DNA of 64,000 nucleotides from Streptomyces sp. WMMC500 (lineage in GTDB: Bacteria > Actinomycetota > Actinomycetes > Streptomycetales > Streptomycetaceae): positions 3,882,001 to 3,946,000 of the forward strand of contig NZ_CP114905.1 in NCBI RefSeq assembly GCF_027497195.1, read 5' to 3'. Under the pieces are notes generated by a model that saw only the letters and a program-made list of their open reading frames with translations, did not search any database and was not told the origin of the DNA. Numbering within the stretch: position 1 is the stretch's first letter; each line of letters opens with the position of its first letter. The position numbers and the translations under genes were made by a program. Below, in pieces: positions 1 through 64,000 of this stretch.

Positions 1-714
1 GGTGGGCTTGAGCAGCGGCCAGGTGATCTGCTTGAACGAGGTCCAGGGCCCGGCGCCGTCGATCTTCGCGGCCTCGTACAGCTCCCGGGGGATCTCGTTG
101 AGACCCGCCAGGAAAATGATCATGTAGTAGCCCATGTAGTACCAGACGGTGACCGCGATCACCGCGTACAGCGCGAGGCCGGGGTCGCCGAGCCAGGAGC
201 GGGCGCCCATGCCCAGCTCGCCGGTGGCCTTGTTCACCACGCCGGTCTGGTCGTCGAGCATGAACTTCCACAGCAGGCCGACGACGACCAGGCTCAGCAT
301 GTGGGGCAGGAAGAGCGCGGTGCGGTAGACGGACATGCCGGGCAGCATCTGCTTCATCAGCACGCCGAGGCTGAGGCTGACCACGAAGAGCGTCGGCACG
401 AGGAGGACGACGTACTTCGCGGTGACCCACATCGAGGACCAGAAGTACGGGTCGTTGAACATGCGCTCGTAGTTGCCGACGCCGATCCACTCGTACGAGC
501 CGAAGCCCGAGACCTGGAAGAAGCTCAGCACGAACGACAGCAGCATCGGCAGGACCACGAAGAGCCCCAGCCCGAGGCTGTCGGGGAGCAGGAACAGCGC
601 GGCGGCCAGCCGCTCGCGGCCCTTGCGGCCGAGCCGCCGGCGGCCCGCGGGGGCGACGGCACGCTTCGCGGCGGCGCCCGGGGCACGCTGCCGGTGTGTG
701 GCGATGCTGGTCAT
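1..714 (-). CDS. sugar ABC transporter permease, MalF-like (3' end cut by window edge)
   Basis: Inner-membrane permease subunit of a carbohydrate ABC importer. The 238 visible residues begin with a basic cytoplasmic tail (about residues 1-36), followed by hydrophobic segments near 37-66, 98-120, 128-152 and 178-204. The EAA loop that docks on the ATPase is at about 214-233 (EAAKIDGAGPWTSFKQITWP). The ATG at 714 is preceded by AAGGGA. MalF-type permeases are usually about 300 residues, so roughly the last 60 lie outside the window. It belongs to the same operon as the lipoprotein gene at 2113-3489, but a TnpB element now separates them by 1.4 kb. The partner MalG-type permease is probably further left. 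Confidence 0.93.
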   Translation of the reverse strand, partial: MTSIATHRQRAPGAAAKRAVAPAGRRRLGRKGRERLAAALFLLPDSLGLGLFVVLPMLLSFVLSFFQVSGFGSYEWIGVGNYERMFNDPYFWSSMWVTAKYVVLLVPTLFVVSLSLGVLMKQMLPGMSVYRTALFLPHMLSLVVVGLLWKFMLDDQTGVVNKATGELGMGARSWLGDPGLALYAVIAVTVWYYMGYYMIIFLAGLNEIPRELYEAAKIDGAGPWTSFKQITWPLLKPT

Positions 715-789
715 ATGAGTTCCCTTGCGAATCCGCCCGGCTTCAGCCGAGAGAGGGAGCGGAGATCTTGTCGAGCGGCGCAGGAAGTT

Positions 790-2091
790 CCGTTTCGCCA
801 CCGGAGCGGAGGGGTGTTGTCAGTGGGGGCCGGTAGGTTCTGTGCATGTCCCGTTACCGTCTGTGCCCTACGCCCGACCAGGTGGAGGACCTGCGTCGGC
901 ACTGTGCGCATGCGCGTTTCGTGTGGAATCTGGCGGTAGAGCAGCACTCCTGGTGGACTCCCCGGCGCGGCCCGGCACCTGGCTACGTTGCCCAGGCTCG
1001 GCAGTTGACCGAGGCCCGTGCCGCGAACCCGTGGCTGGCCGCAGGGTCGCAGACCGTGCAGCAGCAGGCGCTGCGGAACTTCGCCCAGGCCATGGCGAAC
1101 TTCTTTCGCGGCACGCACCGGCGACCGACGTGGCGCCGGGCCGCGCGGCACGAGGGATTCCGCATCGTCGCGGTGAGGATCGGCGATGTGCGGAGGCTTT
1201 CGCGCAGGTGCCGTGAGGTGCGGGTACCGAAGGTCGGCTGGGTGCGATTCCGCTGGTCCCGTACCGTGCCCGAGGGGGTGAAGTCGTACCGCGTCACGTG
1301 TGATCGGGCGGGTCGGTGGCATCTGGCGTTCGCGACCGTGCCTGATCCGGGTCCGGCGCCTGGGAACGGCGCAGTGGTGGGTGTCGACCGAGGTGTGGCC
1401 GTCTCCGCGGCCCTGTCCACCGGGGAGTTGCTGAACGCGCCGCGGCTGCGGGAGAGCGAGGCGCGCCGCCTGGTGTTGTTGCAGCGGCGTCTGGCCCGGT
1501 GCAGGCGGGGTTCGAACCGGCGGCGGAAAGTGAGTTCCGCGTTTGCCCGACTGAAGGCCCGTGATGCGGACCGGCGCCGGGACTGGGTGGAGAAGACCAC
1601 TACCCGCCTTGCTGCCGGTTTCGACGTGATCGGCATCGAGGACCTCGATGTGCGAGGCATGACGGCCTCGGCCAAGGGCACGGTCGAGGCTCCGGGCTCC
1701 CAGGTGCGGCAGAAGGCCGGCTTGAACCGCGGCATCCTCCGGTCCGCGTGGGGTGCCTTCGCGGCCCGGCTGGAGGACAAGGCCCCCGGCCGGGTGGTCC
1801 GGGTCGATCCGGCGTACACGTCCCAGTGTTGTTCGGCCTGCGGGATGGTGGACCGGGAGGCGCGCGAGAGCCAAGCCGTCTTCCGGTGTCGCGCCTGCGG
1901 GCACACGGACAACGCCGACGTCAACGCCGCACGCAATATTCGTACGGCCGCCGGACGGGCGGTTGCTGCACGGGAAGGGCCCTGCATGAACGGGCCGGTG
2001 CACCGTGAACCTCAATCCGACCTCCTCCTCTCCGCGTAGAGCCGGTGCCTCGGGTTGGAATCCCCCTCGTCCACGAGGGGGAGGACGTCAA
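790..2091 (+). mobile_element. IS200/IS605-type element carrying tnpB only
   Basis: This stretch separates two genes of one ABC operon and holds a single tnpB gene. The right end is recognisable: a 9-bp hairpin (arms CCCCCTCGT and ACGAGGGGG, 2062-2081) followed by GAGGACGTCAA, the form I know from IS605-family right ends, ending at TCAA (2088-2091). No tnpA transposase is present, so the element would need one in trans. The left end is not clear; GTGTTGTCAGTGGGGGCC near 813-830 may be part of it, and the start coordinate is a guess. This family makes no target-site duplication, so none is expected. Confidence 0.75.
846..2039 (+). CDS. tnpB: TnpB RNA-guided endonuclease (IS605 OrfB family)
   Basis: Transposon-encoded nuclease that uses an RNA made from its own 3' end to cut DNA. 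The protein is 397 residues, typical for TnpB. The N-terminal helical part (1-160) is followed by a split RuvC fold with all three acidic residues present: D181 in GVDRG, E265 in IGIEDLDV and D358 in NADVNAARNI. A zinc ribbon lies between the last two motifs (C329, C332, C348, C351). Because the catalytic set is complete it should be a nuclease rather than an inactivated TldR-type repressor. It lies antisense to the flanking ABC operon. Activity is inferred from these residues. Confidence 0.92.
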   Translation: MSRYRLCPTPDQVEDLRRHCAHARFVWNLAVEQHSWWTPRRGPAPGYVAQARQLTEARAANPWLAAGSQTVQQQALRNFAQAMANFFRGTHRRPTWRRAARHEGFRIVAVRIGDVRRLSRRCREVRVPKVGWVRFRWSRTVPEGVKSYRVTCDRAGRWHLAFATVPDPGPAPGNGAVVGVDRGVAVSAALSTGELLNAPRLRESEARRLVLLQRRLARCRRGSNRRRKVSSAFARLKARDADRRRDWVEKTTTRLAAGFDVIGIEDLDVRGMTASAKGTVEAPGSQVRQKAGLNRGILRSAWGAFAARLEDKAPGRVVRVDPAYTSQCCSACGMVDREARESQAVFRCRACGHTDNADVNAARNIRTAAGRAVAAREGPCMNGPVHREPQSDLLLSA

Positions 2092-2109
2092 GAAGGCGTC
2101 GATGGTCTG
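1940..2109 (+). ncRNA. predicted omega RNA (reRNA) with guide, overlapping tnpB 3' end
   Basis: In TnpB systems the guide RNA scaffold is formed by the 3' end of tnpB plus the element's right end, and the guide is the flanking DNA. The scaffold here would include the hairpin at 2062-2081 and end at TCAA (2088-2091), so the guide would start at 2092 (GAAGGCGTCGATGGTCTGAC). The 5' boundary is a guess. The guide closely matches the neighbouring lipoprotein gene 54 bp further on (see findings). RNA-seq would be needed to show the transcript. Confidence 0.5.
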
Positions 2110-2163
2110 ACGTCAAATCAGGCTCGCCCCTCGGTAGCTCTTCAAGAACGCGTCGATGGTCTG
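2088..2163. repeat. 22-bp imperfect direct repeat at TnpB right end and lipoprotein gene end
   Basis: TCAAGAAGGCGTCGATGGTC (start of the first copy, 2088-2109) and TCAAGAACGCGTCGATGGTC (second copy, 2142-2163) match at 21 of 22 bases over the full length and lie 54 bp apart. The second copy is the coding end of the lipoprotein gene. The first spans the last four bases of the element and the predicted guide. The DNA between and around the copies is not similar. Confidence 0.85.
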
Positions 2164-3489
2164 GGCGGCCCGGTCGGCCTCGCCCTCCACGCCCTTGCCG
2201 GCGAGCATCGTGGCCTGGATGGCGTCGGAGATCGCCTTGTAGACGATCGGCGGGTAGCGGGGCTCGGCGCGGCCGCCGGGGAAGACGTCCTCCTTGAACT
2301 TCTTCATCGCCCAGGAGTCGTAGCCGCCCCGCGCGGTGGCGCGCTTCAGGGCGGAGGTGCGCGGGGAGATGTCGGACTTCACGCCCGTGCACCACTCGAC
2401 GCTGCGGTTGATCGACTCGTCGGACATCCCGCCGAGCGCCCAGCCGCAGAACTCGGCGGCGGCCTCGGGGTTGGCGCCCTGGGTGCTGGCGCAGAACGAC
2501 CAGCCACCGAGGGTGGTGGTGTACTCGCCGCCGGGCGGTACGGGCAGCTTGAAGACCCCGTACTCGTGGTCGGGGGCGCCCGCCTTGAACGCCTGGACCT
2601 CCCAGATGCCGATCTGCCACATGCCGGCGAGGTTCGAGGTGAAGGCGGTGATGCGGTCGTCGGCGGCGGGGAGCGTACGGGGCGCGATGCCGGCCTCGAC
2701 GGCGTCCTGCCAGAGGGCGAGGGCCTGGCGGGCGCCCTTGGAGTCGAAGACGACGTTGCCCGCCTTGTCGACGACCTCGCCGCCGCCCTGCCACATCCAG
2801 CAGTACCAGGTGAAGTTCTGGTAGTAGCCGGGGTCGGTGTGGAAGACGAGGCCGGCGGCGCCCGTCTTGCTGCGGATCTTGTCGCCGGTGTCGAGGAGCT
2901 GGTCCCAGGTGGTGGGGATGTCGGCCTCGGAGAGGCCGGCCTTCTCCCAGACGGGGACGTTGTAGAACATGGCGAGCGGCTCGACCTCCATGGGGAGGGC
3001 GTAGACCTTGCCGTCGACGGTGCGGCTGGCCAGGCTGGTGCCGTAGTCCTCGACGACGCCGTCGTCGAGGTGGGGGGTGAGGTCGGCGAGGATGCCGCCG
3101 TTGTAGTAGCGGGTGAAGTCGCCGGGGCTGAGCAGGAAGATGTCGGGTCCGGCGCCGGAGGCGAAGGCGGTGACCATCTTCGAGCCCTGGTAGCTGACGC
3201 CGGGGACGAAGTACGGCTCGATCTTGACGTCGTGGGTGTCGTTCCAGTCCTTGATGAGCTGGTCGAACCACTTCGACTGGGCGACCATCGCGGGGTCGGA
3301 CGCCTTCGGGTCGTAGAAGTGCCAGAACTTCAGCGTGCCGCCGTCGGCGTTCGCGGAGCCGCCGCAGCCGCCGAGCAGCGGGGTGGCGGCGGCCGTGGCC
3401 GCCGCGGCGACGCCCGCGGTGCCGCCGAGGAAGCGGCGGCGCGAGGGGGCGCCCCGGGCGGGTACGGCGCCGTTGCCGTGCTGGAGCAT
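2113..3489 (-). CDS. sugar ABC transporter substrate-binding lipoprotein
   Basis: Extracellular solute-binding protein (family 1) that delivers a sugar to the ABC importer. The 458-residue product starts with a twin-arginine type signal (RRRFLGG near residue 18) and a lipobox LLGGC with the cysteine near 42, so it should be exported and anchored as a lipoprotein. The body has the usual layout of the family, including a DIFLLSPGDF stretch and an aromatic-rich YYQNFTWYCWMW region likely to contact sugar. It sits 58 bp downstream of the GH172-type enzyme gene and upstream of the permease, so it is the middle gene of the operon. The substrate is unknown; the neighbouring enzyme suggests a furanose-containing oligosaccharide. 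Confidence 0.92.
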   Translation of the reverse strand: MLQHGNGAVPARGAPSRRRFLGGTAGVAAAATAAATPLLGGCGGSANADGGTLKFWHFYDPKASDPAMVAQSKWFDQLIKDWNDTHDVKIEPYFVPGVSYQGSKMVTAFASGAGPDIFLLSPGDFTRYYNGGILADLTPHLDDGVVEDYGTSLASRTVDGKVYALPMEVEPLAMFYNVPVWEKAGLSEADIPTTWDQLLDTGDKIRSKTGAAGLVFHTDPGYYQNFTWYCWMWQGGGEVVDKAGNVVFDSKGARQALALWQDAVEAGIAPRTLPAADDRITAFTSNLAGMWQIGIWEVQAFKAGAPDHEYGVFKLPVPPGGEYTTTLGGWSFCASTQGANPEAAAEFCGWALGGMSDESINRSVEWCTGVKSDISPRTSALKRATARGGYDSWAMKKFKEDVFPGGRAEPRYPPIVYKAISDAIQATMLAGKGVEGEADRAAQTIDAFLKSYRGASLI

Positions 3490-3547
3490 GTCGTGCCCTG
3501 TCTGTCGGGTGGGTGCTTGCGGGGAGGGCCGGGGGCTCGGACCTGTC

Positions 3548-4651
<1,104 letters not shown>

Positions 4652-4664
4652 GGACGCTCCGTTG

Positions 4665-4678
4665 TGAAATCGTTTTCG
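4665..4678. promoter_or_regulatory. LacI-family operator 1
   Basis: TGAAATCGTTTTCG is a near-palindrome with a central CG, the usual form of LacI/GalR-family operators. It is 14-27 bp upstream of the GH172 start codon. The adjacent lacI gene is the likely source of the repressor. Confidence 0.7.
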
Positions 4679-4764
4679 TGCGTAGTCAGCGAAGGGTCAT
4701 CCCAAGTGCGCGCAGCAACTGAGCGAGATCCCGGTGACGTGAGGCAGGTGTGTCAGGGATCTCT

Positions 4765-4778
4765 TGAAATCCATTTCA
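4765..4778. promoter_or_regulatory. LacI-family operator 2
   Basis: TGAAATCCATTTCA has perfect 6-bp arms around a central CC. It lies exactly 100 bp from operator 1 and has the same TGAAAT half-site, which supports both being real sites for one regulator. Confidence 0.65.
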
Positions 4779-5033
4779 CGCGAACGTAGAGTTCACGCAA
4801 GACGGTGTCAAGAGGTCCGTACGAGACCGCGGAAAACACCGTCCGCGCCGACCCGTCCACGCACCCGACCGGATATGCCGGAGCCACGCCGCGGGCCGCA
4901 CCGCGGGTCGCCGGATGCGCGTATCCGACCCCGCTGCGGCGGGCAGGGCCCCGGACTGGCGGAGAATGGGCGGCAGTGCACCGGACGCGCGGTCGACTCC
5001 CGCGCCTGCGTGAGAGGTTCAGGTAGCGGAGAC

Positions 5034-6047
5034 GTGACGACCATCAACGATGTGGCCCGCGCCGCGGGGGTCTCGCCGGCCACGGTGTCCCGGGTCTTCA
5101 ACGGCGGCCGGGTCACCGCCGAGCGCGCCGAGCGCGTTCGCAAGACCGCGGCGGAGCTGGGCTTCTCGCCGAACCGCGTGGCGCGGTCGCTGCGGATGCA
5201 GCGGGCGAGCGTCATAGGGCTGATCATCCCGGACATCGAGAACCCGTTCTTCACGTCGCTCGCGCGCGGGGTGGAGGACGCGGCGCAGCAGACGAACCTC
5301 TCGGTGGTGCTCTGCAACACCGACGAGGACGTGGACAAGGAGCGGCGCTACCTGGAGATCGCGGCGGCGGAGCAGATGGCGGGCGTGATCCTGGCCGCGG
5401 CGTCGCGGAACCGGACGGACCTGTCGGTGCTGGAGGGCCGCGGGATGCCGGTGGTCGCGGTGGACCGGCGCCCGCGGGGCGCGTCCGTGGACGCCGTGAT
5501 GGTCGACAACCAGCACGGCGGCGAGGAGGCCACCGCGCACCTGCTGCGCAGCGGCTACCGGCGGATCGCGTGCATCGCGGGCCCGGAGGGCGCGTCCACG
5601 TCCGACGACCGCCTTGCGGGCTACCGCGCGGTGATGCGCGACCACCTGCGGGAGACGGACGGCGGCCCGCTGCCGCCGGAGTACGTGCGGCACGCCGACT
5701 TCCGGGTCGAGGGCGGCCGGGCGGCGATGCGGGACCTGCTGGCGCTGCCGTCGCCGCCGGACGCGGTGTTCGTGGCGAACAACCTGATGACGGTGGGCGC
5801 CCTGCAGGCCCTGCGGGACGCGGGCACGGAGCCGCCGCGGACCGGGGTCCTGTCGTTCGGCGACGTCCCGTGGGCGTCGCTGGTGCGCCCGCCGCTGTCG
5901 ACGGTGCAGTTGCCGTCGTACGACCTGGGGTGGACGGCGGCGGGGCTGCTGCAGGAGCGGATCGCGGGGACGGACCGGCCGCTGCAGACGGTGGTGCTGC
6001 GCACGGCGCTGCAGGTGCGGGAGTCGACGTCGGGCCCGGGGGCCTAG
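5034..6047 (+). CDS. LacI-family transcriptional regulator
   Basis: Sugar-responsive repressor, 337 residues from the GTG at 5034. I chose this start because the helix-turn-helix begins at once (TINDVARAAGVSPATVSRVF, residues 3-22), as in all LacI proteins; the open frame further upstream is not conserved-looking. A hinge helix with RVARSLRMQRA follows, then a periplasmic-binding-protein-like effector domain (SVIGLIIPDIENPFF near 60). It is divergent from the GH172/transporter operon and two operators of matching type lie between, so it most likely controls that operon and releases on binding the imported sugar. Confidence 0.92.
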   Translation: MTTINDVARAAGVSPATVSRVFNGGRVTAERAERVRKTAAELGFSPNRVARSLRMQRASVIGLIIPDIENPFFTSLARGVEDAAQQTNLSVVLCNTDEDVDKERRYLEIAAAEQMAGVILAAASRNRTDLSVLEGRGMPVVAVDRRPRGASVDAVMVDNQHGGEEATAHLLRSGYRRIACIAGPEGASTSDDRLAGYRAVMRDHLRETDGGPLPPEYVRHADFRVEGGRAAMRDLLALPSPPDAVFVANNLMTVGALQALRDAGTEPPRTGVLSFGDVPWASLVRPPLSTVQLPSYDLGWTAAGLLQERIAGTDRPLQTVVLRTALQVRESTSGPGA

Positions 6048-6134
6048 GGGGCGGGGGCGGAATCGGGTTCGGGACCGCAGGATGGCGGACCCGACGGGGG
6101 AGCCGCCCGAAGGGCCGCCACGCGCGGCTGCGGA

Positions 6135-6156
6135 GTGCTATCGTTGCTGATAGCAC
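6135..6156. promoter_or_regulatory. operator of FitAB-type toxin-antitoxin module
   Basis: GTGCTATC and GATAGCAC form a perfect 8-bp inverted repeat with a 6-bp spacer, 22 bp upstream of the antitoxin start. Ribbon-helix-helix antitoxins usually repress their own operon through such repeats. Confidence 0.7.
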
Positions 6157-6177
6157 AGTTTGGGGAGGTGGTCTTCG

Positions 6178-6411
6178 ATGGCGTCCATCATCGTCCGCGG
6201 GCTCGACGAGTCCGTCAAGCAGCAGCTCGCCACACAGGCGAAAGAGCACGGACGCTCCATGGAGGCGGAGGTCCGGGACATCCTGACGAAGGCCGCGCGC
6301 AGGCCTCACATCGGCTTGGCGCTCATGCAGGCGGCTCAGGATGCGGGCGGAGTCGACGGCCTCCCGATCCCCGAGCGAAGCGACGTCGCGCGAGCGGTGG
6401 ACTTCGAGTGA
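6178..6411 (+). CDS. FitA-like ribbon-helix-helix antitoxin
   Basis: A 77-residue antitoxin. The N-terminal MASIIVRGLDESVKQQL segment is the DNA-binding ribbon-helix-helix, and HGRSMEAEVRDIL is a typical FitA/Phd-like continuation. The C-terminal tail should wrap the toxin. The ATG at 6178 follows GGGGAGG with good spacing; an in-frame GTG-type start at 6160 is less likely. The toxin gene overlaps it by 4 bp (GTGA), so the pair is translationally coupled. An inverted repeat upstream supports autoregulation. Confidence 0.85.
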   Translation: MASIIVRGLDESVKQQLATQAKEHGRSMEAEVRDILTKAARRPHIGLALMQAAQDAGGVDGLPIPERSDVARAVDFE

Positions 6412-6833
6412 TCGTTCTCGACACCAACGTGATCTCGGAGATCTTCCGACCGCAGCCCGACGCGAGCGTCGTCGCGTGGCTCGAGTCACTCACCGGCGAC
6501 GTCGCCATCACCGCGGTGACGCTCGCGGAGCTACTGGCCGGCGTGCGTCGCCTCCCCGACGGCCGACGCAAAAGGGTGTTGTCCACGCGCATCGCGACCG
6601 CTGTCGAGCCCTACCGGGACGACCATTCAGTGCTGTCTTTCGACGCCGGTGCCGCCGAGCGCTACGCGGACATCCTCGTCGCACGAGAGGTGGCAGGGCT
6701 GCCGATCAGCACGGCCGATGCACAGATCGCGTCGATCTGCCTGGCGCATGACGCCACGTGTGCGACGCGAAACCTCAAGGACTTCGCGCACACCGGTGTC
6801 GAACTACTCGACCCGTGGCAACAGCAGCCATGA
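6408..6833 (+). CDS. PIN-domain ribonuclease toxin (FitB/VapC type)
   Basis: A 141-residue PIN-domain toxin starting at GTG 6408. Acidic metal-binding residues are in place: D5 in VLDTNVISE, a Glu in LAELLAG, an Asp in STADAQIAS and a C-terminal Asp in NLKDF. PIN toxins cleave RNA, often tRNA, and are held inactive by the antitoxin encoded just upstream. The 4-bp overlap with the antitoxin gene fits the family. It ends 39 bp from the end of the opposing MazF-like gene. Confidence 0.88.
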   Translation: MIVLDTNVISEIFRPQPDASVVAWLESLTGDVAITAVTLAELLAGVRRLPDGRRKRVLSTRIATAVEPYRDDHSVLSFDAGAAERYADILVAREVAGLPISTADAQIASICLAHDATCATRNLKDFAHTGVELLDPWQQQP

Positions 6834-6872
6834 CCAGGCCGACGATCGAGGTCGCCTCGCCGCGCACGCCCG

Positions 6873-7187
6873 CTACAACAGCCCCAGTACCAGCCGGACC
6901 GCGTGCTCGATGTCCTCCCACTCCGCCGGCTCCACCCGACCCGCGAAGTCCCCCAGCCGCTCGGGGTCCACCGCCGCCATCTGCTCGACCAGTACCACCG
7001 TGTCCGTACCCGCCATCTCGACCCGCGGATGGATCAGTCCGGGCCGCGCGCTCGCCGACGTGGGCGCCACGACGAGCGTCGATATCGCCAGCGCCTCGGT
7101 CTGCAACACGACCCCGTAGCGCATGCCCCGCTGCTCGTGCCCCACCCGCTGCTTCGGCGTACGCAGGCGGTAGATGTCACCACGCAC
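6873..7187 (-). CDS. MazF/PemK-type toxin endoribonuclease
   Basis: A 104-residue protein starting with VRGDIYRL, the standard opening of MazF/PemK toxins. RGMRYGVVLQTEAL and LSTLVVAPTSASARPG correspond to the two core strands of the fold, and the protein ends with the usual helix (WEDIEHAVRLVLGL). The GTG at 7187 overlaps the antitoxin's 3' end by 11 bp, indicating coupled translation. MazF enzymes cut mRNA at short motifs; the motif here is unknown. Confidence 0.88.
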   Translation of the reverse strand: MRGDIYRLRTPKQRVGHEQRGMRYGVVLQTEALAISTLVVAPTSASARPGLIHPRVEMAGTDTVVLVEQMAAVDPERLGDFAGRVEPAEWEDIEHAVRLVLGLL

Positions 7188-7416
7188 GCAGGTCGTCCAT
7201 CTGCTCCCGCACCGCGGCCAGCTCCGCCGCGTATGCCGGGTCCAGGCGCCACTCCCGCACCTCCGCCGCCGCCTGGCGGTACTGCTCACGGACGTACGCC
7301 TCGTGCACCGCCTGCCTTATGGCGTCGGACACCGTCACGTCGCGCATGCTCGCCAGCGCGTCGAGCTCGCGGCGCGTGGTGGCGTCCGGGCGGAAACTGA
7401 TGGTCTGTACGGTCAT
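7177..7416 (-). CDS. ribbon-helix-helix antitoxin partner of MazF-like toxin
   Basis: A 79-residue antitoxin. MTVQTISFRPDATTRRELD is the DNA-binding ribbon and first helix, and the charged C-terminal half (EQYRQAAAEVREWRLDPAYAAEL) should bind the toxin. It precedes the toxin with an 11-bp overlap. A perfect inverted repeat lies 8 bp upstream of the start codon, consistent with autorepression. Confidence 0.85.
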   Translation of the reverse strand: MTVQTISFRPDATTRRELDALASMRDVTVSDAIRQAVHEAYVREQYRQAAAEVREWRLDPAYAAELAAVREQMDDLRAW

Positions 7417-7424
7417 GAGACCAG

Positions 7425-7445
7425 CGTAATACGCAACGTATTACG
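7425..7445. promoter_or_regulatory. operator of RHH-MazF module
   Basis: CGTAATACG and CGTATTACG are a perfect 9-bp inverted repeat around CAA, just upstream of the antitoxin start. It is much more AT-rich than its surroundings and probably overlaps the -10 region. Confidence 0.75.
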
Positions 7446-7526
7446 TCACCAGTGGGCCGGGCGCCCCGGGCCGGCGGCCCGCGCGCATGCGCGCCCCCCG
7501 CGCCCCCTGCCGCCGCGCCCCGCGCG

Positions 7527-8225
7527 CTACCCGTCCAGCAGCCGGCGCCACTCCGCCACCGACTCCGGCGACACCGGGCCCGACCAGCCCGCCGGGCGGA
7601 CCGCGCCGCCGACGTGGAAGGCGTCCAGGCCCGCCGCGCGCAGGCGCGGGACGTGGGCGGTGGTGAGGCCGCCGCCGGCCATGATGCGGGCCTCGTAGCC
7701 GGGTTGGCGGGCCATGGCGCGGGCGGCCTCGGCGACCAGCACCGGCAGGCCGTCCGCGACGCCCTTCGCCGAGCCCGCCGTCAGGTACGTGTCCAGCCCC
7801 GGCAGCCCCGCGAGCTGCTTGCGCAGCGTGTCCCGGTCAGCAGCCCGGTCGATCGCCCGGTGGAACGTCCACCGGCACCCGGCCCCCACCGCGTCCAGCA
7901 GCCGCCCGACCGCCGCCAGATCCGGGCCGCCCGCCTCGTCGAGGAACCCGAGGACGAACTCCTCCGCCCCCTCCGCCCGCAGCGCCCGCGCCCGCGCCGC
8001 CAGCGCCTCCACGTCCCCCGCCGCGAACCCGTCCTCGGCGCGCAGCATGACGCGTACGGGGATCTCCACCGCGGCCCGCACGGCGGCGACGGTCTCGCGC
8101 GACGGGGTGAGCCCGTCGGCGGCCATGTCCGTGACCAACTCCAGACGGTCGGCGCCGCCCGCCTGTGCGGCGGCGGCGTCGGCGGCGTTCAGGGCGATGA
8201 CCTCAAGCAGCATTGGTCTAGACAT
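7527..8225 (-). CDS. cutC: CutC family copper homeostasis protein
   Basis: A 232-residue cytoplasmic TIM-barrel protein of the CutC family. Characteristic stretches are LEVIALNAADAAAAQAGGADRLEL near the N-terminus, IPVRVMLRAEDGF, WTFHRAIDRAAD and the C-terminal FHVGGAVRP. CutC was linked to copper tolerance in E. coli, but its biochemical role is unsettled. The start used is ATG 8225; a second in-frame ATG at 8213 (MLLEV) is possible. A DasR-like dre site overlaps the start codon, which would tie the gene to amino-sugar control. Confidence 0.88.
   Translation of the reverse strand: MSRPMLLEVIALNAADAAAAQAGGADRLELVTDMAADGLTPSRETVAAVRAAVEIPVRVMLRAEDGFAAGDVEALAARARALRAEGAEEFVLGFLDEAGGPDLAAVGRLLDAVGAGCRWTFHRAIDRAADRDTLRKQLAGLPGLDTYLTAGSAKGVADGLPVLVAEAARAMARQPGYEARIMAGGGLTTAHVPRLRAAGLDAFHVGGAVRPAGWSGPVSPESVAEWRRLLDG
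8214..8225. promoter_or_regulatory. dre-like site (DasR box) at cutC start
   Basis: TGGTCTAGACAT matches 10 of 12 bases of the DasR consensus TGGTCTAGACCA. It covers the cutC start codon and lies in the short gap to the divergent HD gene, so it could affect both. Confidence 0.5.
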
Positions 8226-8252
8226 GAAGCACAGCCTGCCATATCGCGCAGA

Positions 8253-8948
8253 ATGGTGACCATGCCAGCCCCCTCCGAAAACGAGCCCGCCGGCTCCGGC
8301 GCCGCGCACCCCGACCCCGCCCTCCTCGACCGCTGGACGGCCCTCCTCACCCGCTGCCGGTCCGCCGCCGCGCCCCCCGACCCCGCACCGTACGGGAAGA
8401 ACCTGCTGGAACGGTGGGGTGAGCCGCAGCGGCGGTACCACACCACGGCGCACCTGGCGGCCGTCCTCGACCGCGTCGACGAACTGGCCGACCACGCGGA
8501 GGACCCCGACGCGGTGCGGCTGGCGGCCTGGTTCCACGACGCCGTCTACCGGCCGGAGCGCAGCGAGAACGAGGAGCGCAGTGCGCGACTCGCGCAAGTC
8601 GCCTTGGCGGAGGCGGGAGTTGGGGACGAGCGGGTCGCGGAGGTGGCACGGCTCGTGCGGCTCACGACGAGCCACGACCCGCGCACGGGGGACCGCAACG
8701 GCGAGGTGCTGTGCGACGCGGACCTCGCGGTGCTGGCGGGCCCGCCGACGGCGTACGCGGCGTACGCGGCGGCGGTCCGGGAGGAGTACGGGTTCGTGCC
8801 GGACGCGGCGTTCCGGGAGGGGCGGGCGGCGGTGCTACGGCACCTGCTGGGGCTGCCGCGGCTGTTCCGTACGGAGACGGGGTTCGCGCGGTGGGAGATG
8901 GCGGCGCGGCACAACGTGGGGACGGAGCTGGAGTTGCTGGGCGGGTAG
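8253..8948 (+). CDS. HD-domain metal-dependent phosphohydrolase
   Basis: A 231-residue predicted hydrolase. HD-fold metal ligands are visible: His in YHTTAHLAAVL, the HD pair in WFHDAVY and Asp in CDADLAVL. The substrate is unknown; members of this group often act on nucleotides. It starts at ATG 8253 (a second ATG at 8262 is possible) and is divergent from cutC with only 27 bp between them, so promoters must overlap. Confidence 0.8.
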   Translation: MVTMPAPSENEPAGSGAAHPDPALLDRWTALLTRCRSAAAPPDPAPYGKNLLERWGEPQRRYHTTAHLAAVLDRVDELADHAEDPDAVRLAAWFHDAVYRPERSENEERSARLAQVALAEAGVGDERVAEVARLVRLTTSHDPRTGDRNGEVLCDADLAVLAGPPTAYAAYAAAVREEYGFVPDAAFREGRAAVLRHLLGLPRLFRTETGFARWEMAARHNVGTELELLGG

Positions 8949-8963
8949 GAGGTGCGGTGACGG

Positions 8964-11900
8964 TCAGTCGGTGAGAACGCGCACACCCGGGATGTCCGAG
9001 GCGGTGACGGGCATGCCGTCGGGGGTGCGGCAGTGGTCGAGAACCACGTCAAGACGGCTGAAGCGCGCGAAGGTCTCACGGTCGGGCGACACGACGGAAC
9101 TCACCAGAGCCAGGTCCGTCAGCGACGGTGGGAGGCTCTTGACTCCCCTGAGCCAGGCGTCACCGTCGACGGCGCTGAGCCGCAGGTCCGTAAGACCGGT
9201 GAGTCCCCTCAACTCGTCGAAACCACGAATCGTGGACCGACCGTTTCCGATCAGAAGGATGTAGTCCAAACCGCTGAGCGCGGTCACCGAACCGAGGTCC
9301 TTGTCAGCCACCTCGCGAAGGGCGAGGTTCCTGAGGTCGGGGCAGCGCCGTAGCGCGCTCAGGTCCAGGTCGCCGGAGAAGGGCAACACCAGGTGTTGCA
9401 GCCGGGTCAGCTCCGGGAGAACCGACCCTCCGCGCACCGATCTGGAACCGTGCAGCGACAGCAGCTCCAGATCGGGATGATCTCGCAGGACTGACAGATC
9501 GGCTCCGTCGCCCAGCGACAACGCCTGCAGTATCCGAAGCGGCGGGAGGTCGGCCACGAAATCGAGTCCGCGCACAGGCTGCCGCACGTTGATGCCCGTC
9601 AGCCCCCTCAGCCGGCTCGCCGCACGCAGTTGGCCGGAATGGCTGATGTCCACCATGCGTCCCGCCAGCGGCAAGCGGCACAGGACCCGGTCGGCGTAGG
9701 TGTCCGCGCCGAAGTAGTCCCACGCGCGGACGAGTTCCCTGACGACTCCCCTGCGGTCATCCCCCACGAAGCCTTCCAGCATGTCCAGGGCCTTCTCGCC
9801 CCCGATCAGCGCCACCGTCCGTACCGTCTGCGCCGCCGCCTTCTCCGTCAGCTCCTCAAGCGACGTCGGCAGCCAGCGCAGCAGCGTCGGCCCCACCGCG
9901 GCCAGCGCCGGCGGGTCGGTCTTCCGCCTCGCCGGAAGCAGCGTGGTCACCGCCTCGTCCAAGCGGCCCGCCAGGCCGTCCGGCACCGACGGCAGCGTCT
10001 CCTGGCACGCCACCGCCAGCAGCCGCAGCGTGCGCGCATACCGCGGCTCCTCCTCCGCGCGGTCCAGGATGCCGTCCAGCAACTCCTCCCTCTGCTTCGC
10101 GTTCGCGTGGCCGGCGGTCATGATGATCGTCTCTCGCCACAGATCCAGATGCGCCCGCTCGACCAGGTTGCCGATCCGGTCCTCCTCCGCCGCCTCCTCG
10201 GCCGCCAGGTACTCCTGGAAGGTGCGGTGCACGAAGTCGATGCGGTCCTCGGCAGGGGTCCGCAGGATGCCGGAGCGCTGCCGAAGGTGGCCCAGGACCT
10301 GCGCGCCGTCCACCACGTCCAGGTGCCGCATCCCCTTCAGCTTCGCGGTCACGTACCCGGCCGCCCGCTCGACGTCGATCTCGCTTCTGTTGTTGTCCGA
10401 CAGCCGCCACGCCAGATCCCGCAGGATGACGAGCTTGTCGCCGAGACTCAGCTTGCTCTCCGCCGCACTCGGCACGTTCCGGTCCGCGTCCCGGTCGTGG
10501 ACGAGGGTGTGCAGGGCGTTGCGGTACAGCTCCATCCGGTCGCGCGGCAGTTGGCGGCCCCGGTTCAGGTGCATCGCGCAGAGCATCGCCGCCAGCAGCG
10601 GCGTGCTCGCAAGCGACTGCAGGTGCGCCCGGTCCTTGAGGCTGGTCAGGAGGGACTGTTCGTACTGCGGGAGGTCGTCCACCGCGCAGGGCAGTTCGCC
10701 GCCCAGCTCGCGTACGGCCTGGTGCCACTGGCGTACGAAGGCCGCCAGGTCGGGCGGCGTCATGCGGTCCAGGTGGAGCGCGGTGAAGTCCTCGCGCCGG
10801 AGCCAGTCCGCGCCCGCCGCGGCGGGGCGGGACGTGACGACGACCCGTACGTCCTCGTACTGGCCGAGGAGCCGGCGCAGCCAGTCACGGACCGCCTGGC
10901 GCTCGCGGTGCAGCAGTTCGTCGACACCGTCGATGAGGAGCAGCGCCTTGCCCGCGTCGAGCTGACGTTCCACCCACCCCTTCGGCATGACCCCCGTGAT
11001 GGGGCCCGCCACCCCGTCGAGCATCGCCTCCGGGTTCGGGGGCTTGCGGCCGCTGTAGTCGCGGAGCTTGACGAAGAAGGGCGTGAGGCCGTTCCACGCC
11101 GCCAGCTCGTCCGTGAAGCCCCCGCGCGCCGCGGTGATGGCCAGCCAGCGCAGGAGCGTCGTCTTGCCGGAGCCGGCCTCGCCGCGCAGCAGCACGCGGG
11201 ACGCGCCTCTCAGCGCGGCCTCCACCCGCATGCCGGACGTCTCGGGTCCGCCTTCCTCCCAGTTGCTCATGTCGGGCCGGAGCTGGAGCAGGCCGTGCCG
11301 GGCGGCGCGGCGGATCTCGGCGTCGTCCCCGGTCGTGCGCAGGCTGACGTACGCGACGGAGAGCCGGATGCGGTGCGGCGTCGCCTGGTCGGACGTGCCG
11401 CGGAACAGCTCCACCTCGTCGAGCTCCCGGCTGACCAGCTCCAGGTACGTACGCCGGAAGTCGGTGTCGAGGTCGGAGCCGTCCGGCGCGAACAGCGAGC
11501 GGTCCGGCAGGCGTTCGAGGATCCGCGCCACCTCTGCGCCCAGCGTGGACGTACGGGCCAGCAGCTCGGCGGCGGCGCGCTCCTCGAAGACGGGCAGGCT
11601 GCGCACGATGCGTACGTAGTACGCGACGCACTCGGCGAACAGCGTCTCGTACAGCCGCGACTCCGTCTCGCCGAGGCCGACGGGCGGGGGTACGGACGCG
11701 GTGATGCGGCGGACCAGCTCGGCTGGCCGGGCGTCGGCGACGAGGAGGGCGTCGTCGGAGAGGTCCGCGCGGGCGAACGTGTCGGCGACGGCGTCGATGA
11801 CGGCCTGCCGGCCGCCGGGCTCCAGGCGCTCGAAGGCGTGGGTCAGATAGGGGTCCAGGCGGTCGTAGACCGCGTTGGTGATCTGCTCGAACTGCTGCCG

Positions 11901-12059
11901 GACCTCGCGCTGGAGGCGCACGCCCGGGACCCGTACCCGGATCAGCTCCGCCATCGGCAACTGCCGTTCCTGCGCGCGCTGCCTGCCGCCCAGCCACAGC
12001 TTCGCCGCGGCGTTCGCGACGATCGTCCCGAGCCGTAATGCCGCCGTCTCCGCGAGCAT
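8964..12059 (-). CDS. NACHT-domain STAND NTPase with LRR-like C-terminus
   Basis: A 1031-residue NLR-like ATPase. A helical N-terminal domain (1-250) precedes the NACHT module: Walker A GEAGSGKTTLL (about 293-303), Walker B ALLLIDGVDELL (about 372-383) and a sensor-like VVVTSRPAA. A winged-helix region with IDFVHRTFQEYLAAEE follows near 560-580, then a helical linker and leucine-rich repeats (about 790-1010) with repeating LxxLxLxxS-type units. Bacterial NACHT proteins of this layout include anti-phage sensors. The ATG at 12059 follows GGGAGGGG. There is no obvious partner effector gene; killing could lie in the N-terminal helical domain. Defence is inferred, not shown. Confidence 0.88.
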   Translation of the reverse strand: MLAETAALRLGTIVANAAAKLWLGGRQRAQERQLPMAELIRVRVPGVRLQREVRQQFEQITNAVYDRLDPYLTHAFERLEPGGRQAVIDAVADTFARADLSDDALLVADARPAELVRRITASVPPPVGLGETESRLYETLFAECVAYYVRIVRSLPVFEERAAAELLARTSTLGAEVARILERLPDRSLFAPDGSDLDTDFRRTYLELVSRELDEVELFRGTSDQATPHRIRLSVAYVSLRTTGDDAEIRRAARHGLLQLRPDMSNWEEGGPETSGMRVEAALRGASRVLLRGEAGSGKTTLLRWLAITAARGGFTDELAAWNGLTPFFVKLRDYSGRKPPNPEAMLDGVAGPITGVMPKGWVERQLDAGKALLLIDGVDELLHRERQAVRDWLRRLLGQYEDVRVVVTSRPAAAGADWLRREDFTALHLDRMTPPDLAAFVRQWHQAVRELGGELPCAVDDLPQYEQSLLTSLKDRAHLQSLASTPLLAAMLCAMHLNRGRQLPRDRMELYRNALHTLVHDRDADRNVPSAAESKLSLGDKLVILRDLAWRLSDNNRSEIDVERAAGYVTAKLKGMRHLDVVDGAQVLGHLRQRSGILRTPAEDRIDFVHRTFQEYLAAEEAAEEDRIGNLVERAHLDLWRETIIMTAGHANAKQREELLDGILDRAEEEPRYARTLRLLAVACQETLPSVPDGLAGRLDEAVTTLLPARRKTDPPALAAVGPTLLRWLPTSLEELTEKAAAQTVRTVALIGGEKALDMLEGFVGDDRRGVVRELVRAWDYFGADTYADRVLCRLPLAGRMVDISHSGQLRAASRLRGLTGINVRQPVRGLDFVADLPPLRILQALSLGDGADLSVLRDHPDLELLSLHGSRSVRGGSVLPELTRLQHLVLPFSGDLDLSALRRCPDLRNLALREVADKDLGSVTALSGLDYILLIGNGRSTIRGFDELRGLTGLTDLRLSAVDGDAWLRGVKSLPPSLTDLALVSSVVSPDRETFARFSRLDVVLDHCRTPDGMPVTASDIPGVRVLTD

Positions 12060-12115
12060 GCGCACCCCTCCCTGCCCCTGCACAGCAGACAACCACACGG
12101 GGGTGACAGCCGTGC

Positions 12116-13360
12116 CTATCCCGTCGCCTTCACGGCGCTTTCCGCCACGGGCTCGCCGCACGCCACCAGCCTGGTGCGGCGCGCCGCCGAGCGGCCGGCG
12201 ACCGCCGTCATCGCCACCGCGCCCACCGCCAGCACGGCGCCGGTCCACGCCGTGGCGGCGTAGCCGAGGCCCGCGCTGATGGCGAGGCCGTCCAGCCACG
12301 GGCCCACGGTGTTGCCGATGTTGAACGAGGACGTGGCGGTCGCGCCGGCGAGGCCCTGTGCGGCGCCGGCGACGTCGAAGATGCGGGCGTTGAGGGCGGG
12401 CGCGGTGGTGAAGGCCGTGGCGCCGAGGAGGACGGACAGGGTGACGATCGCCACCGGGTACGCGGCGAGCAGCGCGCACGCCACCAGCACGGCGGCGGTC
12501 GCGGACAGGCCGACGTACATGGTGCCGAACCGGTGGCGGTCGGCCATCCGCCCGCCGACGAGCGTGCCGAGGAACGCCCCGGCGCCGAAGAGCGCGAGCA
12601 CGGTCGGCACCCAGCCGTCGCCGAGGCCGGCCACGTCGGTGAGGAGGGGCGCGAGGTAGGAGAAGAAGGAGAACGTTGCGCCCGCGAAGAGCGCGATCGT
12701 GGCCATGGCGAGCCACACCTGACCGTCGCGGTAGATGCGCAACTCCTCGCGCAGCCGCGGCGGCTCGGCGTCCGCCGCAGGGCCGCCGCCCGGTACGAGC
12801 GCCACCACCCCGACGAGGGCGACGGCGGTCATCAGCGTCACGGCCCAGAACGCGGACCGCCAGCCGAAGTGCTGCCCGAGCAGCGCGCCGCCGGGCACCC
12901 CGGCGACGTTCGCGACGCTCAGCCCGCCGACCATGACCGCCATCGCCCGCGCGCGGGCGCCGGTCGGAACGGTTGCGATGGCGACGGCGGCGCCGACGGC
13001 CCAGAACCCGGCGCAGGCGAGGGCGCTGACGACGCGGGTGGCGAAGAGGACGCCGTAGGAGGTGGCGACGGCCCCCACGATGTGGCCGGCGCCGAAGACG
13101 ACGAGCAGCCCGACGAGGGTGGTGCGGCGGGGGAGGCGGAGGGTGGCGGCGGCGAGGGTCGGCGCGCCGACGACCATGCCGACGGCGAACGCGGAGATGA
13201 GGAGCCCCGCGCGGGGGATGGAGACGTCGAGGTCGTCGGCTATCTCGGGGAGGAGGCCGGAGAGCATGAACTCCGAGGTCCCGAGGGCGAAGACGGCGAC
13301 GCCGAGGACGTACACGGCGACGGGGAGGCGGGCTCCGGCCCGGGGAGCGGTCGGGGACAT
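12116..13360 (-). CDS. MFS efflux transporter (DHA1, AraJ/Cmx-like)
   Basis: A 12-helix drug or sugar efflux pump of about 414 residues. The opening LPVAVYVLGVAVFALGTSEFM and GLLPEIADDL match the AraJ/chloramphenicol-exporter branch of the DHA1 group. The central loop (PADAEPPRLREEL) separates two six-helix bundles. I used ATG 13360 (MSPTAPRAG) because helix 1 then follows closely; ATG 13393 is the alternative and neither has a strong ribosome site. Substrate is unknown. Confidence 0.85.
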   Translation of the reverse strand: MSPTAPRAGARLPVAVYVLGVAVFALGTSEFMLSGLLPEIADDLDVSIPRAGLLISAFAVGMVVGAPTLAAATLRLPRRTTLVGLLVVFGAGHIVGAVATSYGVLFATRVVSALACAGFWAVGAAVAIATVPTGARARAMAVMVGGLSVANVAGVPGGALLGQHFGWRSAFWAVTLMTAVALVGVVALVPGGGPAADAEPPRLREELRIYRDGQVWLAMATIALFAGATFSFFSYLAPLLTDVAGLGDGWVPTVLALFGAGAFLGTLVGGRMADRHRFGTMYVGLSATAAVLVACALLAAYPVAIVTLSVLLGATAFTTAPALNARIFDVAGAAQGLAGATATSSFNIGNTVGPWLDGLAISAGLGYAATAWTGAVLAVGAVAMTAVAGRSAARRTRLVACGEPVAESAVKATG

Positions 13361-13469
13361 GACGAGGGAAACACCAAGGCGAGAGGGGAACATTCCTGCG
13401 ACCGCCCACGGTACGGGGAGAAGCCGCAGGTCGAAAGGGCTCCCCGTGACAGCGGGGGCGCCTCGCCGC

Positions 13470-13769
13470 TCAGCTCGGACCCGTCTGCCTCGGCTGCCTC
13501 GTTTGCCGCGCCTGCCTCCCCCGCCGGCGCAGACCCCCGTCCACCAGCCGGCGCACCAGTTCCTTGGACCCCACCTCCACCGCCCCCCGCCGCACCGCGT
13601 CGGCGTAGCGCGTCGACGGAAGGTCGTAGTGGTCGCCGTCGAACGCCCTCCGCGGCACCCCCATCGACGCCGCGAAGGCGTGCAGCTCCTCGTACGACTC
13701 GTCGCTCACGAGGTGCGACCACATCCGCCCGTGCCCCGGCCAGGTCGGCGGGTCCACGTAGATCGTCAC
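13470..13769 (-). CDS. DUF4031 family protein
   Basis: A 99-residue protein beginning VTIYVDPPTWPGHGRMWSHL, the signature of DUF4031, followed by an ELHAFAASMGVPRRAFDGDHYD stretch typical of the family. Function is unknown. Its GTG start overlaps the stop of the gene upstream (GTGA), so the two are cotranslated. The tail is rich in Arg and Gln. Confidence 0.8.
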   Translation of the reverse strand: MTIYVDPPTWPGHGRMWSHLVSDESYEELHAFAASMGVPRRAFDGDHYDLPSTRYADAVRRGAVEVGSKELVRRLVDGGLRRRGRQARQTRQPRQTGPS

Positions 13770-14143
13770 CCGGCGCCCCCCGGACCCAGGCCGCCCACCC
13801 GGGCCACCACCGCGCCCGTCGTGCCGCACACCCACCGCGGGTCCGGGCCCAACTCCGGCTCGACGTCCAGCGCGTGCGGGCCCGCGGAGTCGACGTCCCG
13901 ACAGACGGGGCACAGCGGCCACCTGCCGTACTTCTCCAGGAGGGCGTCCTGGACGTCCTGGGCCACCAGGCCGTCGAGGTACGCCACACCCTCCGGCCAC
14001 TGCTCCACCCACCAGCGGCGGTGTGCCACGGCGTCCTCGACGAAGGTGACGACGTCCGGTTCCGCCACGTCGCCGGCGGTGAGGTCGGCGAGGATCAGCG
14101 CCCGGGCGCGGTGCAGCGCCACCTCCAGGTCCTGGTGCTCCAT
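13766..14143 (-). CDS. conserved hypothetical protein with CPVC motif
   Basis: A 125-residue protein I do not recognise. A helical N-terminal half (residues 1-60, including VEDAVAHRRWWVEQWPEG) precedes a Cys pair in PLCPVCRD and a short ending that also holds WVCGT, possibly a small metal site. The ATG at 14143 is preceded by GGGAG. It overlaps and probably works with the DUF4031 gene. Confidence 0.65.
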   Translation of the reverse strand: MEHQDLEVALHRARALILADLTAGDVAEPDVVTFVEDAVAHRRWWVEQWPEGVAYLDGLVAQDVQDALLEKYGRWPLCPVCRDVDSAGPHALDVEPELGPDPRWVCGTTGAVVARVGGLGPGGAG

Positions 14144-14243
14144 ACACCCATTCTCCCGCAGTCGGCCCGGTCGGCCCTGACGCACGGGCCGGCCGCCGCT
14201 GTGACCACCGCGCCGGGGTTTTCCACAGGGCTGCCGCGGGGGG

Positions 14244-14280
14244 TTGACTCGCCCTCCGCCGCGAAAATATCTTTCGTGTG
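14244..14280 (+). promoter_or_regulatory. promoter of MurR/RpiR gene, leaderless transcript
   Basis: TTGACT (14244-14249) and TATCTT (14268-14273) are spaced by 18 bp. A start site 7 bp further on falls on the GTG start codon at 14280, and no ribosome site is present, so the mRNA is probably leaderless. Confidence 0.5.
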
Positions 14281-15218
14281 TGAGCTACAGCGTGAAGGAA
14301 ACTTTCACTCCGGACACCCCGACCGGACCCGCGCCGCCCGCGCCGGCCGCCCTTGCGGCCAAGGTGCGCACGGTCGCGCCGTCCATGACGCGCTCCATGC
14401 AGCGCGTCGCCGAGGCCGTCGCCGGTGACCCGGCGGGCTGCGCCGCGCTCACGGTCACCGGCCTCGCGGAGCGCACCGGCACGTCGGAGGCCACCGTCGT
14501 GCGGACGGCGCGGCTGCTCGGCTATCCCGGGTATCGCGACCTCCGGCTGGCCCTCGCCGCCGCCGCGGCCCAGCAGGAGGCCGGGCGGGCGCCGTCGGTC
14601 ACCGCGGACATAGCGGTGGACGATTCGATGGCCGACGTCATCGCCAAGCTGGCGCGGGACGAGCAGCAGGCGCTGGCGGACACCGCGGCCGGGCTCGACC
14701 CCGTGCAGTTGGAGGCGGCGATCGCCGCCATGGCCACCGCCCGGCGCATCGATGTCTACGGCATCGGGGCCTCCAACCTCGTGGGCCAGGACCTGGTCCA
14801 GAAGCTGCTGCGGATCGGCGTCGTGGCGCACGCCTCGCCCGACCCGCACCTGGCCGTGACCAACGCCGTCCAACTGCGCGCGGGCGACGTGGCCATCGCG
14901 ATCACGCACTCGGGCCGCACGGTCGACGTCATAGAGCCCCTGCGCGTCGCGTTCGACCACGGGGCGACGACGGTGGCGATCACCGGCCGCCCGGACGGCC
15001 CCGTCGCGTCCTACGCGGATCACATACTCACCACGTCCACGGGGCGCGAGAGCGAGCTGCGGCCGGCGGCCATGTCCAGCAGGACGGGCCAACTGCTGGT
15101 CGTGGACTGCCTGTTCATAGGCGTGGCCCAGCGGACGTACGAGCGTGCCGCCCCGGCGCTCGCCGCCTCGTACGAGGCGCTGGCGCACCGGCACAGCCCG
15201 CTCCGCCCGCGGCCCTGA
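14280..15218 (+). CDS. MurR/RpiR family transcriptional regulator
   Basis: A 312-residue regulator with an N-terminal RpiR helix-turn-helix (LAERTGTSEATVVRTARLLG, near 60-80) and a C-terminal SIS sugar-phosphate-binding domain (DVYGIGASNLVGQDL and AIAITHSGRTVDVIEPL). The group senses phosphosugars such as MurNAc-6-phosphate or GlcNAc-6-phosphate. It is next to murQ in the same direction, so it likely controls cell-wall sugar recycling. An imperfect inverted repeat GTGAAGGAAACTTTCAC at 14292-14308, inside its own first codons, may be an operator. Confidence 0.9.
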   Translation: MSYSVKETFTPDTPTGPAPPAPAALAAKVRTVAPSMTRSMQRVAEAVAGDPAGCAALTVTGLAERTGTSEATVVRTARLLGYPGYRDLRLALAAAAAQQEAGRAPSVTADIAVDDSMADVIAKLARDEQQALADTAAGLDPVQLEAAIAAMATARRIDVYGIGASNLVGQDLVQKLLRIGVVAHASPDPHLAVTNAVQLRAGDVAIAITHSGRTVDVIEPLRVAFDHGATTVAITGRPDGPVASYADHILTTSTGRESELRPAAMSSRTGQLLVVDCLFIGVAQRTYERAAPALAASYEALAHRHSPLRPRP

Positions 15219-15617
15219 CCCCGCCCGGCGACGCCTGACGACGACCGATGCACCGGCGACCCGCCCTTCGCCCGGGCGCGGCTCCCGCCCACGGCACCGG
15301 ACGCCCTCCGGGGCCCGGGCGGGACGGATGTATCAGATATGTCGGGTGCGGCCCGGTGACGTCCCCGCGGGCGTCCGGGGGCCGGCACCCGACCGCACCG
15401 CCCGCACCCCCCGCACTCTCCGCACCGCCCGCACCCCCCGCACCGCCGTACGACGCCGGCGCCGCCCGGCGGCCGGGCGCGTTCCGCGCGCCGGACGCCC
15501 GCGACGGCACTCCGACCGCCGGCGACCGCACCACGCAAGCCGCCGTGACCGACCCACCTCCGCGGGCGCGCACCGCCCACCGCGCGCCTCGCACCGCATG
15601 GAAAGAGCCGCCCCGAC
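15219..15617. other. 399-bp intergenic region with 24-bp exact direct repeat
   Basis: No gene is visible. The segment contains two identical 24-bp copies starting CCGCACCGCCCGCACC at 15393-15416 and 15420-15443, separated by TCT, so the period is 27 bp. The murQ promoter must lie in the second half, but I see no clear -35/-10. Confidence 0.6.
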
Positions 15618-16553
15618 ATGCCCTCTCCCCCAGCCGAAATCCGCCGGGAGCTGGAAAACCTGACCACCGAGGCGTTCCGTCCTGAGCTGGCCGAGATCGA
15701 CCGTCTCTCCAGCCTGGAGATCGCCAGAATCATGAACGAGGAGGACAGCGGGGTACCGGGCGCGGTCGCCACGCAACTGCCGCAGATCGCCGCCGCCATC
15801 GACGCCACCGCCGAGCGCATGGCCCGCGGCGGCCGGCTGTTCTACCTGGGCGCCGGCACCGCGGGCCGGCTGGGGGTGCTGGACGCCAGCGAGTGCCCCC
15901 CGACGTTCAACACCGACCCGTCGCAGGTCGTCGGCATGATCGCCGGCGGGGACGTGGCGCTCCGCACCTCCACGGAGGGCGCCGAGGACAGCAAGGAGCT
16001 GGCCGCGGCGGACCTGGAGGCGGCGGGCCTGGGGCCCGACGACACCGTCGTCGGCATCTCCGCCTCCGGCCGCACGCCGTACGCCGTCGGCGGCGTGACG
16101 TTCGCGCGCTCCCGGGGGGCGCTGACCATCGGGCTGTCCTGCAACGCCGGTTCGCCGCTGGGCGCGGCGGCGCAGCACGGCATCGAGGTCGTCGTGGGCC
16201 CCGAGCTGATCGCGGGCTCGACGCGGCTGAAGGCGGGCACGGCGCAGAAGCTCGTGCTCAACATGCTGTCGACGATCACGATGATCCGGCTGGGCAAGAC
16301 GTACGGGAACCTGATGGTCGACGTGCGCGCCTCCAACGAGAAGCTGCAGGCCCGTTCGCGGCGCATCGTCGCGCTGGCGACGGGCGCGGGCGACGAGGAG
16401 GTGGAGGCGGCCCTCGCCGAGACCCGCGGCGAGGTGAAGAACGCGATCCTCACCATCCTCGGCGGCGTGGACGGCGGCACGGCGGCACGCCTCCTCGACG
16501 CCTCCCACGGCCACCTGCGCGTCGCCCTGAAGGCCGCGACCGACGTGAGCTGA
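15618..16553 (+). CDS. murQ: N-acetylmuramic acid 6-phosphate etherase
   Basis: Cytoplasmic enzyme that removes the lactyl ether from MurNAc-6-phosphate to give GlcNAc-6-phosphate and D-lactate. The 311-residue protein opens with the family's LTTEAFRPELAEIDRLSSLE region, followed by the SIS core with LFYLGAGTAGRLGVLDASECPPTF and GISASGRTPYAVGG, and the family-specific TSTEGAEDS and AGSTRLKAGTAQKLVLNMLST blocks. Its product is the substrate of NagA encoded at 31-32 kb. The upstream MurR/RpiR gene is the probable regulator. Confidence 0.95.
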   Translation: MPSPPAEIRRELENLTTEAFRPELAEIDRLSSLEIARIMNEEDSGVPGAVATQLPQIAAAIDATAERMARGGRLFYLGAGTAGRLGVLDASECPPTFNTDPSQVVGMIAGGDVALRTSTEGAEDSKELAAADLEAAGLGPDDTVVGISASGRTPYAVGGVTFARSRGALTIGLSCNAGSPLGAAAQHGIEVVVGPELIAGSTRLKAGTAQKLVLNMLSTITMIRLGKTYGNLMVDVRASNEKLQARSRRIVALATGAGDEEVEAALAETRGEVKNAILTILGGVDGGTAARLLDASHGHLRVALKAATDVS

Positions 16554-16757
16554 CCGCGGAGCGCCGGAAGGCGCCCGTGGGCGCCGGGGGCCGAGCGCGG
16601 GACGCCCGCCGCCCGTTCCCGGGTACGGCTCCCGGGCGCGGTTCCCGCGCCGCGGGTCCCGGGTGCGGCTCCCGGCCGGGGCTTCCGGTGCGGCCGTCGG
16701 TCCGTGCCCCGGCATCCGCCCCCTCCCCCGCCCGCCGCACCGCGGCGCAACGCGCCC

Positions 16758-16789
16758 GAGGGCGGCACCCCCTGCGGGGTACCGCCCTC
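16758..16789. terminator. bidirectional terminator between murQ and groEL
   Basis: GAGGGCGG and CCGCCCTC pair around an inner CCCC/GGGG stem. The hairpin lies between the convergent ends of murQ and groEL and can serve both. There is no T-tract, as is usual in Streptomyces. Confidence 0.75.
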
Positions 16790-16854
16790 GGTTCGTCAGT
16801 CGGTCCGGCGCCCGTCCGCAGCCGCGGCGGACGTCCGGAACCGGCGATCCCGGA

Positions 16855-18585
<1,731 letters not shown>

Positions 18586-18604
18586 TCACCGAACCGGTCC
18601 CGTG

Positions 18605-18631
18605 CTGTCACTCTCACTGGGAGAGTGCTAA
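18605..18631. promoter_or_regulatory. CIRCE element 1 (HrcA operator) of groEL
   Basis: CTGTCACTC, nine bases, then GAGTGCTAA. The right arm is perfect and the left arm matches 6 of 9 bases of the CIRCE consensus TTAGCACTC-N9-GAGTGCTAA. It is nearer to groEL than element 2. Confidence 0.75.
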
Positions 18632-18640
18632 CGCCAATGA

Positions 18641-18667
18641 TTAGCACTCGCCCCCTGCGAGTGCAAG
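18641..18667. promoter_or_regulatory. CIRCE element 2 (HrcA operator) of groEL
   Basis: TTAGCACTC, nine bases, then GAGTGCAAG. The left arm is perfect and the right arm matches 7 of 9 bases. It is 9 bp from element 1, so the perfect arms of the two boxes face each other. Confidence 0.8.
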
Positions 18668-18743
18668 CGGGTGGGGGCTTCTCATGCGCAGAGCGGAACC
18701 GGATCGGGGCACCCCGCCCGCCGGGGAGCAGGCGGACAGCAGA

Positions 18744-18771
18744 GGGCCCGCACCCCGGGGGGTGCGGGCCC
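18744..18771 (-). terminator. terminator of cold-shock gene
   Basis: GGGCCCGCACCCC and GGGGTGCGGGCCC form a 13-bp perfect stem with a minimal loop, 33 bp after the stop of the cold-shock gene and about 75 bp upstream of the groEL CIRCE region. Confidence 0.8.
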
Positions 18772-18803
18772 GTCGCGAGTCGTCCGTGGTCGATGCCCGG
18801 CGC

Positions 18804-19007
18804 TCAGCCGCTGACGCGGACCATGTCTGCCTGCGGCCCCTTCTGGCCCTGCGAGATCTCGAACTCGACCCGCTGGCCTTCCTCGAGGGTGCGGTATCCG
18901 TCCATCTGAATCGCGCTGTAGTGGACGAAGACATCCGCACCACCGTCGACCGCGATGAAGCCGTACCCCTTCTCCGCGTTGAACCACTTGACGGTGCCCT
19001 GAGCCAT
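18804..19007 (-). CDS. cold-shock family RNA chaperone
   Basis: A 67-residue single OB-fold protein that binds single-stranded RNA and DNA. Both nucleic-acid-binding motifs are visible: KGYGFIAV (RNP1, about 13-20) and VFVHYSAI (RNP2, about 27-34). Length and sequence are typical of the CspA/SC7.0 family of streptomycetes. It is followed by a strong terminator. The upstream region is unusually AT-rich and probably holds a long 5' leader. Confidence 0.96.
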
Positions 19008-19358
19008 TCCAAACTCCCCTATTGCTGGCCCTTACACAGGACCGCACTCCGCGGACCCGGGTCAGACCTCACCCCCGGATACACGCCGGGGCGTGCGCCG
19101 GAACGCGTCGACCGCGGCTGAATGTATCCGCACAGATGCCCAGTGCAACAGGTCAATCGGACGAGAATTCTGCGGACACTCGATCGGTATTTTTCCGATC
19201 AACCTCCGCCATTCCCTGACAACTCGGGCAGGGCATAACTCACCATCACGACAATTAACTCTCCGCATTTACCCGGAACTTGTCGCGTTCTCATATGCGT
19301 GGACCATGGGCCACGAGGGGGGAACGCCCCAACCCTATCGCGTGCACGGACATGCGAA
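19008..19358. other. AT-enriched leader/promoter region of the cold-shock gene
   Basis: No gene is visible in these 351 bp. The stretch 19120-19300 is clearly richer in A and T than the rest of the window. It contains a small hairpin GATCGG-TATTTTT-CCGATC (19182-19200). Cold-shock mRNAs often carry long structured leaders, so this may be untranslated leader; that is inference. Confidence 0.5.
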
Positions 19359-19385
19359 CGGCCCCACTCCGGATCAGTGGGGCCG
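19359..19385 (-). terminator. terminator of thrC-cysO operon
   Basis: CGGCCCCAC and GTGGGGCCG form a perfect 9-bp stem with a 9-base loop, about 20 bp after the stop codon of the CysO-like gene. Confidence 0.75.
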
Positions 19386-19403
19386 GGCACACGGCGGCGG
19401 GGT

Positions 19404-19682
19404 TCAGCAGCCCCCGGCGACCGCCGGAATGATCGAGACTCCCGCCCCCTCCGGAGTGGGAGTCTGCAGGCCATCGGCGAAGCGGACATCGTCGTCGTTC
19501 ACGTAGACGTTCACGAAGCGGCGCAGCTTGCCTTGATCGTCCAGGACCCGGCCGGCGATTCCGCGGTGGTTCTTCTCCAGGTCTTCGATCACCTCGGCGA
19601 GGGTCGCGCCCTCGGCGCTCACCTCGGCTTCACCGTCGGTGTACGTACGCAGGATGGTCGGAATTCGGACGTTCACGCTCAT
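19404..19682 (-). CDS. CysO-like ubiquitin-fold sulfur carrier (MoaD/ThiS family) with C-terminal GGC
   Basis: A 92-residue beta-grasp protein. It closely resembles mycobacterial CysO, the thiocarboxylate donor for cysteine synthesis: IPTILRTYT at the start, FVNVYVNDDDVRF in the middle and IIPAVAGG near the end. Unlike classical carriers, which stop after Gly-Gly, a cysteine follows (GGC). The gene overlaps thrC by 4 bp (ATGA). The terminal residue would have to be removed, or could mimic the CysO-Cys adduct. Confidence 0.88.
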   Translation of the reverse strand: MSVNVRIPTILRTYTDGEAEVSAEGATLAEVIEDLEKNHRGIAGRVLDDQGKLRRFVNVYVNDDDVRFADGLQTPTPEGAGVSIIPAVAGGC

Positions 19683-20983
19683 GATGCGAGGCCGGCCTCT
19701 CGGAAGGAGTCGAGTGTGGGACGAATGATCGCGCTCGGCCCCGAGGTGGGGGCGACCGCGTCGAGGGTCTTCAGACCGTCGCCGGTGTTGATCGCGACGG
19801 TGGTCTCGGCCGGGTCGATCCGGCCGTCCGCGACGAGCTTCGCCAGCACGCCGAAGGTCACGCCGCCCGCCGTCTCCGCGAAGACGCCCTCGGTGCGGGC
19901 CAGCAGCTTGATCGCGTCGACGACCTCGGCGTCCGTGACGTCCTCCACCGCCCCGCCGGTGCGGCGCGCGATGTCCAGCACGTACGGCCCGTCGGCGGGG
20001 TTGCCGATCGCGAGGGACTTGGCGATGGTGTCCGGCCGGACCGGGCGCACCACGTCGTGGCCGTCCTTGAAGGCCCGCGAGACCGGGGAGCAGCCGGCCG
20101 CCTGGGCGCCGAAGATCTTGTACGGGCGCTCCTCGACGAGCCCCGTCGCGATCAGCTCCTTCAGCGCCTTGTCGATCTTCGTGAGCTGGGAGCCGGACGC
20201 CACCGGGATGACGATGTTGTCCGGCAGCCGCCAGCCGAGCTGCTCGCAGATCTCGTAGGCGAGGGTCTTGGAGCCCTCCGCGTAGTACGGGCGCAGGTTG
20301 ACGTTCGTGAAGCCCCAGCCCTCGCCGGCCGGGTCGCCGATCAGCTCGGAGCAGAAGCGGTTCACGTCGTCGTACGTGCCCTCGATGCCGACGACGTCGC
20401 CGCCGTAGACCGCGGCCATGACGACCTTCGCGTGCTCCAGGTCGTACGGGATGAACACGCACGAGCGCAGCCCCGCCCGCGCGGCGGCGGCGCCGACCGC
20501 GCCGGCCAGGTTGCCGGTCGAGGAGCAGGACAGCGTGGTGAAGCCGAAGGCGCGGGCGGCCTCCACGGCGATGGCGACGACGCGGTCCTTGAAGGAGTGC
20601 GTGGGGTTGCCGGAGTCGTCCTTGACGTGCAGCGCGCCGGTCACGCCCAGCTCGGCGGCCAGCCGGTCGGCGCGGTGCAGCCGGGTGAAGCCGGGGTTCA
20701 GGTTGGGCTTCGACGCCACGTCCGCGGGGACCGGCAGCAGCGGTGCGTAGCGCCAGATGCTCCGCGGCCCCGCCTCGATGCGGGTACGCAGCCGGGCGGC
20801 GGCCTCGGCGTCGCCGCCGGGAAGGTCGTACGCCGCCTCCAGCGGCCCGAAACAGGACAGGCACGCGAACACCGGACCCAGCGGCACCCGCTCCCCGCAC
20901 TCCCGGCAGGACAGCGCGACGGCGGGACCCAGGTCGGGAGCGCCGTCGACGGCGCCGGGGGTGGGAGCTGTCTCTACAGCCAT
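19679..20983 (-). CDS. thrC: threonine synthase
   Basis: PLP enzyme that converts O-phosphohomoserine to threonine. From ATG 20983 it has 434 residues. The PLP lysine is K132 in NPTHSFKDR. SSTGNLAGAV binds the cofactor phosphate, and VASGSQLTKIDKAL is conserved. An N-terminal four-Cys knuckle (C26, C29, C41, C44) resembles that of other actinobacterial threonine synthases. ATG 21007 is an in-frame alternative, but GAGGG fits the 20983 start. It is the first gene of an operon with the CysO-like carrier. Confidence 0.93.
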   Translation of the reverse strand: MAVETAPTPGAVDGAPDLGPAVALSCRECGERVPLGPVFACLSCFGPLEAAYDLPGGDAEAAARLRTRIEAGPRSIWRYAPLLPVPADVASKPNLNPGFTRLHRADRLAAELGVTGALHVKDDSGNPTHSFKDRVVAIAVEAARAFGFTTLSCSSTGNLAGAVGAAAARAGLRSCVFIPYDLEHAKVVMAAVYGGDVVGIEGTYDDVNRFCSELIGDPAGEGWGFTNVNLRPYYAEGSKTLAYEICEQLGWRLPDNIVIPVASGSQLTKIDKALKELIATGLVEERPYKIFGAQAAGCSPVSRAFKDGHDVVRPVRPDTIAKSLAIGNPADGPYVLDIARRTGGAVEDVTDAEVVDAIKLLARTEGVFAETAGGVTFGVLAKLVADGRIDPAETTVAINTGDGLKTLDAVAPTSGPSAIIRPTLDSFREAGLAS

Positions 20984-21321
20984 ACTGGCGAGGCCCTCTC
21001 TCCTCATCTTCCCCGCGACGCGTCTCGCCGCAGGACGGAATTGGCACCATCACCGTCCGGGGCCTCGCAGCGTCGCGAGTGCCGGACGGAGGGTTGCCGG
21101 GGCTTCAACGGGCCGTTCCCTCTGCCCCTCTGGATGAGCTCTGTATGGCGCAGGACCGGCGGGGCCGTCCGGCGCGTTTGTCCGACGCGCGGACCCCGAC
21201 ATACGGACGTCACGCACGTTGTTCAAGACTGTAACCGACGACCAGGACAGTGGTGAGTGCCGTCCGATACGCGAGACGGCTCTCACACCTCACAGGACCA
21301 CCGGCAAGGGGAGGCCCGCAG
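20984..21321. other. divergent intergenic region between thrC and gpgS
   Basis: A 338-bp gap between divergent genes. It must contain both promoters; I see no clear operator, riboswitch or small gene. Confidence 0.4.
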
Positions 21322-22296
21322 GTGCTCGAAGACGTGGAGCAGTGGCTGAGAACGCGGTCCTGGTCCGCGGCGGACCGGCCGCTCGGGCGGCTGCTGGCGG
21401 CCAAGCGCGCGCTGGGGGCGCGGGGGACGGTGAGCGTGGTCCTGCCCGCGCTCGACGAGGAGGCCACGGTCGGGGCGATCGTCGCGGCGATCCGGGCGGA
21501 GCTGATGGCGGGTGCCGCCGACGGCGGGGCACTGGTCGACGAGCTGGTGGTGATGGACTCCGGCTCCACGGACCGTACGGCGGAGGTCGCCGCCGCGGCC
21601 GGCGCGCGGGTGGTGCACCGCGACGAGGTGCTGCCGCGGGTGCCCGCGGCACCCGGCAAGGGCGAGGTGCTGTGGCGGTCGCTGCTGGCGACCCGCGGCG
21701 AGATCGTGTGCTTCGTGGACGCGGATCTCCGGGACTTCGACACGGCGTTCGTCAGCGGGATCGTCGGTCCGCTGCTGACGGAGCCGGACGTGGACTTCGT
21801 GAAGGCCGTGTACGACAGGCCGCTCGGCGGCGCGCCGGCCGCCGCCGCCCAGGGCGGGCGGGTGACGGAGCTGGTGGCCCGGCCGCTGCTGAACCTCCAC
21901 TGGCCGCTGCTGGCCGGTTTCGTCCAGCCGCTGGGCGGGGAGTACGCGGCGCGGCGCTCGCTGCTGGAACGGCTGCCGTTCCCGGTCGGGTACGGGGTGG
22001 AGCTGGGCCTGCTCGTCGACGCGCTGCACACGGTGGGGCTGGGCGGTCTCGCCCAGGTCGACGTCGGCGTCCGCCGCCACCGCCACCAGGACGACCGGGC
22101 GCTGGGCCGGATGGCGGCGGCGATCTACCGCACGGCGCAGGTGCGGCTGGCGCGCGGGCACCTGGTGCGGCCGCGGCTGACGCAGTTCGAGCGGGGGGCG
22201 GACGGGGCGTTCGAGGGGCGGACGTACGGGGTGGACACGGTGGAGCGGCCGCCGATGGGGGAGATCCGGGAGTACGTGGAACGCCCCGCGGCGTAG
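21322..22296 (+). CDS. gpgS: glucosyl-3-phosphoglycerate synthase
   Basis: GT81-type glycosyltransferase that joins glucose to 3-phosphoglycerate, the first step to glucosylglycerate and, in mycobacteria, methylglucose lipopolysaccharide. The 324-residue form starts at GTG 21322, preceded by GGGGAGG. Diagnostic parts are VVLPALDEEATVG, the metal-binding CFVDADLRDF and the PLGGEYAARRSLLERLPFPVGYGVE segment. Two genes for compatible solutes (this and otsA) follow one another. Confidence 0.92.
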   Translation: MLEDVEQWLRTRSWSAADRPLGRLLAAKRALGARGTVSVVLPALDEEATVGAIVAAIRAELMAGAADGGALVDELVVMDSGSTDRTAEVAAAAGARVVHRDEVLPRVPAAPGKGEVLWRSLLATRGEIVCFVDADLRDFDTAFVSGIVGPLLTEPDVDFVKAVYDRPLGGAPAAAAQGGRVTELVARPLLNLHWPLLAGFVQPLGGEYAARRSLLERLPFPVGYGVELGLLVDALHTVGLGGLAQVDVGVRRHRHQDDRALGRMAAAIYRTAQVRLARGHLVRPRLTQFERGADGAFEGRTYGVDTVERPPMGEIREYVERPAA

Positions 22297-22379
22297 CCCT
22301 CGCCGGGCGGGCCATACCGGGGTGGGGGGTGCGGGGGCGGGGGGTCCGCGCGGCGCCGGGGTGGTGGCGTCTCCCCGTA

Positions 22380-22790
22380 CCCGCCCCTCCCCGAACCTCA
22401 GGGCTCCGCCCCGAGCCCCCGCGGGGGCTCCGCCCCCAGACCCCCGGGGGCTGCGCCCGAACCCCGGGGCCGCGCCCCCGGTCCCGCTCGGAACTCCCCC
22501 GACCTTTCGGGGCTGCGCCCCGAACCCGCGGGGGCTTCGCCCCCACACCCCCGAGGGCTTCGCCCCGGACACTCGGGGCTGCGCCCCGTCCCCCGCTCGG
22601 TTCCGACGCGAACCCGCTCAGGCTCCTCCCCGAACCCTCACGGGCTCCGCCCCCAACCCCGTCGGCGCGCCTCCCCCAGGCCCTACAGGGCTCTGCCCCC
22701 TCCCCCTCCGGTTCCGGCCACGAACCCCCGCGGGCCTTCGTCCCGAACTCCCGCTCAGGGCCCCGGCCCACCGTCCGCCTCCGCAAGCCC
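22380..22790. repeat. array of GC-rich short palindromic repeats
   Basis: Within the 562-bp gap between gpgS and otsA there are about a dozen degenerate copies of a unit like GGGGCTNCGCCCC, spaced by roughly 25-40 bp and joined by CCGAACCC-like linkers. Each copy can form a small hairpin. No conserved protein is encoded, although the array leaves long open frames with Pro/Arg-rich repeats. Confidence 0.75.
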
Positions 22791-22846
22791 CCGTACCGGT
22801 CTCGGCCACACCGGCGTACCTGCGTTTCGGGAGCCTCTGCCGTGGC

Positions 22847-22859
22847 TAGGCTCGGCGCA
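22847..22859 (+). promoter_or_regulatory. -10 element of otsA, leaderless start
   Basis: TAGGCT at 22847-22852 lies 7 bp upstream of the ATG at 22859 and no ribosome site is present. This spacing is typical of Streptomyces leaderless transcripts that begin at the start codon. Confidence 0.5.
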
Positions 22860-24286
22860 TGGTCGAGTCCCCCGGTGCCCCCCTGCTCGTCGCGTCCAAC
22901 CGCGGGCCCGTCTCGTACGCCGTCGGCGACGGCGGTGACCTCACCGCCAAGCGCGGCGGCGGCGGGCTCGTGTCCGGGCTCAGTGCCGTCGGGTCCGACG
23001 CCGGGGCGCTGTGGGTGTGTGCCGCGCTGGGCGACGGGGACCGGGAGGCCGTGCGGCGCGGGGTGGGCGAGCCCGGGGTGCGGATGCTCGGCATCGACCC
23101 CGACGTCTTCCACGACGCGTACAACGGCGTCGCGAACTCCGTCCTGTGGTTCGTGCACCACATGCTCTACGACATCCCCGTCGCCCCGGTCTTCGACGCC
23201 GCGTTCCGCCGGCAGTGGGACGCGTACGCGACGTACAACCGCGCCTTCGCCGACGCCCTCGCCGACGGCGCCGCCGACGGCGCCGCGGTGTTCGTGCAGG
23301 ACTACCACCTCTGCCTCGTGCCCGGCATGCTCCGCGAGCGCCGCCCCGACCTGCGGATCTCGCACTTCACGCACACACCCTGGGCACCACCGGAGTACTT
23401 CCGGCTCCTGCCCGACGACATCGCCGCCGCGCTGCTGCGCGGGCTGCTCGGCGCCGACCGGATCGGCTTCCACACCGACCGCTGGGCCGAGGCGTTCGTC
23501 TCCTGCTGCCGCGACGTGCTCGGCGACGAGGCGGAGGTCGCCCGGGCCGGGGAGGACGCGGGCGGGAAGGGGACCACCCGGGTCGACGTGCACGCCCTCG
23601 GCGCCGACGCCGAGTTCCTGCGCGAGCGGTCCCGGCGGCCGGACGTGGAGGAGCGGATGGCGGCCCTGCGCGAGCAGATCGGCGGCGTGGACCGCAAGGT
23701 CCTCGTGCGCGTGGACCGCACCGAGTTGTCGAAGAACATCGTCCGCGGGCTGCTCGCGTACCGGCGGCTGCTTGAGGCGCGGCCGGAGTGGCGCGGGCGG
23801 GTGGTGAAGCTGGCGTTCGCGTACCCGTCGCGGCAGGACCTGCCGGTGTACCGGGACTACACCGCCGAGGTGCGCCGCCTCGCCGCGGAGATCAACGAGG
23901 AGTACGGGACGGCCGGGTGGCAGCCCGTCGTGCTGCACGTCGAGGACGACTTCGCCCGCTCGCTCGCCGCGTACCGGCTGGCGGACGTGGCGCTGGTCAA
24001 CCCGCTGCGGGACGGGATGAACCTGGTCGCGAAGGAGATCCCGGTGGTCTCGGACGACGGCTGCGCGCTGGTGCTGTCGCGGGAGGCGGGCGCGTACGCG
24101 GAACTCGGCGGGGACGCGCTCGTGGTGCACCCGTACGACGTGGAGGCCACGGCGGAGGCGCTGCTCGCGGCGCTGTCGATGCCGCGCGACGAACGCGCCC
24201 GCCGGACGGAGCGGCTGGCGGCGGCGGCCACGGCGCTGCCGCCGCAGGCGTGGTTCCTGGCGCAGGTGGACGCCCTGCGGGGGTAG
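22859..24286 (+). CDS. otsA: trehalose-6-phosphate synthase
   Basis: GT20 enzyme that makes trehalose-6-phosphate from UDP- or GDP-glucose and glucose-6-phosphate. The 475-residue protein has the family's SNRGPVSY opening with KRGGGGLVSGL, the catalytic VFVQDYHLCLVPGML and IGFHTDRWAEAF regions, and the NPLRDGMNLVAKEI nucleotide-sugar site. The product is dephosphorylated by OtsB encoded at 25.9 kb. Together they supply trehalose for stress and spores. Confidence 0.96.
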   Translation: MVESPGAPLLVASNRGPVSYAVGDGGDLTAKRGGGGLVSGLSAVGSDAGALWVCAALGDGDREAVRRGVGEPGVRMLGIDPDVFHDAYNGVANSVLWFVHHMLYDIPVAPVFDAAFRRQWDAYATYNRAFADALADGAADGAAVFVQDYHLCLVPGMLRERRPDLRISHFTHTPWAPPEYFRLLPDDIAAALLRGLLGADRIGFHTDRWAEAFVSCCRDVLGDEAEVARAGEDAGGKGTTRVDVHALGADAEFLRERSRRPDVEERMAALREQIGGVDRKVLVRVDRTELSKNIVRGLLAYRRLLEARPEWRGRVVKLAFAYPSRQDLPVYRDYTAEVRRLAAEINEEYGTAGWQPVVLHVEDDFARSLAAYRLADVALVNPLRDGMNLVAKEIPVVSDDGCALVLSREAGAYAELGGDALVVHPYDVEATAEALLAALSMPRDERARRTERLAAAATALPPQAWFLAQVDALRG

Positions 24287-24334
24287 CCCGCGGTACGCGG
24301 CGGTAGCCCGCGCCCGCGGTACGGGGCGCGCGTC

Positions 24335-24868
24335 TCAGCGCGGGCGGTGGCGCTCCTGGAAGCGGGCCGCCTTGGCACGGTTGCCGCAGCCCTCCATCGA
24401 GCACCAGCGGCGGCGGCCGTTCTTGCTGACGTCGTAGAACCACAGCACGCACTCGGGGTTCGCGCAGCGGCGGACGCGGTCCGGCTGCTCCTCGTACAGC
24501 CGGACCAGATCGGCTGCGGCACACCACGCGGGCAGCCACGCGGGGTCGTCCACGACGACTTCCGACGTGGCCCGGCCGGCGCGCAGGAGCGGGCGGCGGG
24601 CGCCGTGGGCCAGGATCTCGTCGAGCGGCTGCTCGTCCCCGTCGAGGGCGGCGCGCAGGGCGGCGCGGGCGGCGGTCAGCGGCTCGCGCAGGGCTGCGTG
24701 ATCGGGAGCGTCGGGGGCGCCGGCCGCGGCGTCGGACAGGCCGTGCTCGCCGAGCCAGTGGCCTAGGGCGCCGGGCTCGTAGAGGAAGTCGACGGGGCCG
24801 CCCTGGTCGATCCACCAGGTGTTCACCAGGTCCAGGGCCAGCGGTTCGCCAGTCAGCGGTCGTGCCAT
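24335..24868 (-). CDS. CGNR zinc-finger protein (ABATE domain), putative regulator
   Basis: A 177-residue protein with the ABATE stress-linked N-terminal domain (LALDLVNTWW) and a C-terminal CGNR zinc finger: RRCANPECVLWFYD, then RRWCSMEGCGNRAKAARF. These proteins are thought to be DNA-binding regulators. It is divergent from an epoxide-hydrolase-like gene, and two identical 14-bp repeats lie between. ATG 24868 is used; GTG 24874 is possible. The transcript probably starts close to the start codon. Confidence 0.88.
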   Translation of the reverse strand: MARPLTGEPLALDLVNTWWIDQGGPVDFLYEPGALGHWLGEHGLSDAAAGAPDAPDHAALREPLTAARAALRAALDGDEQPLDEILAHGARRPLLRAGRATSEVVVDDPAWLPAWCAAADLVRLYEEQPDRVRRCANPECVLWFYDVSKNGRRRWCSMEGCGNRAKAARFQERHRPR

Positions 24869-24878
24869 ACGCACCAGT

Positions 24879-24946
24879 GTAACCGTTCAAGTCGGTTTGA
24901 CAGGTTCCCGGGGGCGGGTTAGGGTTTTTTTCGTAACCGTTCAAGT
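24879..24946. promoter_or_regulatory. pair of 14-bp direct repeats in divergent promoter
   Basis: GTAACCGTTCAAGT occurs at 24879-24892 and again, identically, at 24933-24946. One copy adjoins the CGNR gene start and the other the hydrolase gene. This is a good candidate for the CGNR protein's operators. Confidence 0.7.
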
Positions 24947-24970
24947 GCCTTTTGATGGTTGGAGTTCGCC

Positions 24971-25831
24971 GTGCCCGTACGCCACCGCACCGCCCGCATC
25001 GACGGCCTCGACGTCTTCTACCGGGAGGCCGGCGACCCGGCCGCGCCGACGCTCGTGCTGCTGCACGGCTTCCCGACCTCGTCCGTGGGCTTCGCGCCAC
25101 TGATGGCGGAGCTGGCCGGCGAGTTCCACCTGGTCGCCCCCGACTACCCCGGCTTCGGACGCAGCTCCGCGCCGCCGGCGGACGAGTGGGCGTACACCTT
25201 CGACCACCTCGCCGACGTCGTCGACAAGCTGCTGGACCAGCTCGGCCTCTCGCGTTACGCGATCTACGTCCACGACTACGGCTCCCCCGTCGGCTTCCGC
25301 CTCGCCCTGCGCCACCCCGAGCGCATCACCGGCATCGTCAGTCAGAACGGCAACGCCTACGAGGAGGGGTTCACCCCCTTCTGGAACCCGCTGCGTGCGT
25401 ACTGGGACGAGCCCACGCCGGCCCACCGCGAGGCGCTCCGCTCCGCCCTCACCCCGGACGCCACGCACTGGCAGTACACCCACGGCGTCCCGGACACCTC
25501 GCTGGTCGACCCGGCGCTGGAGGTGCACGACCAGGCCCTGCTGGACCGGCCGGGCAACCAGGAGATCCAGCTCGACCTCTTCCTCGACTACGGCACGAAC
25601 CCCGGCCGTTACCCCGACTGGCAGGAGTACCTGCGCGAACACCAGCCGCCGGTGCTCGCCGCCTGGGGGCGGCACGACGAGATCTTCGGGGTGGAGGGGG
25701 CGCGGGCCTTCGCCCGGGACGCCAAGGACGCGCAGGTGCAGTTGCTGGACGCCGGGCACTTCCCGCTGACCACACGGTTCGCGCAGAGCGCGGGGCTGAT
25801 ACGGGACTTCCTGCGCCGGCTCTCCGACTGA
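24971..25831 (+). CDS. alpha/beta hydrolase, epoxide hydrolase / haloalkane dehalogenase-like
   Basis: A 286-residue alpha/beta hydrolase. The oxyanion HGFPTS motif is near residue 33. The nucleophile position is Asp in VHDYGSPVGFRLAL, as in epoxide hydrolases and dehalogenases rather than esterases. The catalytic His is in DAGHFPL near 260, and an acidic partner is expected after APAAWGRHDEIF-like strand residues. GTG 24971 follows GGAG; TTG 24959 is less likely. It is probably controlled by the divergent CGNR protein. Its substrate is unknown. Confidence 0.88.
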   Translation: MPVRHRTARIDGLDVFYREAGDPAAPTLVLLHGFPTSSVGFAPLMAELAGEFHLVAPDYPGFGRSSAPPADEWAYTFDHLADVVDKLLDQLGLSRYAIYVHDYGSPVGFRLALRHPERITGIVSQNGNAYEEGFTPFWNPLRAYWDEPTPAHREALRSALTPDATHWQYTHGVPDTSLVDPALEVHDQALLDRPGNQEIQLDLFLDYGTNPGRYPDWQEYLREHQPPVLAAWGRHDEIFGVEGARAFARDAKDAQVQLLDAGHFPLTTRFAQSAGLIRDFLRRLSD

Positions 25832-25936
25832 GGCACCTCCGACCGGGGCAATCGGACTGGGGCAGTCCGGCTGGGGCTCCGCGTGGGGGGCGGCCGGGTC
25901 GGTGGCCCGACGGTCCCGCGGCGCCCGCGGCCGGGG

Positions 25937-26797
25937 CTACGCGCCGAGGGCCTCCGCCAGGGCCGTCAGGAGGTCCACCACGCCCTGCGGCCCGTCGACC
26001 GTCAGGTCCGCGCGGTCCGCCAGCGCGTCCGCGCCCTCGCCCGACATCGCCGCGCTGCACACCAGCAGGCCCGTGACGCCCTCGGGGCGCAGCGCTTCCA
26101 CCGCGTCGTAGGCCGCGAGGTCGCCGAGGTCGTCGCCGGCGTAGAGGACGGTGCGGGCACCCGTCTCGCGGGTCAGGGTCGTGAGGGCGCGGCCCTTGTC
26201 CATGCCCGGCGGGCGGAGTTCGAGGACGAAGCGGCCCGGCTCGACCACGAGGCCGTGCGCCGCCGCCAGGTCGTCCAGCGGCTTGCGCAGCGCGTCGGCG
26301 GCCTTTGCGGGGTCGGCGGCGCGGCGGGTGTGGACGGCGACGGCGCGGCCCTTGTCCTCTATCCACGTGCCGCGCCAGGCGTCCGCCGTCTCCAGCACCC
26401 CGGGCAGCTCGGCCTGCACCGCGGCCACGCCCGGGTGCGGGGCGGGCGTGCGCAGGGTGCCCGTGGCGGCGTCCCACTGCTCGTCGCCGTAGTGGCCGAG
26501 GACGCGCAGATGGGCCAGCCCGGCCACGCCGGCGAAGCCGCCGTACCGTACGGCCACCGCGGCGGGCCGGCCGGTGATGACGGCGACGGTCCCCACGCGC
26601 GGCGCGAGCCGGGCCAGCGCGGGTACGGCGCCGGGGTGGGCGCGCGCGGCGTCGGGGTCGGGGACGATCGGGGCGAGGGTGCCGTCGAAGTCGAAGGCGA
26701 CGAGGGCCTGTTCCGGGTCGGCGAGGAGCGCGGCGAGACCGGCGCGGCCCGCCTCGGTAGCCGGAACGGGGAGCCGTGCTGCGGAGGTGCTGCCCAT
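25937..26797 (-). CDS. otsB: trehalose-6-phosphate phosphatase
   Basis: HAD-family phosphatase that releases trehalose from trehalose-6-phosphate. The 286-residue protein shows HAD motif I in AFDFDGTLAPIV, motif II in AVITGRP, a lysine in GMDKGRAL and the motif IV acids in LYAGDDLGDLAAYD. Together with otsA it forms the OtsAB pathway, although the two genes are separated by the hydrolase/CGNR pair and lie on opposite strands. Confidence 0.94.
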   Translation of the reverse strand: MGSTSAARLPVPATEAGRAGLAALLADPEQALVAFDFDGTLAPIVPDPDAARAHPGAVPALARLAPRVGTVAVITGRPAAVAVRYGGFAGVAGLAHLRVLGHYGDEQWDAATGTLRTPAPHPGVAAVQAELPGVLETADAWRGTWIEDKGRAVAVHTRRAADPAKAADALRKPLDDLAAAHGLVVEPGRFVLELRPPGMDKGRALTTLTRETGARTVLYAGDDLGDLAAYDAVEALRPEGVTGLLVCSAAMSGEGADALADRADLTVDGPQGVVDLLTALAEALGA

Positions 26798-26834
26798 GCC
26801 CAGGACCTTACCGGCCCGCGGTAACGTGCAGGCT

Positions 26835-27074
26835 ATGTCGGAGGGTGCGCTGACCGAGCGGGACTTGGCCGTCCTCGCGCTGGAGAAGCGCGCGTGGCCG
26901 GCCCCGGGGGCGAAGGAACGGGCGATCCGGGAGCGGCTGGGGCTCTCCCCGACGCGGTACTACCAGCTTCTCAACGCGCTCCTCGACGACCCCCGGGCCC
27001 AGGCGCACGACCCGGTGACCGTCAACCGGCTGCGGCGGGTCCGGCAGGCCCGCCGCGACGCCCGGGAGGGCTGA
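26835..27074 (+). CDS. DUF3263 family small protein
   Basis: A 79-residue actinobacterial protein of DUF3263. LALEKRAWPAPGAKERAIRERLGLSPTRYYQ looks like a sigma-70 region 4-like helix-turn-helix, so DNA binding is plausible. It is divergent from otsB with a 37-bp gap, and TAACGT at 26822 could be its -10 for a leaderless transcript. Confidence 0.8.
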   Translation: MSEGALTERDLAVLALEKRAWPAPGAKERAIRERLGLSPTRYYQLLNALLDDPRAQAHDPVTVNRLRRVRQARRDAREG

Positions 27075-27090
27075 GAGCCCTACGGGCCGC

Positions 27091-27150
27091 GGTCACGCCT
27101 CCGTCGAGGGTCGGGGTCACCCCTCCGTCGAGGTCACTCCTCCGTCGAGG
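27091..27150. repeat. three copies of a 19-bp repeat at the 3' end of the lipoprotein gene
   Basis: GGTCAC-N-CCTCCGTCGAGG occurs at 27091-27109, 27115-27133 and 27132-27150. The third copy encodes the last residues (SSTEE) and stop codon of the lipoprotein gene. The other two lie just after it and repeat that coding end. Confidence 0.85.
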
Positions 27151-28414
27151 AGGCCGACTCCGCGATGCTCTGCAGGTTCGTCAGCACCCGCTCCGGCGGG
27201 TCGCCGCCCGACTCGGCCGCCTTGCCTATCTGCTTCTTCAGCTCCGCGTTCACCCGCGCCCACGACGTCTTGTTGTCCGGGTAGAAGACGGCGGTCTGGA
27301 GCTGGTCCAGGAACGGCTGGAGGTCCCTGCGGCCCTGGCTCAGCTTCTCGACCCCGGAGACCGTCGTCGGCAGCAGGTCGTAGCGCTGCGCGAACTTCAG
27401 CACGTTGGTGTCGTCGAAGAGGACGTCGAGGAACTTGCCGATCTCCGAGCGGCGGCCGTTGGCCTTGAACGCCATGACCCAGTCGGCGACGCCCATCGTC
27501 GACTCCGAGGGCCCGTCCCGGCCCGGCAGCTTCAGGGCGATGCCGAAGTCGACCTTCTCCCGCCGCAGGTCCTGCATGAGCGTCGGGTGGCCGAAGATCA
27601 TGCCGACGTCGCCCTTGACGAAGTCGGCGAAGGCGGTGCGCCTGTTGGTCTCGGACGGCGCGGCGTAGGTGAGGCCGGCGCCGACGAGGTTGTCGCGTAT
27701 CCAGTTGAAGGTGTGGATGTTCTGCTCGGAGTCGATCGTGTAACTGCCGACGTCGTCCGTGTACGCGCCGCCGCCGCTGATCATCCACATCAGCGTCTCG
27801 CCCTGGGCCTCCTCGGGTCCGAGCGGGAGCGCGTACGGGATCTTCACGCCGGTGTCCTTGAGCGCCTGCGCGATGTCGAGCAGCTCGTCCCAGTCCTGGG
27901 GGGCGTCCTCCGGGTCCGTGCCCAGGCCCGCCTCCTCGAAGAGCGACTTGTTGTAGAACAGCAGCCGCGAGCTGGAGACGAACGGCATGCCGTACTGGAC
28001 GCGGTTGACCTCGCCGGCGGCGGCGAGGCTGGGCACGAAGTTGGCCTGCGTCGGGATGGAGAGCAGTTGGTCGGTGCTGTAGAGCATGTCGCGGGCGCTG
28101 TACTCGGCGTACGGGCCCATCTGCGCGATGTCCGGCGGATTGCCGTCCTTGACCATCTTGTCGACCTTGGCGTCGATGTCCTCCCACGGGATGATCTCGA
28201 TGTCGACCGAGATGCCCGGGGTGTCGTTGGAGAACTTCGCCGCCAACTGCTCCCAGTAGCGCCGGGAGGTGTCCGACTCGCCCGTGCCGTACTCGGCGGC
28301 CACCACCTTCAGCGTGACGTCACCGCCGCCGCTGCCGTCCCCGCACGCGCTCAGCGGTAGGGCCGCCGCACCCGCGGCACCGGCTGCCGCCTTCAGAAAT
28401 CCACGCCGCTGCAC
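27134..28414 (-). CDS. sugar ABC transporter substrate-binding lipoprotein
   Basis: A 426-residue family 1 solute-binding protein. It has a twin-arginine-like RRGFLKAAA start and a lipobox LSAC with cysteine near 24. MPFVSSSRLLFYNKSLFEEAGL is the family signature, and GVADWVMAFKANGR lies near the sugar site. No permease gene is next to it. It is divergent from the SIS/nagK/nagA group with a dre-like site in between, so an amino sugar is the likely ligand. ATPase and permeases must come from elsewhere. Confidence 0.9.
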   Translation of the reverse strand: MQRRGFLKAAAGAAGAAALPLSACGDGSGGGDVTLKVVAAEYGTGESDTSRRYWEQLAAKFSNDTPGISVDIEIIPWEDIDAKVDKMVKDGNPPDIAQMGPYAEYSARDMLYSTDQLLSIPTQANFVPSLAAAGEVNRVQYGMPFVSSSRLLFYNKSLFEEAGLGTDPEDAPQDWDELLDIAQALKDTGVKIPYALPLGPEEAQGETLMWMISGGGAYTDDVGSYTIDSEQNIHTFNWIRDNLVGAGLTYAAPSETNRRTAFADFVKGDVGMIFGHPTLMQDLRREKVDFGIALKLPGRDGPSESTMGVADWVMAFKANGRRSEIGKFLDVLFDDTNVLKFAQRYDLLPTTVSGVEKLSQGRRDLQPFLDQLQTAVFYPDNKTSWARVNAELKKQIGKAAESGGDPPERVLTNLQSIAESASSTEE

Positions 28415-28476
28415 AGCTTTAGCCCACCTCGTACAGAATCATCTGAGGGGGCGAGTCTGACCGGAACGCCCCTCCC

Positions 28477-28488
28477 AGGTCTACACCA
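28477..28488. promoter_or_regulatory. dre-like site (DasR box) between lipoprotein and SIS genes
   Basis: AGGTCTACACCA matches 10 of 12 bases of the DasR consensus TGGTCTAGACCA. It sits in the divergent promoter region, 63 bp from the lipoprotein start. Confidence 0.6.
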
Positions 28489-28691
28489 GACCGATATCAC
28501 TTCCGTAACCACCTCCCCTTCCCGCCATTGCCGCACGGGCTACCGGGCTGATAGGGAGGCGGCGAGCTGAACCGCACACCAACGATCGCGGAACGGCACG
28601 AAGGCGCGCACGATCGCCACGACGTGCGTGGAACGTAAGCAGACCGGCACGACATCCGCACGAGACCCGCACATCCAGGGAGCCGCACCTC

Positions 28692-29630
28692 ATGGCAGCC
28701 GCCGAACCGTCCCGCACCGCCGCCGAGATCGCCACCCAGCCGGGCTGCTGGCGCCGAGCCCGGCAGGAGGCGGAGGCCGTGCCCGGGCTGCCGCGGCCCG
28801 GGGAGAGGGTCGCGGTGGTCGGCTGCGGCACGTCGTGGTTCATGGCGCAGGCGTACGCCGGGCTGCGGGAGGCGGCCGGGCAGGGGCACACGGACGCCTA
28901 CGCAGCCTCGGAGTTCCCGGCCGGTCGGCGGTACGACCGGATGGTGGCGATCACCCGGTCCGGGACGACGACCGAGGTGCTGGACCTGCTGGCGGCGGTA
29001 CGGGACGGGGCCGCCGGCACCGCGACCACCGCCCTCACCGCGGACGCCGCGACGCCGGTCGCCACGGCCGCGGACGAGCTGGTCACGCTGGCGTACGCGG
29101 ACGAGGAGTCGGTGGTGCAGACCCGGTTCGCGACGACGGCGCTGGCGCTCCTGCGCGCCGGCCTCGAACTGCACGGGCCGCCGGCGGCGGGGGTGAAGTC
29201 CGTCGCGGGCGCGGCGGTCGACGCGGAGTTGGCGGTGACGCAGCCGCTGCCGCAGGAGCTCGCGGCGGCGGTGCAGTGGACGTTCCTGGGCCGGGGCTGG
29301 ACCTGCGGCCTCGCGGCGGAGGCGGCGCTGAAGATGCGCGAGGCGGCGGGGGCCTGGACCGAGAGCTACCCGGCGATGGAGTACCGGCACGGGCCGATGG
29401 CGATCACCGGCCCCGGACGCGCGGTGTGGCACTTCGGCGAGCTGCCGGAGGGGCTGGCGGCGGACGTGGGCCGGGTGGGCGGCCACCTGAGCGCGGAGTC
29501 GACGGCGCGCGGGCTCGACCCGATGGCGGACCTGGTACGGGCACAGCGGCTGGCGGTGACCGTGGCGGAGGCGAAGGGCTACGACCCGGACCGGCCCCGG
29601 AACCTGACCCGCAGCGTGGTCCTCCGGTAG
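28692..29630 (+). CDS. SIS-domain sugar isomerase/deaminase (GlmS/AgaS-like)
   Basis: A 312-residue protein with two SIS domains, like the isomerase half of GlmS without the glutaminase. VVGCGTSWFMAQAYAG and ITRSGTTTEVLDLL bind the sugar phosphate, and MEYRHGP is the motif of the GlmS/AgaS/FrlB branch. The ending LTRSVVL is also typical. It could deaminate glucosamine- or galactosamine-6-phosphate. The nagK-nagA genes follow on the same strand after a 500-bp repeated gap. Confidence 0.88.
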   Translation: MAAAEPSRTAAEIATQPGCWRRARQEAEAVPGLPRPGERVAVVGCGTSWFMAQAYAGLREAAGQGHTDAYAASEFPAGRRYDRMVAITRSGTTTEVLDLLAAVRDGAAGTATTALTADAATPVATAADELVTLAYADEESVVQTRFATTALALLRAGLELHGPPAAGVKSVAGAAVDAELAVTQPLPQELAAAVQWTFLGRGWTCGLAAEAALKMREAAGAWTESYPAMEYRHGPMAITGPGRAVWHFGELPEGLAADVGRVGGHLSAESTARGLDPMADLVRAQRLAVTVAEAKGYDPDRPRNLTRSVVLR

Positions 29631-29639
29631 GCCGGGGCG

Positions 29640-30038
29640 GCCCGCGGACCGCCCTGCGGCGGGGCTCGGCGAGCGCCCGCGGCTGCGCTCCGGCCGACCA
29701 GGACGCAGAAGGGCACGCCCCGAGGCGCACCGCGGAAACCCGCGGCTCGCCGCTCCCCCGCGGCGCACCACGGGCTTCGCAGAACCGACGCCCGGCGGCG
29801 TACAGCCCCGGCCGGCGAGACGTCCCGCGGTCGGCGCCCCACGCGGCGGGGCCCGCGGACCGCCCTGCGGCGGAGCTCGGCGAGCACCCGCGGCTGCGCT
29901 CCGCCGGAAGGGCACACCCCGAGGCACACCGCGGAAACCCACGACCCGCCCTCCCCGGCGGCGCACCACACGCTTCGCAGAACCGACACCCCGCGGCATA
30001 CAGCCCCGGCCGCCGAGACGTCCCGCGGTCGGCGCCCG
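29640..30038. repeat. imperfect tandem duplication, about 200 bp per unit
   Basis: Unit 1 (29640-29840) and unit 2 (29850-30038) share long stretches in the same order: CCGCGGACCGCCCTGCGGCG, CTCGGCGAGC, CCGCGGCTGCGCTCC, AAGGGCAC, CACCGCGGAAACCC, TTCGCAGAACCGAC, TACAGCCCCGGCC and GAGACGTCCCGCGGTCGGCG. No conserved protein is encoded. The repeat fills the gap between the SIS gene and nagK. Confidence 0.85.
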
Positions 30039-30091
30039 GGGCGGCTCGCAGTTGACCGGATACCGGCGAAAACCGGACCCGTCATCGCGAC

Positions 30092-30103
30092 TGGACTAGA
30101 CCT
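30092..30103. promoter_or_regulatory. dre-like site (DasR box) upstream of nagK-nagA
   Basis: TGGACTAGACCT matches 10 of 12 bases of TGGTCTAGACCA and is flanked by AC and CT as in the extended consensus. It is 31 bp upstream of nagK. nagK-nagA is an established DasR target in S. coelicolor. Confidence 0.7.
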
Positions 30104-30133
30104 CTCGCCTCTTTACGGGCGAGACTGTCCCCC

Positions 30134-31063
30134 GTGAGACACGTCATCGCCCTCGATGTGGGCGGCACCGGCATGAAAGCCGCCCTCGTCGGGGCGGACG
30201 GCGCGCTGCTCCACGAGACGCGCCGGGCGACCCCGCGCGAGGCGGGGCCCGAGGCCGTCGTCGCCGCCATCCTGGACTTCGCCGCCGACCTGCGGGCCGC
30301 CGGGGCGGAGAAGTTCGGCGAACCGGCCGCCGCCGCCGGCGTCGCGGTGCCCGGGATCGTGGACGACGCCGCGGGCGTCGCGGTGTTCTCGGCGAACCTC
30401 GGCTGGCGTGACGTACCGTTTCGCCGCCTCCTCGGGGAGCGCCTGGCCTGCCCCGTCGCCGTCGGCCACGACCTGCGCACCGGCGGCCTCGCCGAGGGCC
30501 GGCTCGGCGCCGCGCGCGACGTGGACCGGTTCCTGTTCATCGCGCTGGGCACCGGCATCGCCGCCGCCATCGGCATCGACGGCCGCATCGAGCCCGGTGC
30601 GCACGGCGGCGCCGGCGAGATCGGCCACATCGTCGTACGCCCCGACGGGCCGCCCTGCGGGTGCGGGCAGCGCGGCTGCCTGGAGCGGCTCGCGTCCGCC
30701 TCCGCCGTCGGCAAGGCGTGGGCGACGGCCTGCGGCGACCCCGAGGCGACCGCCGCCGACTGCGCCAAGGCCGTCGAGTCCGGCGACCCGCTGGCCGAAG
30801 CCGTCTGGCAGGACGCCGTCGACGCCCTCGCCGGCGGCCTGATCACCGGCATCACCCTGCTCGACCCCCGCCGGATCGTCGTCGGCGGCGGCCTCGCCGA
30901 GGCCGGCGACACGCTGTTCGTACCGCTCAAGCGCGCCGTCCGGACGCGCATCACGTTCCAGACATCCCCCCAGATCGTCCCCGCGGAGCTGGGAGACGCC
31001 GCCGCCTGCCTGGGCGCGGGGCAGCTCGCCTGGGACCTACTCGCCACGGAGGTAACCGCCTGA
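30134..31063 (+). CDS. nagK: ROK-family N-acetylglucosamine kinase
   Basis: Kinase that phosphorylates GlcNAc at C6. The 309-residue ROK protein starts at GTG with IALDVGGTGMKAAL (ATP phosphate site), has the ROK EPGAHGGAGEIGH sugar-binding region with the zinc motif CGCGQRGCLE, and IVVGGGLAEAGD near the end. The next gene, nagA, starts inside its stop codon (TGATG), so they are coupled. A DasR-like site lies 31 bp upstream. The pair corresponds to the GlcNAc kinase-deacetylase operon of streptomycetes. Confidence 0.9.
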   Translation: MRHVIALDVGGTGMKAALVGADGALLHETRRATPREAGPEAVVAAILDFAADLRAAGAEKFGEPAAAAGVAVPGIVDDAAGVAVFSANLGWRDVPFRRLLGERLACPVAVGHDLRTGGLAEGRLGAARDVDRFLFIALGTGIAAAIGIDGRIEPGAHGGAGEIGHIVVRPDGPPCGCGQRGCLERLASASAVGKAWATACGDPEATAADCAKAVESGDPLAEAVWQDAVDALAGGLITGITLLDPRRIVVGGGLAEAGDTLFVPLKRAVRTRITFQTSPQIVPAELGDAAACLGAGQLAWDLLATEVTA

Positions 31064-32295
31064 TGCGGGATTCGATGCGGGATTCGCCGCGGAAGGGCAG
31101 CACGGTGCTCACCGGCGCCCGTGTGGTCCAGCCGGCCGGCACCGTGGAGGACGCCAGGCTCACGGTCGCGGACGGCCGGATCGTCTCGGTGGCACCGGGG
31201 TCCGACGCGGCAGAGCGGTCCGGCGCGGCGCCGGAGGTCGGCGCCGCGCCGCGGGACGGCGGCGGGCCCGCGGCCACCGACCTGTCCGGGCACTGGATCG
31301 TCCCCGGCTTCGTCGACGTCCACGTGCACGGCGGCGGCGGCGCCTCCTTCTCCGGCGGCACCCACGAGCAGGCCCGCACCGTCCTCGACACCCACCGCGG
31401 GCACGGCACCACGACCATGCTCGCCTCCACCGTCACCGGCGACCTGGACGACCTCGCCCGGCAGGCCGGCGTCCTCGCGGAGCTGGCCGAGGACGGCGAG
31501 CTGGCCGGCATCCACTTCGAGGGCCCGTTCATCTCCCCGCACCGCTGCGGCGCGCACCAGCCCGGGCTGCTGCGCGACCCCGCGCCCGCCGACGTGCGCA
31601 AGCTCGTCGAGGCCGGCCGGGGGCAGACGCGGATGCTCACGCTGGCGCCGGAGCTGCCGGGCGGGCTCGACTCCGTACGCCTCCTGGCCGACAGCGGCGT
31701 CATCGCCGCCGTCGGCCACACCGACTCCTCCTACGACGCCGTGCGGGAGGCCGTCGAGGCCGGCGCCACCGTCGCCACCCACCTGTTCAACGCCATGCCC
31801 GCGCTCGGCCACCGCTCCCCGGGGCCGATCGCCGCGCTGCTGGAGGACGAGCGGGTCACCGTCGAACTGATCAACGACGGCGTGCATCTGCACCCGGCGG
31901 TGCTGCAGTTGGCGTTCCGGAGCGCCGGGGCGGGCCGGGTCGCGTTCATCACCGACGCGATGGGCGCCGCCGGCATGGGCGACGGCCGCTACCCGCTCGG
32001 CCCGATGGAGGTCGACGTGCGGGACGGCGTGGCCCGGCTGGTCGACGGCGGGTCGATCGCGGGCTCCACGCTGACGCTGGACACCGCGTTCCGCCGGGCG
32101 GTCACCGGCGACGGCATGCCGGTCGCGGACGCCGTGGAGGCGCTGTCGGCGACGCCGGCGAAGCTGCTCGGCGCGTACGACCGGATCGGTTCGCTGGAGC
32201 CGGGGAAGGACGCGGACCTCGTCGTGCTGGACGCGCGGTTCGCGCTCGTCGGGGTCATGCGCAAGGGTGCGTGGATCGTCACACCCGGGGGCTGA
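31063..32295 (+). CDS. nagA: N-acetylglucosamine-6-phosphate deacetylase
   Basis: Amidohydrolase that turns GlcNAc-6-phosphate into glucosamine-6-phosphate and acetate. From ATG 31063 it has 410 residues. Metal and substrate motifs include PGFVDVHVHGGGG, HFEGPFISP, VGHTDSSYD, ATHLFNAMP and FITDAMGAAG. A GGAGG ribosome site lies inside the end of nagK. It also handles the GlcNAc-6-phosphate made by MurQ, joining recycling and chitin use. Confidence 0.94.
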   Translation: MRDSMRDSPRKGSTVLTGARVVQPAGTVEDARLTVADGRIVSVAPGSDAAERSGAAPEVGAAPRDGGGPAATDLSGHWIVPGFVDVHVHGGGGASFSGGTHEQARTVLDTHRGHGTTTMLASTVTGDLDDLARQAGVLAELAEDGELAGIHFEGPFISPHRCGAHQPGLLRDPAPADVRKLVEAGRGQTRMLTLAPELPGGLDSVRLLADSGVIAAVGHTDSSYDAVREAVEAGATVATHLFNAMPALGHRSPGPIAALLEDERVTVELINDGVHLHPAVLQLAFRSAGAGRVAFITDAMGAAGMGDGRYPLGPMEVDVRDGVARLVDGGSIAGSTLTLDTAFRRAVTGDGMPVADAVEALSATPAKLLGAYDRIGSLEPGKDADLVVLDARFALVGVMRKGAWIVTPGG

Positions 32296-32359
32296 GGCGC
32301 GGCCGCCGGCGGCGCGCTGTCGACGGCGCTCAAGCACCATGGCAGGATCTTTCGCGCTT

Positions 32360-33418
32360 ATGTTCCTCACCGTCACACTCAACCTCGCACTCGACCTCAC
32401 GTACCGGGTGCCGCGGCTGCGTGCCCACGAGTCGCACCGGATCACCGACGTCACGGAGCGGCCCGGCGGCAAGGGCCTGAACGTGGCCCGCGTGCTCGCC
32501 GCGCTCGGCCACCCCGTGACGGTCACCGGCTTCGCCGGCGGCCCCACGGGCGCGCACGTGCGCGCGCTGCTGGCCGCCGAGTCGGGGGCGCGGACCGACG
32601 CACCGCGGGCCGAGGCGGCGCGGACCGCCGTGCCGGTGACCGACGCACTCGTGGAGGTCGCGGGCACCACGCGGCGCACGATCGCCGTCGTCGACGGCAG
32701 TACGGGCGACACCACCCAGCTCAACGAGGCGGGACCCGAGATCGCCGCCGCCGAGTGGGCGGCGTTCCGCGACGTGTACGCGGCGCTGCTCACGGACGCC
32801 GGTGCAGCCGCCGGTGCAGCCGCCGGTGAAATCCCCGGCGAAGCAGCCCGCGCGGGGGCCTCGCCCGTCCGGGCCGTGGCGCTGTGCGGCAGCCTGCCGC
32901 CCGGGGTGCCCGTGGGCGCGTACGCCGAGCTGGTACGGGCCGCGCACGCCGCCGGCGTGCCCGTACTCCTCGACACCAGCGGCGAACCGCTGCGCCGCGG
33001 CGTCGCCGCCCGCCCCGACCTCGTCAAGCCCAACGCCGCGGAGCTCGCCCAGCTCACCGGCGCCACCGAGCCGCTGCGCGCCGCCGACGACGCGCGCCGC
33101 CGCGGCGCCCGCGCCGTCGTCGCCTCGCTCGGCGCCGCCGGGCTGCTCGCCGTCACCGCCGACGGCACCTGGCGCGCCGCACCGCCGCGGCACGTGCCGG
33201 GCAACCCCACCGGCGCCGGCGACTCCGCCGTCGCCGGGCTGCTGTCCGGGCTCGCCGAGGGCCTGGGCTGGCCCGACCGGCTCGCCCGCGCGGTGGCGCT
33301 GTCCGCCGCGACCGTCGCCGCACCGGTGGCGGGCGAGTTCGACACCGACGTCTACGCGGAGACGCTGCCGCGCATCGAGATCACGTCGGGCCGCGGTGCG
33401 GCCCGGGATGGGGCCTGA
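32360..33418 (+). CDS. PfkB-family sugar-phosphate kinase (1-phosphofructokinase / tagatose-6-P kinase-like)
   Basis: A 352-residue ribokinase-fold kinase. MFLTVTLNLALDLTYRV is the start of the FruK/LacC branch, ERPGGKGLNVARVLAALG binds sugar phosphate, and PTGAGDSAVAGLLSGL carries the catalytic Asp. The ATG at 32360 is chosen by this conserved start; ATG 32339 is possible. It lies between nagA and a class II aldolase, so it probably makes the bisphosphate that the aldolase splits. Confidence 0.88.
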   Translation: MFLTVTLNLALDLTYRVPRLRAHESHRITDVTERPGGKGLNVARVLAALGHPVTVTGFAGGPTGAHVRALLAAESGARTDAPRAEAARTAVPVTDALVEVAGTTRRTIAVVDGSTGDTTQLNEAGPEIAAAEWAAFRDVYAALLTDAGAAAGAAAGEIPGEAARAGASPVRAVALCGSLPPGVPVGAYAELVRAAHAAGVPVLLDTSGEPLRRGVAARPDLVKPNAAELAQLTGATEPLRAADDARRRGARAVVASLGAAGLLAVTADGTWRAAPPRHVPGNPTGAGDSAVAGLLSGLAEGLGWPDRLARAVALSAATVAAPVAGEFDTDVYAETLPRIEITSGRGAARDGA

Positions 33419-33421
33419 AAG

Positions 33422-34273
33422 ATGTCACTCACGACCACCGGAGAACTCGTCGCCGCCGCCCGCGCGGCGGGCCACGGCGTGGCCGCCTTCAACGTCATCA
33501 CGCTGGAGCACGCCGAGGCCGTCGCCGCCGGCGCGGAGGCCGCGGGCGCGCCCGCCGTGCTGCAGATCTCGGAGAACGCCGTGCGGTTCCACGGCGGCCG
33601 GCTCACGCCCCTGGCCACCGCGACGGCGGCCGTGGCGCGGGCCTCGTCCGCGCAGTTGTCGCTGCACCTGGACCACGTCGTCTCCGCCGACCTGCTGCGC
33701 TCCGCGTACGGGCTGGGCTTCAGCTCCGTGATGTTCGACGCCTCGAAGCTGTCCTACGCGGACAACGTGAAGGCCACGGCGGAGGCGGTGCGCTGGGCGC
33801 ACGAGCACGCGATCTGGATCGAGGCGGAGCTGGGGAAGGTCGGCGGCAAGGAGGCCGACGCGCCGCTCGACGCGCACGCGCCCGGAGTGCGTACGGACCC
33901 GGACGAGGCGGTGGCGTACGTCACGGACACCGGCGTCGACGCGCTGGCCGTCGCGGTGGGCAGTTCGCACGCGATGACCGAGCGCACGGCGGCGCTGGAC
34001 CACGAGCTGATCGGCCGGCTGCGGGCGGCGGTCGCGGTGCCGCTGGTGCTGCACGGTTCGTCCGGGGTGCCGGACGCGGAGCTGCGGCAGGCGGTGGCGG
34101 CGGGGATGGTGAAGATCAACGTCGGTACGGCGCTGAACACCGCGTTCACCGGCGCCGTCCGCGCTCATCTGGAGGCGAACCCGGCCGTGGTGGACCCGCG
34201 CAAGTACCTGGCGCCGGGGCGGGACGCGATGGCGGCGACGGTGCGCCGGTTCCTGGAGGTCGTCGGCGGCTGA
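33422..34273 (+). CDS. class II fructose/tagatose-bisphosphate aldolase family protein
   Basis: A 283-residue zinc aldolase. VAAFNVITLEHAEAVAAGAE is the family start. Zinc and catalytic residues are in LHLDHV, SVMFDASKL, EAELGKVGGKE, VAVGSSHAM, LVLHGSSGV and KINVGTALN. The SSHAM version of the usual GTSHG motif resembles the tagatose-bisphosphate/KbaY-GatY branch only loosely. It starts 3 bp after the kinase gene. Together they would feed amino-sugar carbon into glycolysis. Confidence 0.88.
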   Translation: MSLTTTGELVAAARAAGHGVAAFNVITLEHAEAVAAGAEAAGAPAVLQISENAVRFHGGRLTPLATATAAVARASSAQLSLHLDHVVSADLLRSAYGLGFSSVMFDASKLSYADNVKATAEAVRWAHEHAIWIEAELGKVGGKEADAPLDAHAPGVRTDPDEAVAYVTDTGVDALAVAVGSSHAMTERTAALDHELIGRLRAAVAVPLVLHGSSGVPDAELRQAVAAGMVKINVGTALNTAFTGAVRAHLEANPAVVDPRKYLAPGRDAMAATVRRFLEVVGG

Positions 34274-34355
34274 CGGCCGCGGAGATGGTCGGGGCCCGGC
34301 GCGCGCTTCGTGCGTCCGCGTCGGGCCCGTCCGGGCGGTACGGTCCGTACCCGCC

Positions 34356-35330
34356 CTACGGCTGCGTGACCTGGCCCTCCGCGAGCGACACCTTGCTGAT
34401 CGCGGTCTGGCAGTCCTTGTTGCCCGACTCGCAGGACAGCTTGATCTCGTTGGCGCCCTCGTTCAGGGAGATCCACGAGTAGGTCCGGGTCCAGCCGGCC
34501 AGCCAGTCGTCCTTGCCGGCCTTCGCGAAGTTCTCCATGTTCAGCGGCCGGCCCGCGGCCTCGCCGTTGATCGTGAGGGTGAGGTCGGCGTCCTTGCCGG
34601 GCACGCTGTAGTCGACGAAGAGCGTGTACTCCCCGTCGGCGGAGACCTCGGGCTCCCAGGTCGCGGAGGCGCCCTGGGTCTCCATCCCGTGGACGTACGA
34701 GCCGTCCTCGGAGACGTTCGTGTCGTTGCCCACGACCGCGCCGCCGGCCAGCGACAGCTTCGTGCCGTCCTCGGTGGGCGGGTCGGTCGGGTCCTTCTCC
34801 GGCTTGTCGTCGCCGTTCTTGGGGCCGTCACCCGCCTGGTCGCTCGGGGCGACCGACTCGGAGTCGCCGCCGCCGACGTCCGACTCCTCGCCGTCGCCGC
34901 TGAAGAGGACCGCGGCGACGATGGCGATCACGACCGTGGCGACCACGGCGACCGCGCCGAGCATCAGCCCGTTGCGCCCGCCGCCGCGCCCGCGGCGCGG
35001 GCCCTCGCCGGGGTCGCCCGGCGGGAAGGACGGGGGCTGCGGCGGGGGGCCGCCGTAGGTCTCGGGCGCGGCGTAGTGCGGGCTGGGGCTGGACTGCCCG
35101 TACGGATACGCCTGCTGCTGCGGCACGTACTGCGGGGCCTGCTGGCCGCCGTACGTCCGCTCACCGACGGCTCTGACCTGGGTGTACGACGTGCGCGGCA
35201 CGCCCGGGGCGGGGGCCGCGCCCTCGCCGGGGCCGGGGACCGGCGCGGCACCGCCTTCGGGGCGGTACAGGTGGGCGAAGGGGTCGTCGTCCTCGGGCGG
35301 CGTGCCCGCACCGTGGTTGCCGGCCGTCAT
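34356..35330 (-). CDS. single-pass membrane protein with carbohydrate-binding-like extracellular domain
   Basis: A 324-residue protein. Residues 1-115 are Pro/Gln/Gly/Tyr-rich and cytoplasmic, followed by one membrane helix (LMLGAVAVVATVVIAIVAAVLF, about 121-142), an acidic Asp/Glu/Ser linker to about 190, and a beta-rich end domain (SLAGGAVVGNDTNVSEDG... to DCQTAISKVSLAEGQ) that resembles CBM6/35 modules. It may tether the cell surface to polysaccharide. It does not look like an enzyme. Confidence 0.72.
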   Translation of the reverse strand: MTAGNHGAGTPPEDDDPFAHLYRPEGGAAPVPGPGEGAAPAPGVPRTSYTQVRAVGERTYGGQQAPQYVPQQQAYPYGQSSPSPHYAAPETYGGPPPQPPSFPPGDPGEGPRRGRGGGRNGLMLGAVAVVATVVIAIVAAVLFSGDGEESDVGGGDSESVAPSDQAGDGPKNGDDKPEKDPTDPPTEDGTKLSLAGGAVVGNDTNVSEDGSYVHGMETQGASATWEPEVSADGEYTLFVDYSVPGKDADLTLTINGEAAGRPLNMENFAKAGKDDWLAGWTRTYSWISLNEGANEIKLSCESGNKDCQTAISKVSLAEGQVTQP

Positions 35331-35514
35331 CTCCCTCTCACTCCCTGGTGGGCGTTGCGTCCCGGCCGGCGAACCGCCGGCCAGGGGGCGAGCCTACCCC
35401 GTCCGGAGCAGTGCCCGAGCGTTCCTTGGGTCGACTGTGGACGAAGCCACGACGGCCGCCTGTGGACAACCGGCGGCCACGGGGCGGCGGCGCGCCCGGC
35501 CCGTACGCGCGTCA

Positions 35515-37215
35515 CTAGCCCGCCCGGCGGTGCGAGCGCCCCTGCGAGCGGGCCCGCTTCTCCCGGTACATGAGCTGGTCCGCCGAGCTGAGGATCTCCT
35601 CGGTCGACATCCCGCACATCGCCCACCCGGTGCCGATGCTCGCGCCGACGCTCACCGCCCGGCCGTCGACCTGGATCGGCGGGATGATCGCGTTCCGCAG
35701 CCGCACCGCCAGGTCCTCGGCGCCGCCGGGCGTCAGGCCGTCGGCCAGCACCACGAACTCGTCGCCGCCGAGCCGCGCGACGGTGTCGCCGTCGCGGACC
35801 GCGTGGGTCAGCCGCTGCGCGACGGCGATGAGCACGGCGTCGCCGGTGTTGTGCCCGAAGCGGTCGTTGATGGACTTGAAGCCGTCGAGGTCGCAGAAGA
35901 GCACGGCGAGCCCCTTGCCGGCGGACTCCCCGCCGCCCTCGGGGGCCATCGCGTGCACATGGTGCTCGTACGGTCCCGGGCCGGCCCAGTGCGCCTCCTC
36001 GGCGCCGTCGGTCCCGAAGCCGTGCCCGTTGCTGTCCACCTCGCCGGGGACCGGCCCCGCGCCGGCGCCGACGATGGCGCGCCCGCGCGGGCCGGGCAGC
36101 CCGGCGGCGGAGTGGCTGACGGCCCCGGTGTACAGCTCCGGCGGCCGGTCGCAGAGCCGGGCGGTGAGGCGGGCGCGCAGCTCGGCGGCGTTGGGCAGGC
36201 CGGTGAGCGAGTCGTGGCTGGCGCGGTGCGCGAGCTGGGCCTCGTGGCGCTTGCGCTCCTCGATGTCCTCGACGTGGGTGAGGAGGTAGCGCGGGCCGTC
36301 GGCGGCGTCGGCCACGACCGAGTTGCGCAGGCTCACCCACACGTACGTGCCGTCGCGGCGGGCGAGGCGCAGCTCGGCCTTGCCGCCCTCGGCGAAGGTG
36401 CGCATCAGGGTGCCGACGTCCTCGCGGTGGACGAGGTCGGAGAACGCCAGCCGGCGCAGGCTGGACTGCTGGCGGCCCAGCAGCCGGCACAGCGCGTCGT
36501 TCGTACGGATCAGCCGCCCGTGGTCGTCGCCGCCCATCTCGGCGACGGCCATGCCGCTGGGCGCGTACTCGAAGGCCTGGCGGAAGCTCTCCTCGCTGGC
36601 GCGCAGCGCCTGCTGCTCGCGCTCCAGGCGCACCAGCGCGCGCTGCATGTTGGCCCGCAGCCGGGCGTTGGTGATCGCTATGGCGGCCTGCGAGGCGTAC
36701 ATCTGCAGGGCCTCGCGCCCCCAGGGGGTCGGCACCCGGCCGTTGGCCGGCTTGTCGACGGACAGCACGCCGAGCAGCTCGCGGCCGGCGTCGTAGATCG
36801 GCGAGAAGAGCCGGTCGCCGGTGACCCAGTCACCGGGGGCGGAGGGGGGCGGGACGACGGGGTGGATCTGCGGCACCTCGTCGTCGTCGAGGACCCAGCC
36901 CTCGCTGTGGGGTATGTAGCGCAGCTCTCCCCACGCGACGCCCATGTGGAGCCGGCGCTCCCACGCCTCGCGCGGGCCGACCCGGCCGGCCATGATCGCC
37001 TCGGCGGTGGGATCGCCGCCGACGGCGGCGACGACGAGGTCGCCGTCGGGCCGGACGAGGTTCACCGCGGAGACCTCGTACCCGAGGGCGACGAGCCCGT
37101 CCGCGACGCTCTGGAGCGTGTCGGCAAGGCTGCGCGTCTGGTTCAGGTCCGCGAGGACCTGATGCAGCCGACGCAGGCTTGCCAGCCTTACGTAAGGCTC
37201 TGCCTCCGTCTCCAT
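35515..37215 (-). CDS. cdgB: GAF-PAS-GGDEF diguanylate cyclase (CdgB-like)
   Basis: A 566-residue soluble c-di-GMP synthase. Order: GAF domain (about 10-195), PAS/PAC (about 205-330), a variable insert (about 365-425), and GGDEF with the active-site GGDEF at 483-487. An inhibitory RxxD site (RDGD, 474-477) sits five residues before it, so the enzyme should be feedback-controlled. HDSLTGLPN marks the domain start. Domain order and the BldD-like box upstream match S. coelicolor CdgB, which controls development. Confidence 0.9.
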   Translation of the reverse strand: METEAEPYVRLASLRRLHQVLADLNQTRSLADTLQSVADGLVALGYEVSAVNLVRPDGDLVVAAVGGDPTAEAIMAGRVGPREAWERRLHMGVAWGELRYIPHSEGWVLDDDEVPQIHPVVPPPSAPGDWVTGDRLFSPIYDAGRELLGVLSVDKPANGRVPTPWGREALQMYASQAAIAITNARLRANMQRALVRLEREQQALRASEESFRQAFEYAPSGMAVAEMGGDDHGRLIRTNDALCRLLGRQQSSLRRLAFSDLVHREDVGTLMRTFAEGGKAELRLARRDGTYVWVSLRNSVVADAADGPRYLLTHVEDIEERKRHEAQLAHRASHDSLTGLPNAAELRARLTARLCDRPPELYTGAVSHSAAGLPGPRGRAIVGAGAGPVPGEVDSNGHGFGTDGAEEAHWAGPGPYEHHVHAMAPEGGGESAGKGLAVLFCDLDGFKSINDRFGHNTGDAVLIAVAQRLTHAVRDGDTVARLGGDEFVVLADGLTPGGAEDLAVRLRNAIIPPIQVDGRAVSVGASIGTGWAMCGMSTEEILSSADQLMYREKRARSQGRSHRRAG

Positions 37216-37541
37216 ACCTGCCCTCCCGTCTCGCCCCGACTTCGGCGGGAGACCCCCGCGTGGAATTTCACCAACGACACGGCCACTGAATCACAGCCAG
37301 CTCTACGGCGGGTACACAGGGTCAACATTGGATGCTCTCTGTGACTCAAGTCACAGGGCGGGGAGGTGTTAACCGGCGTGCGGCCAAGAGTCGCACGCCG
37401 CTCGGTGAGGGCTTCGCGCCGGGTGGGGCGGCAGGGGCCCCGCGGGGGGTCCGCGGCAGGTGGGAGGGGACGGGGACCTAGGACCCCGCTCGGTCCCCGG
37501 CCCGATGCCCGGGGCCCGTCCGTCCACGTACGGTTCGAGGC
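37216..37541. other. divergent intergenic region between cdgB and flavin reductase
   Basis: A 326-bp gap that contains a BldD-like palindrome (37340-37355) and, for the right-hand gene, TACGGT at 37529-37534 as a likely -10 seven bases from its GTG start. No gene is visible. Confidence 0.55.
37340..37355. promoter_or_regulatory. BldD-like binding site upstream of cdgB
   Basis: TGTGACTCAAGTCACA has perfect 7-bp arms (TGTGACT and AGTCACA) around CA. It agrees with the BldD consensus of inverted GTGA/TCAC half-sites. BldD, when bound to c-di-GMP, represses cdgB in other streptomycetes. Confidence 0.7.
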
Positions 37542-38081
37542 GTGCTGCATGAGACGCGAACGGTGGACCATCCTGGTGGGGTGAGCGACGAGGTGTTCCG
37601 GGCGGCCATGAGCCGGCTCGCCGCGGGCGTGGTGCTGGTCACGGCGTACGACCCGGACCCCGGCCTGGACGGCGAGGACGTGGGGATGACGGCGACCGCG
37701 TTCCTGTCGGTGTCCCTGGAGCCCCCGCTGGTGATGGTCAGCGTCCGCAACGGCTCGCGCATGGACGAACTGCTGACGGAGCGCGAGGAGTGGGCGGCGT
37801 CGGTGCTCTCCGAGAGCCAGCGGCACATCGCCGGGCGGTTCGCGATGAAGGGGCGGGTCAGCGACCGGCTGCTGTTCGACGACATCCCGTACACGCGCGG
37901 TGAGGTGACGGGGTGCGCGCTGGTGGGCGGGGCGCTGGCGACGGTGGAGTGCCGGACCGAGCAGCGGGTGGTCGCGGGGGACCACACGCTGGTGATCGGG
38001 CGCGTGCTGAGCGCGGGGCAGCCGAGTTCCGACGGGAGTCCGCTGACGTACTTCCGGGGGCGGTACCGGACGCTGAGCTGA
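37542..38081 (+). CDS. flavin reductase family protein (HpaC-like)
   Basis: A 179-residue FMN-binding split-barrel protein. FRAAMSRLAAGVVLVTA, GMTATAFLSVSLEPPLVMVSV and HTLVIGRVL are the family's signature strands. It would supply reduced flavin to a monooxygenase or act alone; the partner is not in the window. The GTG at 37542 follows a likely -10 by seven bases, so the transcript may be leaderless. GTG 37581 is an alternative. Confidence 0.88.
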   Translation: MLHETRTVDHPGGVSDEVFRAAMSRLAAGVVLVTAYDPDPGLDGEDVGMTATAFLSVSLEPPLVMVSVRNGSRMDELLTEREEWAASVLSESQRHIAGRFAMKGRVSDRLLFDDIPYTRGEVTGCALVGGALATVECRTEQRVVAGDHTLVIGRVLSAGQPSSDGSPLTYFRGRYRTLS

Positions 38082-38135
38082 GCGTTCGCGTGTTTGCGGG
38101 GGCGACGGTGCGCCTCCTCCGGGGTCGGCGCCCGG

Positions 38136-38567
38136 TCACTGGCCCCAGCCGCGGCCCGTGCGGCCGCGCTTGACGTCGGACCGCTGCTTCTTCTCCCGCA
38201 GCCGCCGCTCGTTGACCCCCCGCGGGACCTTCCGCTTCCGCCGCGGCGAGGGCGGCGGCGCCGTGGCCTCCGCGAGCAGCGCGGCCAGCCGCACGGCCGC
38301 CGCCTCGCGGTTTCGCCACTGCGAACGGTGCTCACTCGCCCGCACCACGACGTGCCCGTCGACGAGCCGGTCCGCGAGCCGCGCGAGGGCCCGCTCCTGC
38401 CACACCGGCGGCAGCGACCGCGTCCGCGCGAGGTCGAAGCGGACCTCGGCCTGGGTGTCGCTCGTGTTCACGTGCTGACCGCCGGGCCCCGAGGACCGGG
38501 AGAAACGCCACTGCAGCTCGGCCTCCGGCAGGGCGACCGAGCCGCGGATGCGGTAGGGACCGGACAT
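38136..38567 (-). CDS. arfB: alternative ribosome-rescue factor ArfB (peptidyl-tRNA hydrolase)
   Basis: A 143-residue release-factor-like protein that frees stalled ribosomes. FSRSSGPGGQHVNTSDTQAEVRFDL carries the catalytic GGQ, and the C-terminal tail is strongly basic (RRKRKVPRGVNERRLREKKQRSD) for insertion in the mRNA channel. No codon-recognition domain is present, as expected. It starts at ATG 38567 and is divergent from terD. Confidence 0.93.
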   Translation of the reverse strand: MSGPYRIRGSVALPEAELQWRFSRSSGPGGQHVNTSDTQAEVRFDLARTRSLPPVWQERALARLADRLVDGHVVVRASEHRSQWRNREAAAVRLAALLAEATAPPPSPRRKRKVPRGVNERRLREKKQRSDVKRGRTGRGWGQ

Positions 38568-38734
38568 GTCTCCATGATCCCGCGCGGATGTTCGACCTGT
38601 CACGTCGTTTGTGCCGCCGGAAGTCGCCCGGAAGTGGTGGGCGTACGGTGCGTGGAACCGGGTAGGGCACACCCGCGTTGTGGTCCGTAGACGAGGCTCC
38701 GGCACGTGGAGCCAGAACCAGGAGGGGACTCCCC

Positions 38735-39310
38735 ATGCCCGTAAGCCTGTCCAAGGGCGGCAACGTATCGCTCACCAAGGAAGCCCCCGGGCTGACCGCC
38801 GTCACGGTCGGACTCGGCTGGGACGTCCGCACCACGACGGGGGTGGACTTCGACCTCGACGCGAGCGCCATCGCGGTGAACGCCGAGGGCAGGGTCTTCT
38901 CCGACCAGCACTTCATCTTCTTCAACAACCGGCAGTCGCCGGACCAGACGATCGTGCACACCGGTGACAACGTCACCGGTGAGGGCGCCGGCGACGACGA
39001 GCAGATCAACGTCAACCTCGCCGGCCTGCCGCCGGAGATCGACAAGATCGTCTTCCCGGTCTCGATCTACGACGCCGAGACCCGCAGCCAGAACTTCGGC
39101 CAGGTGCGGAACGCCTTCATCCGCGTCGTGAACCAGGCCGGGGGCACGGAGATCGCCCGCTACGACCTCACCGAGGACGCGGCGACGGAGACCGCGATGG
39201 TCTTCGGCGAGCTGTACCGCAACGGCGCGGAGTGGAAGTTCCGCGCGGTCGGCCAGGGCTACGCCTCGGGCCTGTCGGGCATCGCCCAGGACTTCGGCGT
39301 CAGCGTCTGA
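38735..39310 (+). CDS. terD: TerD family protein (tellurium-resistance/stress)
   Basis: A 191-residue calcium-binding TerD protein. MPVSLSKGGNVSLTKEAPGL, VGLGWDVR, FDLDASA and SIYDAETRSQNFGQVRNAFIRV are family motifs, and the DFDLDAS and GDDEQI acids should bind calcium. The ATG follows AGGAGGGG with ideal spacing. Streptomycetes have many copies with roles in stress and development. No other ter genes are adjacent. Confidence 0.95.
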   Translation: MPVSLSKGGNVSLTKEAPGLTAVTVGLGWDVRTTTGVDFDLDASAIAVNAEGRVFSDQHFIFFNNRQSPDQTIVHTGDNVTGEGAGDDEQINVNLAGLPPEIDKIVFPVSIYDAETRSQNFGQVRNAFIRVVNQAGGTEIARYDLTEDAATETAMVFGELYRNGAEWKFRAVGQGYASGLSGIAQDFGVSV

Positions 39311-39348
39311 CGCGGGGGCGTCCACGGGACGCCGACCGGTGGAGCGAC

Positions 39349-39378
39349 GAGCCCCGGTGCCCTCGGGCGCCGGGGCTC
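39349..39378. terminator. bidirectional terminator between terD and pentapeptide gene
   Basis: GAGCCCCGG and CCGGGGCTC pair over a 12-base loop. The hairpin reaches the stop codon of the opposing pentapeptide gene and serves both convergent genes. Confidence 0.7.
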
Positions 39379-40105
39379 ACGCCTGCCTGACCTCCACGCC
39401 CACCTGGGCGGCGAAGGCCGGGGCCAGGGCGAGGAGTTGGTCCGGGCTGATGACGGCGCCCGACAGGCGGTCGATGCCGCGTTCCAGGGAGAGCTCCGTC
39501 GCGCGGCGGAGGTCCACGTCCTTCAGGTGGGCGCCGGAGAGGTCCGCGCGCTGGATCGCGCAGCCCGGGAAGGCCACCCGCTCCAGGCGGGCGTCGGCGA
39601 AGTCCGGCTCCGCCAGGACGCAGTCCTCGAACACGACGTCCGTCAGCCGGGCCCCGCGCAGGTTCAGGAAGTCCGCCTTGCCGCCCCGCAGCACCACCCG
39701 CTCCAGCGTCGCCCCGTGCAACTGGACGCCGCCCAGCCTCGTGTCCGTCAGCTCCACGTCCCGCAGCGTCGCCCCCGCCAGGTCCGTGCCCGCGCCGCGC
39801 ACCTCCTCCAGCACCGAGTCGATCAGCCGCGCGCTGGGCAGCCGGGCCGCGTCCAGCACGCAGCGGCGCAGGGCGCAGTCCATGAAGCGCGCGCCCGCGC
39901 CGTCGGCACCGGTCAGGTCGAGGCCGGAGAACTCCAGCGCGTCGTAGTCCCCGTCGGGCTCCAGGTCCGCCACCCGGTACGCCCCCGCGTCGACCGCGTC
40001 GCCCTCCCCGGCGGCGGTCTCCTCCACCGCCCCGTACCGCTCCAGGTCCGCCGGCAGCCGCACCGCCGGGCGGCGCGGCGCCTTGATCGTCTTCCGCCTC
40101 GTCAT
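39377..40105 (-). CDS. pentapeptide-repeat protein
   Basis: A 242-residue protein with an A(D/N)LxX repeat helix from about residue 60 to 205, for example LDLTGADGAGARFMDCAL, TDLAGATLRDVELTDTRL and ADLSGAHLKDVDL. Such right-handed beta-helices mimic DNA or act as scaffolds; some protect gyrase. ATG 40105 is preceded by GGGG; ATG 40114 is possible. It is divergent from the FAD gene with a 106-bp gap. Confidence 0.88.
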   Translation of the reverse strand: MTRRKTIKAPRRPAVRLPADLERYGAVEETAAGEGDAVDAGAYRVADLEPDGDYDALEFSGLDLTGADGAGARFMDCALRRCVLDAARLPSARLIDSVLEEVRGAGTDLAGATLRDVELTDTRLGGVQLHGATLERVVLRGGKADFLNLRGARLTDVVFEDCVLAEPDFADARLERVAFPGCAIQRADLSGAHLKDVDLRRATELSLERGIDRLSGAVISPDQLLALAPAFAAQVGVEVRQA

Positions 40106-40211
40106 GCGCCCCATCGTGACGTACGACACTGACAACCGCCCGGGTGTCACATCCGGGCCCCCGCCGTCGTCCTGTCGCAGATACGGCACTACCGCAGGTG
40201 AGGAGCGGATC

Positions 40212-41390
40212 ATGGAACGGATCTCCGTCATCGGCGGCGGGCTGGCCGGGCTCACCGCCGCCATCACCGCCGCCGAGGCCGGCGCTCGGGTGACGCTGTA
40301 CGAGGCGCACGGCACCCTCGGGGGGCGGGCCCGTACCGCCGACGCGCCCTACCGCACCAACGAGGGCCCGCACGCGCTCTACTACCGCGGCCCGCACTGG
40401 GCCTGGCTCAACCGGCGCGACCTGCTCGGCCCGCTCGCCCCGATCCCGCCGCTGGACGGCTCCCGGTTCCGCTTCCGCCACGACGGCCGGCTGCGGAAGG
40501 TGCCGCCGGCCGCGATGCTGCGCCTCGTCCGCCGCCGCGAGGCACCCGTCGACCGCGACTTCCACAGTTGGGCGGCGGAGATCGCCGGCGAGGCCGGCGC
40601 CCAGGCCGCCGCCCGCTACAGCGCCGTCGCGATCTTCCACCACGACCCGGGCGCCCTGTCCGCCGCCTTCGTCCAGGAACGGCTGCGCCGCACCACCGCG
40701 CTGCCGCCCGAGGCGCACTACCCGGTGGGCGGCTGGGGTTCCGTGGTCGACCGGATGGCGGGCATGGCGTGGAACATGGGCGTACGGATCGAGGTCGGGA
40801 GCCGCGTCGACGAGCTGCCGCAGGACGGCCCCGTCGTCGTCGCCACCTCGCTCCCGGCCGCCCGCACGCTCCTCGGCGACCCGTCGCTGACCTGGCCCTC
40901 GGGCCGTACGGTCCTGATCGACCTCGCCCTCCGCCGGCGCCGCGGCGACGCCTTCGTCGTCTCCGACCTCGACGCCCCCGGCTGGCTGGAGCGCTTCTCC
41001 GCCGGCGACCCGACGCTGGCACCGGCCGGCGAGCAGCTCGTCCAGGGCCAGGTGCCCGTGGCCCCCGGGGAGAGCCGGGCGGCGGGTGTCGCGCGGGCCG
41101 AGGAGCTGCTCGACCTGGGCTTCCCGGGCTGGCGGGACCGTACGGTGTGGCGCCGCCACGCGCTGGCCGCGGGCCGCACGGGTGCGGTGGACCCGCCGGG
41201 CAGCAGTTGGCGCGACCGGCCCGCGGTGGACCGGGGGGACGGGGTGTACCTGGCGGGGGACCAGGTGGCGGCGCCGGGCGTGCTGAGCGAGGTGGCGTTC
41301 GCGAGTGCGATCGAGGCGGTGCGCCTGGCGCTGCCGGGGCGGCGGCTCGACGCGGCGGCGTGGGGGGCGGCGGCGGAGGGGGCGGCGTAG
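40212..41390 (+). CDS. FAD-dependent oxidoreductase (amine oxidase / desaturase-like)
   Basis: A 392-residue flavoprotein. The N-terminal Rossmann motif is VIGGGLAGLTAAITAAEAG, followed by YEAHGTLGGRARTADAPYRTNEGPHALYY, typical of the phytoene-desaturase/amine-oxidase superfamily. A C-terminal GVYLAGDQVAAPGVLSEVAFASA closes the FAD site. The ATG follows AGGAGCGGATC. Substrate is unknown. Confidence 0.88.
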   Translation: MERISVIGGGLAGLTAAITAAEAGARVTLYEAHGTLGGRARTADAPYRTNEGPHALYYRGPHWAWLNRRDLLGPLAPIPPLDGSRFRFRHDGRLRKVPPAAMLRLVRRREAPVDRDFHSWAAEIAGEAGAQAAARYSAVAIFHHDPGALSAAFVQERLRRTTALPPEAHYPVGGWGSVVDRMAGMAWNMGVRIEVGSRVDELPQDGPVVVATSLPAARTLLGDPSLTWPSGRTVLIDLALRRRRGDAFVVSDLDAPGWLERFSAGDPTLAPAGEQLVQGQVPVAPGESRAAGVARAEELLDLGFPGWRDRTVWRRHALAAGRTGAVDPPGSSWRDRPAVDRGDGVYLAGDQVAAPGVLSEVAFASAIEAVRLALPGRRLDAAAWGAAAEGAA

Positions 41391-41623
41391 GGGCGCCTCA
41401 AGGGACGGGACACCGGGGCAGTGGCGTAAAGTACACCGCCCACCGAGGGCGACCAGGGGGGCCTGGGACCGGGGGAACACGGGGGATCCCGAGGGGGATC
41501 GGGGATCGGGGGCGGTGCGCCCGGTCGGCGGGCACGGGCTCCGGCCCGGCTCGCCGGCCGGGCGGCCGACGCGCGGGGGCCTCCGCTTGACCTGAAGTTC
41601 TGTTCAAGTTGTCTGCTGGTCCC

Positions 41624-42613
41624 ATGCACGCCATTCGACTTCACGCCTTCGGCCCGGCCGAGAACCTCGTCTACGAGCAGACCGACGACCCCGTACCCGG
41701 CCCCGGCCAGGTCCGTATCGCCGTCGCCGCCGCGGGGGTGCACCTCCTCGACACCTTCCTGCGGGCCGGCGAGACCCGCGGGCCCATGCCACCCGCCGAC
41801 CTGCCCACGATCCCCGGCCGCGAGGTCGCCGGCACCGTCGAGTCCGTGGGCGACGGCGTCGACCCGGACTGGCTGGGCAAGCGCGTCGTCGCCCACATCG
41901 GGCTCGTCCCCGGCGGCTACGCGGAGCTGACCGTCACCGAGGCGGAGCGGCTGCACGCGCTGCCCGACTCCCTCGACGCCGCGGAGGCCGTCGCGATGAT
42001 CGGCACCGGGCGGACGACGATGGGGTTCCTGCACTTCGCCGCGGTGACGCCGGACGACGTCGTGGTCGTCACCGCGGCGGCGGGCGGCGTCGGCTCGCTG
42101 CTCGTCCAGTACGCCCGCAACCTCGGCGCGTACGTCGTGGGCCTGGCCGGCGGTCCGGAGAAGGTCGCGCAGGTACGGGACCTCGGTGCCGACGCCGCCG
42201 CCGACTACACCGACCCGGCCTGGCCCGGCGCCGTACGCGCCGCCCTCGGCGACCGCCGGCCCACGGTGCTCCTCGACACCGTCGGCGGCGACGCCGCCCG
42301 CGCGGCGGCCGACCTCCTCGCGCCCGGGGGGCGGCACCTGGTGCTGGGCTGGTCGTCGGGGACGCCGCTGGAGTTCACGGAGGCGGAGCTGGCGGAGCGG
42401 GGCATCACGTCGGTCAACGTCCTCGGCCCCGACTGGCTCAGCCGCGTCGGCGGCGAGAACCCCCTGCGGCGCATGGAGGAGGCGGCGCTGACGGAGGCGG
42501 CGACGGGCCGCTGGCAGGCGCTGGTGCAGCGCTACCCGCTGGCGCGGGCGGCGGAGGCGCACCGGGCGCTGGAGACGCGGGGCACGGTGGGGAAGGTCGT
42601 CCTGGAGCCGTAA
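41624..42613 (+). CDS. quinone oxidoreductase-like NADPH-dependent MDR enzyme
   Basis: A 329-residue medium-chain reductase without the structural zinc Cys cluster. GREVAGTVESVGDGV is the catalytic-domain signature, and VTAAAGGVGSLLVQYARNLGA is the NADPH-binding motif. It would reduce quinones or enones with NADPH. TTG 41609 upstream is in frame but ATG 41624 fits the family. An inverted repeat CTTGA...TCAAG (41585-41608) directly upstream may be a regulator site. Confidence 0.9.
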   Translation: MHAIRLHAFGPAENLVYEQTDDPVPGPGQVRIAVAAAGVHLLDTFLRAGETRGPMPPADLPTIPGREVAGTVESVGDGVDPDWLGKRVVAHIGLVPGGYAELTVTEAERLHALPDSLDAAEAVAMIGTGRTTMGFLHFAAVTPDDVVVVTAAAGGVGSLLVQYARNLGAYVVGLAGGPEKVAQVRDLGADAAADYTDPAWPGAVRAALGDRRPTVLLDTVGGDAARAAADLLAPGGRHLVLGWSSGTPLEFTEAELAERGITSVNVLGPDWLSRVGGENPLRRMEEAALTEAATGRWQALVQRYPLARAAEAHRALETRGTVGKVVLEP

Positions 42614-42740
42614 GGGCGCCGTAGGGCGTGCCGCCCGCCGGGCGGCACGCCCCTCCCGGAGCGCCGCGAGCCGGTCGCCGCGGCCGGAACGCCGCGGACC
42701 CGGCCGTGGCCTCCGCGCGGCAGGACGTACGGTTCAGATT

Positions 42741-43265
42741 GTGGGCGTAGATCGAGAGGGCCGGGACCCGGGCCCGGCGGGGCCGCGGCTGCGACCGCCG
42801 CACCACCGGGTGGACCGCCGGGCCGTCGCCTGGTGGCGGACGCAACTGCTCCTGGCGGCGGCCGTGCCGGTCGCGGTGCTGGGGGTGCTGGGCGCGCTGA
42901 TCGGGCCGGCCCGGTTCTGGCTGCTGGTGGCGGGCGCGGGGGTGGCCGCGGCGGGGCTGGGGGCGGGGCTCGGGCTGCCGCGGTGGTACTACCGCGTGCA
43001 CCGGTGGGAGGTGACGGACGACGCGGTGTACGTCCGTACCGGCTACTTCTGGGTCGACTCCCGGATCGCGCCCATGTCGCGGATCCAGACGGTGGACACC
43101 GAACGGGGGCCGTTGCAGCGGGCGTTCGGGCTGGCGGCGGTGACGGTGACGACCGCGTCGGCGAAGGGGGCGCTGCGGATAGAGGCGCTGGACCACGAGG
43201 AGGCGGCGGAGCTGGCGGAGCAGTTGGCGCTGGCGACGCAGCAGACCCCGGGGGACGCGACGTGA
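42741..43265 (+). CDS. bacterial PH-domain membrane protein (YdbS-like)
   Basis: A 174-residue protein with two membrane helices (about 33-75) followed by one bacterial PH domain (bPH2): YYRVHRWEVTDDAVYVRTGYFWVDSRIAPMSRIQTVDTERGPLQRAFGLAAVTVTTA. It overlaps the next gene by 4 bp (GTGA). YdbS/YdbT pairs are widespread in Gram-positive bacteria; function is poorly known, though membrane or peptide-stress roles are reported. Confidence 0.88.
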   Translation: MGVDREGRDPGPAGPRLRPPHHRVDRRAVAWWRTQLLLAAAVPVAVLGVLGALIGPARFWLLVAGAGVAAAGLGAGLGLPRWYYRVHRWEVTDDAVYVRTGYFWVDSRIAPMSRIQTVDTERGPLQRAFGLAAVTVTTASAKGALRIEALDHEEAAELAEQLALATQQTPGDAT

Positions 43266-45052
43266 CGGACTCGGGTACGGGTACGGGTACGGGCGCCGGC
43301 ACCGGCGCAGGGGCAGACACGGGCACCGGCACAGAGGCAGACACGGGCACGGGCACGGGTGGGGACAGAGGCGCCGGTACGGGCGGGGACAGAGGCGTCC
43401 GTACGGGTGGGAACAGAGGCGCCGGTACGGGCGCGGGCACCCGCGCCGCTACGGGCGCCGACACCGGCACGGACACCGGCGCCGGCCCGGCCGTCCCCGA
43501 CTGGCGGCGGCTCGACCGGCGCTCCCTCCTCGTCACCGCCGAACTCCTCCTCGGCGCCGCCTTCGGCGCCGGCGTCCCCGTCGGCGCCGGGCTCGCCGCC
43601 CACCTCGACGTCCGCGCCGCCGTGGCCTGGGTGCTGGCCGGCTGCGCGCTGCTCGTCAGCGGCGGGCTCGCCGTGGACGCGCTGCGGCTGCGCCACACCC
43701 GCTACCGCGTCGGCGCCGAGCGGGTCGAGCTGCGTACCGGCGTGCTGTTCACCACCCGGCGCTCCCTTCCCCGCGACCGGATCCGCACCGTCGACCTCAC
43801 CGCGCATCCCCTCCTGCGCCTCCTCGGGCTGGTCAAGGTCCGCATCGGCACCGGCGACCAGACCGCCGCGCGCGAGTCCGCGCTGCAACTGTCCCCGGTG
43901 CGGCGCGCGGAGGGCGAGTCGCTGCGCCGCGCGCTCCTGCGCCGGGCCACACCCGCCGCAGGAGCCGCGGCCGACGACCCCCGGCTCGCCGCCCTCTCCC
44001 CCGGCTGGATCCGCTACGCGCCCCTCTCCTTCCTCACCCCCCTCCTCGCGCTCACCGGCTGGGGCGCGGTGATGCAGGTCAGCCAGTGGTTCGGCGCGGA
44101 GGAGACGGTCGTCGACTGGGTGCGGGACACCTTCAGCCCGCTGCCCGCGCTGTGGACGGTGCTGGCCCTGGGGTCGATCGCGCTGGTCACCGGGTTCGTG
44201 GGGGCGCTCGGGCTGTGGACCGAGATGTGGTGGAGCTACCGGCTGGAGCGCGAGCCGGACGGCACGCTCCGCGTCCGCCGCGGGCTGCTGACCACCCGGT
44301 CGATATCGCTGGAGGAGGCGCGGCTGCGCGGCGTCGACGTGGTCGAGCCGCTGGGCGTGCGGCTGTCGGGCGCGGCCCGGGTGGAGGCGATAGCGACCGG
44401 CCTGTCCCGCAAGGACAGCGAGGAGAACGACCTCAACACCCTGCTGCCCGCCGCGCCGCGCGCCGTCGTGGACGGCGTGACGTCCCGCGTGCTCCGCGCC
44501 CGCGTCGCGCTGACCCGGCCGGCGCTGGCCCCGCATCCGCGGGCCGCGCTGGCGCGGCGGCTGCGGTGGTCGCTGGGCGCGGCGCTGGTGCCGGTGGCGG
44601 TGCTGGTGGCGCTGGGGGCGGCGCTGCCGGCGCGGGGGCCGGCGTACGCGGGGGCGGTGGCGGCGGCGGTGCTGCTGCCGGCGGCGGCGCTGCTGGCCCG
44701 GGACGCGTACCGGAGCCTGGGGCACGGGCTCGCGGGGCCGTATCTCGTCGTACGGAGCGGCACCCTGCGGCGCTCCACGGTGGCGCTGCGGCGGGACGGG
44801 GTGGTCGGCTGGACGGTGCGGCAGTCGCCGTTCCAGCGGCGGGCGGGTCTGGTGACGCTGCGGGCGACGACGGCGGCGGGGGCGCAGGCGTACGCGGCGT
44901 ACGACGTGGGCGAGGCGCAGGGGCTGCGGTTCGCCGAGGAGGCGGTGCCGGAGCTGCTGACGCCGTTCCTGGTCCCGGCCGACGATCCCGTACGCGCCCG
45001 GGGCCCGGTGAAGCCCTCAACTCCCCTGCCCGCCGGGGGAGACGCGCGGTGA
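43262..45052 (+). CDS. bacterial PH-domain membrane protein (YdbT-like) with Gly/Thr-repeat N-terminus
   Basis: A 596-residue partner of the gene before it. After an 80-residue Gly/Thr-rich tail, membrane helices alternate with three bPH2 domains: YRVGAERVELRTGVLFTTRRSLPRDRIRTVDL (about 145), YRLEREPDGTLRVRRGLLTTRSISLEEARLRGVDV (about 325) and YLVVRSGTLRRSTVALRRDGVVGWTV (about 495). YdbT proteins normally have this three-domain layout but not the repeat tail. The GTG start is fixed by overlap with the upstream stop. Confidence 0.88.
   Translation: MTDSGTGTGTGAGTGAGADTGTGTEADTGTGTGGDRGAGTGGDRGVRTGGNRGAGTGAGTRAATGADTGTDTGAGPAVPDWRRLDRRSLLVTAELLLGAAFGAGVPVGAGLAAHLDVRAAVAWVLAGCALLVSGGLAVDALRLRHTRYRVGAERVELRTGVLFTTRRSLPRDRIRTVDLTAHPLLRLLGLVKVRIGTGDQTAARESALQLSPVRRAEGESLRRALLRRATPAAGAAADDPRLAALSPGWIRYAPLSFLTPLLALTGWGAVMQVSQWFGAEETVVDWVRDTFSPLPALWTVLALGSIALVTGFVGALGLWTEMWWSYRLEREPDGTLRVRRGLLTTRSISLEEARLRGVDVVEPLGVRLSGAARVEAIATGLSRKDSEENDLNTLLPAAPRAVVDGVTSRVLRARVALTRPALAPHPRAALARRLRWSLGAALVPVAVLVALGAALPARGPAYAGAVAAAVLLPAAALLARDAYRSLGHGLAGPYLVVRSGTLRRSTVALRRDGVVGWTVRQSPFQRRAGLVTLRATTAAGAQAYAAYDVGEAQGLRFAEEAVPELLTPFLVPADDPVRARGPVKPSTPLPAGGDAR
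43272..43490 (+). repeat. Gly/Thr-coding short-period DNA repeat
   Basis: About 220 bp made of variants of GGTACGGGC and GGCACCGGC, coding a Gly-Thr-Gly-Ala-Asp tract at the start of the YdbT-like protein. The short period suggests slippage-prone, variable-length DNA. Confidence 0.75.
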
Positions 45053-45130
45053 GCGGTCTTGTCCAGACCAGTGGAGTCACGTGCGGACTTGGTGGGTCGT
45101 GCCCTCTTGACCGGTCCCCGACAGCCGATA

Positions 45131-45142
45131 AGGTCTAGACCA
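45131..45142. promoter_or_regulatory. dre site (DasR box) upstream of LPMO gene
   Basis: AGGTCTAGACCA matches 11 of 12 bases of the DasR consensus, with a perfect palindromic core GGTCTAGACC. It is 118 bp upstream of the chitin-active LPMO start. Chitinolytic genes of streptomycetes typically carry such boxes. Confidence 0.8.
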
Positions 45143-45260
45143 ACACCCGGTCGCCACTCCGCAGTCGACGGCGCGCGAAGGCAGCGCGCGGAGGGCGATC
45201 CGCTGGACCACCCGTGGCCACATGCACGTCCTCCCACGTCACGCGAGCCCAGGAGTTGAC

Positions 45261-45959
45261 ATGCACACGAAACGAAGACTGGCGGCAGTGGTCGGTGCGG
45301 CAGTGGCCCCCGTCCTGGCCGTGAGCCTCCCCGCCCCCTCCGCCAGCGCCCACGGCTGGGTCACGTCCCCGTCCAGCCGCCAGGACCAGTGCGCGCAGGG
45401 CGTCGTGAGCTGCGGGCAGATCAAGTACGAGCCGCAGAGCGTCGAGGGCCCGAAGGGGCTGACGAGCTGCAACGGCGGCAACGGGCAGTTCGCCGAGCTG
45501 AACGACGACAACAAGGGCTGGCGGGTCAACGCGGTCGGCAGCTCGACCCAGTTCAGTTGGCACCTCACCGCCCGCCACCGCACCAGCACCTGGCAGTACT
45601 TCATCGGCGGCACGAAGATCGCCGAGTTCAACGACGGGGGTGCCCAGCCTCCCGCCGACGTGTACCACAACGTGAACTTCGGCAACTTCAGCGGCAAGCA
45701 GAAGGTTCTCGCCGTCTGGAACGTCTACGACACGGGCAACGCCTTCTACTCCTGCATCGACGTCAACATCGGCGGCGGCGACCCGGGCCCCGGCGACCCC
45801 GACGAGTGCACCGCGGCGCCCTGGAGCGCGGGCTCCGTGTACAACGGCGGCAACACGGTCAGCCACAACGGCCACACCTGGCGCGCCAAGTGGTGGACCC
45901 AGGGCGAGACGCCCGGCGGCGGCAGCGGGGTCTGGGAGGACCTCGGCCCCTGCGCGTGA
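45261..45959 (+). CDS. secreted AA10 lytic polysaccharide monooxygenase with chitin-binding CBM5/12
   Basis: Copper enzyme that oxidatively breaks crystalline chitin or cellulose. A 30-residue signal peptide ends ASA, so the mature protein starts with His (HGWVTSPSS), the first residue of the copper histidine brace; the second His is in WHLTARHRTST. The catalytic domain ends near 187 with NAFYSCIDVNI, followed by a Gly/Pro linker and a C-terminal CBM5/12 (CTAAPWSAGSVYNGGNTVSHNGHTWRAKWWTQGE). AGGAG precedes the ATG. The dre site upstream and the CBM favour chitin as substrate. Confidence 0.94.
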   Translation: MHTKRRLAAVVGAAVAPVLAVSLPAPSASAHGWVTSPSSRQDQCAQGVVSCGQIKYEPQSVEGPKGLTSCNGGNGQFAELNDDNKGWRVNAVGSSTQFSWHLTARHRTSTWQYFIGGTKIAEFNDGGAQPPADVYHNVNFGNFSGKQKVLAVWNVYDTGNAFYSCIDVNIGGGDPGPGDPDECTAAPWSAGSVYNGGNTVSHNGHTWRAKWWTQGETPGGGSGVWEDLGPCA

Positions 45960-46019
45960 GCACCCGCCACACCTGTCCCGACGCTGCCTCGACACCGTCG
46001 TGACGCAGCCGTGAAGACC

Positions 46020-46059
46020 GCGCCCCGCCACCGTGAACGGCCCCCCGGTGGCGGGGCGC
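46020..46059. terminator. bidirectional terminator between LPMO and GNAT genes
   Basis: GCGCCCCGCCACCG and CGGTGGCGGGGCGC form a perfect 14-bp stem over a 12-base loop between two convergent genes. Confidence 0.85.
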
Positions 46060-46082
46060 ACACCACCGCGCCGCGGGCGGCG

Positions 46083-46580
46083 TCAGGCGGCGGACGGCCT
46101 GTTCCGCGCGTACACCGTCACCGGGTGCCCCAGGAACGTCCCGTCCCGCAGCGGCGCGAACCCCAGCCGTTCCGCCACCCGCACCGACGGCGTGTTCGCC
46201 GGGCGGATCAGGGAGATGAAGTACTCCTCCGCCAGCGTCGCGAAACCCCAGTCCAGACAGGCGCGGGCCGCCTCCGTCGCGTAGCCGTGGCCCCAGAACT
46301 CCGCCGCGAGGGTCCAGCCGAGTTCCACCTCGTCCAGTTCCGCCCAGTAGTTGAGCCCCACCCGGCCGATGAACTCCCCGCTCGGCTTCAACTCGACGGC
46401 GCACAGCCCGTGGCCGCGTTCCGCCCACTGACGTTCGATCGCGACCAGCCGCTCCCGCGCCTGCTCGCGCGTGTACGCGCCGACGAACCTGTTCACCCGC
46501 TCGTCGGCGTGCAGCGCCACGAACGCCTCGACGTCCGCCGCCGTCAACGGCCGCAGCAGGAGCCGTTCGGTCTCGATCAC
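46083..46580 (-). CDS. GNAT acetyltransferase (RimJ/RimL-like)
   Basis: A 165-residue acetyl-CoA-dependent N-acetyltransferase. IETERLLLRPLTAADVEAFVALHAD is the RimJ/RimL-type start. ELGWTLAAEFWGHGYATEAARACLDWGF holds the acetyl-CoA loop, and NTPSVRVAERLGF is the family ending. The acceptor is unknown. It lies 10 bp downstream of the methyltransferase gene on the same strand. Confidence 0.9.
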   Translation of the reverse strand: MIETERLLLRPLTAADVEAFVALHADERVNRFVGAYTREQARERLVAIERQWAERGHGLCAVELKPSGEFIGRVGLNYWAELDEVELGWTLAAEFWGHGYATEAARACLDWGFATLAEEYFISLIRPANTPSVRVAERLGFAPLRDGTFLGHPVTVYARNRPSAA

Positions 46581-46590
46581 CCCGGCGGGC

Positions 46591-47439
46591 CTAGCCGCTG
46601 AGCCGCGCGGTGATCGCCAGTGCCGTGTACCCCATCGTGAAGCTCCCGCCCAGGCCGTCGACCGCCGCGGCCGTGGCGTCGAGAAGGGCCGTCCGCTGGG
46701 CGGGGCTCAGGACCGCCATGCCGCCGCCCGTGGGGAGTTGATCCAGCCATTCGTCGCGCGTGTACGCGCACTCCCACCCGTACCGCCACTCCTCCGGTTC
46801 GCCGAAGGCGCCCGCGGCCCGGATGCCGGCCGCCGTCTTGTCGACGATCGCCGAGTAGCCGTTCAGGGCCGTACGGCTCCAGGGGTTCAGGGGCGCGCCC
46901 GGCAGGGCGTCGCGGTAGGCGGACGCGAGGGCTTCGGCCACGTCGGGGGCGGGCTGGGAGACGTTCCAGAACACGGCGAGTGCGCCACCCGGGCGCAGCA
47001 CCCCGGCCGCCTTGGCGGGGCCCGCGGCCGGGTCGATCCAGTGCCAGGTCTGGCCGGCGACGACCGTGTCGAAGCTCCGGCCCGCCGCGTCCCACTCCTC
47101 GAACGGGGCGACCTCGACGTCCAGCCCGTGCCCCCGCGCGTACGCGGCCATGCGGGCGTCGACGTCCAGGCCGAGCACACGGCAGCCGGCCGCCCGGAGT
47201 TGGCGCGCGACGATGCCGGTGCCCGTGCCCACGTCGAGGACGTCTCCCCCGGCCTCGCCCGCGATACGGGCGATCAGCCCGGCCGGGTAGCGGGGGCGCG
47301 TGCGGTCGTAGCGGGCCGGGTCCGTGCCGAACGACTCCGCCATGACGCGCGCCCGGTGCGGCTCCGGCCCCTCGGCGGGCTCGGTCTCCCCCGCCGGGGG
47401 CGAGCCGCGGTCCTCGCTGTCTGCCGATGGAGGGTGCAT
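46591..47439 (-). CDS. class I SAM-dependent methyltransferase
   Basis: A 282-residue methyltransferase of the UbiE/Methyltransf_11 type. The SAM motif is GGDVLDVGTGTGIVARQL (about 64-81). Motif II is LGLDVDARMAAYAR, and GQTWHWIDPAAGPAKAAGVLRPGG is the usual post-motif region. The first 30 residues are polar and may be disordered. It is upstream of a GNAT gene in the same orientation. Substrate unknown. Confidence 0.88.
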   Translation of the reverse strand: MHPPSADSEDRGSPPAGETEPAEGPEPHRARVMAESFGTDPARYDRTRPRYPAGLIARIAGEAGGDVLDVGTGTGIVARQLRAAGCRVLGLDVDARMAAYARGHGLDVEVAPFEEWDAAGRSFDTVVAGQTWHWIDPAAGPAKAAGVLRPGGALAVFWNVSQPAPDVAEALASAYRDALPGAPLNPWSRTALNGYSAIVDKTAAGIRAAGAFGEPEEWRYGWECAYTRDEWLDQLPTGGGMAVLSPAQRTALLDATAAAVDGLGGSFTMGYTALAITARLSG

Positions 47440-47585
47440 TCACCCACCATAAGGTCACCTCGCCGCCCTGCGGGCCGCCCCCGGCAGCCCTCCCGACCCC
47501 GCCGGGGGCTTCGCGTGTAGGGTGGCGCTCGCCGTGTTCGTACGGGCGGGATCCCGCCGGAGAGAAGACAAGGGAGGTGAGGTTG

Positions 47586-47651
47586 ATGACCGCGCTCAAG
47601 GCCACCGTGCGCAGCGTCCGGGTCTCCCTCACGTCCCGGGCCGTGGCCTGA
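47586..47651 (+). CDS. possible 21-residue leader peptide
   Basis: ATG at 47586 follows GGGAGGTGAGGTT, one of the best ribosome sites in the window. It opens a 21-residue frame MTALKATVRSVRVSLTSRAVA, 81 bp before a GNAT gene. Streptomycetes encode many short leader peptides of this size with Arg/Ser-rich ends. A palindrome GGCGGGATCCCGCC is nearby (47546-47559). It may be regulatory or a chance frame. Confidence 0.4.
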   Translation: MTALKATVRSVRVSLTSRAVA

Positions 47652-47732
47652 CCTCTCCCCCGCCCCCGCCGGGAGCGTGAGCCCGCGGGGCGTCCACACG
47701 AACACGACCACCGAAACGGATCCGCATCCATC

Positions 47733-48272
47733 ATGGGCAACACCTGGATCACGCGCGCCGAGACGCGCGCCGACATCCCCGTCATCCGCGAGATCACCCT
47801 CGCCGCCTTCGGCAGGGCGAACGAGGCCGACATCGTCGACAAGCTGCGCGCCGACACGACCGCGTGGATCGAGGGCCTGTCCCTCGTCGTCGCGGACCCC
47901 GACGCCGCCGATGCCGCCGACGGCACCGGTGCCGCCCTCCTCGGGCACATCCTGCTCACCCGCGGCCACGTCGGCGACACTCCCGCGCTCTGCCTCGGGC
48001 CCGTCTCCGTACGGCCGGAGCGGCAGCGGGACGGCGTGGGTTCCGTGGCCGTACGGGCCGCGCTCGCGGCGGCCGCGGCGCGGGGCGAGCGGTACGTCGT
48101 CCTCGTCGGGCACCCGGAGTACTACCCGCGGTTCGGCTTCACACGGGCGTCCGCGTACGGCATCCGGCTCAGCGTCGAGGCGCCGGACGAGGCGGTGATG
48201 GCCCTCGCGCTCGACGAGGACCACCCGCTGCCCGGCGGCCTGATCCGCTGGCCGGCGGCGTTCGGCATCTGA
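47733..48272 (+). CDS. GNAT N-acetyltransferase (YhbS-like)
   Basis: A 179-residue acetyltransferase with ITRAETRADIPVIREITLAAFGRANEADIVDKLR at the start, LGPVSVRPERQRDGVGSVAVRAAL as the acetyl-CoA loop and VLVGHPEYYPRFGFTRASAYGI, a hallmark of the YhbS group. The target is unknown. A possible leader peptide lies upstream and a strong terminator follows. Confidence 0.9.
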   Translation: MGNTWITRAETRADIPVIREITLAAFGRANEADIVDKLRADTTAWIEGLSLVVADPDAADAADGTGAALLGHILLTRGHVGDTPALCLGPVSVRPERQRDGVGSVAVRAALAAAAARGERYVVLVGHPEYYPRFGFTRASAYGIRLSVEAPDEAVMALALDEDHPLPGGLIRWPAAFGI

Positions 48273-48280
48273 TCCCCACC

Positions 48281-48318
48281 GGTACGGGGCGCACGCGGAC
48301 CCCGCGGCGCCCCGTACC
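48281..48318. terminator. bidirectional terminator between GNAT and methyltransferase genes
   Basis: GGTACGGGGCG and CGCCCCGTACC pair over a 16-base loop between the convergent gene ends. Confidence 0.75.
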
Positions 48319-48325
48319 GCCCTCC

Positions 48326-49093
48326 CTACGAGGGCTTCCGCGCCTCGAAGAGCGTCCGCGAGCTGTGGGCGACGAACGGGCCCTCCGCCTCGATCCGTTC
48401 GTGCAGCTCGCGCAGCCGCGGCCGGTACGCCGCCACCGTGAAGCCCGGCACGATCCAGATCACCTTCAGCAGGAAGTACGCCACCGCGCCCACGTCGTGG
48501 AACTCCATCCGCAGCCGCTCCGTCCGCACCTCCACGGCCTCCAGCCCCGCCGCCTCCGCCGCCGCCCGCTCGCGCCGCGGGTCGCGGCTCCTGCGCGCCT
48601 CCTCCGGCTGCGGCCCGAGGAAGTACTCGGCCACTTCGAAGACGCTCGCGGGACCGACGTGCTGAGCGAAGTACGTGCCGCCGGGACGCAGGACGCGGGC
48701 GATCTCGGCGAAGTGGGGCCGCACCGGGTGCCGGCTGACCACGAGGTCGAACGCGCCGTCCGCGAACGGCAGCGGCGCGTCCTCCGGGGCCGCGACCACG
48801 ACGGTGCCCAGGGGGTGCAGCAGGGCCGTGGCCCTGGCGACGTTCGGCGGCCACGCCTCGGTGGCCACGGACACCGCCGGCCGCACCGGCACCCCGGCGA
48901 GCACCTCGCCGCCGCCGGTCTGGACGTCCAGCGACGCGCTCGCGACGGCCATGCGCGCACCCATGGCCCGCTGGTACCCCCAGGAGGGCCGCGCCTCGGT
49001 GGCGCGGCCCTCGAACCAGGAGAAGTCCCAGCCGTCGGTGGGCTCGGCCTCGGCCTCGGCGACCAGCGCGTCGAACGTACGGTCAGGGGTCAT
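48326..49093 (-). CDS. SAM-dependent methyltransferase-like protein
   Basis: A 255-residue Methyltransf_11-like protein. The SAM region is atypical: SLDVQTGGGEVLAG takes the place of the usual glycine-rich motif I. The downstream motifs are clear (PLPFADGAFDLVVSRHPVRPHFAEIARVLRPGGTYFAQHVG). It resembles methyltransferases of the rRNA RlmA-like or Tam group only weakly. Substrate is unknown. Confidence 0.8.
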   Translation of the reverse strand: MTPDRTFDALVAEAEAEPTDGWDFSWFEGRATEARPSWGYQRAMGARMAVASASLDVQTGGGEVLAGVPVRPAVSVATEAWPPNVARATALLHPLGTVVVAAPEDAPLPFADGAFDLVVSRHPVRPHFAEIARVLRPGGTYFAQHVGPASVFEVAEYFLGPQPEEARRSRDPRRERAAAEAAGLEAVEVRTERLRMEFHDVGAVAYFLLKVIWIVPGFTVAAYRPRLRELHERIEAEGPFVAHSSRTLFEARKPS

Positions 49094-49177
49094 CCCGTGA
49101 TCGTCCCAAACCGCCCCGGGCCGTCGCGACCGGTAATTCCCCGCACGATCCGGCCCCCCGGCGGGTCAGCGGGCGGG

Positions 49178-51862
49178 TCAGCGGGCACGGCGCCCCGCCG
49201 CCGGCTCGGTCACCCGCAGACGGACCTCCGCCGGGCGCAGGCCGTCCGCCGTCGCCCTGAGCGTCGCCACCCCCGGTCGCTTCGCCGGGCGCAGGATCGC
49301 CAGCGCCCGGCCGTGCCACGTGTGCCGGCGCGGCCCGCGGAAGCTGTCGACGTTGTGCGGGTTGCCGTTGCCGACCGCCGCCAGTTCGCCTGCGCCGCCG
49401 GTGGCGAACTCCACCCGTACCGTCGCGTCCGGCACCACCCTGCCGCGGGCGTCGACCACCTCCGCCAGCACGTGCGCCAGGTCGTCCCGGCCCGTGGTCA
49501 GCCGCTCGACGTCCGGAGTGAGCCGCAGCGCCGCCGGCGGGCCCGTCGTCGTGAGCGTCGTCCGGCCGATCTCCCGGCCCTCCCGCCGGGCGACGGCGGT
49601 CAGCCGGCCCGGACGGTACGGGACGGTCAGCGCCACCGCGCACCGGTCCGCCGCCGTCACCGCGCGGGAGGCGACCTCCGCCCCGTTCAGCAGCAGCGTC
49701 ACGGCGTCGCCGGGGGTGTAGACCCGTACCGTCATCGGCCGGTCCCGCGCCACGTCCCAGGTCCAGCTCGCCAGCTCGTCGTAGTAGCCCCACCACAGCG
49801 CCACCTGCTCGGTGCCCGCCGGCGTGGGCCGCTCGACCAGCAGCTCCACCGGGCTGCTCCCGGTGACCGCGGCGCGCCAGGAGTGCTGCGGCTTCGGCTG
49901 CCCGATGAGGTCGAAGTCGCCGCAGTTGGCCTGGAAGTACGGGTACGGATAGCCGAAGCCGCCCCAGTTGTGGTGCAGTTCGCGCGAGATCGACCAGCCG
50001 GGCATGACGCTCTGGTCGCCGATGGTCGCCCCCGTGCCCACCGGCGGTATCGCGGTCTTGCCGATGCCCGCCTCGCCGAGGTAGTCCCAGGCGGCCCAGA
50101 TCCAGGTGCCGACGGCCCAGGTGTGCGCGGCGGCGAAGGTGACGTCCTGGTGGATGGTCGCGGGGAAGGTCTCGTTGTGCGTCAGGGCCTTGCCGGGGTG
50201 CGCGGCGTGCATCTGGGCGTAGCCCTTGCCGTTGGCGTTGTAGTGCACGTCATTGATGTCGAGGTACTGCCAGGACGGGTCGTCCGCCGAGTGCGTCGAG
50301 CCGCCGCCGAGGGTGAGCGGCCGGGTGGTGTCGAGGGCGCGCAGCGCCCGCGCCAGCTCGGCGCCGCGGCGGCCGGCGGTGTTGTCGGTGATCTCGTTGC
50401 CCAGCGACCACATGACGACGCTGGGGTGGTTGCGGTCGCGGCGGACGGTGCCGGTGAGGTCCCGCTCCCACCAGTCGGCGAAGTGCAGGGAGTAGTCGTC
50501 CGGGTTCTTGCCGGTGTCCCACACGTCGAAGAGCTCGTCCATCACCAGCATGCCGAGCCGGTCGCAGACGTCGAGCAGCTCGGGCGTGGGCGGGTTGTGG
50601 GCGGTGCGGATCGAGTTGAAGCCGGCGGCCTGGAGGATCTCCACCCGGCGCTCCTCGGAACGGGCGAGCGCGACGGCGCCCATCGGGCCGTGGTCGTGGT
50701 GGACGTTGGCGCCCGCGAACTCGACTGGCTCGCCGTTGAGGAGGAAGCCCACGTCGCCGTTCCAGGTGAGCGAGCGGATGCCGAAGCGGGTGCTGACGGT
50801 GTCGACGGCCCGGCCGCGTACGAGGACCTCGGCACGGGCGGTGTACAGGCTCGGCGAGGCGGGGGACCAGAGCGCGGGGCGGTCGAGGGGGATGTCGAGG
50901 CGGACGGCGGCGTCGTCCGGTACGTCCCGGGTGCCGGGGGCGACGTCCCGGGCGGGCGCCTGCGCCGTCGCGACCGGCCGGCCGCCCGGGTCGAACACGG
51001 TGACGCGTACCGCCGCCCGCGCGGGGTGCTCGCCGAGGTTCGCGACGGAAACGGCCACGCGCGCGAGCGACCGGCGCTCGCCCACCTCGGGCGTGGTCAC
51101 GTGCACGCCCCACAGCGGTACGCGCACGGGGCCGGTGCTGGTGAGCCAGGTGTGCCGGTAGATCCCCGAGCCCGCGTACCAGCGGCTGTTGCGGCCGGAG
51201 TTGTCGACGCGTACGGCCAGGACGTGGGGGCCCGTACGGCGCAGGTGGGGGGTGAGGTCGTACGCGAACGAGGTGTAGCCGTACGGGTGGAAGCCCAGGT
51301 GCTCGCCGTCGAGCCAGACGTCGGCGTTCTGGTAGACGCCGTCGAAGCGCAGCTCGTGGTGGCGGGCGGCGGTACCGGGAAGGGCGAAGTGCTTGCGGTA
51401 CCAGCCGACGCCGCCGACCGTGTAGCCGGTCGAGCCGTTGCCCTCGGCACTCGCGGGGTCGAACGGGCCGATCACCGGCGGCGGTACGGGCTCGGCCGGC
51501 GGCTCGCGGGGCACGAGCAGCGACGGGTCGGCGGTCGCGGCGCCGTCGGGGGCCGGGGCGTAGGGCAGATCCTCGATGCTCCAGTCGTGCGGGAGGTCGA
51601 GGGTGCGCCAGGCGCGGTCGTCGTACGCGGGGTCCTCGGCGCCGGCGGCGTCGCCGCGGTGGAAGCGCCAGCCGTCGTCGAAGGACCGGTCACGGTCGGG
51701 GTCGTGACCGGGCGCGGCGACGGATGCGGCGTCGGCCCCGGCGGCGGATGCCGTACGGGCCGACAGGTCGAGCGCCGCCACCGCGCCCGCCGCCGCGGCG
51801 CCGACGCCCAGCGCCCGGCGGCGGGTCACGCCGTCCGCTCCGGAGGATTGCTGTCCGCTCAT
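49178..51862 (-). CDS. secreted glycoside hydrolase family 2 protein (beta-galactosidase-like)
   Basis: An 894-residue GH2 enzyme with a Tat signal peptide (TRRRALG, then a hydrophobic core, ending near 40). Jelly-roll domain (about 60-250, WYRKHF and YGYTSFAYDLTPHL), Ig-like domain, TIM barrel (about 380-640) with IRTAHNPPTPELLDVCDRLGMLVMDELFDVWD. The acid/base Glu is in WSLGNEITD and a candidate nucleophile Glu is in LTHNETFPA. C-terminal beta domains (Big-like DUF4982) follow. Length fits extracellular beta-galactosidases; galactosidase versus other activity is not certain. Confidence 0.88.
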   Translation of the reverse strand: MSGQQSSGADGVTRRRALGVGAAAAGAVAALDLSARTASAAGADAASVAAPGHDPDRDRSFDDGWRFHRGDAAGAEDPAYDDRAWRTLDLPHDWSIEDLPYAPAPDGAATADPSLLVPREPPAEPVPPPVIGPFDPASAEGNGSTGYTVGGVGWYRKHFALPGTAARHHELRFDGVYQNADVWLDGEHLGFHPYGYTSFAYDLTPHLRRTGPHVLAVRVDNSGRNSRWYAGSGIYRHTWLTSTGPVRVPLWGVHVTTPEVGERRSLARVAVSVANLGEHPARAAVRVTVFDPGGRPVATAQAPARDVAPGTRDVPDDAAVRLDIPLDRPALWSPASPSLYTARAEVLVRGRAVDTVSTRFGIRSLTWNGDVGFLLNGEPVEFAGANVHHDHGPMGAVALARSEERRVEILQAAGFNSIRTAHNPPTPELLDVCDRLGMLVMDELFDVWDTGKNPDDYSLHFADWWERDLTGTVRRDRNHPSVVMWSLGNEITDNTAGRRGAELARALRALDTTRPLTLGGGSTHSADDPSWQYLDINDVHYNANGKGYAQMHAAHPGKALTHNETFPATIHQDVTFAAAHTWAVGTWIWAAWDYLGEAGIGKTAIPPVGTGATIGDQSVMPGWSISRELHHNWGGFGYPYPYFQANCGDFDLIGQPKPQHSWRAAVTGSSPVELLVERPTPAGTEQVALWWGYYDELASWTWDVARDRPMTVRVYTPGDAVTLLLNGAEVASRAVTAADRCAVALTVPYRPGRLTAVARREGREIGRTTLTTTGPPAALRLTPDVERLTTGRDDLAHVLAEVVDARGRVVPDATVRVEFATGGAGELAAVGNGNPHNVDSFRGPRRHTWHGRALAILRPAKRPGVATLRATADGLRPAEVRLRVTEPAAGRRAR

Positions 51863-52341
51863 CGACTCTCCCCAGGATGTCCGAAATACCGAATGGCATA
51901 CGAGATTTGGGGCGGAGCGTAGTTCTGCGGGGAGGACAGCGCAACGACACTTTCGCGACGAGGTCCGAAAGTAGTTCGAGCCGGGTGATCAACCCGGCAG
52001 GACACCCGCCCGGCCGCGACCGGCGGGGGGGCGGGGGGCCGGCCCGGGCGCCTCCTCTGTCACCGCCACGGAACCGGCGTCGGCGTTCCGGGGGCGCCGG
52101 TTCCGGTATTCGGCATCCGCTGAATTCACCGGCTTCGCCCGGGAATTCGGAGATCATGCGCTCACGCCGCGCCCGCCCCTCGCATTCCACGGAACGCCCC
52201 GGGTATGCATGGCCGCAGCGCACTCCGGCGTGACAAATTGTCGTTACGCCGAAGTTCACCCTGCCGTGGCGACGGCGCGTAACCATGGGGCCGACGACCG
52301 ACGGCCCCTCGTGGCAGACCGCTCGAAGCAGGAGGCTCGCC
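51863..52341. other. 479-bp divergent intergenic region with inverted repeats
   Basis: No gene is visible. It contains a hairpin GCCGGGT-GATCA-ACCCGGC (51980-51998) and, 90 bp before the LuxR-type gene, a short palindrome GACAAATTGTC (52232-52242) inside a longer imperfect one (52227-52250). The latter is a candidate operator of the RiPP regulator. Confidence 0.5.
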
Positions 52342-53364
52342 GTGCACACCAATGAAATGGGCGTTTTCGGGGTCTCCCCCGCCGAGGAGCATCTTTACCG
52401 GCATTTCCTCCGGCACCCCGATTCACCCTCCGAGGGCCTCCACGTGAAGCTCGGCATCGCCTCGCACGAATTGGACCAGGCCATGACCCGGCTGATCGGG
52501 CTGCGGCTGCTCAGACCCGGGGATCGGGCGGGGAGCTTCGTCCCGGTCGATCCGGAGCAGGTCGTGGCGCGGCTCACCGAGATGCGGCTGCGCGAGATGT
52601 ACCAGGAGATCCAGACGCTCACCCAGAGCCGGCACGTCCTGACGACGCTGCGCGCGGAGACCGCGGCCCCGGCGAACGGCCGCCCGGCGGGCGCGTACGA
52701 CGGGGAGCACGGGGTGGAGGAGATAGACGAGCGCGCGGACCTGATGAACCGGGTGGAGGAGCTGGTCTTCTTCGCGCGGGAGGAGATCGCCTCCGTCGAG
52801 CCCGGCTTCCACATGATCACCGACGAGGTGGTGAACCGGCGGCGCGGGGTGGAGTGGCGGGCGCTGAAGCGCGGGGTGCGGCGGCGGCTGGTGGTGCCCG
52901 CGGACTCGCTGCGGTATCCGCGGGCCTCCGGCTACGTCCGGGAGCTGCTGGCCCGGGGCGGCGAGGTACGGGTGGTCGAGGACATATCGGACCAGCTCGT
53001 CGTGTACGACGGCCGGGTCGCCCTCATGCCCAAGGACCCGAAGAACGCCGACGAGGGCGCGCTGATGGTACGGGGGCGGGGGCTGGTCAGCACGCTGTCC
53101 GGGCTCTTCGAGAAGATCTGGGAGCAGGCGGAGGACGTCTCCGTCGAGCTGCGCGAGCCCGAGGAGCCGGCGCCGGAGCTGTCGGAGGCGGAGCTGCGGG
53201 TGCTGCGCATGATGTGCGCGGTGGGCAAGGACGAGACCGGGGCCCGGGACCTGGGGGTCTCCGTGCGTACGTACCGCAGGCACATCGCCGACGTGCTGCG
53301 GGTCCTCGGGGCCTCCACGCGGGCGCAGGCCGCGCTGCTCGCCCGCGAGCGCGGCTGGGTGTGA
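52342..53364 (+). CDS. LuxR-type / TrmB-like transcriptional regulator of the RiPP cluster
   Basis: A 340-residue regulator. The N-terminal winged-helix part (FGVSPAEEHLYRHFLRHPDSPSEGLHVKLGIASHELDQAMTRL) resembles TrmB. The middle has a phospholipase-D-like fold region (about 130-270, RRRLVVPADSLRYPRASGYVRELLARGGEVRV), and the end is a LuxR-type helix-turn-helix (LSEAELRVLRMM and RDLGVSVRTYRRHIADVLRVLGASTRAQAALLA). GTG 52342 follows AGGAGG. Such regulators often adjoin actinobacterial peptide clusters. Confidence 0.85.
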   Translation: MHTNEMGVFGVSPAEEHLYRHFLRHPDSPSEGLHVKLGIASHELDQAMTRLIGLRLLRPGDRAGSFVPVDPEQVVARLTEMRLREMYQEIQTLTQSRHVLTTLRAETAAPANGRPAGAYDGEHGVEEIDERADLMNRVEELVFFAREEIASVEPGFHMITDEVVNRRRGVEWRALKRGVRRRLVVPADSLRYPRASGYVRELLARGGEVRVVEDISDQLVVYDGRVALMPKDPKNADEGALMVRGRGLVSTLSGLFEKIWEQAEDVSVELREPEEPAPELSEAELRVLRMMCAVGKDETGARDLGVSVRTYRRHIADVLRVLGASTRAQAALLARERGWV

Positions 53365-53369
53365 CCGGG

Positions 53370-53606
53370 TCAGTTCTCCACCGACCAGCCCGTGCACGCG
53401 CTGTGCGTCAGCGCGTCTCCCGCCACCGCCGTCGCGCCGGCCTCCGGCGGCGTCAGCCGCAGCCTGATCCGCTCCGGCTCCACCCGCAGGCCGTGCGGCA
53501 GATGGGCCCGCAGCAGCCACAGCAGCCGCACCGCCGTCGTCTCGGCCGGCGGGGCGTCGAAGTCCCGGCGGACGAAGGCCACCTCGACCGACCTGCCCGG
53601 GCTCAT
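53370..53606 (-). CDS. 78-residue protein of unknown function in RiPP cluster
   Basis: The frame MSPGRSVEVAFVRRDFDAPP begins at ATG 53606, overlapping the M20 peptidase stop by 4 bp, and ends 6 bp from the end of the regulator gene. It has TTAVRLLWLLRAHLPHGLRVEPERIRLRLTPPEAG in the middle and one Cys near the end (HSACTGW). I do not recognise it. Coupled translation and its location suggest a role in making, cleaving or resisting the peptide. Confidence 0.7.
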   Translation of the reverse strand: MSPGRSVEVAFVRRDFDAPPAETTAVRLLWLLRAHLPHGLRVEPERIRLRLTPPEAGATAVAGDALTHSACTGWSVEN

Positions 53607-54940
53607 CGGGCCGCCTCGCCAGGGCCGGGACCGGGGCCAGGACTGGAATCGGCGCCGGAGCCGGGATCGGCGCCGGGATCGGCGGCGGGGCCGGTCGCGC
53701 CGCCGGCATCCGGTGGACGCGCGCCCAGCGCCCGTCTCGCCGCCGCCGTCAGCGCCTCGATGCCCGTCGGCAGCGCCGTCCGCAGGTCCGGCGCGAACCG
53801 CGGCGAGTGGTTGCCCGGCACCGGCAGCCCCGTGCGCGCCGCTTCGCGGCGGGCCGACGCGGAGACGGTGCCCAGCATCCAGTAGCCGAGCCGGGCGCCG
53901 GGGGCACCGTGCACCTCCGCGCCGGCGGGGCCGTACCAGGCGAAGTCCTCCGCCGCGGTGGCCGGTTGCCAGCGCAGCACCCGGGCGCCGCCGAACGCCG
54001 CGACGTGGGCCGCCCGCAGCTCCGCCGTCAGTCCCACGTCCGGCAGCAGCGTCCGCGCGCGGGACCGTACCGCCACCTCCGGTGCCCGCGGCGCCCCCGC
54101 CGCCTCCGCCTCGGCGGCCAGCACCCGGCGCACCCCCGCCAGCAGCCGCTCCAGCGTGCCCTCGTCGAACGCCCGCAGGCTGATGCCCAGTTCCGCGCGG
54201 TCCGGGATGACGTTCGCCTCCGTGCCCGCCGCGAGCCGGCCCACGGTCAGCACCGCCTGCTCCGCGGGCGCCCGTTCGCGGGCGACCAGCGCCTGGAGCC
54301 GCAGCACGGCCGCCGCCGCCGACACCACCGGGTCCACCGTCAGGTGCGGCGCCCCGGCGTGGCCGCCGGTGCCGTGCAGCACCGCGTCGACCGCGACCGT
54401 GCCGGCCAGCAGCGGGGCGCCGTCCGCGTGCGCGACGGTGCCGGCGGGCAGCGGCGCGGTGTGCTGGGCGAGAACGGCGTCGGGGGGTCCGGTGAGGTCG
54501 TAGAGCCCGGCGCGCAGCATCGCCAGCGCGCCCTCCAGCGTCTCCTCGGCCGGCTGCCCGACGACCGCCACCGTGCCGCGCCAGCCCGCCGTGTCGCGCG
54601 CGAGCAGCCGGGCGGCGCCGGCGAGCGCGGCGAGGTGCACGTCGTGGCCGCAGGCGTGGGCGACGCCGGGCACGGTGCTGGCGTAGCGCAGCCCGCTGTC
54701 CTCCGTCACGGGCAGCGCGTCGAGTTCGGCGCGCAGCAGCACGGTCGGGCCCGCGCCGCGGCGCAGCAGGCCGACGACGCCGTGCCCGCCGACGCCGCGG
54801 GTGACGGCGTAGCCGTCGGCGGCGAGCGCGCCGGCCAGCACGCCCGCGGTGCGCTCCTCGGCGCCGGACGGCTCGGGGTGGAGATGGACGTCGAGACAGC
54901 ACTCGACGGCGGACCGAAGGACGTCCGCGGGTACGGCCAT
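53603..54940 (-). CDS. M20-family metallopeptidase / amidohydrolase
   Basis: A 445-residue M20 zinc hydrolase like amino-acylases and carboxypeptidases. DVHLHPEPSGAEERTAG is the family start, LLRAELDALPVTEDSGL and HACGHDVHLAALAGAA hold metal ligands, GQPAEETLEGA carries the catalytic Glu pair, and the dimer domain follows. A Pro/Gly/Ala-rich, uncharged tail makes up about the last 35 residues. AGGAG precedes ATG 54940. In a RiPP cluster it could trim leader residues or resist the peptide; this is inference. Confidence 0.88.
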   Translation of the reverse strand: MAVPADVLRSAVECCLDVHLHPEPSGAEERTAGVLAGALAADGYAVTRGVGGHGVVGLLRRGAGPTVLLRAELDALPVTEDSGLRYASTVPGVAHACGHDVHLAALAGAARLLARDTAGWRGTVAVVGQPAEETLEGALAMLRAGLYDLTGPPDAVLAQHTAPLPAGTVAHADGAPLLAGTVAVDAVLHGTGGHAGAPHLTVDPVVSAAAAVLRLQALVARERAPAEQAVLTVGRLAAGTEANVIPDRAELGISLRAFDEGTLERLLAGVRRVLAAEAEAAGAPRAPEVAVRSRARTLLPDVGLTAELRAAHVAAFGGARVLRWQPATAAEDFAWYGPAGAEVHGAPGARLGYWMLGTVSASARREAARTGLPVPGNHSPRFAPDLRTALPTGIEALTAAARRALGARPPDAGGATGPAADPGADPGSGADSSPGPGPGPGEAAR

Positions 54941-55020
54941 GCGCGCCACGCTCCTCTTCCGGGCGGCTCCAGCCTGCCCGACGACGTGATCGGTACGGAC
55001 TCAGCCCCCTGTCGCCGGGT

Positions 55021-55040
55021 GTCAGCGAAGTGACAGCGAA
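55021..55040. promoter_or_regulatory. direct repeat upstream of the precursor gene
   Basis: TCAGCGAA (55022-55029) and ACAGCGAA (55033-55040) are spaced by 11 bp, one helical turn, in the divergent region between the M20 gene and the precursor gene. It could be a regulator site; evidence is only the repeat. Confidence 0.35.
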
Positions 55041-55150
55041 ACACGGGCGGGGGTGGCAGCCGACGTCGTTTCAATGGCCGTGACAAGCATCGGACCCGCC
55101 GGTCCCACGGGCGACGGGCCCGACCTCCGGACACGGAAGAAGGAGTTCCC

Positions 55151-55324
55151 ATGGCTGACAAGGCGCTCTCCACCCTCGCCGACGAGATCCTGGAGCTGGA
55201 GTCGGAGACCTTCGAGATCTCGGACTACTCGGACCAGGCCGAGGTCGTCCTCGCCGGTTCGACCTCCTGCTCCTCCACCTCGACCTGCTCCAGCACCACC
55301 AGCACCACCTCGTGCAGCGCCTGA
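55151..55324 (+). CDS. RiPP precursor peptide (thiazolylpeptide / linear azole type)
   Basis: A 57-residue precursor, after AAGAAGGAG. The acidic leader (about 1-36) contains LADEILELESETFEISDY, similar to thiopeptide leaders, and ends in EVVLAG. The core would be residues 37-57, in which 10 Ser, 7 Thr and 3 Cys (40, 46, 55) are followed by one Ala. Every core residue except the last could be cyclised to an azoline or dehydrated. The surrounding YcaO and LanB-type genes are the enzymes for exactly these reactions. The cleavage site is inferred from thiopeptide leaders. Confidence 0.9.
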   Translation: MADKALSTLADEILELESETFEISDYSDQAEVVLAGSTSCSSTSTCSSTTSTTSCSA

Positions 55325-55351
55325 CGTTCTGTCGGTGACGCCGCGCCCAAG

Positions 55352-55394
55352 GCAGCCCTCACGGGACCGGACCAGGTCCTCCCGCGAGGGCTGC
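55352..55394. terminator. terminator between precursor and YcaO genes
   Basis: GCAGCCCTC and GAGGGCTGC pair, with further pairing of CGGGA and TCCCG inside. It ends the precursor transcript and the opposing operon. Confidence 0.8.
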
Positions 55395-55418
55395 GGTGCG
55401 CGGCGGCCCCGCACCTGA

Positions 55419-57446
55419 CTACGGGAACGGGTGCGGCACCGCGCGCGGGCGGGCTCCGCCAGCCGCCCGGGCCGCCGCCAGCCGCGGCATCCGCAGCGCC
55501 CGCTGCCGGTGCCAGCCGAAGTCCAGCGGCAGCAGCCCCGGCGCCAGCGTCGCGACGGTGCGCAGGCCCAGCGCCCGCTGCTCGGGCGTCGTCTGGTCGA
55601 CGGCCACCACGTCGTGCCCGCGCGCCGCGAGCGCGTCGACGAGCAGCCGCAGGTCGTCACGGAGATCGAGCGTCGCCGGGCGCGTCCGGGCCCAGTCGGC
55701 GAAGACGCCGGCCAGGGGCTGCGCCGGGTCGCCGGTCAGGAAGTCCCCGGCGTGGGCGGCCATCCGCGGCAGCCCGTAGAGCTGGGCGTGGTCCTTCAGT
55801 TGCCGTACGAGCCCGAAGTCGTCCGCCATCGCCTCCAGTTCGGCGCGGCGCTCGGCCACCTGGTACGGCAGGTGCGGGATGTACGTGAGCACTTCGCTGA
55901 GCGCGCCGGTCAGCGCCCCCGCCGGGTCCGGGCCCGCGGCGGCGCCGAAGGACAGCAGCCCGGGGCCGCCGTCCTCCCGTACGGCCACCGCGGTGATCAC
56001 CGGGACGTCGAGGTCGCTGCGGGTGTCGAAGGCACGTACCTCGTAGCCGAGGAGCGCCGCGCGGTCCAGCATGCCGCGCACCCGCGCGTCGCCGGCCGAG
56101 CGGGGGTCGACGCGGGGGCCGGGGCCGCGTCCGTACCAGGCGAGGAGGAAGGCGTCGCGCTCGATGAGCTCCAGCAGCCCGTACAGCGCGGCCTCCGCGA
56201 GCGAGCCGCCGGTGGCGCAGCCGTTGGAGCACTCGAAGACGAAGTTGTCGGACGGCAGCCCGGCGCCGTAGTGCACCAGCCGCGCGGGGACGAGCACCGG
56301 CCGGTCGTCGCGCAGGCGGTGGCCCCAGATCCAGGGGATGGGGCGGGCCGGGTCGAACGGGTCCACCAGCGGGTCGGCGCGGTACGTCTCGGGGGCGTAC
56401 ACGCCGGTGTCCCGCGGGTCGACGACGCCGTCCTCGCCCCATGCGGCGGCGAGTTCGTCGAGCGAGGCGGTCACGGGGCGCAGGCCGCGGCGGGCGTGGG
56501 TGCCGGCGTAGCGCTCCAGGCCCTCCAGGTACGCGAGGGTGCGGCTGGTGGCGTACGCGTCGGCCTGGCCGGAGAACGTGACGTCGTTGAGGCCGGCGTA
56601 GCCGCGGACGAAGGCGCTGCCGGAGATCGGCGCGGTGGTGGTGGAGGCGGGGTTGAGGTGGGTGGTGGAGCCGAGCACGCCGCAGACGGGGTTGGTGAGC
56701 GCCGCCTCGGGAAGGTCGAGCGCGTCGAGCGGGCTGACGCGGTAGACGTCGGGGGCCGGCTTCGGGGCGGGGGCGAGGTGCATCCGGCCGTGCTCGGGGG
56801 CGTCGTCTCCGGGGGTCACGCAGGCGGGGCAGAGCGGCTCGGGGAGCAGCGGGAAGGTGGCCAGCGCCAGGGTGCCGAGGTCGACGCGGGTGACGCGGGC
56901 CTGCCCGTCGGGCGAGCGCCGGCCGGCGACCGCGCGGCACACGGCCCACACGGCGTCGGCGACGTGGTCGGTCAGCACCGGCCAGGCGGAGCCGCCCTCG
57001 GGCGCGAACCCGCCCTCCAGCGCCTCCCGTTCCGAGCGGGTACGCAGCCGCTGCCACCGCATCGCGAGGCACCGGCCGCAGGCGGGCCGCGGTGCGGGCG
57101 GTCCGCCTGCGGCCGGATGCCGTCCGGCCCCCCACGGGCCGACGAGCACCGCGCGCGAGCTGAGGTGCACGGTCGCGCCGGGGCGCTGGTCCGGCCACGG
57201 GTCGCGGCCGGGGTGCAGGACGTCGGCGGCGCCGAGGGGAACGACGAGGGGAAGCGGGGGGTTTGGAGCGCGGGTGGCGCAGAAGCCGACCGCGCCTTCC
57301 CCGTCGCCCGCGCCCGGCCCGCCCGAACCGCCGCCGGCCGCCCAGCGGCGCCGCAGCGCCTCCGCCAGCCAGGCCCGGGCCGCCTCGAACGGCGCCGGCT
57401 CCCCGTCCCGTACGGCCGGCGTCCGCGCCGCGGTCGTCGCCGTCAT
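55419..57446 (-). CDS. YcaO cyclodehydratase with fused zinc-ribbon N-terminal domain
   Basis: ATP-dependent enzyme that turns Cys, Ser and Thr into azolines. The 675-residue protein has an N-terminal part (about 1-235) with two Cys pairs, CGRC (123, 126) and CPAC (206, 209), probably one zinc site as in TOMM C-type partner proteins. The YcaO domain follows (about 240-675), with ECSNGCATGGSLAEAALYGLLELIERDA at the ATP site, and it ends PHPFP, the proline-rich tail of azoline-forming YcaO proteins. It overlaps the ABC permease gene by 4 bp. Confidence 0.92.
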   Translation of the reverse strand: MTATTAARTPAVRDGEPAPFEAARAWLAEALRRRWAAGGGSGGPGAGDGEGAVGFCATRAPNPPLPLVVPLGAADVLHPGRDPWPDQRPGATVHLSSRAVLVGPWGAGRHPAAGGPPAPRPACGRCLAMRWQRLRTRSEREALEGGFAPEGGSAWPVLTDHVADAVWAVCRAVAGRRSPDGQARVTRVDLGTLALATFPLLPEPLCPACVTPGDDAPEHGRMHLAPAPKPAPDVYRVSPLDALDLPEAALTNPVCGVLGSTTHLNPASTTTAPISGSAFVRGYAGLNDVTFSGQADAYATSRTLAYLEGLERYAGTHARRGLRPVTASLDELAAAWGEDGVVDPRDTGVYAPETYRADPLVDPFDPARPIPWIWGHRLRDDRPVLVPARLVHYGAGLPSDNFVFECSNGCATGGSLAEAALYGLLELIERDAFLLAWYGRGPGPRVDPRSAGDARVRGMLDRAALLGYEVRAFDTRSDLDVPVITAVAVREDGGPGLLSFGAAAGPDPAGALTGALSEVLTYIPHLPYQVAERRAELEAMADDFGLVRQLKDHAQLYGLPRMAAHAGDFLTGDPAQPLAGVFADWARTRPATLDLRDDLRLLVDALAARGHDVVAVDQTTPEQRALGLRTVATLAPGLLPLDFGWHRQRALRMPRLAAARAAGGARPRAVPHPFP

Positions 57447-58198
57447 GTGCGGTCGCTCCAGCGGAAGACCCGGAACGCCACGGCCCCGAACACCACCGCG
57501 AACGCCGCCAGACCGCCGCACGCCACCGCGATGTCCGCGCCGCCGCCCGCGTCGGTGAGCGCCGCCGAGACCCCGTCGTTGAGGTGCCGCAGCGGCAGCA
57601 CCCAGCTCATGGCCTGCATCCACGACGGCATGGCGTCCAGCGGGTAGAACGAGCCGGACAGGAACGCCATCGGCACCATCAGGAAGTTGGCGACCGCCGC
57701 CACCGCCTCCGGCGTACGGGCGAAGGAGCCGACGATCGCGCCCAGCGCCAGGAACGCCGTGATCCCCAGCACCAGCACCGGTATCGCCAGCGGCCATCCG
57801 CCGGCCAGCTCCAGCCCCAGCGCGGGCAGCAGCGCCACCGCCACGAACAGCACCGCCTGCACCAGCCCGATGCCCACGGCCAGCACGTACCGCGAGCCCA
57901 GCACGGCGGCCAGCGGCGTCGGCGTCATCCGGATCACCCGCAGGATGTCGTCCCGGCGCCACTGCATCAGCACGAAGCCGACGCCGAAGACGGCCGCGTT
58001 GCCCACGCCCCAGGACAGCACCCCGGGCGCGATGTACGCGATGTAGGGCCGGCCGCTCTCCTCCACGTCCTGGCCGTGGAAGATCAGCCCGAAGACGACG
58101 AGGAAGAGCAGCGGGAAGGCGAAGGTGAAGAAGAGCGTGGTCTTGTCCCGGGTGTAGGCCCGGTAGCCGGCCTCCGCCAGCGCGGAATAGGCACTCAT
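57443..58198 (-). CDS. ABC-2 type transporter permease (peptide export)
   Basis: A 251-residue membrane subunit with six predicted helices, starting with AYSALAEAGYRAYTRDKTTLFFTFAFPLLFLVVFG. MPMAFLSGSFYPLDAMPSWMQAMSWVLPLRH-like residues are typical of ABC-2 exporters. ATG 58198 with GGAG ten bases ahead is used; the longer frame starting at TTG 58264 looks too proline-rich. Its ATPase is encoded upstream. The pair is likely to export, or give immunity to, the peptide. Confidence 0.9.
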   Translation of the reverse strand: MSAYSALAEAGYRAYTRDKTTLFFTFAFPLLFLVVFGLIFHGQDVEESGRPYIAYIAPGVLSWGVGNAAVFGVGFVLMQWRRDDILRVIRMTPTPLAAVLGSRYVLAVGIGLVQAVLFVAVALLPALGLELAGGWPLAIPVLVLGITAFLALGAIVGSFARTPEAVAAVANFLMVPMAFLSGSFYPLDAMPSWMQAMSWVLPLRHLNDGVSAALTDAGGGADIAVACGGLAAFAVVFGAVAFRVFRWSDRT

Positions 58199-58267
58199 GG
58201 CATGTGGCTCCGATGGCTCCGAGGGCTTCGCAGGATGCGGGGGGCGGACGGTGGGGGCGGTCAACGG

Positions 58268-59230
<963 letters not shown>

Positions 59231-59234
59231 CGCG

Positions 59235-60344
59235 CTACGCCGCCAGCACCACGGCGCGCACCAGCAGCACCAGCACCACGGCCAGCGCCCCGACGGTCAG
59301 CACCGTCCCGGCCGCGTAGCCGAGGTAGACGGCGCGGGCGCGGCGCGGGTACGCGGCGGCGTCCGGGGAGCGGCGCAGCGCCAGGGAGAGGTACGTGCGG
59401 CTGGACTCGGCGAGCCGCAGGCCGCCGAGGAGTTGGCCGGCGATGGTGTAGCCGTCGAGCGGCGGGAGCGGCACCAGCATCGCCGCGGCCTGGAGCACGC
59501 CGAGGAACAGCAGCCCGGCGAGGCCGTCGCGGGTCGGTCCTTCGGGGGCGAGCAGCCACCAGCAGCAGAACGGCAGCAGGAACAGCAGGTTGGCCACGGC
59601 CCCGGCGCCCGCGACGACGATGCGGGCGCGGCGGCCGGCGAGGTACATGTAGTCGTCGACCGTGCAGTACATGATCACCACGGGCAGCCGCCAGCGCAGC
59701 CCGATCTCCCCCACCACACCGCCGTAGTGCCGCGCGGCGACCCCGTGCGCCAGCTCGTGCAGCGCGGTGGACAGCCACAGCGCGGTGGCGACGGCCACGA
59801 GCAGCACGGGGTTCGTGAACACGGCGGCGGCGCCGTCGACCAGTTCGCCCGGGTGCAGGGCGAGCACCAGGAGCATCGCGCCGAGCGCCGCCAGCAGCGC
59901 CGTGCCCCAGACGGGGCCGAGGAGGAACCCGGTGGCGCGGTGGAGGCGGCCGGCGGTGGCGTGGGCGTCGGCGACGAGCCGCACGCTGCCCGCGAGCGGG
60001 CCGCGCGGCGGCGGCCGTTCGGGCTCGGCCGGGCGCTCGGGGCGCGGGGTGCCGTCGAGGAGGCCGCGACCGCCGAGGAGCTGGAAGAGCCGGCTCCAGT
60101 GGGCGTCGCCGAGCCGCTTGCCGAAGGCCGCCGCGTACGCGCCGCCCAGCTCCGCGACCGTACGGGAGCCGTCCATCCGTACCATCAGGAACCGCTCGCG
60201 CGGCCCCACCTCGAAGGACTGCCCGGTGGCGGTGTCCTTGACCAGGTGCACGGTCCGCGGCCCGTGCAGCAGCGCGTCGCTGACCAGCACCTCGGGGCGC
60301 AGCCGGGGCTGGTGGGCGGCGAGCGACTCCCGGGTGCCGCTCAC
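59235..60344 (-). CDS. M50-like membrane metalloprotease with PqqD/RRE-like N-terminus
   Basis: A 369-residue membrane protein. Residues 20-105 resemble a PqqD-like winged-helix that binds leader peptides (VHLVKDTATGQSFEVGPRERFLMVRMDGSRTVAELG and a winged end). Six or so helices follow; HELAHG (about 178) is the zinc HExxH-type motif and PLPPLDGY is the second metal motif of M50 proteases. The gene overlaps the dehydratase small subunit (GTGA). A role in leader removal or membrane handling of the peptide is inferred. Confidence 0.82.
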   Translation of the reverse strand: MSGTRESLAAHQPRLRPEVLVSDALLHGPRTVHLVKDTATGQSFEVGPRERFLMVRMDGSRTVAELGGAYAAAFGKRLGDAHWSRLFQLLGGRGLLDGTPRPERPAEPERPPPRGPLAGSVRLVADAHATAGRLHRATGFLLGPVWGTALLAALGAMLLVLALHPGELVDGAAAVFTNPVLLVAVATALWLSTALHELAHGVAARHYGGVVGEIGLRWRLPVVIMYCTVDDYMYLAGRRARIVVAGAGAVANLLFLLPFCCWWLLAPEGPTRDGLAGLLFLGVLQAAAMLVPLPPLDGYTIAGQLLGGLRLAESSRTYLSLALRRSPDAAAYPRRARAVYLGYAAGTVLTVGALAVVLVLLVRAVVLAA

Positions 60345-61420
60345 CGCGCGCTCCCGGTCGCCGGCGCCGCGGCCCGCGCGTGCAGCGCCCGGGCCAGGAC
60401 GTGGGAGAGGTACGCCTCGTCCTGGATCGTCACGTGCAGCCGGTTGTTGGTCATGTGCATGTACGGGGACAGCAGCCGCTCCAGCGCCTCGTCCGGGTCG
60501 TCGACCGGCTCGTCCCGCGTGCCGTCCCAGGACCGGAAGACCAGCTCGCCCCGCTCGGCCAGCTCCACCACCCTGCCGCGCAGCTCGCGGCAGTGCTCGG
60601 CCCAGCGGCCCAGCAGCGCGGGCAGCGCGCCCTCGCCCGCCGCGGCGGCGCGGATGCGGCCGTGCCAGGTGAGCAGCCCGGGCGTCACCTCGTCCGCCTT
60701 GCGCTCGTACGCGGCGCTGCCGATGAAGCCGGTGTCGGGGAACGCGCGGTGCCAGAAGGCGTAGTAGCGGTCGAGGAAGTCCGCGAGCCGGTCGTCCTCG
60801 GGCAGGAACGCGGTGGACATGATCAGCATGAGCTGCGCCGAGGTGCCGAGCAGCACGGTGCGCAGGTGCAGGTTCTTGCCGCGCAGCGCGTCGCACACCA
60901 GCTCGCTGGAGCGGGCGAAGTGCCACTCGGCGAGCGCGACGCCGGCCGGGCCGCCGTACTTGCCGTACTCGGGCTCGTACGGCAGCCAGGCGCGTGAGTT
61001 GTTGGGCCGCAGGTTCATGCGGCCCTCGGCGTCGGTGTAGCCGGCGCGGTCCTCGGGGCGGAACTCGATGTCGAAGAGCTGGTTGTAGAACTCGTTGAGG
61101 AAGCCGGAGTCGACCTGGTAGAGCGCGGGGCGCTCGGCGAGGAAGGCGTCGACGGCGCGCTCGGCGCGGGCCCGCACCTCCGCCTCGCGCCCGGGTGCGG
61201 AGGGGCGCAGGCGGAGGCGGACGTGGGGTCCTTCGAGCCAGTAGTTGAGGAAGAACCAGCCGTCGAGGAGGCCGTCGTCGTGCAGCTCGCGGACGAGCGG
61301 GCTGACGCACTGGAGGAGGAGGGGGACGGGGTTGGCGGCGTAGTAGACGTGGAGGGCCTGCCAGTCGCCGGGGGGCGCGCCCCGGCCGGGCGCGGCGGCG
61401 GGCGCGGGCTGGTCGGTCAC
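60341..61420 (-). CDS. LanB elimination / thiopeptide-type SpaB_C domain protein
   Basis: A 359-residue stand-alone protein of the SpaB_C family. WQALHVYYAANPVPLLLQCVSPLVRELHDDGLLDGWFFLNYWLEGPHVRLRL is the family start, and LRPNNSRAWLPYEPEYGKYGGPAGVALAEWHFARSSELV is highly typical. Members either eliminate glutamate from glutamylated Ser/Thr to give dehydroamino acids, or make the pyridine ring of thiopeptides. Because only one such gene is visible, next to the glutamylation subunit, elimination is the simpler reading. Confidence 0.9.
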   Translation of the reverse strand: MTDQPAPAAAPGRGAPPGDWQALHVYYAANPVPLLLQCVSPLVRELHDDGLLDGWFFLNYWLEGPHVRLRLRPSAPGREAEVRARAERAVDAFLAERPALYQVDSGFLNEFYNQLFDIEFRPEDRAGYTDAEGRMNLRPNNSRAWLPYEPEYGKYGGPAGVALAEWHFARSSELVCDALRGKNLHLRTVLLGTSAQLMLIMSTAFLPEDDRLADFLDRYYAFWHRAFPDTGFIGSAAYERKADEVTPGLLTWHGRIRAAAAGEGALPALLGRWAEHCRELRGRVVELAERGELVFRSWDGTRDEPVDDPDEALERLLSPYMHMTNNRLHVTIQDEAYLSHVLARALHARAAAPATGSAR

Positions 61421-64000
61421 GGGGTGTCTCCTTCTGCGGTGCCGGGCGGCGCGGGGGCCGTCTCCACGGCCAGCTCCACCACGTGGCCGCCGTGTTCTGT
61501 CGTCAGGTACGGGCCGTCCTCGTCGGGCAGCGCCTCGCGGAAGGTCACGCGCGCCGCGTCGCTGCGCAGCAGGCCCTCGAAGGCCAGCAGCGACAGCGGG
61601 CTGTCGAAGTCGACGTACTGCGGCTTCGCGCCGGTCGCGCCGCGCGCCGCGTCGTCCCTGACCATGGCGTACACCCGGGCGGGCAGCCCGTGCCGGCGGC
61701 GCCAGCGGTGCCAGGCCAGCACCCACCCGGCGTCCCCGGTGCCGGCGGCGCGCGGCGGGAGCGCGGTCGCGGGGGCGCGCCAGGAGCGGCGGGCGAGGAC
61801 GAGACGGCCGTGGCGTACGCGCGGGCGGTGCGTGACGCCGTCGTCCGGCTCGCCCTCGGGGACCCCGGCCCAGACGTCGACCGGGGACATCGAGGTCGGC
61901 GAGAGCAGGAGCAGGGTGCGCGGGATCTCGGGGAGCGCCAGCGGTACGAGGTAGCCGAGGTAGACGGGCACCACCTCGCGGCCCAGCCGCGCCGAGCGCA
62001 GCACCAGCCGGTCGGTCGCGGGGTCGTGCGCCAGGCTGAGGTCGTCCAGGGCGATGCGGTACCGCTCCGGTACGGAGCTGGTCTCGCCGGGGCAGACGAT
62101 CTCGTAGTCGGTGAGGCGGCCGTGCAGGTTGAGGTTGCTCGTCACCGGGCCGCCGGTGACCTCGGCGAAGACGGCGCCGGGGGGCTGGAGTTCCCGGGCC
62201 CGGGTGCGGAGTTCCGCGGAGAGGCCGCCCGGGGTGCCGGGGGTGCCGTCGAAGCAGTGGGTGAAGCGGCTGAACGGGAAGTGCAGCCCGCCGTACGAGC
62301 GGTTGAGCACCACCAGCGGCTCGGGGCCGGCGAGCTGGACGTGGTGGCTGTGCAATGCCGGCTCGGCGGGGAGCGCGGCCAGTTCGGCGGCGACGGCGTC
62401 GAAGAGGCCGGTGCCGAGGACGAGTTCGGGGTCGCCGTGCGGGTGGTCCGCCCACCGGGCCCGTACCCCGGCGTGGAACGCGCGGCGCGCGGCGTCGAGC
62501 GCCCGGAGCTGCGGCAGGCCGAGCCAGTTCTCCTCCGGTACGTACTCCCCCGCCGCGTCGAAGGGAGTCCGGCGCGAGGTGAAGGACAGATACTGGTCGA
62601 AGAAGTCCTCGTGGAAGTCGTGGATCAGCTTCAGCAGGTCGGTGCAGCGCCCGCCGGTGCCGTAGCGGGCGAGGAAGAAGCCGCGCAGCGTCAGCCGCTG
62701 CGGCAGGGTGAGGTCGAACGCGGGCAGCACCCGCTCGACGGCGGCCAGCGGTCCCGCGAGGGCCGCCACCAGCCCGGCGGGCGTGCCGGCACCGGCCTGC
62801 CCGCCGCCGGCCGCCTGGCCGCCGCCGGGGGCCGGCCCGCCCGCGGGGGCCGTCACCTCCGGCGCCGTCGTGTCCTCGTACAGCACCGTGCGCGGCACCC
62901 GGGGCTGCGCCACGCCCAGCTCCCGCTGCACGTCCGCCAGCCGCCGCCGCAACTCGCCCAGCAGCTCGCGCCGTTCGGCGGGCGCCGCGGCGGGGTACCG
63001 GGCCAGCAGCTCCGCCGGTCCTTCCAGAGCGGCGGCCAGGTCGCCGGCCCAGGGCCGGTCGAGGGCGCGCAGCGCCCGCTGGAAGGCGCCCAGGGGGTCG
63101 GTGTCGTGGGCGCGGAGGTCGAGGCAGGGCACGCGGACCATGCCGACGTCGAGGAGGGCGGCCAGGTACGTGTCGACGGCCTCGCGGTCGGCGTCCAGAC
63201 CGTTGCCGAGCCAGTCGGCCAACTCCCCGTAGCGGACGGTCTCCCGCTTCTCCAGCAGCCCGAGCATGCGCTCCAGCACGCCGCTGCGGCGCAGGAAGAA
63301 GAGCCGGTCCTTGACGGTGTCGAAGGTGACGGCGGTGTCGTCGTCCCCGGCGGTCACCCACCGGCGCACGTAGCGCACGCGGTCCTCGTCGCGGCCCCAG
63401 CCGGGCGCGGGCGCCACGGGCAGGTCGGCGCGGCGGCGGGGGTCGGCGAGCACGGCGTCGGCGAGCCGGCCGACGGCGAGGACGTTGAGGCGGGGGTGGC
63501 TGCGGGGCGCGTACGGGCCGGTGAGGCGGAGGAGTGCCGAGGCGGTCCCGGCGTCCGCGGCCCGGTCCCCGGCGGGCTCCGCGGTGTCCGTGAAGCGGCC
63601 CAGGGCGACGGACGTGAAGGCGGCGAACGGGCTCGTCTTGCACGCCGTGCGGTAGAGGTAGGCGAGCAGCGAACGCTCCACCTTCCGCGTCCGCTTGTCC
63701 GCGCGCGCCGGGTCGGAGGCGGCGAAGGCGTCGAGCTGCGCGTCGAGGACGGGGGAGGCGAGCAGCACGCCGCCGCGCAGCCGGTCCTCGTCCAGGACGG
63801 CGCGCAGCGCCCCGCGGGTGCGCAGGAGTTCGCCGGTCAGCAGCGCCTCGCCGGCCGCCAGGTCGTCGTCCAGCCGGGCCCGCAGCTCCAGCCAGCCGCG
63901 CAGCGGCTCGGCGACCTGCGGCGCGAGCCCGGTGACGAGCGCGACGGCGGCGTCGGCGTCGGCGGGGCGCCGCCCGTTGAACACCTCCCGGCGCAGCCGC
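61417..64000 (-). CDS. LanB-type dehydratase, glutamylation subunit (5' end outside window)
   Basis: At least 860 residues of a lantibiotic dehydratase N-terminal domain, which transfers glutamate from glutamyl-tRNA to Ser and Thr of the precursor. VERSLLAYLYRTACKTSPFAAFTSVALGRF is the counterpart of the R-x-TPFG-F block, and RSYGGLHFPFSRFTHCFDGTPG and NLNLHGRLTDYEIVCPGETSS are later conserved parts. The GTG at 63984 is not the true start: the frame stays open to the edge. It overlaps the SpaB_C gene by 4 bp, the usual split-LanB layout. Confidence 0.9.
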   Translation of the reverse strand, partial: RLRREVFNGRRPADADAAVALVTGLAPQVAEPLRGWLELRARLDDDLAAGEALLTGELLRTRGALRAVLDEDRLRGGVLLASPVLDAQLDAFAASDPARADKRTRKVERSLLAYLYRTACKTSPFAAFTSVALGRFTDTAEPAGDRAADAGTASALLRLTGPYAPRSHPRLNVLAVGRLADAVLADPRRRADLPVAPAPGWGRDEDRVRYVRRWVTAGDDDTAVTFDTVKDRLFFLRRSGVLERMLGLLEKRETVRYGELADWLGNGLDADREAVDTYLAALLDVGMVRVPCLDLRAHDTDPLGAFQRALRALDRPWAGDLAAALEGPAELLARYPAAAPAERRELLGELRRRLADVQRELGVAQPRVPRTVLYEDTTAPEVTAPAGGPAPGGGQAAGGGQAGAGTPAGLVAALAGPLAAVERVLPAFDLTLPQRLTLRGFFLARYGTGGRCTDLLKLIHDFHEDFFDQYLSFTSRRTPFDAAGEYVPEENWLGLPQLRALDAARRAFHAGVRARWADHPHGDPELVLGTGLFDAVAAELAALPAEPALHSHHVQLAGPEPLVVLNRSYGGLHFPFSRFTHCFDGTPGTPGGLSAELRTRARELQPPGAVFAEVTGGPVTSNLNLHGRLTDYEIVCPGETSSVPERYRIALDDLSLAHDPATDRLVLRSARLGREVVPVYLGYLVPLALPEIPRTLLLLSPTSMSPVDVWAGVPEGEPDDGVTHRPRVRHGRLVLARRSWRAPATALPPRAAGTGDAGWVLAWHRWRRRHGLPARVYAMVRDDAARGATGAKPQYVDFDSPLSLLAFEGLLRSDAARVTFREALPDEDGPYLTTEHGGHVVELAVETAPAPPGTAEGDTP

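Follow-up and report, generated by a model that had tools for sequence, protein, structure and literature searches.

The window, that is, the whole analysed stretch of 64,000 nucleotides from Streptomyces sp. WMMC500, carries at its right end a biosynthetic cluster that runs beyond the window's edge to window coordinate 72402. The cluster encodes a 57-residue precursor, two paralogous YcaO proteins, an F/ocin-ThiF-like protein, a SagB-type dehydrogenase, a split LanB, a fusion of an RRE with an M50 protease, an ABC exporter, an M20 peptidase and a SARP regulator (Table 1), a machinery of a known kind whose product is predicted to be a heavily modified peptide made almost only of Ser, Thr and Cys. 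The initial annotation had joined YcaO, split LanB, RRE-M50, exporter and an all Cys/Ser/Thr core into a single RiPP system, which the family profile matches bear out, and had suspected a flavin dehydrogenase past the right edge, where the SagB-type dehydrogenase g061 indeed lies. Overall, the type of system it proposed stands, while the novelty of the precursor, the YcaO label, the RRE-M50 and the operon extent had to be revised; a single operon fits the minus-strand enzymes but not the precursor and the LuxR-like gene. The Pfam domain scan covered 16 proteins, 14 from the cluster and two flanking it. A methyltransferase, g049, lies outside the cluster, past a beta-galactosidase-like gene.

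Table 1. Features of the cluster in window coordinates, with the profile matches behind each name
Feature	Position	Strand	Evidence
LuxR/GerE-like regulator g051	52342..53364	+	weak HTH matches, all below cut-off (GerE 19.5 against 23.5 bits)
g052, 78 aa	53370..53606	-	no family match
M20 amidohydrolase/carboxypeptidase-like peptidase g053	53603..54940	-	TIGR01891 231.6 bits (cut-off 153.75)
Presumed promoter region, 210 bp, between the divergent M20 and precursor genes	54941..55150		computed gap; presumed role
Precursor g054, 57 aa	55151..55324	+	TIGR03892 50.3 bits (cut-off 25); NF033400 40.6 (cut-off 30)
First YcaO, g055	55419..57446	-	TIGR03882 domain and SagD-family YcaO; C-terminal PHPFP
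ABC-2 permease g056, DrrB-like	57443..58198	-	PF01061 102.6 bits; DrrB model 67.1 bits, below cut-off
ABC exporter ATPase g057, DrrA-like	58268..59188	-	PF00005 102.2 bits; DrrA model 232 (cut-off 312.45)
RRE-M50 site-2-protease-like g058	59235..60344	-	NF041824 81.9 bits (cut-off 300); PF02163 22.6 (cut-off 27.2)
SpaB_C protein g059	60341..61420	-	PF14028 146 bits; TIGR03891 90.9 bits (cut-off 48.45)
LanB glutamylation protein g060	61417..64000 in the window, ending at 64296 outside it	-	PF04738 146.5 bits
SagB-type dehydrogenase g061, second YcaO g062, F-like protein g063	beyond the window's right edge		

Precursor, core and distribution

The leader of g054 carries an Lx4F motif, the motif described for thiopeptide RREs in the accessible part of PMC12710340, and is followed, if the boundary is placed correctly, by a 21-residue core of 20 Ser/Thr/Cys and a final Ala. 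Contrary to the initial view that this precursor was unrecognised, its scores lie above the cut-offs of a catalogued family, TIGR03892/NF033400, named 'thiazolylpeptide-type bacteriocin'. The family is mixed, as it also includes precursors of the '..LPEMGAS..' and 'SCTTTSVSTSSSS' types, many of which come from genomes where a second pyridine-synthase match runs the full length, whereas the genome of g054 has none; around three further TIGR03892 matches (L066, L067 and L076), 0 of 14 cluster queries matched within the surrounding 20 kb. There were 141 database matches to the precursor at E <= 0.001, of which 120 were listed in a later step on precursor tails, four of them with no recognisable tail, and 40 loci were fetched, hand-chosen from matches in 83 genomes. 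In the open-licence PMC literature, as distinct from subscription papers, neither a structure nor a function for the product of such a cluster was found among the papers listed, part of the core searched as a text string gave no match, and the family name led to no characterisation, as judged by titles and abstracts.

Of 295 genomes of the genus, 47, about one in six, carry an orthologue of g059, which serves as a marker for the cluster; the cluster was found in at least 11 other genera, with relatives in several actinobacterial families. Among the best 80 of at least 125 relatives, chosen by M50 similarity, queries with the M50, LanB, SpaB_C, SagB and YcaO proteins each match 78-80 loci, the M20 peptidase g053 matches 66, the clade-specific LuxR/GerE-like g051 matches 18 and the sporadic g052 only 9. 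From 63 of these 80 loci, 65 precursors were recovered by a finder that required a leader motif, one or more Cys, and 15 or more Cys/Ser/Thr among the final 20 residues; of the 17 loci that gave none, some are truncated by contig ends and others are whole, and some relatives (L053, L073-L075) have their precursor gene beside the SARP, at an end that the finder's flank may miss. The Lx4F pattern is present in all 65 leaders, a leader motif being required by the finder itself, and in 60 of the 65, in a search biased to such tails, 19-21 of the 21 core positions are identical to g054.

This near-fixed core bears on what the product does. Since nearly the same core is maintained in many actinobacteria, a conserved role for the product is suggested, and enzymes from the same loci have diverged to median identities of 49-70% to those of the window (66-80 loci, where the best piece covers more than half of the query). 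It is nevertheless quite possible, if short of probable, that the cluster makes an ordinary antibiotic of the goadsporin type whose core was conserved by horizontal spread or by the slow change of a short gene, a reading compatible with the chemistry favoured below. In line with this, the enzyme logic matches that of goadsporin (in the accessible part of PMC5303826), the exporter is DrrAB-like, the entire precursor is well conserved, leader included, and crude pN/pS is no lower in the core (0.167/0.266) than in the leader (0.090/0.258), although we think that switches between Ser codon families inflate these counts. Against it stands the contrast between these diverged enzymes and the core, as well as the use of both TCN and AGY codons at all eight invariant-Ser core positions, at one of them in a ratio of 57 AGY to a single TCN. 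The codon table holds 58 of 66 sequences (the 65 and the window's own), namely those with a core of 20 Ser/Thr/Cys and Ala after LAG or LGS, and by construction leaves out variation outside Ser/Thr/Cys.

Azole and dehydroamino acid enzymes

The supposed zinc-ribbon YcaO is a cyclodehydratase fusion of the usual TIGR03882 type, and the cluster has two copies. The two proteins, g055 and g062, are each other's paralogues, both with TIGR03882 and a terminal PHPFP, and the groups they form are retained from one actinobacterial family to another in a tree of 24 hand-chosen loci; in the PDB, g055 matches TruD, MusD and LynD. The F-like protein reaches 47.6 bits with TIGR03882 (cut-off 36.9) and 71.6 bits with TIGR03693, far under the cut-off of 561.9; with this reservation, the thiopeptide-type set of YcaO cyclodehydratase, F protein, dehydrogenase and split LanB is complete. 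In the PDB, g060 matches solved structures of LanB-type glutamylation enzymes: at 126 bits 6ec7, titled 'Lantibiotic dehydratase domain protein', and at 74 bits 9jhq, titled 'Goadsporin biosynthetic protein', which we take to be TbtB and GodF, respectively.

By its sequence, g059 looks like a glutamate elimination enzyme rather than a pyridine synthase. In a tree that draws on 38 of the loci L078-L117 (40 less two duplicates), it falls outside the group that we labelled pyridine synthases, group names being our own (eight rows, support 100/100). With 15 other elimination domains it has 18 invariant columns in common (16 rows picked for HxxxNR), including residues aligned with 'PHIRLR' and 'IIHVHNNR' of NisB, and the PHxRxR, YxxExxxYGG and HxxxNR residues are common to g059 and NisB.

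A thiopeptide requires a pyridine synthase, and no separate [4+2] enzyme of this kind was found in the cluster or elsewhere in the genome, where g059 is the only SpaB_C protein and the sole match to the pyridine-synthase model NF045556 (78.8 bits, cut-off 325); the same profile search gave full-length second matches in 9 of the 19 genomes covered. Because there is no recognisable pyridine synthase, the 'thiazolylpeptide-type' label of TIGR03892 is contradicted. A true macrocyclic thiopeptide, its ring closed by a synthase too divergent to be detected or by g059 itself, appears improbable, even though the family name of the precursor, the YcaO, F-like and LanB proteins and the Lx4F leader are all thiopeptide-like, and NF045556 scores are similar for g059-type proteins (78.8-102.6 bits) and full-length matches (96.6-113.7 bits), all below cut-off. 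The g059-type matches end at model position 277, however, and PF14028 and HxxxNR occur in these proteins but in none of the eight full-length rows; were g059 the ring closer, no enzyme would remain for glutamate elimination, and the only protein of the window's cluster left with no family is the sporadic g052. A further point in favour of a thiopeptide is that the nearest neighbours of g059 in the tree are the elimination proteins of L094 and L098, two berninamycin-like clusters whose precursors presumably resemble berninamycin; for both, a partial second match to the pyridine-synthase model stays below cut-off (69.4 and 66.7 bits; G021 and G327 contig C10), and none is seen here. A class I lanthipeptide-like system, with YcaO in a minor part, would account for a split LanB with a separate elimination protein, but it is very improbable, as no LanC is present among the scanned cluster proteins, and the two YcaOs, the F-like protein and the dehydrogenase co-occur across loci.

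Leader removal, export and related systems

The presumed leader peptidase is g058, in which the HExxH and LDG metal-site residues are invariant (52-row alignment), and its structural model and fold matches point to a PqqD-like RRE fold joined to a site-2 protease (S2P) core. A PDB sequence search with g058 gave no match, and its score stays under the curated cut-off of the daptide RRE-peptidase model NF041824. Similarly, in the daptide enzyme MpaP/DapP (PMC10036551), leader removal is the task of an intramembrane site-2 protease with an RRE fused to its N-terminus. As to the supposedly undescribed combination of RRE-M50 and YcaO, RRE-M50 fusions were already published for daptides, while their pairing with YcaO and split LanB was not found described in the open-licence literature. 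The daptide-associated YcaOs annotated as thiopeptide-associated in a preprint (accessible part of PMC12338566) could be of the same family as those of this cluster. A daptide was set aside, however, as its defining set of decarboxylase (iron alcohol dehydrogenase-type), aminotransferase and methyltransferase is absent from the 14 scanned cluster proteins. In 12 of 77 named loci (from the best 80 of at least 125 M50 relatives), the M50 gene is fused to the exporter ATPase gene.

Goadsporin, as described in the accessible parts of PMC5303826 and PMC4603692, also combines YcaO, dehydrogenase and split LanB (GodF/GodG) with no [4+2] protein, a combination found here. Its cyclodehydratase is a single fused protein, its ABC exporter (GodB) bears a peptidase and an acetyltransferase (GodH) is present, whereas this cluster has two YcaOs, an F-like protein, RRE-M50, a DrrAB-like exporter and M20, and Pfam domains of a GodB-type peptidase exporter or of GodH are absent from the 16 scanned proteins; the two are likened by genes, not precursors. 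Coryneazolisin types 1 and 2 are alike in their two D proteins, LanB-like dehydratases, lack of a [4+2] protein and a precursor that hardly varies and whose core consists mainly of Cys/Ser/Thr (Cox et al. 2015, PMC4603692, accessible part). By that description they are set apart by a core with an Ile and D proteins of which one is discrete and one fused to C, with no M50 mentioned in the accessible text, whereas both YcaOs here are TIGR03882-bearing paralogues. Sulfomycin also has two cyclodehydratases, partnered by RRE, ThiF-like and dehydrogenase proteins (accessible part of PMC10634744). Dehydrazoles of the carnazolamide type have a DUF4135/LanM-type dehydratase and an NHLP leader (accessible part of PMC10676384), and were set aside, the dehydratase here being LanB and the leader short.

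The best reading is a linear azole and dehydroamino acid peptide made by goadsporin logic, with the leader cut by an RRE-site-2 protease of the daptide kind, and we consider it likely that the cluster makes a non-macrocyclic peptide with both kinds of residue by the following path. The putative RRE of g063 would bind the Lx4F motif and hand the core to g055 and g062, which would form azolines from Cys and probably from some of the Ser/Thr, to be oxidised to azoles by g061. LanB g060 would glutamylate remaining Ser/Thr, probably those directly before an azole, and g059 would eliminate glutamate to give Dha/Dhb. The computed mass of the core before modification is 1975.73 Da; with an expected loss of 20.03 per azole and 18.01 per dehydration, three thiazoles and three Dha/Dhb would bring it to 1861.62. 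The membrane-embedded g058 would then bind the leader and cut near ..VLAG|STSC.., either beside the DrrAB-like exporter or in a coupled arrangement with it, and the M20 peptidase, a possible trimming enzyme, may act on one peptide end. Regulation would be by the SARP, plus the LuxR-like protein in some clades.

What is new here is the genus-wide frequency of the cluster's marker gene, the spread of the cluster to other genera, the near-fixed core amid diverged enzymes and the M50-ATPase fusion. More tentatively, one conserved azole and dehydro peptide, derived wholly from Ser/Thr/Cys, might be shared by actinobacteria as a signal, a morphogen or a metal ligand instead of being an antibiotic that diversifies. 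An RRE-guided site-2 protease, physically linked to the exporter, would mature it at the membrane, and the machinery would stem from a thiopeptide-like ancestor that did not have, or has lost, pyridine formation; we hold this broader proposal to be doubtful as yet. A near-fixed core within diverged machinery means that one compound can be tested across many strains, and the RRE-S2P-exporter route, if true, would connect cutting of the leader with export in a way that is new for azole peptides.

Cluster extent and gene organization

With flanking stretches added to the window and genes called by a simple codon-based script, the cluster spans from the LuxR-like gene, starting at 52342, to the end of the SARP gene at 72402, and thus ends 8.4 kb outside the window. 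The initial annotation had supposed that a flavin dehydrogenase might lie past the right edge, and a SagB-type dehydrogenase scoring above its cut-off is indeed encoded there. For the second YcaO gene (YcaO2), an in-frame GTG at 68340, preceded by AAGGAG, makes it likely that the gene is longer than called. The window corresponds to bases 3882001-3946000 of a genome of 8.6 Mb in one contig, whose three PF02624 matches all fall inside the cluster. By protein match, its relatives are Streptomyces, the closest named M50 relative among the matches listed being that of S. aculeolatus (93%).

Genes of the cluster past the window edge, and neighbouring genes (window coordinates)
Feature	Position	Strand	Remarks
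LanB remainder	to 64296	-	past window edge
SagB-type dehydrogenase	64306-65928	-	TIGR03605 110.1 bits, cut-off 78.4
second TIGR03882-YcaO (YcaO2)	65959-67812 as called	-	
F/ocin-ThiF-like protein, short YcaO-like tail	68327-70525	-	TIGR03882 47.6 bits, cut-off 36.9; below cut-off: TIGR03693 71.6 (561.9), TIGR03604 27.2 (219.25)
SARP	70531-72402	-	BTAD 106.9 bits
methyltransferase	48326-49093	-	PF08241 39.1 bits; Erm(32) 23S rRNA G748 methyltransferase model very weak, 17.2 bits, cut-off 550
GH2 beta-galactosidase-like gene	49178-51829		between methyltransferase and RiPP cluster
kinase/DnaK-like gene group	72853-79316		between RiPP cluster and 1520-aa gene
1520-aa gene, RHS/YD-type repeats judged by eye	79666-84228		outside window; small gene downstream

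From SARP to YcaO1 (the first YcaO gene) the minus-strand genes are separated by gaps of -4 to 69 nt, except for 514 nt ahead of the called start of YcaO2. The precursor gene is plus-strand; it diverges from the M20 gene across 210 bp and converges with YcaO1 (94 bp stop to stop). Given this arrangement, the minus-strand enzyme genes can be one operon and the precursor, we infer, requires its own promoter; the single operon proposed initially can therefore stand for the tightly packed enzyme genes, but not for the precursor.

The precursor and its modifying enzymes

The precursor exceeds the cut-offs of both TIGR03892 (50.3 bits, cut-off 25) and NF033400 (40.6 bits, cut-off 30), and matches 141 database proteins at E <= 0.001, with source names among the 120 listed including Streptomyces, Kitasatospora, Catenulispora, Actinokineospora, Micromonospora, Nonomuraea and Nocardiopsis. 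Its core is STSCSSTSTCSSTTSTTSCSA. The leader carries LESETF, an example of the Lx4F pattern present in 65/65 recovered leaders and described in PMC12710340 as a thiopeptide RRE recognition motif. Precursors similar to TIGR03892 in three further loci (L066, L067 and L076) have a leader end 'LPEMGAS', and no match to any of the 14 cluster queries turned up in the 20 kb fetched for them, which suggests orphans or distant clusters.

A thiopeptide product would call for a pyridine synthase, and PF14028 and the pyridine-synthase model NF045556 were run on 19 genomes. Nine of them (G114, G329, G066, G015, G307, G142, G173, G165, G333) encode a near-full-length NF045556 match (96.6-113.7 bits) without a PF14028 listing, together with a PF14028 elimination-type protein in the same region; partial second matches occur in two more (G021 and, on contig C10, G327). 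We take these second matches to be putative pyridine synthases, the curated cut-off of 325 being reached by no match in any of the 19 genomes. The window's genome has one PF14028 protein, the SpaB_C protein g059, which is also its sole NF045556 match (78.8 bits, positions 1-276). Proteins of the g059 type score 78.8-102.6 bits, overlapping the full-length set, a result that goes against the distinction, so that bits alone cannot separate the two; they are told apart by coverage, PF14028, tree and motif. A 38-row tree places the eight full-length rows in a single group (100/100), whose branch is 2.27 changes per column long. It leaves g059 out of this group and beside two elimination proteins from berninamycin-like clusters (94/87, subject to a long-branch warning). 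An HxxxNR-like motif is present in 7/7 g059-type, 11/11 thiopeptide elimination and 4/8 fused LanB rows, and in 0/8 pyridine-synthase and 0/4 other rows of the same set. Sixteen domains chosen for having this motif, g059 included, align with 18 invariant columns, and their profile matches NisB at PHIRLR and IIHVHNNR; NisB Arg784, Arg786 and His961 are important for elimination. On these grounds a thiopeptide is considered unlikely, and a linear azole/dehydroamino-acid peptide is favoured.

Among PDB entries, LanB matches 6ec7, named 'Lantibiotic dehydratase domain protein', with 126 bits, and 9jhq, named 'Goadsporin biosynthetic protein', with 74 bits; we take these to be TbtB and GodF. YcaO1 and YcaO2 share 46.5% identity over 501 residues, and both end in PHPFP, a PxPxP tail of the kind that PMC12338566 ties to azoline-forming YcaOs. 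In a 35-row tree drawn from 24 hand-chosen loci, the YcaO2 rows fall into a single supported group (99/98) and those of YcaO1 into a single group with weak support (71/30); each spans actinobacterial families, so the duplication would be old, provided that the weak YcaO1 side holds. Two cyclodehydratases have been published for sulfomycin (PMC10634744). Azoles are apparently required in place for glutamylation in goadsporin (PMC5303826), and dehydration in carnazolamide occurs only at Ser preceding an azole (PMC10676384); by analogy with both, the first candidates for Dha/Dhb are predicted to be Ser3, Thr9 and Ser18, which stand ahead of Cys4, Cys10 and Cys19, respectively.

Distribution and core conservation

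TIGR03892 matches occur in 83/392 genomes of the genus and 28/394 of the class, and this family is mixed; the cluster is better marked by a g059 match at E <= 1e-60, found in 47/295 genomes of the genus, the window's own counted. Among 40 loci hand-chosen from the TIGR03892 matches in the 83 genomes, 27 contain RRE-M50 with its neighbours (one, L073, fragmentary), and SARP was matched in 24 of these. The M50 profile yielded 80 named loci, the best 80 of at least 125 relatives, in which the queries matched were LanB and SpaB_C (79 each), YcaO1, YcaO2 and SagB (78 each; the YcaO counts cross-match, with at least two YcaO places in 67/80), ABC ATPase (77), permease (76), F-like protein (70), M20 (66), precursor (63, the finder giving nothing from 17), SARP (20, an under-count, its gene being close to or beyond the 10-kb flank), LuxR (18) and g052, a 78-aa protein (9). 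Other genera among the matches listed are Sphaerimonospora, Catellatospora, Kitasatospora, Actinacidiphila, Streptantibioticus, Streptacidiphilus, Micromonospora, Actinokineospora, Actinoplanes, Nocardioides and Humibacillus. RRE-M50 shares a single ORF with the ABC exporter ATPase, as an RRE-protease-exporter fusion, in L052, L064, L068 and L072, and likewise in 12 named loci (L164, L169, L177, L179, L182, L184-L188, L191, L192).

The precursor lies opposite the M50 gene in 62/63 named loci with a recovered precursor (the exception being L192). Of the 27 cluster loci fetched around TIGR03892 matches, 21 show the same opposite arrangement and six (L053, L064, L068, L073-L075) have both genes on the same strand. 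In L053, L073, L074 and L075, the precursor lies not beside M20 but at the cluster's SARP end, and the core has Cys at 1, 14 and 19 versus 4, 10 and 19.

Median identities to the window's proteins in the named loci are 49% (F-like), 53% (M50), 56% (LanB), 57% (YcaO1 and M20), 60% (SagB), 62% (YcaO2), 64% (SpaB_C), and 67% and 70% (ABC proteins). The 21 C-terminal residues were compared with the window's in 65 precursors, which come from loci selected by M50 similarity with a finder biased to Cys/Ser/Thr-rich tails: 23 precursors agree at 21 positions, 30 at 20, 7 at 19 and 5 at 13-16. In the main class (58 sequences picked for a core of 20 Ser/Thr/Cys plus Ala, which leaves out other variation by construction) only positions 1, 2, 4 and 20 vary, and both Ser codon families occur at all eight always-Ser positions, at one via a single sequence; in the wider precursor set, Cys at core position 14 is found as well. 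The leader is likewise conserved, and simple pN/pS counts of 0.167/0.266 for the core and 0.090/0.258 for the leader do not point to stronger constraint on the core.

The closest described kinds are goadsporin, coryneazolisin (PMC4603692), berninamycin/sulfomycin and the daptide RRE-peptidase, and each differs from the cluster in at least one defining point. A daptide preprint notes YcaOs near daptide genes annotated as thiopeptide (PMC12338566), which may be this cluster family met in passing by others. No product of the cluster was found in searches of the open-licence PMC literature. The interest of the family lies in a widespread, almost fixed core without a reported product in the literature searched. 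Two clusters (L136 and L172) each carry two precursor genes with differing cores, and these pairs offer natural material for judging which core positions may vary.
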